Under the pieces are notes generated by a model. That model ran no database searches. It was not told where the DNA came from and was given only the letters and a program-made list of their open reading frames with translations. Made by a program: the position numbers and the translations under genes. A stretch of 26,770 nt of DNA from a virus: positions 1 to 26,770 of IMG/VR virus record IMGVR_UViG_3300020125_000122; one strand, written 5' to 3'. Position 1 is the first letter of the stretch. Every line of letters begins with the position of its first letter. Below are positions 1-26,770 of the stretch, one piece after another.

Positions 1-662
1 CCGCCAGAGGGCGACGCGGCAAGCATCACCGCAGCAAAATCTGCACTGATGAAGCTTGGGGTTCCAGTTGCCGTGAGCGAAGCGTTGCCGGTCGCGCCCG
101 CTGAGACATTCAGCAGATACTGCGCGAGTGTCTGCGCGTTTTGGCCGTTCGGGACGCCGGGCAGATCGGTGAAGGTGCCCGCGGTGCACGTGCCACCCGT
201 GTACGCCCACGGATCGGAGTTGTTCGGGTCGATGCCACCAAGCAGTAGCAAGTCGTCGCCTGCGCCCGCGGTGCCACCCGTGTACAGGAGCGTCGCCGGA
301 GGGCTTTGATAGCTCCCTGTGTAGTTAGTGGCCTGTACGAAAGTCTCCGTGCCGGAACGGCCGCGCAACGTGACGAGTTGGTTTGAGCACCAGTCGTTTA
401 CATTCGCGTTGAATACCCCGGATAGCCCGGCGCTGTACGCAATGCGGAATATGCATTGCGTTGCGGTGTTTCCCGATAAGGTAGCAAGAAGCGTTGCCCC
501 GTCTGCTGACGTGATCGTGGCTCCGCCAACACCGCCGCCACCATTGCTCCACGATATAGTATAGTAGTTCCAGTCTCCCGACGTAGACCCGCCAACGGCG
601 GTTACCGTCTGCGTGTTCGCGAAACTGAAAGAGGCATTGTGTGTCTCTCCAACAAGAGTCAC
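1..662 (-). CDS. Partial structural protein, runs off left edge
   Basis: An open frame with no stop runs from a GTG at 662 to the window edge, giving 220 codons. It was found by translating past the edge. It starts MTLVGETHNASFSFANTQ and is rich in Gly, Thr, Ser, Asn and Ala with alternating beta-type segments, as in phage fibre and virion-surface proteins. The GTG lies three bases after the TAG of the upstream gene (666-668), and AAAGG sits about 10 bases before it, so it is probably coupled to that gene. I do not recognise a named family. Its place after the tailspike and in the same operon suggests a virion or receptor-binding accessory protein. The C-terminus is missing. The plus-strand frame over 49-309 is only its shadow. 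Confidence 0.72.
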   Translation of the reverse strand, partial: MTLVGETHNASFSFANTQTVTAVGGSTSGDWNYYTISWSNGGGGVGGATITSADGATLLATLSGNTATQCIFRIAYSAGLSGVFNANVNDWCSNQLVTLRGRSGTETFVQATNYTGSYQSPPATLLYTGGTAGAGDDLLLLGGIDPNNSDPWAYTGGTCTAGTFTDLPGVPNGQNAQTLAQYLLNVSAGATGNASLTATGTPSFISADFAAVMLAASPSG

Positions 663-665
663 GAG

Positions 666-959
666 CTACGCGCCTTTTCGCGAGGCTACCGAGGCCGCGA
701 CGGCGCCGACAGCACTCTTCATAGCTTGGTCAAGCAGCGTGTCGGCGCCCGCGTTCTGCGTTTTATTGTCGTACTGCGGGCTGTAGAAGAAACGATTGCC
801 AGGGCCGTGCAGCGCCACAGCCACGATCTGGCCGCGCGCGTTCTGCCAGTACGTCATAGGCGGGTTGTTTTGCGGGTCTTGATTCTGATTGAGCGGAACA
901 AACGCTTGATAATTAGCCAGGAAGTTAGCGTGTGAAGCAGAATCGGTTTCTTTGCTCAT
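666..959 (-). CDS. Hypothetical 97-aa protein
   Basis: The ATG at 959 (MSKETDSASH) is preferred to further upstream starts because those would run back into the hairpin and gap that follow the previous gene. The N-terminal half is polar and Gln/Asn/Pro-rich (NYQAFVPLNQNQDPQNNPP). A short segment with the motif GQIVAVALHGPG follows, and then an alanine-rich helix (AMKSAVGAVAASVASRKGA). No signal peptide or catalytic motif is seen. It sits between two proteins of probable virion function, so a structural accessory role is possible, but the function is unknown. The ribosome binding site is weak. Confidence 0.6.
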   Translation of the reverse strand: MSKETDSASHANFLANYQAFVPLNQNQDPQNNPPMTYWQNARGQIVAVALHGPGNRFFYSPQYDNKTQNAGADTLLDQAMKSAVGAVAASVASRKGA

Positions 960-981
960 CTGCGCTGTTCTACAAATGGGA

Positions 982-1014
982 AAGCCCGAACGCATCTCGC
1001 GACACGCCGGGCTT
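982..1014 (-). terminator. Intergenic hairpin, weak terminator candidate
   Basis: A perfect 7-bp inverted repeat, AAGCCCG (982-988) and CGGGCTT (1008-1014), has a 19-base loop and lies in the 79-base gap between two minus-strand genes. In the minus-strand RNA the second arm is followed by only a short U run, so it could be a weak or partial terminator, or an mRNA-stabilising hairpin. It rests on base pairing alone. Confidence 0.3.
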
Positions 1015-1038
1015 GCATACGACAACCCGGAAGGGTTA

Positions 1039-1527
1039 TCAGCCGATTTCGCGATACTGCACGCCGAAGTTCCAACCGGTCAAGGTCGTGGGCGTGGTCT
1101 GCAGCTTCATGTAAAATCCGACCGCGTCCTGGCCCGACACGACGATCGTTCCGCCCAGTGAGAGCACAGGGTTGAACGTGTAGGGGATGAAGTTGTTCAG
1201 GGCCTCGCACCAAATCGTGGTGATTGCGCCAGCACCTTCCGCGCTCGCGTTGATGCCCGCGGTACCAGCTGCACCAGCAGTGCCGCCTGTGATCGCGCTC
1301 GCGGCGTCGGACGATTTGAGTTTGGCAGGAGTCGCCGCCGTCAAGGTCGGGAAAGCGGTGACCTTGAAACCGAATTCGATACCCAGCTGTTGCTGGGTAG
1401 TCGTGCCGATTTGCGATGCCCAAGCGGCGGTGATTTCAATCACGCGGCCAGCGCCCGGATTGATGTGCACGAGCGTCGGTGAACCAGCGACCGTGATCGC
1501 CTTGCCGGAAACTGTATATTCTCGCAT
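1039..1527 (-). CDS. Hypothetical virion-associated protein, 162 aa
   Basis: ATG at 1527, preceded by AAAGG about 9 bases upstream. The protein starts MREYTVSGKAITVAGSPTLV. It has beta-type segments at both ends, a Gly/Ala/Thr-rich low-complexity middle (about residues 72-98) and a beta-rich C-terminal half ending in a TLTGWNFGVQYREIG segment. There is no signal peptide or membrane span. The make-up fits small decoration or fibre-accessory proteins encoded downstream of tail fibres, but I recognise no specific family. It is 13 bases downstream of the preceding gene. Function is inferred from context only. Confidence 0.65.
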   Translation of the reverse strand: MREYTVSGKAITVAGSPTLVHINPGAGRVIEITAAWASQIGTTTQQQLGIEFGFKVTAFPTLTAATPAKLKSSDAASAITGGTAGAAGTAGINASAEGAGAITTIWCEALNNFIPYTFNPVLSLGGTIVVSGQDAVGFYMKLQTTPTTLTGWNFGVQYREIG

Positions 1528-1540
1528 TGTCGTGGACCTT

Positions 1541-1792
1541 TCAGATCTCGGCGTCGGCGCTGAAGTGGCAATGGCCGAACGAGTCGACCTCTACGCTGTC
1601 CGGAGTCTCGGCGATGACCTTGGCAGGCTGCTCGGTCTCGAAGGGCTGGAGCTCTTCCGGGGTCATCTTCTCGTGACCCTCTGGCAAACGCGGCTTGCCA
1701 TTCGGGTACACGCCAAGCGGGAACCCCTGCGGGTGAACCGCCGTCACCGTGCACGGCACCATCACCACGTCACCGACCTTGTATTGTTTCAT
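1541..1792 (-). CDS. Hypothetical 83-aa protein
   Basis: The ATG at 1792 (MKQYKVGDVVMVPCTVTAVH) is chosen over an upstream TTG at 1810 because an AAAGGA ribosome binding site lies about 9-10 bases before the ATG. The N-terminus (VGDVVMVPCTVTAV) reads like a small beta-barrel. A Pro/Gly-rich loop and an acidic, polar C-terminus follow. No catalytic motif is seen. It is the first gene after the 121-base structured gap downstream of the large fibre gene, so it may mark the start of a separately controlled distal unit. Function unknown. Confidence 0.62.
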   Translation of the reverse strand: MKQYKVGDVVMVPCTVTAVHPQGFPLGVYPNGKPRLPEGHEKMTPEELQPFETEQPAKVIAETPDSVEVDSFGHCHFSADAEI

Positions 1793-1834
1793 CTGAGAAA
1801 TCCTTTGCAATTGCTTGGAAAACGTTAGCCGGTT

Positions 1835-1891
1835 TGGGGTGGGTCGTCAATGACCCAGGTTTAATGGGTCTACCCACCGCCCGGTCCGGGC
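1835..1891 (-). repeat. Nested GGGT/ACCC hairpins in gap after the fibre gene
   Basis: The gap 1793-1913 is the longest uncoded stretch between genes here. It holds GGTGGGT (1838-1844) pairing with ACCCACC (1872-1878), an inner stem GACCCA (1852-1857) pairing with TGGGTC (1865-1870), and the odd palindrome GCCCGGTCCGGGC (1879-1891). The 11-mer TGGGGTGGGTC at 1835-1845 recurs exactly at 20585-20595. No U tract follows in the minus-strand RNA. A terminator, attenuator or RNA processing site is possible. Confidence 0.45.
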
Positions 1892-1913
1892 ACGCCGTCA
1901 GGGCGCTTGCTCT

Positions 1914-4847
1914 TCATGGGTTCACCACGATCCAGTCGATGGTCGACGTATCCGCCGTGTTGATCGTACCCGCTGCGAGCACGGCCGTGATCTTAAACGA
2001 GCCAGGCGCGCCCACTGAGCGGTCCGCGCTTAGCACCGCATAGTCGACCGTGAGCGTGTGGTTTGCTGGCGTCTTGACGGTCGCGACGATGACGCTCGCC
2101 GCGGTGATTGTGGCCGCGATCGAAACAGTGCCGGCCGCGAGCGTTGCCGTTCCGGATTGCTGATTCGTGACAGAAGAGCCGATCAGCACCCAGCATGCCG
2201 TGCCGAATACTCCAGAAGGCACGTAGAGAAATTCCAGCTCCAGAAACCCGCCCGAAGGAGGCGCAGGGAATACGCGATTGGCTGCGTTTGGCGTGCGAAT
2301 CTTCGCCGCTGCCACGGTCTCTGTACCGCTCTGGTGCACCACCATTAGCTGCTGCGCGATTGCACTGATGACCTTGAGCCGCTGCCCTGGCGAGCCCGCG
2401 CCGAATCCGTCGAGTGAGAAAGCCGCCGTTGCACCCGTTAGGTAGAAAGTCGAAGCGCCGCTGTTAAGGTCGACGTTCGTGCCGTTCGCGACAGTCGTAG
2501 CAAAGGGGATATTGCAGTATGCCCCCTGGTGTTGCATCTTGCCGAAGACTGAGGTGTACGGCAGGGTGACCGTCCCATCGACGAACACCGTGGCGTATGA
2601 GTACGATGAGCCGACGATCGCCGTGTTCGTAACGTTGCCGTTGGTATCCAGCCCGTACGTGAACCCCTGGCAGTTGAATAGCAGGATTGCGACGTTCGTT
2701 GCTGGACCAACAGCGTTGACTATCGCGTCACATACGTAGTGCCCGTGGACTTCTGTATTTTGAGAGCCGTTCAGATCGATTGCCGCACCGCCACCAGGGG
2801 CGATCGACATTGTGCCGTCGACACGTGGGCTGGTGCAGCTAGTCAACGTAACTAGCGGTCCTGCATTTGTTTGATCGCCCGATGAAAGCTTAATCCGTGG
2901 ACGGATTGTATTTTGATGCCAGACGCCAGCGCGGCCGTAGCCGTTGCCGCCGCCCTCCGTTTGCATGTCGACCTGGATATCGTTTCCACCGTAGGAAACG
3001 TGGTTATACCCTGCAATTTGATTCGTGATGCATTGCAGCGTGCGGTTGTCGACGCCGTTTTGCGCTATTGCGTGCAACGCACCAAAGAATGAGCATTTCC
3101 GCACGTCGCTGCCGAACTGCTCATTCTGATGCACCTGTCGCTGCATCCCCTGGAGCGCGGTGTAAACGTGCTCACTGGTGTAAGTACCGGCGGGGAAATT
3201 GAAGGTTAGCCCGTAGCCGTTAGACCATACGGGTAACGCAAACGTGGTTGCGATCGCGCAAGTGGTTGACCCACGGTACGCGCTCGCGCCTTCCCAACGC
3301 ATCCCGCCGTCGACCGAGTAGCGAAAGTGGGTGCTGTCAATGATCTCGATCCGCACATCGAGCGCGAATCCGCACGTTCCTGTGATCGACACCGCGGGCG
3401 CGCTCGACAGGTTGGCCACTAGAGCCGGCGCCGTGGGCGTGAACAGGTTATTGATGAACGCGCAGAATTCGACCGTGTTTAGAGCGCCGTCACTCCCGTA
3501 CACAGAGCACTCGCCGTTGATTGCGCGCCCCGTGAAGGTTGCGGCGTTGTACGCTTTGAGGGTGAGGCGCTCGACCGCGCACCCGTACGTGCTGCGCATC
3601 TGGACGATCGCCTCTGTCGAGCGAAGGAAGCTCGCGGGGACGGCTATCGCCACCACAGCGCCGGAGTTGATGGTCGTGCCCGTCGTCGCGTCTGTGGAAT
3701 ACAGGCGGAGCAGCGTGGCCACGGTCCCGGCGATTGCCGTAACTTGATAAGTACCGCCTCCCACGACGTTCACGTACGCGCCCACGGTGGTGAAGCCGCT
3801 AGCAGTGAGGGTGACCCCCACCACCGAAGCGCCCTGCGCCGGCTGCGTAAAGTTGGCGGAGGTGGTCGTGCTCGCTGCTACATCGTTCGTCGAGCTACCC
3901 AGATTCTTGAGCGTTATCGACGTATTCGCGACAAAGGCGGTCACCTGATAGAAGTTCGGCGAATCAGCAAAACTGATATCGCTGAGGATCTGCCCGACCG
4001 CGACGCCAAGCGTGCTCGGGATGCTAACAGTGACTGTCGCATTGACTGCTGGTTGAATGCACCCGGGCCAGCCGATGTTGACGGCACTCGCCCCAACGCG
4101 GGTGATTATCGTGCCGCCAACCTGCGCCGGCCCCGCGCCGCCTTCGAGCACAACGGACCGGCAGGCATCCATGATCAGATCGCCATTGACCACATATTCG
4201 TAGCCCGCCGCGAGCCGCACGGTCGTTCCGGGATTGGCGATTGCTTGCGCCAGCGCCGCGTTGATCATCGCGGTGACTTTGGTTTGCCCCGCGGTGTCTG
4301 TGTACGGCGAGCCCGTGTAGACGGGGGGCGGAAGATTGATCTTTGCGGCCTTGACCGCCGCATCGGGGAGGCGCACGAATGTCTTGGTGCCCGCGATCGT
4401 CGCCCCCGCCGACTGTCCCCACACGGAACCGGTGCCGAGCAGCCCATTGAGCACTGCACCGAACGGCAACCCCAGCTGCGCGACCACCGTCGCGTCCGAG
4501 TTGTAGTAGCTCGGCCGCGTCCAAGCTCCGCTCGTGTTCGGCGTCCAAAAGCCATTTTGGCTGGGCGTCGTCTGAGATGTGAGCAACACGTCCGCAGTTC
4601 CCGTGTTCACGCCGTCTACCACCTGCACGCCGCTGAGGGAGGCGATGTTCGAGGTGGCTACTAGGGCAGGGGCTGGTATTGCCGCACCAACAACGCTACT
4701 CAAATCAACGACAGTTGAACCGCTCAGCGGGTCATCAGTAACCGACGCGCCCGGAAACTGCACATGCTTACGCTGCGGCACCACGCCGCCGGAGCCATCG
4801 CTGACCTGTATCCCTAGAGCATCAAACAGCCATCCAGCGCCGGTCAT
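1914..4847 (-). CDS. Large tail fibre / tailspike with beta-helix region
   Basis: This 977-aa protein is the largest here and probably the receptor-binding or depolymerising appendage of the baseplate. The ATG at 4847 has AAGGGA six bases upstream and lies one base after the upstream stop. Residues about 55-160 hold the phage adaptor pattern with VDGVNTGTADVLLTSQ, NGFWTPN and WTRPSYYNSD. From about 170 a pectate-lyase-like beginning appears (TKVTAMINAALAQAIANPG, then RLAAGYEYVVNGDLIM), leading into long Gly/Asn/Thr-rich beta-helix-like sequence. The last ~85 residues (SGTATLAAGTVSIAATITAA and on) form a beta-rich tip of a type common in fibres. Enzyme activity cannot be assigned because I cannot pick out catalytic residues. 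Tailspike versus plain fibre is inference. Confidence 0.85.
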   Translation of the reverse strand: MTGAGWLFDALGIQVSDGSGGVVPQRKHVQFPGASVTDDPLSGSTVVDLSSVVGAAIPAPALVATSNIASLSGVQVVDGVNTGTADVLLTSQTTPSQNGFWTPNTSGAWTRPSYYNSDATVVAQLGLPFGAVLNGLLGTGSVWGQSAGATIAGTKTFVRLPDAAVKAAKINLPPPVYTGSPYTDTAGQTKVTAMINAALAQAIANPGTTVRLAAGYEYVVNGDLIMDACRSVVLEGGAGPAQVGGTIITRVGASAVNIGWPGCIQPAVNATVTVSIPSTLGVAVGQILSDISFADSPNFYQVTAFVANTSITLKNLGSSTNDVAASTTTSANFTQPAQGASVVGVTLTASGFTTVGAYVNVVGGGTYQVTAIAGTVATLLRLYSTDATTGTTINSGAVVAIAVPASFLRSTEAIVQMRSTYGCAVERLTLKAYNAATFTGRAINGECSVYGSDGALNTVEFCAFINNLFTPTAPALVANLSSAPAVSITGTCGFALDVRIEIIDSTHFRYSVDGGMRWEGASAYRGSTTCAIATTFALPVWSNGYGLTFNFPAGTYTSEHVYTALQGMQRQVHQNEQFGSDVRKCSFFGALHAIAQNGVDNRTLQCITNQIAGYNHVSYGGNDIQVDMQTEGGGNGYGRAGVWHQNTIRPRIKLSSGDQTNAGPLVTLTSCTSPRVDGTMSIAPGGGAAIDLNGSQNTEVHGHYVCDAIVNAVGPATNVAILLFNCQGFTYGLDTNGNVTNTAIVGSSYSYATVFVDGTVTLPYTSVFGKMQHQGAYCNIPFATTVANGTNVDLNSGASTFYLTGATAAFSLDGFGAGSPGQRLKVISAIAQQLMVVHQSGTETVAAAKIRTPNAANRVFPAPPSGGFLELEFLYVPSGVFGTACWVLIGSSVTNQQSGTATLAAGTVSIAATITAASVIVATVKTPANHTLTVDYAVLSADRSVGAPGSFKITAVLAAGTINTADTSTIDWIVVNP

Positions 4848-4848
4848 T

Positions 4849-5460
4849 TCATCCCTTTACCGTGTAGTCTATTGGTTGCCACGTCGCGCCAGTACCGCCG
4901 CTTGGATTGAAGCACATGGTTATCGCGTACGTTCCATTAGGTACGTACGCGAGAGTCACGATCAACGAGCCGAGCGGGTCCTGTAGCGGAATGGGAGTAA
5001 TGCTCATGTTTACGAACCGGATGCACTCGCCAGGCGCAGGGGCAGAGTTGCCGATTTGCCAGATGACACCCGTTGCGCTTGCGATGTTGAAAACATGATC
5101 GACTGTCTGCCGGTCGAACACATACGTACCAGCAGCCGTCGGGCTGACGACTGCCGCCTTCGGGGCGCGAATACGACCAGCTGACGTTGCTCCGTCCGGG
5201 ATTCCAATCGGGTTCCCAGGCGGCGGGATCGTCACGTTGTTGAAAATAAGAAACCCGGTCGAGCTCCAGATGAAGTTCCCAACAGTTCCGACTGTCCCGC
5301 CGTGGTCAAACTTATCGACGAGTCGCGAGACATACTCCACGCCGTTGCAGAGCTGAGTCCCAGCCTCGAGCGTGCTGGCGCGGTCCACACCCTCGCCGTC
5401 GTTCGGGAACGTCACGTTGCTCGGTAGGCGAACGGGTACTGGCTCGATCGTTGACGGCAT
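4849..5460 (-). CDS. Tail fibre-associated protein, 203 aa
   Basis: The ATG at 5460 overlaps the TAA of the small exported protein (TAATG). The sequence is Gly/Pro/Thr-rich and beta-type, with segments such as GNFIWSSTGFLIFNNVTIPP and a C-terminal domain YVPNGTYAITMCFNPSGGTG. The pattern VFDRQTVDHVFNIASATGVI followed by PAPGECIRFVNMS resembles the C-terminal beta-domain of the neighbouring 977-aa fibre. It could be a fibre-attachment or second receptor-binding protein. No enzymatic motif is seen. The specific family is not recognised. Confidence 0.65.
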   Translation of the reverse strand: MPSTIEPVPVRLPSNVTFPNDGEGVDRASTLEAGTQLCNGVEYVSRLVDKFDHGGTVGTVGNFIWSSTGFLIFNNVTIPPPGNPIGIPDGATSAGRIRAPKAAVVSPTAAGTYVFDRQTVDHVFNIASATGVIWQIGNSAPAPGECIRFVNMSITPIPLQDPLGSLIVTLAYVPNGTYAITMCFNPSGGTGATWQPIDYTVKG

Positions 5461-5597
5461 TACTCATCGCCTCCGCACACAACGCCAGCGTCGCACAGGT
5501 GGCCATCGTCACAGCGAACAGTGGCGTACGCTTCGCCGCCACCGCCGCATGCAGAAGCGATCGCGGTAACAACCAACCAGAAAACTCGGCGCGTCAT
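5460..5597 (-). CDS. Small exported Cys-rich peptide (45 aa)
   Basis: A short gene read by hand: ATG at 5597, TAA at 5460-5462. Its start overlaps the upstream stop by four bases (ATGA) and its end overlaps the next start (TAATG), which strongly supports translation. The N-terminus MTRRVFWLVVTAIASACGGG is a classic positively charged, hydrophobic export signal. It contains a possible lipobox at ASAC (Cys17) or alternatively an AYA cleavage site at about residue 25. The mature part has the motifs CDDG, CDAG and CGGD. Similar Cys-Asp motifs occur at the end of the I-like tail protein two genes upstream. An exported peptide inside a tail operon is odd. It could be a small lipoprotein, a spanin-like protein or a superinfection factor. 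Confidence 0.62.
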   Translation of the reverse strand: MTRRVFWLVVTAIASACGGGGEAYATVRCDDGHLCDAGVVCGGDE

Positions 5598-6259
5598 CCG
5601 GACACCGAGAGGCGCGCGCTGATGATGACCGAGCCGACTTGTGCGTTAGTGTTGCCCTCGCCATAGACGTACAGCAGATACCGGTAAGCCGACAGGTCAA
5701 CCGTTTCCGGAGATCCAAGCGTGCGGCTTATAGTGTGAATCAGCTCGTAAGCCGCCGCTGTAGCCGTGGGATCAACGATCGAGTCTACAAGCGTGCGCGG
5801 CTGAACGATGGTCCCTATGCCTCTAGCGATTTTAAACAGCTGCACCGTTGGCATCTGACCGGGCAATGTGCCTGCGTGGCCCGATGCGCCCAGGAAGTCA
5901 CACGAAAACGCGCTGATTACCATTCCCTGCCTGAGGCAACTATCTAGCGAGAAAATAACCGCGTCCTGAGTGGCGACGGTCTGCTGCCAGAGCACATCCG
6001 GGTCGGTAAATATGGTTACGGCTTTTCGTACCCATTGCACCGATGTGGCGCGCGTCATTCCGAGAGCAGTCGGGATAACCAAATCTATCGGTGCGGAGGA
6101 TGGGTTTGCTCCAGGTAGTTTCCCTCTTAGCCAAGCGATCGCATTAATGATCGGCTGCGCCGTCTGCGCGAAATTCGCGCTCGTCACGCCATCGCCCGGA
6201 GCGATGAGTGGATACGTCGACGGCGGCACCGTCGCGACTGGTGTTAGCGGCGTGCTCAT
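5594..6259 (-). CDS. Tail/baseplate accessory protein, 221 aa
   Basis: ATG at 6259, overlapping the stop of the I-like gene by four bases. The N-terminus is Pro/Thr-rich with PLIAPGDGVTSANFAQTAQP followed by IINAIAWLRGKLPG, a pattern often seen in phage tail proteins that join the baseplate to fibres. The rest is predicted beta-rich, with VIFSLDSCLRQGMVISAFSC in the middle and the C-terminal part YRYLLYVYGEGNTNAQVGSV. No catalytic motif or signal peptide is seen. Its position directly after gpI suggests the role of a fibre connector. Exact family unknown. Confidence 0.68.
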   Translation of the reverse strand: MSTPLTPVATVPPSTYPLIAPGDGVTSANFAQTAQPIINAIAWLRGKLPGANPSSAPIDLVIPTALGMTRATSVQWVRKAVTIFTDPDVLWQQTVATQDAVIFSLDSCLRQGMVISAFSCDFLGASGHAGTLPGQMPTVQLFKIARGIGTIVQPRTLVDSIVDPTATAAAYELIHTISRTLGSPETVDLSAYRYLLYVYGEGNTNAQVGSVIISARLSVSG

Positions 6260-6990
6260 ACCTGCACCCGTACGATCGAGAACGTGCCATCAGTCACGAG
6301 TCCCGGTGCATCACAGAGCGCGCCGGAGTCGCAGGCGAACCCGTCCACCAGTGAACCACCGTCGCACGTGATGCCAGGCTCATCGCACGCGATGCCCGAG
6401 AGCACGATCAGAACACTTGCTTTGCTACGCATGGGCTTCCATTTCCTGATGATTTTGCGAAGCGTCTGAACATCTTCCGTCAGCGCGTTCGAAATACCGT
6501 ACATGACATTCGGGCCGCCGTAAACGATGCCGGAGCCGTACTTAGCAGCCGGCAGCCAAGGCGTGACGCCCGCTCCGATCCAAACCTGGAAGCGCGCCCA
6601 CGAGCCCTCGGTGAGTCCGACCAGCGCCGGGTTCCAGGTCGACGCGAACGTTATCGCGCCCCACTCATTCACCGCCCGGAGCACCTGAATCGCTGTGCCT
6701 GCCTGCTCGTAGTACTGCCAAGCGTTCCGCACGCGCGCTGACCACGTTGCCACCGTGTCGAGCCGGTAGCGGAACAACTCGCGGTCCGCCCCCACCTGGT
6801 TCAGCGAGTCCTCGGTCTGCTCCGGATGACCGGGAAGGCCCTGGATAAATCCCTGACGCGCCCCCTCTAGCAGCGAGTCTGTAATGGCGCCGAGCGTACC
6901 AGCATAAAACCAACCGAGCCCGCTACGCAGAAAGTCAACGCCCCTCGTGAGCTGAGCAACGTACCGGCGGTATGTGGTCTGGATTGTCAC
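6256..6990 (-). CDS. Baseplate protein I-like (Mu gp48 position) with Cys-Asp tail
   Basis: A 244-aa protein taken from the GTG at 6990, which overlaps the J-like stop as GTGA. The gene order hub, W-like, J-like and then this gene matches the P2 I and Mu gp48 position, where the product joins the baseplate wedge. Residues 1-190 hold mixed helices with YRRYVAQLTRGVDFLRSG and LNQVGADRELFRYRLDTVAT. The C-terminus (about 198-235) is unusual: four Cys-Asp pairs at Cys202, 209, 220 and 226 in the motifs CDEPG, CDGGS, CDSGA and CDAPG. These might form disulphides or bind metal. Assignment rests mainly on gene order. Confidence 0.7.
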   Translation of the reverse strand: MTIQTTYRRYVAQLTRGVDFLRSGLGWFYAGTLGAITDSLLEGARQGFIQGLPGHPEQTEDSLNQVGADRELFRYRLDTVATWSARVRNAWQYYEQAGTAIQVLRAVNEWGAITFASTWNPALVGLTEGSWARFQVWIGAGVTPWLPAAKYGSGIVYGGPNVMYGISNALTEDVQTLRKIIRKWKPMRSKASVLIVLSGIACDEPGITCDGGSLVDGFACDSGALCDAPGLVTDGTFSIVRVQV

Positions 6991-8183
6991 GGAGCAATCA
7001 CCATCGCCACCGTGATAGCCGGTGCCCACAGCTGGTCAGGACCAAGCGGCAGATAGAACGGTTGGAACGGGAAATCAACGTTCGTCACGCCTTGCTGCGC
7101 CATCGCCGCCGCGTACAGGTCGGCAATGAATACCGCTCCAGAGCTCGAGCCCGGCAGCGTCTTCCCGCCGATCGGTGACAGAACCGGATCAGCAAGCAGG
7201 GCCGTAAACGCGGCCGTCACGCGCGCGACTGCGTCCGCCGCGAACGGCGAGCGCACCGTGATCGTTGCGTTCAGATCGGTCGTAGTGAGCTGCGTTGCAC
7301 CAACCACCTCGAGCACGTCATTGATGGGGCGCCGCCCTACGCCGTCCGTCACGCCGTTTAGGTAGTTTTTGACCGTCGTGATTTGCCCGGCGTCGATTGC
7401 CCCAGCCGCCGTTGCGGCGACGATGTGGATCGCGCCTTCGGCCGCTCCCTCGCTTATCTTGAGCCGGTTGATCGCTGGCAACGCCTCGAGCACCCAAGCG
7501 CGGTAGGCGCCCTCGATGTTGTTGGGGCTGATGCGCGACCAGCGGCCAATCATGCGCGCGTTGTAGTGGCCGCCAGGGCCGTCCGTCTCTTGGTCCGTGC
7601 CTGGAGTAGTCAGCCAGCTGTTGACCGGAGTAGTCGGCGGGTTGGGTGGGTTCGTGACGCTGACGCCAATGAGCGGCGTGCGCAGCTCCAGCGTCGTCAG
7701 GCTCGGCGGAACGTTGGCGCGCGTACCTGGCACCGCGGCAAGCACGTTCACGACCATGCTGGTCCCAGGGTTCAGTGTGCCGCCCGTCACGACGTTGTAG
7801 GTGTTGGCGTCGTCGGCGCTTGAGTCCGCGATGAGCAGCGAGTTAGCCGCGAACGTGTGAGGAGGCGCGGCGATGCTCGACGTGAGAATCATCTGACCTT
7901 GCGCGGCGGCTGCTGGCACGCGCGTCAGGTTGAACGTGTACGTGCCCAGTGCGTCAGCGTAAGCGCCGCTCGCAAGGCCAGCGTGCATACTCGATGCGAT
8001 GTCGACGATCGCGTACGTCGCGTCTGAGATGAGCGCCGCAACGGTCTGGATTATGATGCTGTTCGCGCTCAGAGTTTGCCACGCACTCGCCTGGAAGCCG
8101 AAGCCGTTCAGCATGTCCGTGACGCCGGCAATCACCTGTGCTGGCGTGACCGGAGTCAGCAACTGGCGAAGAGATAGAGCCAT
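6987..8183 (-). CDS. Baseplate wedge protein J-like
   Basis: This 398-aa protein has the layout of the baseplate J-like family (P2 gpJ, Mu gp47, T4 gp6 relatives). An N-terminal helical part includes DYL-type segments such as ISDATYAIVDIASSMHAGLA with LASGAYADALGTYTFNLTRV. A beta-domain follows (AQGQMILTSSIAAPPHTFAA), then a long C-terminal alpha/beta part with DLNATITVRSPFAADAVARV. The ATG at 8183 overlaps the preceding stop by one base (TAATG). The typical length of this family is 300-400 aa, so it looks complete. It forms the ring of the baseplate around the hub. Confidence 0.85.
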   Translation of the reverse strand: MALSLRQLLTPVTPAQVIAGVTDMLNGFGFQASAWQTLSANSIIIQTVAALISDATYAIVDIASSMHAGLASGAYADALGTYTFNLTRVPAAAAQGQMILTSSIAAPPHTFAANSLLIADSSADDANTYNVVTGGTLNPGTSMVVNVLAAVPGTRANVPPSLTTLELRTPLIGVSVTNPPNPPTTPVNSWLTTPGTDQETDGPGGHYNARMIGRWSRISPNNIEGAYRAWVLEALPAINRLKISEGAAEGAIHIVAATAAGAIDAGQITTVKNYLNGVTDGVGRRPINDVLEVVGATQLTTTDLNATITVRSPFAADAVARVTAAFTALLADPVLSPIGGKTLPGSSSGAVFIADLYAAAMAQQGVTNVDFPFQPFYLPLGPDQLWAPAITVAMVIAP

Positions 8184-8590
8184 TACGCTAGCCCCGCGCT
8201 AAGCAGCGCTGCGTCTGCCGAGGTGACAACGAACACCAACTTGTAAACAGCCCCGTCTTGCGCTTGCGGGTTCGTCGTTACCTCCCAGGAGCCATCTGGA
8301 TTCACGCTTATCGCCGTCGAGCAGCGCGCAGTGCGCTCGTCCTTGAGCAGCTCACCGTTGATGGCCTGCTCTGCAACGGCTGGCGTCTCGGTGTCGTTGA
8401 CATACTCGCGCATATCCAGGCCCGCGTCTGCATCGCCGAGCAGCGCGAGCGAGCCGTTTGGCATCGTGAGACGACGAGCGCAGCACGCGAGGTAGGCGCG
8501 CGCCTTGTCGTCGCTGGACACCATGAGGCGCATATCCGGCAGCAATTGCCCGTTCACGGTTTCGAAGTCGGATCCTAGGTCAATAGTCAT
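8183..8590 (-). CDS. Baseplate protein gp25/W-like (Mu gp46 position)
   Basis: A 135-aa protein. The ATG at 8590 (MTIDLGSDFETVNGQLLPDM) is chosen because it overlaps the upstream stop by four bases (ATGA), whereas longer starts run into the previous gene. The body has the gp25-like order: a leader, RAYLACCARRLTMPNGSLAL, a short acidic loop with DAGLDMREYVND, a helix with AINGELLKDERTARCSTAIS, and C-terminal strands. Size and position before J agree with P2 W, Mu gp46 and T4 gp25, the baseplate-sheath initiator. Motif similarity is moderate, so part of the call rests on order. Confidence 0.7.
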   Translation of the reverse strand: MTIDLGSDFETVNGQLLPDMRLMVSSDDKARAYLACCARRLTMPNGSLALLGDADAGLDMREYVNDTETPAVAEQAINGELLKDERTARCSTAISVNPDGSWEVTTNPQAQDGAVYKLVFVVTSADAALLSAGLA

Positions 8591-9069
8591 GAGGTTTTGA
8601 ACACTACGCCCATGGCGGTCCACACGGCAGGATCGACAGCTCCGAGCACCAAAACGTTAGCATGAGTCGTTGGGCCATGGCCCGGAAAACCAGCGGCCAG
8701 AGCGGTAGACAGCTCGCCACCGACGGCGTTGGTTGCGGCATCGATCGCGTAGGCGAACACGCCGGCCGTGGCCAAAATATCGAACAGTGCGAGCTGCACA
8801 CGTAGCTGCGCAATGACCGCTAGTACGATGCCGAGCTGAGCACTGATACTCGGAGGGGTGATGCCGATCGTGAGTGAGGCTTGCAGCCCCGCCGTTATCT
8901 GCGCCGCTATCTGTAGCTGTGCGCCTATGCTGAGCGCCGGCAAACCGAGTTGCGCGGATAACGTGACCATGGCGGCCAGCTTCGCCTCTAGCTCGACCTG
9001 AGCGGCTACCAGCCCGGGGAACGGCAGCATTGCGCCGATCGTCTCCTCGCCTATGTAGGTCGTGGTCAT
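8587..9069 (-). CDS. Hydrophobic helical tail protein with internal repeat, 160 aa
   Basis: ATG at 9069, overlapping the hub stop by four bases (ATGA), and itself overlapped by the W-like start. The body is unusually rich in Ala, Leu, Ile and Gln and looks amphipathic-helical. The segment SAQLGLPALSIGAQLQIAAQ (about 38-57) is echoed by SAQLGIVLAVIAQLRVQLAL (about 76-95), an internal repeat about 38 residues apart. The C-terminal 60 residues (FPGHGPTTHANVLVLGAVDP) are different and mixed. In Mu-type order this slot holds the spike (gp45), but no OB fold is seen here, because that domain is fused to the hub. Possibly a tip, chaperone or membrane-interacting protein. Family not recognised. Confidence 0.68.
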   Translation of the reverse strand: MTTTYIGEETIGAMLPFPGLVAAQVELEAKLAAMVTLSAQLGLPALSIGAQLQIAAQITAGLQASLTIGITPPSISAQLGIVLAVIAQLRVQLALFDILATAGVFAYAIDAATNAVGGELSTALAAGFPGHGPTTHANVLVLGAVDPAVWTAMGVVFKTS

Positions 9070-10094
9070 TCGAGTTTTACCCTAGCCGAGCTCGGTCCTG
9101 TGATGGTCCCGAGCGTCTGGCCAGTCAGCGCCGTCATGACGCCAGAAATCGGACCGGTCGACGTGAAGCCGTTGAACGCGAACGGAGGTAGCAGGATGGT
9201 CACCGTGTCACCGTTTAGCGCTATCGGTTGCGCGTTCGATCCTCCTTGCAGCGTAGCGACCGCATAGGGCGTTGAGCGGTTGCCGCCGAAAAAACCCACC
9301 GCCACCAGGTCACCCGGTAGCATCTTGAGCACCGCACCGGGGATACCGCTGAGAAGCGGAACCTTGCTCAGCTGGAATAGTCCGTTAGCGATCACATCGA
9401 CAGAGCCATCACCGTTTTGCTGCGCGACCTTGGCGCTATACGTCCGCTCGTAAAACCGGTCGCGCTGGTCAGGGAACGTCACAGCCGAGAACGAGCACTC
9501 CACCGTGAGCCGTTGCGGAGTGAGCGACCAGCGCAACGCCGCGATCGGCTTACCGTCGAGCGTCTGGCCCGGCAGCACATCGGCCGCAACGCGCGCGTTG
9601 AGTATGACCGTGCCGTCCACATCGAACGCGACGCGCGAGGCGGACGCCTCGTTGACCGCGCCGCCAGGGCGCGCAGTGGCCACGCAGACGAGCCCATCGC
9701 GTGCCACCCACCAAGTAACGCCGGCAGCCGCGCAAAGCTCAGCGAGCGCCTGTCCTGCCGTGCCGCGGCCTCGCTCGTAGTAGCTCGCTTGGCCGGGCGC
9801 TGTCAGCGTGCCCGCTTTCTCGCCGGCCTCGCGAAGGATGTCCTGAGCGATGCGCACCCATGGCACTGCGCCAACGTAGTTTTTCTCCGGCAGTTGCGTA
9901 CCGATCTTGCCTGCGCCGCCAACCACGCGGCAACGCCAGCGTGAGCCGTCTAGCGTGGCGCCAGGTGATGCGATGGCACCCGTCCAAGTCGACTCGCCGA
10001 GCTCGAAAACGCCAGTCGGCTTGTCGGTCGTGACGATGTCCACGACCCATGCGCCGGTTGCGGGTTCCTCGATCATTGCCTCGACGGGGATCAT
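9066..10094 (-). CDS. Baseplate hub with fused spike OB-fold
   Basis: A 342-aa protein in the P2 gpD/Mu gp44 hub position. The ATG at 10094 overlaps the upstream stop by four bases. Residues about 1-200 have hub-like features: TTDKPTGVFELGESTWTGAI and QDILREAGEKAGTLTAPGQA with YERGRGTAGQALAELCAAAG. From about 225 the sequence turns into a spike-type OB fold (NGDGSVDVIANGLFQLSKVP, then GIPGAVLKMLPGDLVAVGFF with GGNRSTPYAVATLQGGSN). The remaining ~50 residues are short Thr/Gly repeats (ISGVMTALTGQTLGTITGPS), enough for a short tip. Known families usually encode hub and spike separately in Mu and P2, so this looks like a fusion comparable to T4 gp27 and gp5 functions in one chain. Confidence 0.75.
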   Translation of the reverse strand: MIPVEAMIEEPATGAWVVDIVTTDKPTGVFELGESTWTGAIASPGATLDGSRWRCRVVGGAGKIGTQLPEKNYVGAVPWVRIAQDILREAGEKAGTLTAPGQASYYERGRGTAGQALAELCAAAGVTWWVARDGLVCVATARPGGAVNEASASRVAFDVDGTVILNARVAADVLPGQTLDGKPIAALRWSLTPQRLTVECSFSAVTFPDQRDRFYERTYSAKVAQQNGDGSVDVIANGLFQLSKVPLLSGIPGAVLKMLPGDLVAVGFFGGNRSTPYAVATLQGGSNAQPIALNGDTVTILLPPFAFNGFTSTGPISGVMTALTGQTLGTITGPSSARVKLE

Positions 10095-10624
10095 ATTTTG
10101 GACCCCGTGTCTTTGGACGGTGGCACCGTGAACGCCGCGGGGTTCAACGGCGCGCCAGCTTTAGCAACTCCCTTGAGCTGCTGCACTGTGGCTTTGGGCG
10201 CTGAGAACCATTGCAACAAATCCATTTCGATCGGGATGATACCGCCGCCCGGCTTACGCAGTCCAATGCGTTCGATGTAGACCTGATTGACTGAAAAAAA
10301 TGCAGCAGCAGGGCAGTACAATGCGAGAGGCGATCGCGTGCCACCCTGCTGCTGCGGGTCAAAGTCTGGCAGAATTTCTTGCATGAGCGACCACTGGTCT
10401 GCCGTCCAGATTCGGCCGCTCGCCTTGAACGTCACGCCCGCGTAGCCGTCGTCGCGGATGAGCGCGCCATCCTGCTTGCGAACCTTGATCACGTCGAGCG
10501 CGCGCTTCTTGTCGGGCTCGATCGCCCACACGCCGGGCCAAAGGATGCCGCCCAGGTTCATCTCGTCCCAAAGGGAGAGATTGGCACCCAGCGCCGTATC
10601 GTGAATCCAGGGAATGCCGCTCAC
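10091..10624 (-). CDS. Baseplate/tail protein, 177 aa
   Basis: The GTG at 10624 (start MSGIPWIHDTALGANLSLWD) is chosen because it overlaps the tape-measure stop as GTGA. The protein has mixed strands and helices, with WPGVWAIEPDKKRALDVIKV in the first third, RIWTADQWSLMQEILPDFDP in the middle and GGGIIPIEMDLLQWFSAPKA toward the end. It lies between the tape measure and the hub. In Mu-type phages that slot holds tail-initiator or baseplate-hub accessory proteins (DNA-circularisation N-like or gp53/LysM-type). I see no LysM motif and cannot name the family, so the role comes from position. Confidence 0.65.
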   Translation of the reverse strand: MSGIPWIHDTALGANLSLWDEMNLGGILWPGVWAIEPDKKRALDVIKVRKQDGALIRDDGYAGVTFKASGRIWTADQWSLMQEILPDFDPQQQGGTRSPLALYCPAAAFFSVNQVYIERIGLRKPGGGIIPIEMDLLQWFSAPKATVQQLKGVAKAGAPLNPAAFTVPPSKDTGSKI

Positions 10625-12375
10625 GTGAGCCCCTGTTGCTGCTGGATGCTGCGGTACCACAGATCGATCTCGCGACGCACTGAGCGCGCAGTTTCGTCCG
10701 GTGATGAGCCACCCTGCACGGTAACGTTTACCTCGTAGGTGTTTCCGCCACTGGCAGGGTCGCCGAAGATTGGCGCAGGTTGCTGAGCGAACAAGCTAGC
10801 AGCACGCGGCGAGAGCTCGGCACGCGGCGGCACCGCTCGAGCAGCCTCATACGGCGCGAAGTCTGCTCGCTGTGGCATCGAGCGCTCTGCGATCTCGCTG
10901 CCCTTCGGCATGCTGCGTTGCAGGCCGATATCCAAACCGGCGCCCATGTTCATGCCGTAGCCCTTGAACACGAGTGACGGGGAGTGAATCTTGAACAGTG
11001 AAGCGAAGCGCGTTTTGATGTCCGACGCGATGCCTTCGACGGATGCGAGCAGCTTTGGGCCTGCGCTCTTTAGCCCATCGATCAGGCCGTCGATTATCTC
11101 TCCGCCGATGTCCTTGACGCCAAGCACGACAGCCTTAAGCGCGCCGTAAATCGTCTTGCCAACGTCGACGAACGAATCCTCAATCAGTCCGCCCACCGCG
11201 TTGACCGCTGAGTTTATGTTGCCGCCGACAATGTAGAACGCTTTTGGAATCTCCCACGCCGCAGAAATCACTTCCGCGAAAGCGTCCTTCACTTCGCCGA
11301 AGTAGCTGCCCACCTGCGCCGCTTTACCAGACTTGATAAAGTCCGCCACGACCGGCGCAGCATCACGCGCAGCGTCTGCAATCCCGATGATAGCCTGGCT
11401 GATGCCATCAATTACCGCCTTGCCTTCTTTGGTGTTCAGTAAACTATCAGCGAGGCGCGCGATCGCTTGCGCAGCCTTGTCGACGCTCGGTCCAATCTTC
11501 TCGCCGATGGTCTCTAGGATTTTCACCTTGTCATTATCGATGCGGTTCAGCGCGCCGTTCAGCGATTCGAACTTCGCTTGAGCTGACACGGATCCGTCGC
11601 CTACGACGCGCATCTCCTTCGCCATCTCTTTGAGGCCGGCAGCAGTACCAGCGCCGCCCTTAAGAGCGAGCACGTGAGACACTGCTTCATCGGCCTCCGC
11701 CGCGCCCTTGCCCGCCGCAATCGCGTCGGCGCGTAGCTTGATGAGCTGAGCGCTTTGCGTGTTGTCGAGCCCAGCTTGACGGAACTTGACGAACTCCTCG
11801 CGCGCTTCGGAGAACTTTATTCCAAGCTGGTCCGCAAGACCGTCGACGAGCTTCAGCGCTTCCGCGCCGCGCCCGTTGGTAAGTGTGTCGAGAACGCCGG
11901 TTGCCTCGAACTTTACTTCCGCGGCTTTGGTGGCAAGCACACCGATCGTCGCCAGCAACGCGAGAGCAGCCACGCCGGCACCAGCAAGCGCGGCACTGAA
12001 CTCGATCGCGGCAATGCCGGCGGTGCCGAGCCCTGTTGCTTCGCCAAGGATATAGCCCTTGCGGCCAATCAACAGGCGCTCCAGTTTCTTGTCGAGACTC
12101 GCGCGCTTGTTCTGTTGCGCTTCGATCGCGCGTGCCGCTTTGGCTTCCGCTGCGTCCTTAATCTTCTGGGCCTTGCCGGCAGCAGCAATGCGGTCGCGTT
12201 CGATCTTGCCGAACGTTTGCGCGAACTTCTTTTGGTCGAGCCCTGACGACGACGCGACCTTGCCAAGCCGTGCCTCTTGCTGAGCAAGTCGCGCCATCTC
12301 GGCGCTAGCTGCCTTCGTACTCGCAATAAATTGCGCGTCCTGGGCAACTAGTTCTACGCCGATCGTGTCAGTCAT
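10621..12375 (-). CDS. Tail tape measure protein
   Basis: A 584-aa, mostly helical protein whose length sets the tail length. It starts MTDTIGVELVAQDAQFIAST. Long charged helices follow (residues about 20-105, Ala/Lys/Glu-rich, coiled-coil-like), then a hydrophobic membrane-active stretch (about 115-150, with EFSAALAGAGVAALALLATI). Further helical repeats and a C-terminal domain with LFKIHSPSLVFKGYGMNMGA come next; this last motif recurs at the end of many tape measure proteins. The ATG at 12375 lies inside the end of the frameshifted chaperone frame. The size predicts a short tail of under 100 nm (inference from about 0.15 nm per residue). No lysozyme-type domain is seen. Confidence 0.93.
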   Translation of the reverse strand: MTDTIGVELVAQDAQFIASTKAASAEMARLAQQEARLGKVASSSGLDQKKFAQTFGKIERDRIAAAGKAQKIKDAAEAKAARAIEAQQNKRASLDKKLERLLIGRKGYILGEATGLGTAGIAAIEFSAALAGAGVAALALLATIGVLATKAAEVKFEATGVLDTLTNGRGAEALKLVDGLADQLGIKFSEAREEFVKFRQAGLDNTQSAQLIKLRADAIAAGKGAAEADEAVSHVLALKGGAGTAAGLKEMAKEMRVVGDGSVSAQAKFESLNGALNRIDNDKVKILETIGEKIGPSVDKAAQAIARLADSLLNTKEGKAVIDGISQAIIGIADAARDAAPVVADFIKSGKAAQVGSYFGEVKDAFAEVISAAWEIPKAFYIVGGNINSAVNAVGGLIEDSFVDVGKTIYGALKAVVLGVKDIGGEIIDGLIDGLKSAGPKLLASVEGIASDIKTRFASLFKIHSPSLVFKGYGMNMGAGLDIGLQRSMPKGSEIAERSMPQRADFAPYEAARAVPPRAELSPRAASLFAQQPAPIFGDPASGGNTYEVNVTVQGGSSPDETARSVRREIDLWYRSIQQQQGLT

Positions 12376-12843
12376 GCTTCGTGATCGCCTCGTCTAGCCG
12401 CATGATGCTTTCGCCAACTGCCGCAAGCCACTCTGCGCCTCGCAGTCTTTCCTCGTCGTCGCTGCCCGGCGTGAACAGCGCGAGCAGGTAGCGGGCCGCA
12501 GTCGTAGGGTTGGCCCGCGCGCGGTCTAGAGTTTTTTTACGTCGTGCTGGACCTTGTTCCCTGCCAGCTCAGTCATGGCCCCGAGCACCTCACCAGTGAG
12601 CAAGCTCGGCTCCTTTTCCAAAGCCGCCATGAACTCGGCGTAAGCGGGGAACACAACGCAGTACTGCGCCATCTCCCGAGCCGCTGAGCTGAAGCTGGTC
12701 TTAGCCACCATCGCGTCTTGGTATTTGTCGTACACCAGTCGGATGGGCTTCCTGACCACGATGGGCCCGGTCGGACCATCGATAACCAGCAACTCATCAC
12801 CGTGCTTCGCTTTCAACTCCGCGATCTGTTCTTCAGTCAACAT
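12368..12843 (-). CDS. Tail assembly chaperone G-T fusion made by -1 frameshift
   Basis: This is the long product of the chaperone gene. Translation starts at the ATG at 12843 and shifts by -1 at A AAA AAA (12532-12538). It then continues TLDRARANPTTAARYLLALF and ends at TGA 12368-12370, giving about 158 residues: 104 in the zero frame and 54 in the shifted frame. Without the shift the protein ends at TAG 12526-12528. The shifted frame has no own start and ends just inside the tape-measure start, the classical arrangement for tail chaperones of the lambda G/GT type and Mu gp41/gp42. The fusion helps load tail tube subunits onto the tape measure. Frameshift use is inferred; the open frame is seen directly. 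Confidence 0.82.
12526..12843 (-). CDS. Tail assembly chaperone, short form (G-like)
   Basis: A 105-aa zero-frame product starting MLTEEQIAELKAKHGDELLV, with GAGAGG-type ribosome binding sequence GAGAGGCGC just before the ATG. Residues 1-60 are a compact mixed domain with IRLVYDKYQDAMVAK, and 60-105 are helical with MAALEKEPSLLTGEVLGAMT. It lies between the tube gene and the tape measure, exactly where tail assembly chaperones lie. It ends KVQHDVKKL, whose final Lys codons form the slippery site. Length and position agree with the family; the sequence itself is divergent, so the call relies on order plus the frameshift signal. Confidence 0.85.
   Translation of the reverse strand: MLTEEQIAELKAKHGDELLVIDGPTGPIVVRKPIRLVYDKYQDAMVAKTSFSSAAREMAQYCVVFPAYAEFMAALEKEPSLLTGEVLGAMTELAGNKVQHDVKKL
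12532..12538 (-). promoter_or_regulatory. A7 slippery site for -1 frameshift
   Basis: In the minus-strand message the zero frame reads GTA AAA AAA CTC TAG. This places the heptamer A AAA AAA two codons before the short form's stop, a favourable X XXY YYZ sequence. Slipping by -1 opens 54 further codons. A GC-rich CCGCGCGCGG stretch (12515-12524) begins about seven bases downstream and might act as a weak stimulator. Confidence 0.8.
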
Positions 12844-12880
12844 GTGCGCCTCTCACTCGTTGTCGGTTACTGTCTACTCG

Positions 12881-13348
12881 TCATGTGAAGATGCCAGGGA
12901 TCGGCATGATGCCGTTTCGCATGATCCAGAGCGTCTTGCACGTGACTTTGGTTTTGAGCCCATCGGGGCCCGCGCTGGAGCTGTCTTCAGCGCCAGTGAT
13001 GAAGCATCGAATCACGTGCACGATCAACGGCTCGCCGTCGTCGTTGTAGCTAAGCGTCAGCCCGAGCTCAGAACCGAGCCAGCCGGTTCCAATGCCTTGA
13101 ACCACTCCGGTTTCGAACGTGCTCTTGCCCATCGTGAAGGTAGTATCCTTCGCCGAATAGTCGCCAGCCGTAACACCGATGAGGGCGCGGTTCGTTCCGC
13201 GGATGTCGCCCATGTCGAGCGAGTCGCCATATTCGATCTCGCTGATGTCGATGAAAATCTCCGATACTCCGACGAGCTTTTTGTACAGCGTGGTTTCCAC
13301 GCTGGAATGCGAGAAGCGGCGACCGTTTACAAATCCGAGTTGAGCCAT
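12881..13348 (-). CDS. Tail tube protein
   Basis: A 155-aa protein directly after the sheath gene, the usual sheath-then-tube order of contractile tails. The ATG at 13348 has AGAAGG eight bases upstream. It starts MAQLGFVNGRRFSHSSVETT and is mostly beta-rich, with IFIDISEIEYGDSLDMGDIR, GTGWLGSELGLTLSYNDDGE and KVTCKTLWIMRNGIMPIPG. This is consistent with a two-sheet tube subunit that stacks in hexameric rings inside the sheath. Length fits the family (about 120-175 aa). No specialised motif defines it, so position and fold-like pattern are the basis. Confidence 0.82.
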   Translation of the reverse strand: MAQLGFVNGRRFSHSSVETTLYKKLVGVSEIFIDISEIEYGDSLDMGDIRGTNRALIGVTAGDYSAKDTTFTMGKSTFETGVVQGIGTGWLGSELGLTLSYNDDGEPLIVHVIRCFITGAEDSSSAGPDGLKTKVTCKTLWIMRNGIMPIPGIFT

Positions 13349-13361
13349 GGTGGTTGCCTTC

Positions 13362-14801
13362 TCACACGTTGAGCGTGTAGCCGAGCTGTTGACTGATGGT
13401 CGTCGCGTAGCCCAGCGGCTGGATCGCGATCTTGGTTTGGAGCACGCCGGTCAATGCCAGGTTGTTCGTGCGGTCGACCGAGAACACGGCCGCGCTCACA
13501 TGCCCCGGGTTGCCGCGCGCGTTCTTCGGTTGCAGCAGAGCAGCCGCCAGCGCGTTGTTGCCGGCGGTCTCCACGCTCACCGCATCGCGCGGATCGATTG
13601 CGCCGCTCACCTTCAGCGTGCGCAAACCCTCATTGATGAATTGCAGCATCGCCTGATACACCGTGGCGCATGCCTGATCCATGATGCGGCCGTACTGAAA
13701 GCGGATATAATCCGAGCCGACCGGCGAAGCCAGATTGCCGTTGCCGATATAGAACCCGGCTTGCGGTGGATACGAACGCAGCGTGGCGATGCCGGCAGCG
13801 TCCAGCGTCGCGTCGGAGTTGCTGTCAAAGTAGATGTAACGCGAGCCGGCGAGCGAACCGCTCGCATAGCGCGCGAGGTCCGTCGAGATGAGGCTTGCCG
13901 ACGCGCGCGCCGCGAGTTGCGATGCTGCTCCGATCTTGCGGTTTCCCCAACCCTCGAACGGCAACGCAGCCGTCTGGAGCTCGAAGCCATAGGCATCGCA
14001 AATGCGGCGGTCAGTGAACGCGGCCTTAGCCGTGAGCACCGTTGCGCTCGCGTCGCCGCTGCCAACGTCCACGAAGCCGCGCGCGTACCGGAATCCGGAC
14101 GCGAGCGTTTGCAGCTGTCCACCAAGCGCGCTCGCCATTGCGAAGCCCTCGGTCGCCGTCGTGTAGGCGTCAGTGATGTGCACCAGGCGTGGATCGAGAG
14201 AGCCCGGGATGCCTCCGCCAGTAAACAGGTTCCCGAGATCTGTTGCGTTGAGATGAGCTGGCTCGCAGGTGAATGCGAACGTGTCCCCAGCAACGTAGGT
14301 CCCCGCCGGGAACGTCATGGTGATTCCGGTGTTCGGGAACAGATACGTTCCGCCGGCTGGAATGGTGCGAGTCTGCGAACTAGTCACGCCGACCGTAGTC
14401 GGCTGCCAATTGTCCAGGGTGTAGCTGAACGTCGCAACGCCTAGCGCGCCGCCTACAACGACCGTGACGAGCGCCGAGATGCGCATAGTTGCCGTGCCGG
14501 CGATCGTTGGCGTTGGCGTGCCCGTGCCCGTCTTAGTGACCGCCGTTGACGTGGCCGCAACGCTGCCAGTCCCACGCATCGCTAGCACCGGTCCGCCAGC
14601 ATCGCGCAATGTCTTCGCTACATCGTCCGGCAGGTCGCCGTAGCCGAGCGTCGAGCGGATCGAATTGAGCGAGCTGAACGAGTAGAGCTGACCGACCGTG
14701 CCCAGCGAGGACACGCCCATTTTGAGCGGAGTGCCAGCGCCGACCGTCACGAGCCCTAGGCCCGGATCGAGTACCGTGATCGTTTGATTGCCGAGGGTCA
14801 T
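13362..14801 (-). CDS. Contractile tail sheath protein
   Basis: A 479-aa protein that shows the tail is contractile (myovirus-like). The ATG at 14801 overlaps the upstream stop as ATGA. The N-terminal domain begins MTLGNQTITVLDPGLGLVTV. A protruding Thr/Gly-rich beta-domain (about residues 75-175) is inserted, with a repeated PAGG/PAGT theme (TIPAGGTYLFPNTGITMTFP). The C-terminal half has the conserved sheath layout: FINEGLRTLKVSGAIDPRDA in the last part, followed by LTGVLQTKIAIQPLGYATTI. Sheath subunits stack around the tube and contract during DNA injection. The DUF2586-type subgroup is likely but not certain. Confidence 0.9.
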   Translation of the reverse strand: MTLGNQTITVLDPGLGLVTVGAGTPLKMGVSSLGTVGQLYSFSSLNSIRSTLGYGDLPDDVAKTLRDAGGPVLAMRGTGSVAATSTAVTKTGTGTPTPTIAGTATMRISALVTVVVGGALGVATFSYTLDNWQPTTVGVTSSQTRTIPAGGTYLFPNTGITMTFPAGTYVAGDTFAFTCEPAHLNATDLGNLFTGGGIPGSLDPRLVHITDAYTTATEGFAMASALGGQLQTLASGFRYARGFVDVGSGDASATVLTAKAAFTDRRICDAYGFELQTAALPFEGWGNRKIGAASQLAARASASLISTDLARYASGSLAGSRYIYFDSNSDATLDAAGIATLRSYPPQAGFYIGNGNLASPVGSDYIRFQYGRIMDQACATVYQAMLQFINEGLRTLKVSGAIDPRDAVSVETAGNNALAAALLQPKNARGNPGHVSAAVFSVDRTNNLALTGVLQTKIAIQPLGYATTISQQLGYTLNV

Positions 14802-15130
14802 TTGGTGGGCTCGCTTTCGTCCTGTTCGGCTGCTTCAGCGGCCGCAGATTTCGCGTCGGCTTCGGCCTTCTTGTCGCGTTCGGTATAGTCCGGCACCTTC
14901 GGCACGGCGCCATCTACCTGCTCGATACCGTCCTCGGCAGCAGCAAGCGCCGCCAGGTAGTCATCGTCGCTCAGCTTCACCTGGTGCTCAGCATGGTGAT
15001 AGTTGTGCGCGGTCCAGCCGTGCACGACATCCGCTACGCGGTGCTGCCATTTGTAGCGAGAGCCGGCGTCCGGCGCATCGGGCGCGATTTGGCCGTGCTT
15101 AACGGCAAGCTCATCAAGTGACAACAACAT
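14798..15130 (-). CDS. Small protein between terminator and sheath, 110 aa
   Basis: The ATG at 15130 has GAGG about seven bases upstream and overlaps the end of the previous gene by 17 bases. The N-terminal half MLLSLDELAVKHGQIAPDAP contains many His/Trp residues (HRVADVVHGWTAHNYHHAEH). The C-terminal half is a charged Ala/Glu/Lys helix that ends in an acidic, disordered-looking tail (ESEPTK). I do not recognise the family. Small proteins in this place in Mu-like tail clusters are usually structural accessories or chaperones. No enzymatic motif is seen. Confidence 0.7.
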   Translation of the reverse strand: MLLSLDELAVKHGQIAPDAPDAGSRYKWQHRVADVVHGWTAHNYHHAEHQVKLSDDDYLAALAAAEDGIEQVDGAVPKVPDYTERDKKAEADAKSAAAEAAEQDESEPTK

Positions 15131-15704
15131 TGATAACCTCGGTCGGTGTAGTGAGAGAAAGCGCGGCGTCTACTTCGCGCACGATCGTCAGAGTGTTTGG
15201 CGCATCTTGCACGTTGATTTCCCACATGCATGAGTAGGAAATCATCCAGCCGCGCGTTGCTTGTCCAGCCTGCGATTGCGTCTCGGATTCCCAAACCTCG
15301 GAGCCGAACACGGGCGCGGTACCGGGCTGACCGTTCGCCGGATTGGTGTTGTACAGGTGCTGAAACGCGATCAGCGAATTGATGTACAGGTCTTCGGCCT
15401 GGCCATCGTCCTTACCCCACACGTAAACGCTCATGCTGAACTGCCGCGTGCGCCAATTGCGGTGCGGACCGCCCACCTGAGTAGGTGCTACGAGCGGTCC
15501 GCCGCGCGGTACGCACACGATGCTCGGCGGTGAGTCGCTCGAAGAGAGCTCTTGCTGGCGGTAGCCGATCTTGATGTCCGGCACACCTGGCACACCGACG
15601 CACTTCCAGCCGGAGGTTCCCGGCAAAGTGACTAGCGTTTGCCCGTTCTGCGCCGCGGTGGCGGCAGCGAACGCGGCGACGATCTGTTTGAACGTGCTAG
15701 CCAC
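15114..15704 (-). CDS. Tail terminator candidate (Mu gp37 position)
   Basis: A 196-aa protein. The GTG at 15704 is preferred to a TTG at 15710 because GAGG lies seven bases before the GTG. The N-terminal helix VASTFKQIVAAFAAATAAQN is followed by beta-strands (DIKIGYRQQE, then SIVCVPRGGP). Further along, HRNWRTRQFSMSVYVWGKDD is followed by the helix AEDLYINSLIAFQHLYN. The C-terminus has strands with RGWMISYSCMWEINVQDAPN. The layout strand-helix-strand after a head-connector cluster fits tail terminators, which cap the tail and join it to the head. The call is mainly by order. Confidence 0.68.
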   Translation of the reverse strand: MASTFKQIVAAFAAATAAQNGQTLVTLPGTSGWKCVGVPGVPDIKIGYRQQELSSSDSPPSIVCVPRGGPLVAPTQVGGPHRNWRTRQFSMSVYVWGKDDGQAEDLYINSLIAFQHLYNTNPANGQPGTAPVFGSEVWESETQSQAGQATRGWMISYSCMWEINVQDAPNTLTIVREVDAALSLTTPTEVINVVVT

Positions 15705-16119
15705 TGGCAAGCCTCGCTCGCACTCGGTTGCTCAGCTCGGCTTGCCAGATCGCGCGCCACACGGCAGGCAGAACGCCAGAAGGAATGAACTTGCGCGCGA
15801 CCATGCGTGGCGGATCGCCGTTCTGATGCACTCCCATGTAGGGGACATCGGACGTGATACCGATGCCGGCGCCAGCAGTGGGCTTCACATGCACGCCGTC
15901 ACGTCCGTCATGCGAGTGCGTGAGTGGTGGCGGATGACGCCCCTTCGCCAGCGTGCGCGGGCGCAGGGGCGCCCAAGCGCGACCATAGGGGTCAACGCCC
16001 GCCGAAAAATTCCGGTCGATTTCGGCAGCAATGCCGGCGGCGACCGGAGCCGCGATCTGGCTGGACACGCTCGCGAGACGCGAGAGCGCAGCGGAGAATT
16101 GTTTCGTGGTGTACTTCAC
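15697..16119 (-). CDS. Virion morphogenesis protein, Mu gpG/P2 gpS-like
   Basis: A 140-aa protein starting at the GTG at 16119, which overlaps the gp36-like stop as GTGA. It holds the conserved pattern of the tail-completion/morphogenesis family: helical N-terminus AALSRLASVSSQIAAPVAAG, then NFSAGVDPYGRAWAPLRPRT, then a His-rich loop, strand VHVKPTAGAGIGITSDVPYM, GVHQNG, and the basic segment PPRMVARKFIPSG. In Mu and P2 the product helps finish the tail or join it to the head. The DPYGRAWAPL motif is the strongest evidence. Confidence 0.83.
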   Translation of the reverse strand: MKYTTKQFSAALSRLASVSSQIAAPVAAGIAAEIDRNFSAGVDPYGRAWAPLRPRTLAKGRHPPPLTHSHDGRDGVHVKPTAGAGIGITSDVPYMGVHQNGDPPRMVARKFIPSGVLPAVWRAIWQAELSNRVRARLASG

Positions 16120-16589
16120 CCGAGCCCGCTTCCTTGGTCGGGCCCGAACGTGCAGTTACGTCCGCGAGTCTGGTAGTTCCAGTTGACGATCGGGTCGCTC
16201 GCAGTGAGCGGCCCAGCAACGTCCACCGTACTCGGCACGCTGGAGTCAACGCAGTCCACGAGCTCCACGAGCCCCCGGGATATGTTCACCAGCCATTGCA
16301 CGCGCTGAAGGTAGCGCGTCTCCCACACAACGTTGTTGCCGCCGAGTGGAGAGTATCCCTGATTTGCAATCAGGTCGTACGCAGCCATTCGGCAGCAGCA
16401 CGCGCGCAAGTCGTCGCCCCACGAGAGGAGCGGCAACGTCTTGCGCTTAGCGACATACCCCAGCATTTCGCGCGAGGCCCATTGTAGGGCCTGGTCGATC
16501 GCGGGCGTATCCAAGCCGTCAAAAACGCCGTTGGCGTTCTCTTGGACTAGGAAATCGTCCGCGTTTGCGAATTGCTGGGGCGCCGGCAT
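16116..16589 (-). CDS. Head-tail connector, Mu gp36-like (DUF1320)
   Basis: A 157-aa protein immediately downstream of the capsid gene. It starts MPAPQQFANADDFLVQENAN; the segment DGLDTPAIDQALQWASREML is followed by GYVAKRKTLPL, a typical helical connector pattern. Helices LRACCCRMAAYDLIANQGYS and VWETRYLQRVQWLVNISRGL follow. The family of gp36-like proteins forms the adaptor ring between portal and tail. The end of the protein (TRGRNCTFGPDQGSGLG) is typically rigid and Gly-rich. Start at ATG 16589. The gene overlaps the next as GTGA. Confidence 0.82.
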   Translation of the reverse strand: MPAPQQFANADDFLVQENANGVFDGLDTPAIDQALQWASREMLGYVAKRKTLPLLSWGDDLRACCCRMAAYDLIANQGYSPLGGNNVVWETRYLQRVQWLVNISRGLVELVDCVDSSVPSTVDVAGPLTASDPIVNWNYQTRGRNCTFGPDQGSGLG

Positions 16590-16595
16590 GTCAGC

Positions 16596-17513
16596 TCACG
16601 GGGTGTTGCGCGAAATCAGGAACGGCAGCGACACGCCGACAGCGCCGGAGTAGTCCGCACCGTAGGTGAACGTGTCGAGCTCGAACACCTTCGGATCGTT
16701 GATGTTGTCGCGCGAGCGGAAGAACGGCGCTTCAGCTTCCTGGAAGATGAAAGGCAGAATGCCCTTGGTCGTATCCGCCAGGTACCATACGGAGCCAGTC
16801 ATCTCGGGGATAATCAGCATGTCCGCCCAGCCCTTCAGCTGGTTGTCAGTCGCCGCCACGCTCACGTTCGCGGAGCCCGTGCCGGCAGTCGCCGTCAAGG
16901 TCGCGTTGAACGTTTGCAGAAACGGCAGCTTGAGAAGTGGTCCACCGACCGCGAGACTCGGAGTCACGCCAAGCGGCAAGCCGTCCTCACCACTGAACGC
17001 AGTCATCGCGGCCCATGCGGCGTTGAAATTCGCGCTGGTGAATGCGGCCGTGGTGAAGTCGTTGCTGTACGTGCCCGCGCCGTTGTACGTGAGATGCGCG
17101 CTGTTGAACACGCTCAACCCATCGTAGCTGAGCGCTGTGTTCGCGTTGATGAGCGCGAGCAGCAGCACGTCGGGGTGCTTCTTCGCAGCGAAGCCGAGCT
17201 GCGGCGCAACTTGCGACTGAAACACACCCAGCGTGTCATAGAGCACGTCACGACGGTCCAGCTCGATCGTCGCCTCGAACTTCTGATTGAACAGCTGGTA
17301 AACGCGCTCTGCCAGGTTTTGCGCTTGGCGAGGACCAATCCACCGGCGCATCTTGAGCTGTTGCGCGATGAAATAGTACAGGTTGCTGCGCGCGTTGCTT
17401 GGCGTCTTGGTCGCCAACTTGGGCCACCAAACGTCGGTCTTCTGAAACGCACTCTGGAAAATCGTGCTGGTACCAACGCGGATATTGTCGAGAACTGCTT
17501 GAGTAACTTCCAT
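16596..17513 (-). CDS. Major capsid protein, Mu gpT-like
   Basis: A 305-aa protein in the place of Mu T (after protease/scaffold and decoration protein). The ATG at 17513 has GAGGAAAG about 10 bases upstream, a strong ribosome binding site as expected for an abundant protein. Typical features are MEVTQAVLDNIRVGTSTIFQ at the start, then SNARSNLYYFIAQQLKMRRW, ELDRRDVLYDTLGVFQSQVA, the DGLSVFNSAHLTYNGA strand-loop, a long beta-rich domain, and a C-terminus with YLADTTKGILPFIFQ and PFFRSRDNINDPKVFELDTF. No pro-domain cleavage site is evident. It assembles the icosahedral shell, probably aided by the internal scaffold. Confidence 0.92.
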   Translation of the reverse strand: MEVTQAVLDNIRVGTSTIFQSAFQKTDVWWPKLATKTPSNARSNLYYFIAQQLKMRRWIGPRQAQNLAERVYQLFNQKFEATIELDRRDVLYDTLGVFQSQVAPQLGFAAKKHPDVLLLALINANTALSYDGLSVFNSAHLTYNGAGTYSNDFTTAAFTSANFNAAWAAMTAFSGEDGLPLGVTPSLAVGGPLLKLPFLQTFNATLTATAGTGSANVSVAATDNQLKGWADMLIIPEMTGSVWYLADTTKGILPFIFQEAEAPFFRSRDNINDPKVFELDTFTYGADYSGAVGVSLPFLISRNTP

Positions 17514-17537
17514 TTGACTTTGCTTTCCTCAATCAGT

Positions 17538-17969
17538 TCAGGGGACGCGAGTGTCGACGCCGATACGTACCCAAACGCCTTGGGTGTCTACGTCTTCGAT
17601 GCGACCCGCGATCACGTTGGTGTTGGTGAGCGAAACGCTCTGGTCGTCGTCCGCGTAGCAAATTTTGCCACGGCTCGCGATGGTGATGGCGCCGACGTTG
17701 GTGTAGCAGAAGATGCCGATCTCCCACTCCACGATGTCAGTCGCTACGGCCGGGTTCAGCGTGACGAGCGAGCGACCGAGCATGCCGCCGGTAAACGTCG
17801 CGATGACGCCGCCACCCTTGCGGATGGTGCCAGCGGTAGCGTCGATGCCGACCATGCCGCCCTTGAAGATGACCTGAGCAGCGAGCGCGAGGCCGCCGCC
17901 GCGATCGTCGAACGCGCTCAGGCGCTTCTCGATGTACTTGGTGTTTGACGTTGCAGTCAGATTCGCCAT
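17538..17969 (-). CDS. Head decoration-like protein, 143 aa
   Basis: A protein starting MANLTATSNTKYIEKRLSAF at ATG 17969, two bases after the protease stop, and 24 bases before the capsid start. It is beta-rich, with AAQVIFKGGMVGIDATAGTI, then GGGVIATFTGGMLGR, GIFCYTNVGAITIASRGKIC, DDDQSVSLTN, and VIAGRIEDVDTQGVWVRIGV at the end. This matches the small beta-barrel decoration or cement proteins encoded next to capsid genes of Mu-like phages. The role is stabilisation of the shell after expansion. Size fits (about 110-145 aa). Confidence 0.75.
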   Translation of the reverse strand: MANLTATSNTKYIEKRLSAFDDRGGGLALAAQVIFKGGMVGIDATAGTIRKGGGVIATFTGGMLGRSLVTLNPAVATDIVEWEIGIFCYTNVGAITIASRGKICYADDDQSVSLTNTNVIAGRIEDVDTQGVWVRIGVDTRVP

Positions 17970-17970
17970 C

Positions 17971-18567
17971 TCACGCCACCACTTTCAGGCCGTTGCGCTT
18001 CGCGTCGGCTTTCTTCGCTTCCAGCATTTGCTCATCGGTCAAGCCAAGCTGGCGAGCTACGTTGCGCGCCGTTGCGTCGAGCGTGATTTCCTTCGCCGCC
18101 CCGCGAGCACCACGCGCACCTGCTTGCTCTTCGGTCGGCTCTTCGTCTTCGCTCGTCACGTCGACCGCATCGGCTACGAAATCGCGCAGCACATCCATCG
18201 GCCACTTGCGCGCCTTGGCTTCGAGGGCCGGCGTGAATTTCTTGAGATTTGCCGCGATCAATTTCTCGCGCTCCGAGCCGTCGACACGACCAGCCACGGC
18301 CGCGATTTCCTTGCCGAGCTTGGCAATCGCAGCGAGCACGGCAGCATTGCCATTGCTGGCAAGCGCTTGCTGAGCTTCGAGGCGAGCTTTCGCCGTCTTC
18401 TTCTTCGGCGGCGCTTCCTCGTCGTCGTCGTCGTCCGGTTCCGGATCGGCAACGCCCGCTTTGACAGCAGCAGCAGCAGCCCTTTGGAGGACCGTCAACG
18501 CAGCTGCGATCTCTTCCTTCGTTGCGCCAGGCTCGAGACCCAATTGCGCGATCAGTTCCTCGTCCAT
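17971..18567 (-). CDS. Internal scaffold protein nested in protease gene
   Basis: An in-frame internal start inside the protease gene gives a separate 198-aa product (MDEELIAQLGLEPGATKEEI). AAAGGTG lies six bases before this ATG at 18567, one of the clearest ribosome binding sites in the window. The product is helical, with an acidic run of Asp/Glu (residues about 45-55), basic patches and a charged C-terminus, as in scaffold proteins. Mu protein Z inside I and lambda Nu3 inside C are the established parallels: scaffold is made from the same gene as its protease. Expression here is inferred, not observed. Confidence 0.72.
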   Translation of the reverse strand: MDEELIAQLGLEPGATKEEIAAALTVLQRAAAAAVKAGVADPEPDDDDDEEAPPKKKTAKARLEAQQALASNGNAAVLAAIAKLGKEIAAVAGRVDGSEREKLIAANLKKFTPALEAKARKWPMDVLRDFVADAVDVTSEDEEPTEEQAGARGARGAAKEITLDATARNVARQLGLTDEQMLEAKKADAKRNGLKVVA

Positions 18568-19185
18568 TTTTCTCACCTTTGCTTGTGCACGCCGCAAAGC
18601 TGCCGGCGCGTTTTTCCAGCGGCTCACGTTCACGCGAGCCGCCATTGTCTTTTCGGGAGTGACCTCAGTGCAGTAGCCAAGCGCAAGCGCCTCGTCTGCG
18701 GTCATCCACGTTTCTTTGCTCATCGCTTCGAGCACATCGTCGAGAGCTTGCCCGGTGCGCTCCACGTAGATGCCGGCCAACATGTCGCGCATCTTGTCGA
18801 GCACGTCAGCTTGCTTGCGCAGATCGTCGCTCTCGCCGTCCACCCCGCCCGCCGGGTTGTGGATCATCATGAACGAGTTTTTCGCCATGCGGATTGTGTC
18901 ACCCGCCATCGCGATCACGCTCGCCATGCTCGCGGCGATTCCGGTAATGTCCACGGTGACGGGCGCCTTATGCGCGCGCAGCATGTTGTAGATCGCGAGG
19001 CCCTCAACGATGTTTCCGCCCTGCGAGCAGATCGAAACGTTGATGGCCTTCACGTCGGAATGCTTGGCGAGCGCGTCGCGCAGGTTCTGTGCGTAGAACC
19101 CGCCCATGCCGATCAGGTCATTGATGTCGACGTTCGCGACGCCCTTGGACACGGCGAAGAACGAGCGGCGTAACTTCGGCGTCAT
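17971..19185 (-). CDS. ClpP-like prohead protease with C-terminal scaffold (Mu I-like)
   Basis: A 404-aa, two-part protein starting at ATG 19185, which overlaps the portal stop as ATGA. Residues about 10-190 are a ClpP-fold serine protease: VSICSQGGNIVEGLAIYNML (oxyanion region), GIAASMASVIAMAG (catalytic Ser86 in G-x-A-A-S), then MMIHNPAGG with His109, and WMTADEALALGYCTEV. After residue 206 the chain turns into a helical, charged scaffold domain. The protease is thought to remove the scaffold during head maturation, as in Mu I. Both catalytic residues are visible; the third member of the triad is not assigned with certainty. Confidence 0.92.
   Translation of the reverse strand: MTPKLRRSFFAVSKGVANVDINDLIGMGGFYAQNLRDALAKHSDVKAINVSICSQGGNIVEGLAIYNMLRAHKAPVTVDITGIAASMASVIAMAGDTIRMAKNSFMMIHNPAGGVDGESDDLRKQADVLDKMRDMLAGIYVERTGQALDDVLEAMSKETWMTADEALALGYCTEVTPEKTMAARVNVSRWKNAPAALRRAQAKVRKMDEELIAQLGLEPGATKEEIAAALTVLQRAAAAAVKAGVADPEPDDDDDEEAPPKKKTAKARLEAQQALASNGNAAVLAAIAKLGKEIAAVAGRVDGSEREKLIAANLKKFTPALEAKARKWPMDVLRDFVADAVDVTSEDEEPTEEQAGARGARGAAKEITLDATARNVARQLGLTDEQMLEAKKADAKRNGLKVVA
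18574..18580 (-). promoter_or_regulatory. Strong RBS for internal scaffold start
   Basis: The minus-strand sequence AAAGGTG ends six bases before the ATG at 18567, inside the protease reading frame. It is stronger than the site at the protease start itself. It supports independent translation of the scaffold. Confidence 0.7.
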
Positions 19186-20558
19186 GGTATTTCCGGCTCC
19201 AATCCAGGCGGCCCCGGCGTGCCCGGTGGTTTAGGTGGCGTACGTGACGGCGATGGCGGCTCGACAAGTGGCTCGGCGTCAGCGTCGTCCTTGATCGGAA
19301 TGCCGAATGCTGAGGCCACTTTCTCGGCGTCTACCATCTTGCCCGACCGCTTCAGCGCTGCGTCGAGCTCTGGAATCGCGCGACCCACCGTCTCGAACGT
19401 CGTGGCCGTGCTCGCCTGCGAGTTCGTGCGCTCCGTATTCCAGTAGCCACACGGCGCGTTGGCGTCGTCGCCCGTGTTCACGCGCGCCCAGGGCTTCGTG
19501 CTGCCCTCGTGCAAGCACAGCGCGAACGCCTTGGCGAAATAGCGCGTAACGTCGCCCTTGATTTCGCCCTGCTCTTTGCCGCTTGAGAAGCCTGGGGAGC
19601 CGTCCGTCGTGACAGCTTGCGAGATGATCGCGATCGTCATCGCCGAGTCAGCCCAGTCGCTCGACTCGCTGAAAATCTCCCACGTGCGGCCCTTGGCCTC
19701 CACGAGGTTAAGCGCCCAACCGTCAGGCAGAACGATGCGACCGTTGCGACCGAGCGCGGTCAGCTGCTGAAGCAGTCGCAGGCGCTGTTTCTCGGTGCCG
19801 CCCTGCGTGCTCGTGCCGACCCAAGTGGGTGAGCCCACTACCTCGCCCTGGTTCGCGCGGTCCTCGATCGAGAAGCGTTTGACCAGCCACGGGAAAGCAC
19901 AGCTGCGCCACTTGCCGTCATTCCACGGGCGCGACTCGCCGTAAGGCAGGTAGAGAAAAAACTGACCGCCGGGAACGATCGCCTTCATCCCGGCGCGCGT
20001 CTGCAAACGCCAATGCGAGCCGCTCGTACCGGTGTGGTCGTAGTTCAGAAATCGCGGATGCCAGGTCTTCAGCCGGAACCGCTGCTGCTGCCCGAGCAGA
20101 CGCGGCAGCGGCACACGCTGACCCACGCCGACGCCGAGCATCGTTCCCCAGTTGTACAGCTTGCGGAGCTCAGGCTCCGGGTGCATCTGGTTCCACTCAC
20201 CGCCGGCTCCGAGCTGACCAGTACCCGCGAGCAGCTTAGTCAGCGCGTCCGAGCCCCCCTCGTACTGCAATGGCAGGCCGAATGTGCCGAGCGTGAGCGA
20301 CTGCAACACGCCCTCGATGTGGTCGTCACTGACCATCGCGTCGACCAGGTCCGCGAGCTGGAGCAGGTTGCCTAGGTCGGCATTCGCGCCAGCGACCGCC
20401 ACCAGGTCTGGGGTCCAGCCGGTAATCGATGGGCGAAACTGCAAGTCACGGGCTTTGAGCCCCGTGATGATTTCGCTCCCCTCGACAGGCGACGGCCCCT
20501 TGCTGCCGACCCGCGAAACGGGCTGCAACGGTGAGGCTAGGGCGCGCGCGCGGGACAA
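19182..20558 (-). CDS. Portal protein (Mu gp29/DUF935-like)
   Basis: A 458-aa protein forming the dodecameric DNA entry ring. Helical and beta patterns fit portals: LLQLADLVDAMVSDDHIEGV in the N-terminal part, LRKLYNWGTMLGVGVGQRV, then LKTWHPRFLNYDHTGTSG, FFLYLPYGESRPWNDGKWRS, and a long helix region with DSAMTIAIISQAVTTDG followed by VTRYFAKAFALCLHEGSTKP. The last 30 residues are proline-rich and probably disordered. The only start near the reading-frame opening is a TTG at 20558 (an in-frame TAA lies 21 bases before), and it sits inside a hairpin, so the start is uncertain. It is followed by the protease with an ATGA overlap, as in Mu. Confidence 0.9.
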   Translation of the reverse strand: MSRARALASPLQPVSRVGSKGPSPVEGSEIITGLKARDLQFRPSITGWTPDLVAVAGANADLGNLLQLADLVDAMVSDDHIEGVLQSLTLGTFGLPLQYEGGSDALTKLLAGTGQLGAGGEWNQMHPEPELRKLYNWGTMLGVGVGQRVPLPRLLGQQQRFRLKTWHPRFLNYDHTGTSGSHWRLQTRAGMKAIVPGGQFFLYLPYGESRPWNDGKWRSCAFPWLVKRFSIEDRANQGEVVGSPTWVGTSTQGGTEKQRLRLLQQLTALGRNGRIVLPDGWALNLVEAKGRTWEIFSESSDWADSAMTIAIISQAVTTDGSPGFSSGKEQGEIKGDVTRYFAKAFALCLHEGSTKPWARVNTGDDANAPCGYWNTERTNSQASTATTFETVGRAIPELDAALKRSGKMVDAEKVASAFGIPIKDDADAEPLVEPPSPSRTPPKPPGTPGPPGLEPEIP

Positions 20559-20566
20559 GGTGTCCC
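20552..20566 (-). promoter_or_regulatory. Hairpin over portal start codon
   Basis: GGGACA (20552-20557) and TGTCCC (20561-20566) form a perfect 6-bp inverted repeat around a three-base loop. In the minus-strand RNA, the portal's likely TTG start (56-58) and the GGGA that could serve as ribosome binding site both lie inside it. This could limit portal translation or be an operator-like site. Inferred from base pairing only. Confidence 0.4.
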
Positions 20567-20584
20567 AAGTGGTACGTTATTGTG

Positions 20585-20626
20585 TGGGGTGGGTCAAGTT
20601 GAACCCACTGGGTGGCTACGGACCCA
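20585..20626 (-). repeat. GGGT/ACCC hairpins before portal, related to the 1835 cluster
   Basis: GTGGGT (20589-20594) pairs with ACCCAC (20603-20608), and TGGGT (20609-20613) pairs with ACCCA (20622-20626). The 11-mer TGGGGTGGGTC at 20585-20595 is identical to that at 1835-1845. The left part lies in the gap between the methyltransferase-like gene and the portal; the right part overlaps the end of that gene. It may be an RNA structure or protein-binding element used at both ends of the structural cluster. Confidence 0.4.
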
Positions 20627-21178
20627 CACCGGAGCTTCGCGCGAGATAAATTAGCGCTGCCGCAAATTCCAGCGGTGTCGCAGATGATTCGACTTTTCCG
20701 AGCGTTGGTTTATTTCGATCGAACCATCCGCATTGATGCGTGCCGGGCACGCGCTCCCAGCGCAGATCGGTGGGCCTGGCTCCGCAGTAAAATAGCCATG
20801 TGCGCTTGCGTGCCCTGTGGCCGTAGGCGCTTTGCCAGACCTCACAGACCCACTCACGCGGGCCACCCGAGGAATTGGCAGCCCGAAATCATGAAACGCC
20901 CATGAAAACGCGGGATGCTCTAAAACTCCGCCGCACCTGCGCACCGTAGCAAGCGCCTCAGCAAAACATCCCCCATCGTTCCCGGGCCGGTTGTGCTCGC
21001 CTCCGTAACGCTTGAAATTGACGCGCGTCAGATTGGTCCAAAGCTGGCAGGGAGGATGTGCAACAACCGGATTCGCCCCCGCGTACTGCCGCGCGTCGCG
21101 CGCTTCGTCCCACGGGTCGACACCAGGCAAATCGAAATAAACGCCACCCGTGGCGACAAACAGCGCCGCGACGGTCAC
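20616..21178 (-). pseudogene. PPC-motif methyltransferase-like gene, frameshifted
   Basis: The GTG at 21178 overlaps the terminase nuclease stop as GTGA. Residues 38-50 hold VVAHPPCQLWTNL, a Pro-Pro-Cys motif reminiscent of cytosine-5 methyltransferases. Then NDGGCFAEALATVRRCGGVL and EHPAFSWAFHDFGLP follow. After LPIP the frame degrades and ends at 20651. In the -1 frame the family's normal C-terminus reads on cleanly: EWVCEVWQSAYGHRARKRTW, then PTLGKVESSATPLEFAAAL, ending at TAG 20616-20618. Restoring one G in the GGG run at about 20868 would join both halves. So it is either a real inactivation, a sequencing error or a programmed shift. No SAM-binding motif is seen, so methylation activity is doubtful. 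Confidence 0.72.
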
Positions 21179-21831
21179 GAGCCTACACCGGCACGCCTCG
21201 CCAAGTCAGCCGGCAACTCCCCCGGCAAATCGCGCATGTACTCCTCTCCGTACGGGTCCCGGTGCCGGTTTTTGCGCGCCATCCGTCGTTCCCGACCGGT
21301 CATCGTCGTTCCGTCCAAGAACCCGCGGTCACTCGCCCGCTCCAGCGCGTACACCGAAGCCACGAACGCCCGCGCACAGTCGCCATGGGACGACGCTTTG
21401 CGCGGGTGGTCGATGTGCACAACGCCATCCCGCCCGGGCTTGCCCACGGTCTCCTTGAGCTCGCTCACGAGCTGCTCACTCGCCGCGCTCAGGTCGATAC
21501 GGTGCGCGCCGAGCAGTACGCGCACGCGAACGAACGCATCGGCGATGCCGGCCGCATCGCTCGGGAACTCGACATGCTCCACGTCCTCATCCTCAGTCAC
21601 CTCGAGCACGGTCGCAAGATAGTGCGAGTCCGAGCAGTGGGACTCGGCGCCCCACCGTTCGATCTCGTGCATGGCCTCCTTGAAAACGATGCTTGGTCGT
21701 AGCGGGCGCTCGCCTGGCTTCCACACGCGCTCATGCACCACCGTGAACACGCCATCGGGATCGCCGCGCGTGAACACGAGTGCCGCACTGTCGCGGATGA
21801 ATGCGTAGTCTGCGCCGGCTACGGTGCGCAT
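21175..21831 (-). CDS. Terminase large subunit nuclease domain, separate gene
   Basis: A 218-aa protein that is only the C-terminal RNase H-like nuclease half of a large terminase. The ATG at 21831 directly follows the TGA of the previous gene. MRTVAGADYAFIRDSAALVF carries the first acid (Asp8, with Asp14 nearby). RPLRPSIVFKEAMHEIERWG leads to CSDSHYLATV with the second (Asp68). VRVRVLLGAHRIDLSAASEQ leads to HPRKASSHGDCARAFVASV with the third (Asp151). This order (GAD, DxHY, GHGD) is the recognised layout of terminase nuclease domains, which cut the genome at the end of packaging. It lacks any ATPase motif, which is in the gene at 22457-23545. The C-terminal 45 residues are basic and Arg-rich. 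Confidence 0.85.
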   Translation of the reverse strand: MRTVAGADYAFIRDSAALVFTRGDPDGVFTVVHERVWKPGERPLRPSIVFKEAMHEIERWGAESHCSDSHYLATVLEVTEDEDVEHVEFPSDAAGIADAFVRVRVLLGAHRIDLSAASEQLVSELKETVGKPGRDGVVHIDHPRKASSHGDCARAFVASVYALERASDRGFLDGTTMTGRERRMARKNRHRDPYGEEYMRDLPGELPADLARRAGVGS

Positions 21832-22038
21832 TCAGGCGCTCATCCGTCGCGACCTGCGTTGGCTGCTGCTAAGCGGAGCAGGGCCGACTGTGCGTTCTGG
21901 ACGCTTGTATCCACCGATAGCGTCCAACCGATCAAGCTCCAGTTCGATCATGCCGCCCTGATACGTGTCGCCGCTGAGGCGGCACTTGGTCAAGTCCGCC
22001 AGCAGCAGCAAGGCTCTCTCGGCCCGCATGCCCATCAC
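21832..22038 (-). CDS. Hypothetical 68-aa protein between terminase halves
   Basis: Starts at GTG 22038, overlapping the upstream stop as GTGA, and its TGA abuts the nuclease ATG. The N-terminus MMGMRAERALLLLADLTKCR is a short hydrophobic helix. GGMIELELDRLDAIGGYKRP follows, and a basic Ser/Arg C-terminus (SSSQRRSRRMSA) ends it. I see no domain. Its coupling to both terminase halves suggests a role with them, but this is inference. Confidence 0.62.
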   Translation of the reverse strand: MMGMRAERALLLLADLTKCRLSGDTYQGGMIELELDRLDAIGGYKRPERTVGPAPLSSSQRRSRRMSA

Positions 22039-22460
22039 ATGCTCTGCTTACGGTTCGGCCGAGCCACAGGACCATTCTTCGGCTCGCCTTCGAGCGCGCG
22101 CTTGGCGGCCTCGGCTTTCGCTTCTTCCGCGTTCGCCGTCGTTCGGTCCGCTACCTCGGCTTTCGACGCTTCGATCGCGGTAAGCAGCTTGCCGGAGAAC
22201 GCGAGCCCGGTCAGGTCGAGTTCTTCGAGCCCACAGGCAATGCGCCGGTCAACGGCCTCCACGAGCAAGTCTTCCGGGTTCTCGTGGCCGAGGTCACGCA
22301 GCACGCCGGCCAGGTGCGCGCGGTACGCGAGCCCGCTCACGATATCCTCTGGCTTGTCCTCGTCTTTCCAGTCAGCGATGCGTTGCTTTGCCTTCGCGAT
22401 GCGCTGCTCTTTCTTGCTCAGCTTGGGGGCGTCGTCGTGTTTTTGCGTCTCGGTGCTCAT
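22035..22460 (-). CDS. Helical 141-aa protein between terminase halves
   Basis: The ATG at 22460 overlaps the terminase ATPase stop as ATGA, and its own stop overlaps the next GTG. The protein is almost wholly helical and charged: KLSKKEQRIAKAKQRIADWK near the N-terminus, LAYRAHLAGVLRDLGHENPE in the middle, then KLLTAIEASKAEVADRTTAN and EEAKAEAAKRALEGEPKNG at the end, with coiled-coil character. There is no HNH, intein or intron motif. It is not an obvious terminase small subunit because no helix-turn-helix stands out, though a DNA- or protein-binding role in packaging is plausible. Function unknown. Confidence 0.65.
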   Translation of the reverse strand: MSTETQKHDDAPKLSKKEQRIAKAKQRIADWKDEDKPEDIVSGLAYRAHLAGVLRDLGHENPEDLLVEAVDRRIACGLEELDLTGLAFSGKLLTAIEASKAEVADRTTANAEEAKAEAAKRALEGEPKNGPVARPNRKQSM

Positions 22461-23545
22461 GATGCCTCTTCTCCTATTTCAACGTCTGACCAATCGTGGC
22501 CGAATTTCACTGCCTGCTCAATCAACATAGCACTGAAGAACTTCGTCTCGTCGCTCGCGAGCGGTACAGCCTTGTACGCGCGTGCCCAGCTCGGCGCGTC
22601 GGGCTCGAGCAAGTGCGTCTCTTCCTCGCTGATAAAATTGTCGTTCGCCACCCAAGTCGGCGCATAGAACGCGAGCTGAGCGGCGGTCTGCCCAAGCTCG
22701 AACATCTTGTGATGCTCGTCCAGCGTCGACCATGGCGCGCTGACGTAGTGAATCACCGCGTTGCGCATCGTGGCTGTGGTCGGCTTCAGACTGCGGATGA
22801 TGTCCGCGGCCGGGTTCGTGCCCTCCTTCTCGTCTCTCCAAATCGCCATTTCGTCGCACATCGCGCCGATACACGTGAACGAAACAACGCTCGTGATCGA
22901 AGCCGTGAAGCAACGGATCGCACGGTTCATTTTGCTGAACTCGAACGACTCGGCCATCGGCTTGCCGTCCACGCCGATCACGTCGCAGATCGCCTTGATG
23001 GTTACCACTCGCTCTTTCGCTTGCGGTCGCTCGGCGCTGATGATCGCGTAGACGCCCGTGTCGCCGGGCGGCACGTCGTGGTCACCGAACACGCATTCGA
23101 AAACCGCAACGCGGCAGATGGTCGTGCTCTTGCCGCCGCGTCTCCCAACGCGCCACACGCACGCGCGGCGCTGCTTGCGCGGACTGAGCAAGCGCTCGCG
23201 CATCACCCAGTTTGCGAAGTAGAACCGAGCAAGCCGCTTCTTCCACCACTCGGACATCGGAGGCCAGCCGGCAGCGTCGAGCTCGGAATTTATCCACGCC
23301 AGTTTCTCCGGCAGCTGCGGCACGTAAACCTCGCATGGCCCTAGCGGCGGCTCGTCCCGGTTGCCCTCCAACTCGATCCACGCCGAGCCGTCACCGTACA
23401 GCCGAACGCTGTCTAGGTCCGCCGCGCGCTCAAACGCGAACTCCCAAGCGAGCGCATGCGATTCGAGCAGCATTGAGCCAGCTCGGCGCGCCTTCGGCTT
23501 CGCGCCCTTGCGAGCGCGCGGCTTGGCGGTTCGCGGTTTACTCAC
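22457..23545 (-). CDS. terL: Terminase large subunit ATPase domain, separate gene
   Basis: A 362-aa packaging ATPase starting at GTG 23545, which overlaps the upstream stop as GTGA (longer starts run into the previous gene). Its N-terminal 22 residues are very basic. The motifs are Walker A VGRRGGKSTT (about 133-142), Walker B IGAMCDEMAIW with Asp231-Glu232, and coupling motif HYVSAPWST (about 266-274). It then has the usual bridge FYAPTWVANDNFISEEETHL and DETKFFSAMLIEQAV. The protein stops right there, where normal terminases (450-600 aa) continue into a nuclease. That nuclease is encoded 625 bases downstream as a separate gene. The gene drives DNA into the prohead, presumably with that partner. 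Confidence 0.9.
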   Translation of the reverse strand: MSKPRTAKPRARKGAKPKARRAGSMLLESHALAWEFAFERAADLDSVRLYGDGSAWIELEGNRDEPPLGPCEVYVPQLPEKLAWINSELDAAGWPPMSEWWKKRLARFYFANWVMRERLLSPRKQRRACVWRVGRRGGKSTTICRVAVFECVFGDHDVPPGDTGVYAIISAERPQAKERVVTIKAICDVIGVDGKPMAESFEFSKMNRAIRCFTASITSVVSFTCIGAMCDEMAIWRDEKEGTNPAADIIRSLKPTTATMRNAVIHYVSAPWSTLDEHHKMFELGQTAAQLAFYAPTWVANDNFISEEETHLLEPDAPSWARAYKAVPLASDETKFFSAMLIEQAVKFGHDWSDVEIGEEAS

Positions 23546-23874
23546 ACGCGCACCCGACCAGCCAACACATCCTCGCGCGTGATGAGGTACGGGCGGTTCG
23601 CCTCCTTCGCGCGCCTCGTCGCATCGTCGTCGAACAGCCCGACCTTCAGGAAATATTCCAGCGCATCCTGACGATGACGCGGGCCTGTGTAGTACGCAAT
23701 CGTTTGCGGGTCCGTGATTACGTCCTCGCTCACGTTCAAGTTTTTGAACGTCGCCCAAGCCTCCGCCATGTCGCGGTCTACGAAAAAGAACGCATGCGGT
23801 TTTTCGCATTCCTCCTCGTTCACCAACAATTCACCGACTCGCCAGCACTTCAGTCGCTCAGGTTGCTTAGCCAT
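23542..23874 (-). CDS. Hypothetical protein before terminase, small-subunit position
   Basis: A 110-aa protein starting at ATG 23874 (MAKQPERLKCWRVGELLVNE). Longer starts run into the preceding gene. The N-terminal half is compact with HAFFFVDRDMAEAWATFKNL and VSEDVITDPQTIAYY, and the C-terminal half has RHRQDALEYFLKVGLFDDDA then ANRPYLITREDVLAGRVRV. It is overlapped by the terminase GTG. A small terminase would be expected here, but I see no helix-turn-helix or coiled coil, so that role is only a possibility from position. Confidence 0.65.
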   Translation of the reverse strand: MAKQPERLKCWRVGELLVNEEECEKPHAFFFVDRDMAEAWATFKNLNVSEDVITDPQTIAYYTGPRHRQDALEYFLKVGLFDDDATRRAKEANRPYLITREDVLAGRVRV

Positions 23875-23881
23875 GCTTGGC

Positions 23882-24268
23882 TCACTTAACCGCCGAAAGC
23901 AGCGCCGCGGCCGCATAATACTGCGGGTTGGCCAATTGTTGCGCGCCCGTCTTCCCCCAGTTCAGTACCGCTGCCAGCGAAAGCATCGCGGCGACCCCGT
24001 AAACCAGTGCACGAAACCACAGCAACTCTTCGTCAATCATTGCCTTCTGCATCATGCGCACGAATAGCACGCCGCAAATCCAGATAGCAGCTAACGTTAT
24101 TGCGCACGCCGCTAGGTTCGCTATACCCTCGCTCTTCTGCTGCGCGACCGCAATATCCCATGCGTGTGGCGCTATCTTCTGCGCTGCGTCGGTCACTATT
24201 TTCACGCCGTTAGCGATGTGGTCGATAGCTTTCTCGGACGCCTCTGCAAAACTTGGATCACTCATCAT
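23882..24268 (-). CDS. Two-span membrane protein, holin candidate
   Basis: A 128-aa protein with GAGAGG before two adjacent ATGs (24268 and 24265, the second better spaced). It has a soluble helical N-terminus (residues 1-48), transmembrane segments NLAACAITLAAIWICGVLFV (about 51-70) and about 84-103 (WFRALVYGVAAMLSLAAVLN), and a short Ala-rich end. Charge and length are within the range of two-span holins, but holins lack a diagnostic motif and no endolysin lies in the window. It overlaps the end of the 113-aa gene. Confidence 0.62.
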   Translation of the reverse strand: MMSDPSFAEASEKAIDHIANGVKIVTDAAQKIAPHAWDIAVAQQKSEGIANLAACAITLAAIWICGVLFVRMMQKAMIDEELLWFRALVYGVAAMLSLAAVLNWGKTGAQQLANPQYYAAAALLSAVK

Positions 24269-24599
24269 CTTGCCTCTCGCTCAGGTTAACACGCGCGCGA
24301 GCGTAGTACCGGTCGCGCCTAATCTGTCGGTCAATCGCGCTCGCCAGGTCCTTTGACACATGCGGCTCGTGCGGCCGCGTCTCATGCACGCCAGTAATAC
24401 CAATGCGCATCGGTCGGCGCGGGCTCGTCGGTTCCGGCATCTCCACTCGGTAGTCTGTCTCCGGGTCCGCACCATACAACGGGCACAGCCCGAGCGCAGC
24501 GCGCAAGCCGTTGGCGAACACTTGCAACGCCTCAGCCTCGGCACTGCGTCCAGTGAAACGCGCAGGTCGCGACGGGTTAGCTATTCGCCTCGGCATCAT
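24258..24599 (-). CDS. Hypothetical 113-aa basic protein
   Basis: The start is at ATG 24599 (MMPRRIANPSRPARFTGRSA), overlapping the TGA of the 29-aa gene by four bases. The upstream part of the same open frame is a shadow of other genes. A helix EAEALQVFANGLRAALGLCP follows, then a polar Pro-rich stretch with ADPETDYRVEMPEPTSP, IGITGVHETRPHEPHV, and a basic C-terminus with SAIDRQIRRDRYYARARVNL. No domain is recognised. Its role is unknown. Confidence 0.65.
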   Translation of the reverse strand: MMPRRIANPSRPARFTGRSAEAEALQVFANGLRAALGLCPLYGADPETDYRVEMPEPTSPRRPMRIGITGVHETRPHEPHVSKDLASAIDRQIRRDRYYARARVNLSERQDDE

Positions 24600-24685
24600 A
24601 GGCCCCTCGGCATGACGAACAGGCGCAGCAGCAGCAGCACTACCACGCCGACCCCGATGCTCAGAGCGACACGTTCCGCGGTCAT
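24596..24685 (-). CDS. Single-span membrane peptide (29 aa)
   Basis: A very short gene read by hand: ATG at 24685, TGA at 24596-24598. It overlaps the upstream stop and the downstream start by four bases each (ATGA on both sides). It reads MTAERVALSIGVGVVVLLLL and then RLFVMPRGL: an N-terminal charged patch, a 15-residue hydrophobic span and a basic end. Paired coupling on both sides makes translation likely. A holin-accessory or antiholin role with the two-span protein downstream is a guess. Confidence 0.6.
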   Translation of the reverse strand: MTAERVALSIGVGVVVLLLLRLFVMPRGL

Positions 24686-24864
24686 CCGAACAGCTCCGGC
24701 TCGTCGTGCCCCTGGTCGCAGATGCAGTTGTTCGCGACGCGCCCACAGTACTCGCAAGGGCAGCTGCACTCAGTGAGCAAACGCTGACAATCGACGCATG
24801 TATCATCGCATGGGCAGCGCTCAACCGTTGCGCCTCTTCCGCATTTGCATAGCTCAGTGGTCAT
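24682..24864 (-). CDS. Cysteine-rich zinc-binding-like protein, 60 aa
   Basis: ATG at 24864, overlapping the VapE stop by four bases. Twelve of 60 residues are cysteine (6, 8, 17, 19, 23, 26, 33, 35, 37, 40, 47, 49). They come in CxC or CxxC pairs, as in LCKCGRG, CPCDDTCVDC, ECSCPCEYCG and NCICDQ. This suggests two to three zinc sites or a compact zinc-ribbon array. No signal peptide is present, so it is probably cytoplasmic, with metal rather than disulphides. It may be a small regulator or a partner of VapE. Family not recognised. Confidence 0.7.
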   Translation of the reverse strand: MTTELCKCGRGATVERCPCDDTCVDCQRLLTECSCPCEYCGRVANNCICDQGHDEPELFG

Positions 24865-26141
24865 ACGTCGTCCTCGCCTGGCTCGCGCATGGGGAGCCTG
24901 TCCTTGAGTTTGTAGACTGCAAATTTCTTCCCACCTATCAGACGGCGACCGTCCGACGTGTAACCTAGCCGTGTGAGCGATATTCCGACGCGCGTACTCA
25001 TTTGGCGAGTCTGCTGCGCGGGTTGCACGCCGATCGAATTAAGTACCTCCCCAACAGTGAAATCGACCTTGCTCGACGCCGACTCCCAAGTGTCGATGAT
25101 GCTCGCGATTTGGTTCTCCCATACGTCAGCGTCGTAACGTTCCTCCTGCTGGTCCTGTACCTCCTGCACCATCTCCTTGGTGGGGTGCCACTGCTCGCCA
25201 CCCTCGAACAGTGAGACGGCTTCTCCCCACAATTGGTCACGCAGCTTCTCTATTTGCTCGACCTTGATCTCAGCGCCGCAGGTCACAGGCCAGTAGCGTC
25301 TGTTGCCTGTGGGGTCGGTGAAAATCTTCTCGCCGTTAGTGGTCGCGGCAAACACGCATGTACGCGGGCGCTTGATGTTTCCGCGGCCGTAGGGCGGTCG
25401 ATAATCGTCTACCTTGCGAGTAACGAAGCCCTTGAAGGCTGTCAGCTCGGAGCGAACCATCGAGTCAAGCTCGCCTTCTTCGATTATCCATTTGCCGACC
25501 AACGCGATCGCTGCGTCCTTGCCTTCGACGTTTCCGATCTTGTCGATGAAGTATTCAGCACCGCAAAGCGTTTGCAGCGCGGTCGATTTGCGTAGACCCT
25601 GAGCGCCCTGCAAAATCAACATGTAGTCCGCTTGGCAACCCGGTTGGATGACCCGCGCGACGGCGGACACCATCCACCAGATTGCGATCTTCGATACGTA
25701 ACGACTGTGCTGAGCCCCGAATAAGTCGGCCATCATCGTCCCTAGGCGCGGCTTCCGGTCCCACGTGAGTCCACGCAAATACGAGCGTAGCGGGTTGACT
25801 CGGTTCATGCGAGCCGCGGACATGCAAGCCGTGTAGAGCATCGTATCAGGGAACACGCATGGGAATTGCAGCTCGTGCTTTGCTAGAAAGTTTTGCACAT
25901 AGTCAACGTGGTCCACGTCGCTAAACTCTTCGCCGGCTAGAGGGGCCGGAAATCCCGAAATGTTCGGCGGAGACTTGAGCCAAAACGTGCGATCCGAAAA
26001 TTCGTCAAACGCCAGGTGTCCAGCTAGCTTGCCGTGCGTGATGAGCAGGCGCGCGTTGGAGCGGATCTTCTGTAACCCCTCTTTCTTATCGTGACAAAGC
26101 GCCGTGATCCAATGCTGGTCGATCTTGATTACATTGCTCAT
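24861..26141 (-). CDS. VapE-family P-loop ATPase (primase-helicase-like)
   Basis: A 426-aa protein of the virulence-associated E family, whose members include replicative helicase-like proteins of phages, prophages and satellites. Visible motifs are YLRGLTWDRKPRL (about 121-133), ARVIQPGCQADYML, Walker A GAQGLRKST (179-187, with Arg where Gly is usual), the acidic strand WIIEEGEL (218-225), sensor FAATTNGEKIF (264-274) and the arginine-finger type segment DPTGNRRYWPV (276-286). No primase domain is present, and the C-terminus is a winged-helix-like tail. The ATG at 26141 overlaps the upstream stop as ATGA. It probably unwinds DNA in phage replication. It is unusual that it is transcribed in line with packaging and head genes. 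Confidence 0.88.
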   Translation of the reverse strand: MSNVIKIDQHWITALCHDKKEGLQKIRSNARLLITHGKLAGHLAFDEFSDRTFWLKSPPNISGFPAPLAGEEFSDVDHVDYVQNFLAKHELQFPCVFPDTMLYTACMSAARMNRVNPLRSYLRGLTWDRKPRLGTMMADLFGAQHSRYVSKIAIWWMVSAVARVIQPGCQADYMLILQGAQGLRKSTALQTLCGAEYFIDKIGNVEGKDAAIALVGKWIIEEGELDSMVRSELTAFKGFVTRKVDDYRPPYGRGNIKRPRTCVFAATTNGEKIFTDPTGNRRYWPVTCGAEIKVEQIEKLRDQLWGEAVSLFEGGEQWHPTKEMVQEVQDQQEERYDADVWENQIASIIDTWESASSKVDFTVGEVLNSIGVQPAQQTRQMSTRVGISLTRLGYTSDGRRLIGGKKFAVYKLKDRLPMREPGEDDV

Positions 26142-26569
26142 GCGCCGCGCTCGACCGATGAGTCTGGGCGTGTCCGACCTGTCGCACGATCGATGAAGCT
26201 ACCGCTCTTCAGCTCTTCGATCAGTTTTTGCAAATGCGAGCCGTTGCCGGGCTCGCCAGTTTCAAAGCCTCCTTCTGGCATAGTCGGTCGCCGATCGTTG
26301 AGCGTTTTCAAGATGATGTCCCGAGCGAGCGCGTGCTCCGGACCGTTCTGCGAAAAAAGATCTCGATACCGAACTCGATCAATTTCCCAGGCCGTGTCCT
26401 CAAGAGTGATTCTGAGCGGCCAGTACGTGATCCGAGTCAGCCGATCGACCCACAAAACCGAGATGAACTCGCCCAGCATATTTGCGAGTGCGTGCGTTGT
26501 CTCAGTGTGCAGCGCCATCAGGCGGTGGAGGGCTTGCCATTCGAGCGGTGTCGGTTTGCGCTTTCTCAT
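26138..26569 (-). CDS. Hypothetical protein upstream of VapE, 143 aa
   Basis: The start is placed at ATG 26569 (MRKRKPTPLEWQALHRLMAL). A longer GTG start at 26647 would turn the AT-rich promoter-like stretch into codons and is not favoured. The protein is helical with ALANMLGEFISVLWVDRLTR, then a charged segment VRYRDLFSQNGPEHALARDI. A C-terminal region follows with HLQKLIEELKSGSFIDRATG. The gene overlaps VapE by four bases, suggesting a shared replication role, but no family or motif is recognised. Confidence 0.62.
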   Translation of the reverse strand: MRKRKPTPLEWQALHRLMALHTETTHALANMLGEFISVLWVDRLTRITYWPLRITLEDTAWEIDRVRYRDLFSQNGPEHALARDIILKTLNDRRPTMPEGGFETGEPGNGSHLQKLIEELKSGSFIDRATGRTRPDSSVERGA

Positions 26570-26594
26570 GGGCTGCCCAATTCGCCACACGCGC

Positions 26595-26623
26595 GTTAGA
26601 GATACAACTAGCAAGAAGTTCAA
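26595..26623 (-). promoter_or_regulatory. Candidate promoter at head of operon
   Basis: An AT-rich patch in otherwise GC-rich DNA. On the minus strand, TTGAAC (26618-26623, four of six -35 positions) and TCTAAC (26595-26600, four of six -10 positions) are separated by exactly 17 bases. They lie about 25 bases before the ATG at 26569. The downstream genes are coupled, so one promoter here could drive the whole cluster. A weak match, taken with composition. Confidence 0.35.
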
Positions 26624-26647
26624 GGCACTATGCAAAAAGTAAAACAC

Positions 26648-26770
26648 CCGCCTTCACGCCCACCTGTGGACCGCCCTCAGCGCCACCTCAGCCCTCCAAG
26701 GCCCTGGCCCAGCGCATTGGCGGATCGCCCACCAGCTCGATGTCCTAGGCCTGCTAGCGTGCCCGCACAG
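26648..26770 (-). other. Right edge, no gene assignable
   Basis: This 123-base end holds no complete gene. One minus-strand frame is open from the edge to a TGA about 10 bases before the GTG at 26647 (last codons ALRAVHRWA) with GC-rich third positions, so it may be the end of an upstream gene. The frame that reads DIELVGDPPMRWARALEG is also possible. Too short to decide. Confidence 0.3.

Follow-up and report, generated by a model that had tools for sequence, protein, structure and literature searches.

A large terminase divided between separate ATPase and nuclease genes, with inserted reading frames at the domain hinge, in a virus record

The stretch of DNA analysed here, hereafter the window, spans 26,770 nucleotides (positions 1 to 26,770 of the IMG/VR virus record IMGVR_UViG_3300020125_000122). 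The large terminase (TerL) is represented in it by two genes of the minus strand, which lie close-packed with their neighbours in a single run on that strand, just before the portal gene. The ATPase half (22457..23545) starts with GTG and encodes 362 aa, and the nuclease half (21175..21831) encodes 218 aa. The 625 bases between them contain two further ORFs of the same strand, one of 141 aa (22035..22460) and one of 68 aa, which is doubtful as a gene (21832..22038). After the nuclease gene follow a 175-aa gene (20651..21178, minus strand) that matches phrog_12600 (function unknown; E 8.8e-38) and a Mu-type portal gene (19182..20558, minus strand; PF06074, E 1.1e-37), which places the portal one gene beyond the nuclease, in the proximity expected of a TerL gene. 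The coordinates, lengths and gene order given in a preliminary description of this DNA, made from the sequence alone, were right.

Read from the ATPase gene onwards, the three inner junctions of the locus are ATGA, GTGA and TGAATG; GTGA is found at the two outer ones, including that between the nuclease gene and the 175-aa gene. The 141-aa ORF has its own ATG inside the stop of the ATPase gene, and the GTG of the 68-aa ORF lies inside the stop of the 141-aa ORF. Coupling by overlap, which had been proposed for all the junctions between the two halves, therefore holds for these two but not for the third, where the ATG of the nuclease gene comes straight after the TGA of the 68-aa ORF, in the same frame and with no overlap. 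This arrangement, together with the poor coding statistics of the 68-aa ORF on its own, would fit a single gene in which readthrough of the TGA gives the nuclease an N-terminal extension, or a nuclease whose start lies inside the 68-aa ORF. Such a reading is very improbable, as translation from its own ATG already gives the nuclease a complete predicted fold, TGAATG is an ordinary arrangement for translation restart, and TGA, being the stop of 7 of the 8 genes examined, does not look reassigned. A consensus scan of positions 21000-24000 returned no promoter-like sites and five terminator-like matches against 2.5 expected, of which the stretch from 21832 to 22456 has none on its minus strand. 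Neither these matches nor the short repeats of the gap gave a lead.

The ATPase half matches phrog_2 (E 3e-9) and phrog_9 (profile positions 210-364, E 0.0013), and in a single BLASTP comparison it aligns to residues 39-292 of the TerL of virus Rctr16k (E 4e-11). It carries the motifs by which the P-loop ATPase of TerL is recognised. These are a Walker A motif at residues 134-140 (GRRGGKS; 23126..23146, minus strand) with G134, G138 and K139 invariant, the invariant Walker B acids D231-E232 (22850..22855, minus strand), and SAPW at residues 269-272 (22730..22741, minus strand), a motif of the SxPW type that we take to be the coupling (C-) motif, in which S269 and P271 are invariant and W272 nearly so. 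Invariance refers, here and for the nuclease, to 11 of 11 rows of the motif alignments, from which two related records were left out: L011, which equals L010 in TerL length and scores, and L023, a later find. The gene had been described as ending right after the helix LIEQAV; it actually extends 16 residues beyond it. A longer reading of 450 aa was rejected, since the 264 bases that it adds upstream have a score of -0.51 in that frame. Structure prediction, one of the checks proposed in the preliminary description, was only partly informative for this half: the model is poor (pLDDT 50), but TerL chains fill its 25 best places, with query TM-scores of 0.33-0.38. Two results weigh against a two-chain TerL, namely that PF03354 stays below its cut-off (11.7 vs 23.7 bits) and that tblastn against phage records finds none at E<=0.01. 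Among PDB sequences the ATPase has no match.

For the nuclease half, phrog_9 is matched weakly (profile positions 481-687, E 0.0096), which completes the comparison of both halves with TerL profiles, and a single BLASTP comparison aligns it to residues 306-470 of Rctr16k TerL (E 9e-25). The three acids of an RNase H-like TerL nuclease, which had been pointed out in AGADYAFIRDS, DSHY and HGD, are invariant as D8 (21808..21810), D68 (21628..21630) and D151 (21379..21381), all on the minus strand, as is H149. Here structure prediction gave a clear answer, in that the AlphaFold2 model (mean pLDDT 76), whose first strand is formed by residues 2-8, has only TerL proteins among its 21 best Foldseek matches and reaches a VIA-align Z of up to 16.3 over 159 residues against TerL nucleases. 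As modelled, this half is a complete TerL nuclease fold that starts from its own ATG. Against the two-chain reading weigh the lack of any matching Pfam model, a search of whole records with phrog_9 that found nothing at E<=0.1, and a codon score of 0.11, no better than that of the best of 76 plus-strand ORFs (0.12). Matches among PDB sequences were at chance level. No relatives of the nuclease were found in a genome collection or among plasmids, nor did viral contigs yield any when scanned with one protein at a time (nuclease, ATPase, Rctr16k TerL or major capsid protein).

The two halves thus align to consecutive stretches of a one-chain TerL, with a gap of 13 residues between them, and the break falls at the domain border, as had been proposed. 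By alignment both domains are complete, the nuclease domain also by a confident model. Both domains, usually held by TerL in one polypeptide, are present here in separate intact ORFs with their catalytic residues kept, which bears out the split that had been noticed. By sequence, in both halves, the window belongs with the Rctr16k TerL and 11 related viral-contig records; all 12 of these have both domains in one ORF, whereas the window has two chains. In its tree, each half has the longest branch (3.24 and 2.55 changes per column), which could reflect relaxed constraint and counts against a functional two-chain enzyme. The ATPase and nuclease trees place the window differently and neither fixes its position, although the nuclease data do not reject the wider group of the ATPase tree (p 0.42). 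Common descent of both halves is hence a candidate, not proven, given this disagreement.

The divergence of both halves, in a record that is not known as an active virus, would also agree with a broken terL gene in a decaying provirus, whose halves are remnants in an element that no longer packages DNA. This is improbable. Both halves are complete and keep their catalytic residues, the break falls at the hinge, and the head and tail genes around them (those for portal, protease, major capsid protein, sheath, tape measure and baseplate) are long open frames with family matches; the split does not look like random decay, in agreement with the preliminary description. A complete TerL elsewhere in the genome, named there as an observation that would speak against the split, was looked for and no second TerL was found in the 26.8-kb window; the completeness of the record is not given, and the genome may extend further and could include a complete TerL, which weighs against the two-chain reading. 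None of the records searched contains a relative with the same four-gene order, which counts against it as well. Taken together, we assign a probability of about three in four to the reading that the window encodes a functional two-chain TerL, that is, an Rctr16k-like enzyme cut at its hinge, with one or two foreign small genes in the cut.

A split at the gene level may be repaired at the level of RNA or protein, or may be an artefact. Splicing by an undescribed intron would remove the 625-base insert and restore one chain. There are precedents for interrupted TerL genes, both in a survey of Bastillevirinae, in which terL genes are described as interrupted by group I introns (given as 5/52; PMC11878797), and in alphaherpesviruses, where TerL is described as spliced across an intron in which two genes generally lie (PMC6466031). 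For the window this is the most improbable of the readings considered. Rfam yields no intron family over 20500-24500 with E as high as 5, the ATPase gene has a stop and the nuclease gene a start of its own, both with coupling signals, and the coding-like ORF in the insert matches no homing endonuclease. Neither inserted ORF matches HNH, GIY-YIG or LAGLIDADG families, with E allowed up to 1 in Pfam and up to 10 in PHROGs. A split intein was rejected for want of room, the ATPase having only 16 residues past its conserved end and the nuclease one residue before its first strand. The earlier statement that the gap shows no intron, intein or HNH feature is in line with these searches, none of which revealed a known intron, an intein tail or a homing endonuclease. 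An assembly error was likewise rejected; it would need three independent errors, each at a start/stop junction, and would yield a chain with some 210 extra residues inside the hinge.

The two inserted ORFs differ in their coding character. The 141-aa ORF is coding-like, with a log-odds of 0.28 inside the range of ten known genes. The 68-aa ORF has a mean log-odds of -0.01, the best of its six frames, and falls below the 5th percentile of true genes (0.11; from 47 pieces of equal length cut from confident genes of the window); it may not be a gene. Neither has a convincing family match in Pfam or PHROGs or a counterpart among the ORFs of the fetched relatives, and the 141-aa protein has no match at E<=1 in 50,697 phage records and none in 13 whole records. 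It had been suggested that a two-part motor could need the inserted genes as tethers that hold the nuclease in place. This does not stand as a general rule, because the two-gene TerLs of Arthrobacter and Gordonia phages have no gene between their halves, which makes a tether generally unnecessary. The inserted ORFs are most likely passengers, though the 141-aa protein may act as a tether. A stronger version, in which this protein is a dedicated third component, be it a tether or a small terminase that has been displaced, and keeps the nuclease at the ATPase ring, is unlikely. It would accord with a coding-like ORF that is ATGA-coupled to the ATPase gene, and with a product in which charged, helix-like sequence is, by eye, abundant. 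Small terminases are difficult to recognise, and comparison of 30 window proteins with PHROGs revealed none; the protein encoded just before the ATPase (P0006) has no convincing family match. The third-component reading is opposed by the 24 of 25 listed two-gene TerL records, from cultured-phage groups, with no gene between the halves, and by the 141-aa protein having no relative that would show a conserved association. Slightly more doubtful still is a three-part motor of an ATPase ring, a separate nuclease and a 141-aa coupler that recruits or releases the nuclease; if it existed, cutting and pumping would be controlled by assembly and not by a tether within one chain.

Under the preferred reading of a functional two-chain TerL, an ancestral one-chain enzyme of the Rctr16k-like lineage would have been cut at the hinge between ATPase and nuclease, and one or two small foreign genes would now occupy the cut, probably as moron-like passengers and not as required parts. 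The ATPase chain would form the motor ring on the portal and pump DNA. The nuclease chain would be translated from the same message, with ribosomes that finish the preceding ORF reaching its start at TGAATG, and would dock non-covalently on the ATPase at the place of the tethered domain, from which it could cut the concatemer at the start and the end of packaging. It has long been an open question how a terminase silences its nuclease during pumping and activates it at the end, and a motor with the nuclease as a separate chain would allow the two activities to be supplied, omitted or titrated independently.

Two-gene TerLs are already known in cultured actinophages and are found in the literature (PMC11920828), where BillyTP appears as a cluster AY Arthrobacter phage. 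Around the BillyTP nuclease, the only place where such genes were looked for, the best 60 of 70 matches include at least 19 records (at least 14 phages) of the BillyTP kind and at least six records (at least five phages) of Gordonia Nyceiraevirus. Aligned to the one-chain relative Phrank15, the BillyTP chains span its residues 18-360 and 359-577, and a hinge break is also seen in Nyceirae, Dogfish and Phishy, three of the five Gordonia phages. Separate ORFs and a break at the hinge are what the window shares with them; the adjacency of the two genes it does not share, since two ORFs, the 68-aa one doubtful, lie in between. In the BillyTP kind the genes are consecutive with nothing between, and in Nyceiraevirus (Nyceirae, Dogfish, Phishy, Ewald and Meyran) the separate ATPase and nuclease genes, also with no inserted genes, sit between the small terminase and the portal. 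Adjacency was read from consecutive gene numbers under the match for 18 Arthrobacter records and from gene tables for BillyTP and the five Gordonia phages, a sixth Gordonia record, a RefSeq copy, being left out. As the Gordonia nuclease is 57-60% identical to that of BillyTP, the Gordonia and Arthrobacter splits are possibly the same event. The BillyTP genes, in contrast, belong to a different TerL lineage from the window and are not detected by HMMs of its family. This points to two or more separate splits at this border, one in the window lineage and one in the actinophage lineage, and, because two lineages are split there, that the covalent link is dispensable.

Beyond TerL, split phage enzymes are described as reassembling, the halves of Aeh1 NrdA and gp43A/43B of phage 25 being active (PMC2988022). 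As in the T4-like genes in pieces described there (Aeh1 nrdA/mobE, gene 43 of phage 25 and the T4 topoisomerase), an essential enzyme would be interrupted by an insertion and rebuilt from two chains, but in Aeh1 and T4 the inserted DNA encodes homing endonucleases, whereas the inserts of the window have no such match. The TerL of herpesviruses (UL15 and homologues) is likewise described as encoded in two parts with other genes between, generally two in alphaherpesviruses (PMC6466031); there, however, the exons are brought together by eukaryotic splicing and yield a single protein. Literature searches of open-licence PMC text found the actinophage cases and no split TerL with inserted genes. 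What is already known, then, is the two-gene TerL of cultured phages, with its genes side by side; what is new in the window is that the split affects another TerL lineage and that the cut contains additional sequence, the inserted ORFs.

The large terminase (TerL) of this virus is encoded by two minus-strand genes, one for an ATPase half (362 aa, 23545-22457) and one for a nuclease half (218 aa, 21831-21175). The split claimed in the preliminary description proves to be real, as the two halves match consecutive stretches of a one-chain TerL of the same lineage, that of the virus Rctr16k (KX853514, from an enrichment culture). In direct comparison, the ATPase half corresponds to residues 39-292 and the nuclease half to residues 306-470 of this protein, with 13 residues unmatched between them, a sequence match that we take as decisive for both halves being TerL. 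A search of 50,697 phage records at E<=0.01 likewise gives the Rctr16k protein alone for the nuclease half (E 2e-14) and nothing for the ATPase half. Profile searches agree, with matches of the ATPase half to phrog_2 (E 3e-9) and phrog_9, and a weak match of the nuclease half (E 0.0096) to phrog_9, on a stretch later than that of the ATPase half. In Pfam, PF03354 stays under the cut-off for the ATPase half and no model matches the nuclease half; from Pfam alone, neither is callable as TerL.

Both halves keep their catalytic residues, as had been noticed from the sequence: D8, D68, H149 and D151 of the nuclease half and G134, G138, K139, D231, E232, S269 and P271 of the ATPase half are conserved in 11/11 rows of the respective alignments. 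The break likewise falls at the domain border, given that the ATPase gene ends 16 residues past the conserved end of its domain, and that the nuclease gene starts where the nuclease fold starts, because the predicted fold begins with a strand at residues 2-8. The AlphaFold2 nuclease model (10-row alignment) is good (mean pLDDT 76, pTM 0.75); searched with Foldseek against the PDB, it has TerL chains as its best 21 matches, and Z-scores from VIA-align reach 16.3, over 159 aligned residues. The model of the ATPase half is poor (pLDDT 50); here, too, TerL fills the best 25 Foldseek places, with low TM-scores.

The 625-base gap between the halves holds a 141-aa ORF (22460-22035) and a 68-aa ORF (22038-21832), the latter doubtful as a gene, and, in line with the earlier reading, no known intron family was found there. 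The coupling of these ORFs by ATGA or GTGA overlaps holds for the ATPase/141-aa (ATGA) and 141-aa/68-aa (GTGA) junctions and fails at the nuclease gene, which the 68-aa ORF meets in the same frame through TGAATG; the outer junctions of the four-gene stretch are GTGA. With ten confident genes of the window as training set (leave-one-out range 0.07-0.43 per codon), codon usage scores 0.28 in the 141-aa ORF, against 0.20 in the ATPase gene and 0.11 in the nuclease gene. The 68-aa ORF scores -0.01, which is the highest of its six frames but lies under the 5th percentile (0.11) for 47 stretches of the same length taken from true genes. Since plus-strand ORFs (n=76) reach 0.12, with 11 above 0, a score of about 0.1 does not tell a gene from a chance frame. 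Nor does a low value rule a gene out, because the 175-aa gene between nuclease and portal (20651-21178, minus strand), of a real family (phrog_12600, E 8.8e-38), scores -0.11; this may reflect a recent arrival. Its product carries an AHPPC motif. For the 141-aa protein, Pfam gives chance-level matches at most, and nothing was found in PHROGs, in the 50,697 phage records (E<=1) or in 13 records of relatives and references, this last search being one without a positive control; the 68-aa protein has no convincing match in Pfam or PHROGs.

The gene run of the 26,770-base record, all on the minus strand, forms the head and tail module of a phage with a contractile tail. A VapE-like helicase (24861-26141; PF05272, E 4.2e-76) stands some 1.3 kb ahead of the packaging genes, with small genes between it and the ATPase gene. 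The last of these (124 aa, 23542-23916), directly preceding the ATPase gene, has no convincing family match; at its place, the related contigs L004, L005 and L009 show by eye a helix-turn-helix-like gene. Among the 30 window proteins scanned against PHROGs, none was recognisable as a small terminase. The 175-aa gene is followed by a Mu-type portal, a ClpP-type head protease and a gpT-type major capsid protein, in this order, and then by tail genes including sheath, tape measure and baseplate. This tail run ends in a 977-aa ORF (1914-4847), without a PHROG match at E 0.01, which may encode a tail fibre or another protein of the virion.

Relatives L004-L013 and L023, none of them close, came from alignment-guided scanning of viral contigs; with Rctr16k they make 12 records (L010 and L011 seem to share one protein, their lengths and scores being equal). 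Both TerL domains lie in a single ORF in all 12 (522 to 662 aa from the first possible start), which suggests that the split is most simply a change derived on the window's branch. No other branch is as long in either tree (nuclease 2.55, ATPase 3.24), and the window's place is weakly supported in each. For groups chosen after the trees were seen, the ATPase data reject the window with L002, L004, L005 and L006 (p 0.006) or with L006 alone (p 0.015); the nuclease data do not reject it with L007, L010, L012 and L013 (p 0.42) and are borderline (p 0.053) for the narrower group without L012. Shared descent of both halves would be compatible with these results.

Two-chain TerLs as a kind are already known from cultured phages, and the window adds a new TerL lineage and ORFs placed between the halves, an arrangement for which searches of open-licence literature gave no TerL example. 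Among the best 60 of 70 records matching the nuclease of the Arthrobacter phage BillyTP (only BillyTP's cluster being checked), at least 19 (14 phages, all Arthrobacter) with >=90% identity are annotated at the matched site with terminase genes 2 and 3, and in at least 6 Gordonia records (five phages) among the matches listed the nuclease has its own gene. For BillyTP, separate ATPase and nuclease genes are described in PMC11920828, and PMC12820723 gives this for BlueShadow too. Gene tables place the ATPase and nuclease genes of BillyTP and five Gordonia phages overlapping or at most 28 bases apart in 6/6; across the Arthrobacter and Gordonia Nyceiraevirus groups, some junctions overlap and others leave 10 or 28 bases between the genes. 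On the one-chain relative Phrank15, the chains correspond to residues 18-360 and 359-577 for BillyTP and to 18-350 and 359-559 for Nyceirae, Dogfish and Phishy, so that by alignment the hinge is the common cut site. As the Gordonia nucleases are closer to that of BillyTP (57-60% identity) than Phrank15's is (41%), both groups may have a single split in common. HMMs of the window's TerL family detect neither BillyTP gene, hence the window's split looks independent. In these phages, the reason why TerL normally stays in one piece could be studied in culture.

We infer that the window's halves associate, by analogy with the two-gene phages in culture and with other split enzymes, such as those that reassemble in T4-like phages (PMC2988022). 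The ATPase chain would assemble on the portal and pump DNA, while the nuclease chain, made from the same message by translation restart at TGAATG, would dock non-covalently and cut. The BillyTP and Gordonia TerLs do without inserted ORFs, whereas the window has two between its halves; because of this, and because by eye several relatives have other small ORFs in the space from terL to the next long gene, we regard the inserted ORFs as probable passengers. The same difference speaks against their being needed to tether the nuclease, as first suggested, and against the bolder alternative of a coupling role for the 141-aa protein. A further split enzyme is reported in OM43 phages, a DNA polymerase whose parts are separated by a small ORF of unknown function (PMC10580990).

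Follow-up and report, generated by a model that had tools for sequence, protein, structure and literature searches.

Split genes for the large terminase subunit (TerL) have been described in several phages. In the Jug phages, group I introns split terL and splicing rejoins the pieces (PMC12363816); the terL gene of ICP1 is likewise split by a group I intron and rejoined by splicing (PMC10448857), and the TerL of Mic1 contains inteins (PMC7156551). PMC10448857 also mentions a ribonucleotide reductase gene that a homing endonuclease has divided, leaving two functional peptides. For the small subunit (TerS), RcGTA gp1 provides an example of a helical protein in which no helix-turn-helix is detected (PMC6854486). 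Searches of open-licence papers returned split terL only as intron-spliced or intein cases, and no TerL encoded permanently as two unlinked domains was found.

The window analysed here, that is, the whole stretch of DNA, is a linear viral record of 26,770 bases, and its gene content is that of a tailed, Mu-like phage. The major capsid protein shares 34% identity with its counterpart in Myxococcus phage Mx4. A VapE-type replication protein is also encoded (profile match), and adjoining its gene (24864-24682, minus strand) is a frame for a Cys-rich 60-aa protein that, from its several CxC/CxxC motifs, is likely to be a small zinc-binding protein.

The genes discussed below are all on the minus strand, where the ATPase gene, the 141-aa gene, the 68-aa frame and the nuclease gene follow one another in 5' to 3' order, packed end to end:

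23542..23874, minus strand: 110-aa gene, 5' of the ATPase gene, where two relatives have TerS
22457..23545, minus strand: motor half of TerL (ATPase domain and start of the linker), 362 aa, GTG start, assigned by alignment and PHROG TerL matches
22465..22475, minus strand: Shine-Dalgarno-like AGGAGAAGAGG, inside the 3' end of the ATPase gene, read from the sequence
22035..22460, minus strand: 141-aa gene, product predicted all-helical, 15.4 kDa, pI 5.7, assigned by codon score, ribosome site and model
21832..22038, minus strand: 68-aa frame (67 aa from the ATG at 22035), product basic, pI 10, with stop/start junctions on both sides
21175..21831, minus strand: nuclease half of TerL, a stand-alone RNase H/RuvC-like domain, 218 aa, assigned by alignment and fold model
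19182..20558, minus strand: Mu-type portal protein (PF06074, E 1e-37), downstream neighbour of the terminase genes

The 141-aa and 68-aa ORFs lie on this strand between the terminase halves, where an earlier note on this DNA had placed them. That note had also claimed a stop/start overlap at each inserted ORF, which holds for two of the three junctions. The ATPase and 141-aa genes share an ATGA overlap, as read from the sequence, and the GTG start of the 68-aa frame (22038) overlaps the 141-aa gene by 4 nt within GTGATG; the alternative ATG would give a TGATG overlap. At the 68-aa/nuclease junction, the stop abuts the ATG without overlap.

TerL is split across two genes in this phage, as had been proposed, and the arrangement is unusual. 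When compared singly with the unsplit TerL of Virus Rctr16k, the ATPase protein aligns with residues 39-292 (26%, E 4e-11) and the nuclease protein with residues 306-470 (31%, E 9e-25), which places the aligned halves in the same order and 13 residues apart. The ATPase half has the Walker A, Walker B and coupling motifs of a TerL P-loop ATPase, with G134, G138 and K139 (Walker A), D231-E232 (Walker B) and S269-P271 (motif III) invariant in an 11-sequence alignment. In the nuclease half, D8, D68, H149 and D151 are invariant in 10 sequences, and these include the acidic catalytic residues of the TerL RNase H/RuvC-like nuclease (D8, D68 and D151). The nuclease model, built with an alignment (pLDDT 77, pTM 0.76), has its first strand at residues 2-8 and superposes on Sf6 gp2 with a Z score of 16.1 (rmsd 2.5 over 154 residues). 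It also reaches Z scores of about 16 with the HK97 and G20c TerL nuclease domains; T4, P74-26, E217 and SPP1 are among its other structural matches, and Foldseek matches it to HK97 TerL (E 2e-5). On its own, the nuclease thus models as a complete TerL nuclease domain from its first residue. Because the two halves are collinear whole domains and the nuclease model is complete, the break falls in the interdomain linker. Two additional ORFs separate those that encode the domains, and the locus is a clean and apparently rare two-gene terminase.

Alignment-based scans found ten IMG/VR viral contigs with relatives of the nuclease, which together with Rctr16k make eleven loci. Two of these (L012 and L013) have identical TerL proteins, leaving ten distinct relatives, and in all ten the nuclease lies inside a single ORF of 522-662 aa. 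The split is therefore derived, or at least exceptional, in this group. Close-relative scans of viral contigs with the ATPase, nuclease, 141-aa and portal sequences gave no matches, and scans of genome contigs with the nuclease alignments gave no relatives. No relative of the window TerL or of the 141-aa protein was detectable at 35 loci that encode relatives of the portal (21-36% identical); those whose upstream genes were read and whose sequence extends far enough carry other TerL types, each as a single ORF, pointing to exchange of terminase modules among Mu-like phages. Two short PHROGs families labelled terminase large subunit, phrog_7579 (239 positions, ATPase part) and phrog_5909 (285 positions, nuclease part), may represent one-domain TerL proteins elsewhere.

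The split could reflect damage, the terminase being inactive or an odd variant in a decaying prophage or the product of an assembly error. The arrangement is known from a single contig, without a replicate, and the phrog_12600 gene directly 3' of the nuclease gene (21178-20651, minus strand) has a frameshift near 20870: both the N-terminal part and a second-frame tail (region 20580-21178) match adjoining stretches of the same Tortoise microvirus 37 region. At least one indel is therefore present in the contig, whether of viral origin or introduced during assembly, and the frameshift represents either an indel error or a broken gene. It does not, however, explain the 629-base insert: 629 bp of coding-like DNA exactly at the linker is not the product of a sequencing indel. 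Both halves are, moreover, whole domains with their catalytic residues and coding-like codon use (codon-score z 7.9 and 4.6). We consider damage unlikely.

Known split terL genes suggest a second alternative, in which terL is interrupted by an intron or intein and its two parts are reunited at the RNA or protein level. Rfam searches (E up to 1) across 20500-24300 returned no match, including to any group I or II intron family. Neither inserted ORF matches an HNH, GIY-YIG, LAGLIDADG or similar nuclease domain or an intein family in PHROGs, Pfam or NCBIfam, in agreement with the earlier observation that neither resembles a homing endonuclease. The insert is itself coding, with a ribosome site and stop/start junctions, and the nuclease ORF starts from a separate ATG placed precisely at the first strand. 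An intron or intein is thus very improbable.

The 141-aa ORF is a real gene under coding constraint. Its codon score (0.297) exceeds those of all 77 shadow ORFs (maximum 0.212) and reaches a z of 5.6 against Markov DNA, and a strong ribosome site, AGGAGAAGAGG, stands 4 nt 5' of its ATG. An AlphaFold2 single-sequence model of the product has helices at residues 16-30, 37-56, 62-75 and 90-124, which bears out, at low confidence (pLDDT 67), the prediction that the protein is helical. The 68-aa frame remains unproven as a gene on its sequence properties: its codon score is weak (z 1.7), an open frame of this length would arise by chance in 15% of cases, and no ribosome site clearly belongs to it. 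No believable relative of its product was found in phage records or viral contigs; its sole database match (L051) lies antisense to an HTH-like gene that neighbours an integrase and was set aside as chance. PHROGs, Pfam and NCBIfam yielded no convincing match for either inserted ORF. For the 141-aa protein, no homologue was found in phage records, plasmids, the full records of the relatives or viral contigs, although the single-sequence scan of the contigs reaches close relatives only, and absence there is weak evidence. Fold searches with its low-confidence model returned generic helical bundles only (best Z 7.4).

A real split that works in trans may simply have tolerated an insertion in the linker, with the 141-aa and 68-aa genes as passengers that have accessory or host-takeover roles. 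Phage genomes readily acquire small orphan genes, no comparison links either inserted gene to packaging, and the 68-aa frame is weakly coding. On the other hand, the genes are tightly coupled and the ribosome site is strong, which suggests that they are settled members of the operon, and since the 141-aa gene resembles its neighbours in GC content (0.636) and codon use, it shows no sign of recent import. We regard passengers as a serious possibility, if short of a probable one.

The earlier note had suggested that the 141-aa protein could be the missing small terminase, for which the searches gave no support. A profile search for small terminases, as that note had proposed, yielded no TerS family match, and in hhalign comparisons with the TerS sets of the relatives the protein scored no better than its shuffled copies. 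No HTH family match was found either (the model was built without homologues). TerS proteins show little sequence conservation, however, which makes the profile test a weak one, and at 15.4 kDa with a low-confidence helical model the protein fits their reviewed size and helicity (15-21 kDa, mostly helical; PMC9611059), both very common features. In two relatives (L006 and L007), a TerS of phrog_4102 is encoded directly 5' of TerL, whereas the window ATPase has no TerS match upstream: the 110-aa gene at that position matched no known function in PHROGs, Pfam or NCBIfam, and no TerS match was obtained for any gene tested between those for VapE and the portal. The case for TerS is thus a positional one, which draws on where the gene lies, on the size and helicity of its product and on the lack of any rival candidate. 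Against a packaging role, no homologue, family, fold or profile ties the 141-aa protein to packaging, the TerS genes of relatives lie upstream of TerL and not inside it, and a single genome has the arrangement. Because TerS can diverge past recognition, it could be encoded by a different gene, in the contig or past its ends. A TerS-like or bridging packaging subunit remains our leading guess for the 141-aa protein.

Taken together, the best explanation that we can offer, and one that we hold tentatively as a whole, is that TerL is made as two polypeptides translated in series, that the nuclease acts in trans and that the 141-aa protein is a packaging subunit. Separate genes encode the motor ATPase and the RNase H-like nuclease, each a whole domain with its active-site residues intact, and the cut lies at the interdomain linker. 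Stop/start coupling would ensure that the motor, the 141-aa protein, any 68-aa protein and the nuclease are made together. The motor would dock on the Mu-type portal and pump DNA, and the nuclease would be recruited in trans for the initiation and headful cuts. The 141-aa helical protein would most likely, on slender grounds, be an unrecognised TerS without a detectable helix-turn-helix, or an adaptor between nuclease and motor. A more elaborate version, in which motor and nuclease are permanently unlinked and held by a 141-aa protein that replaces both linker and TerS, the 68-aa protein making up a fourth component, seems rather unlikely. If the halves do work in trans, the locus would provide a natural test of how the motor signals the nuclease to cut, the covalent linker presumed to coordinate the two being absent, and the amounts of nuclease and motor could be varied independently. 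If the TerS reading is true, the locus would also reveal a place in which a small terminase can escape recognition.

The locus resembles known systems in part. With the single-chain TerL proteins of Rctr16k and the ten contigs it shares the ATPase and nuclease families, their order and their catalytic residues, but those proteins are encoded by one ORF with no genes inside. The terL genes of the Jug phages and ICP1 are also in pieces with other DNA between; their pieces are spliced together, whereas no intron was found in the window, where both pieces are whole domains that each have a start of their own. Like the 141-aa protein, RcGTA gp1 is small and helical, with no HTH detected and no sequence relatives recognised, and it was itself identified from position and genetics; unlike the 141-aa gene, its gene lies upstream of an unsplit TerL, and its function was shown by deletion. 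The split ribonucleotide reductase was made by a homing endonuclease, of which none is seen in the window, but like the window terminase it is an essential phage enzyme encoded as two polypeptides, functional in the reductase and predicted to be so here.
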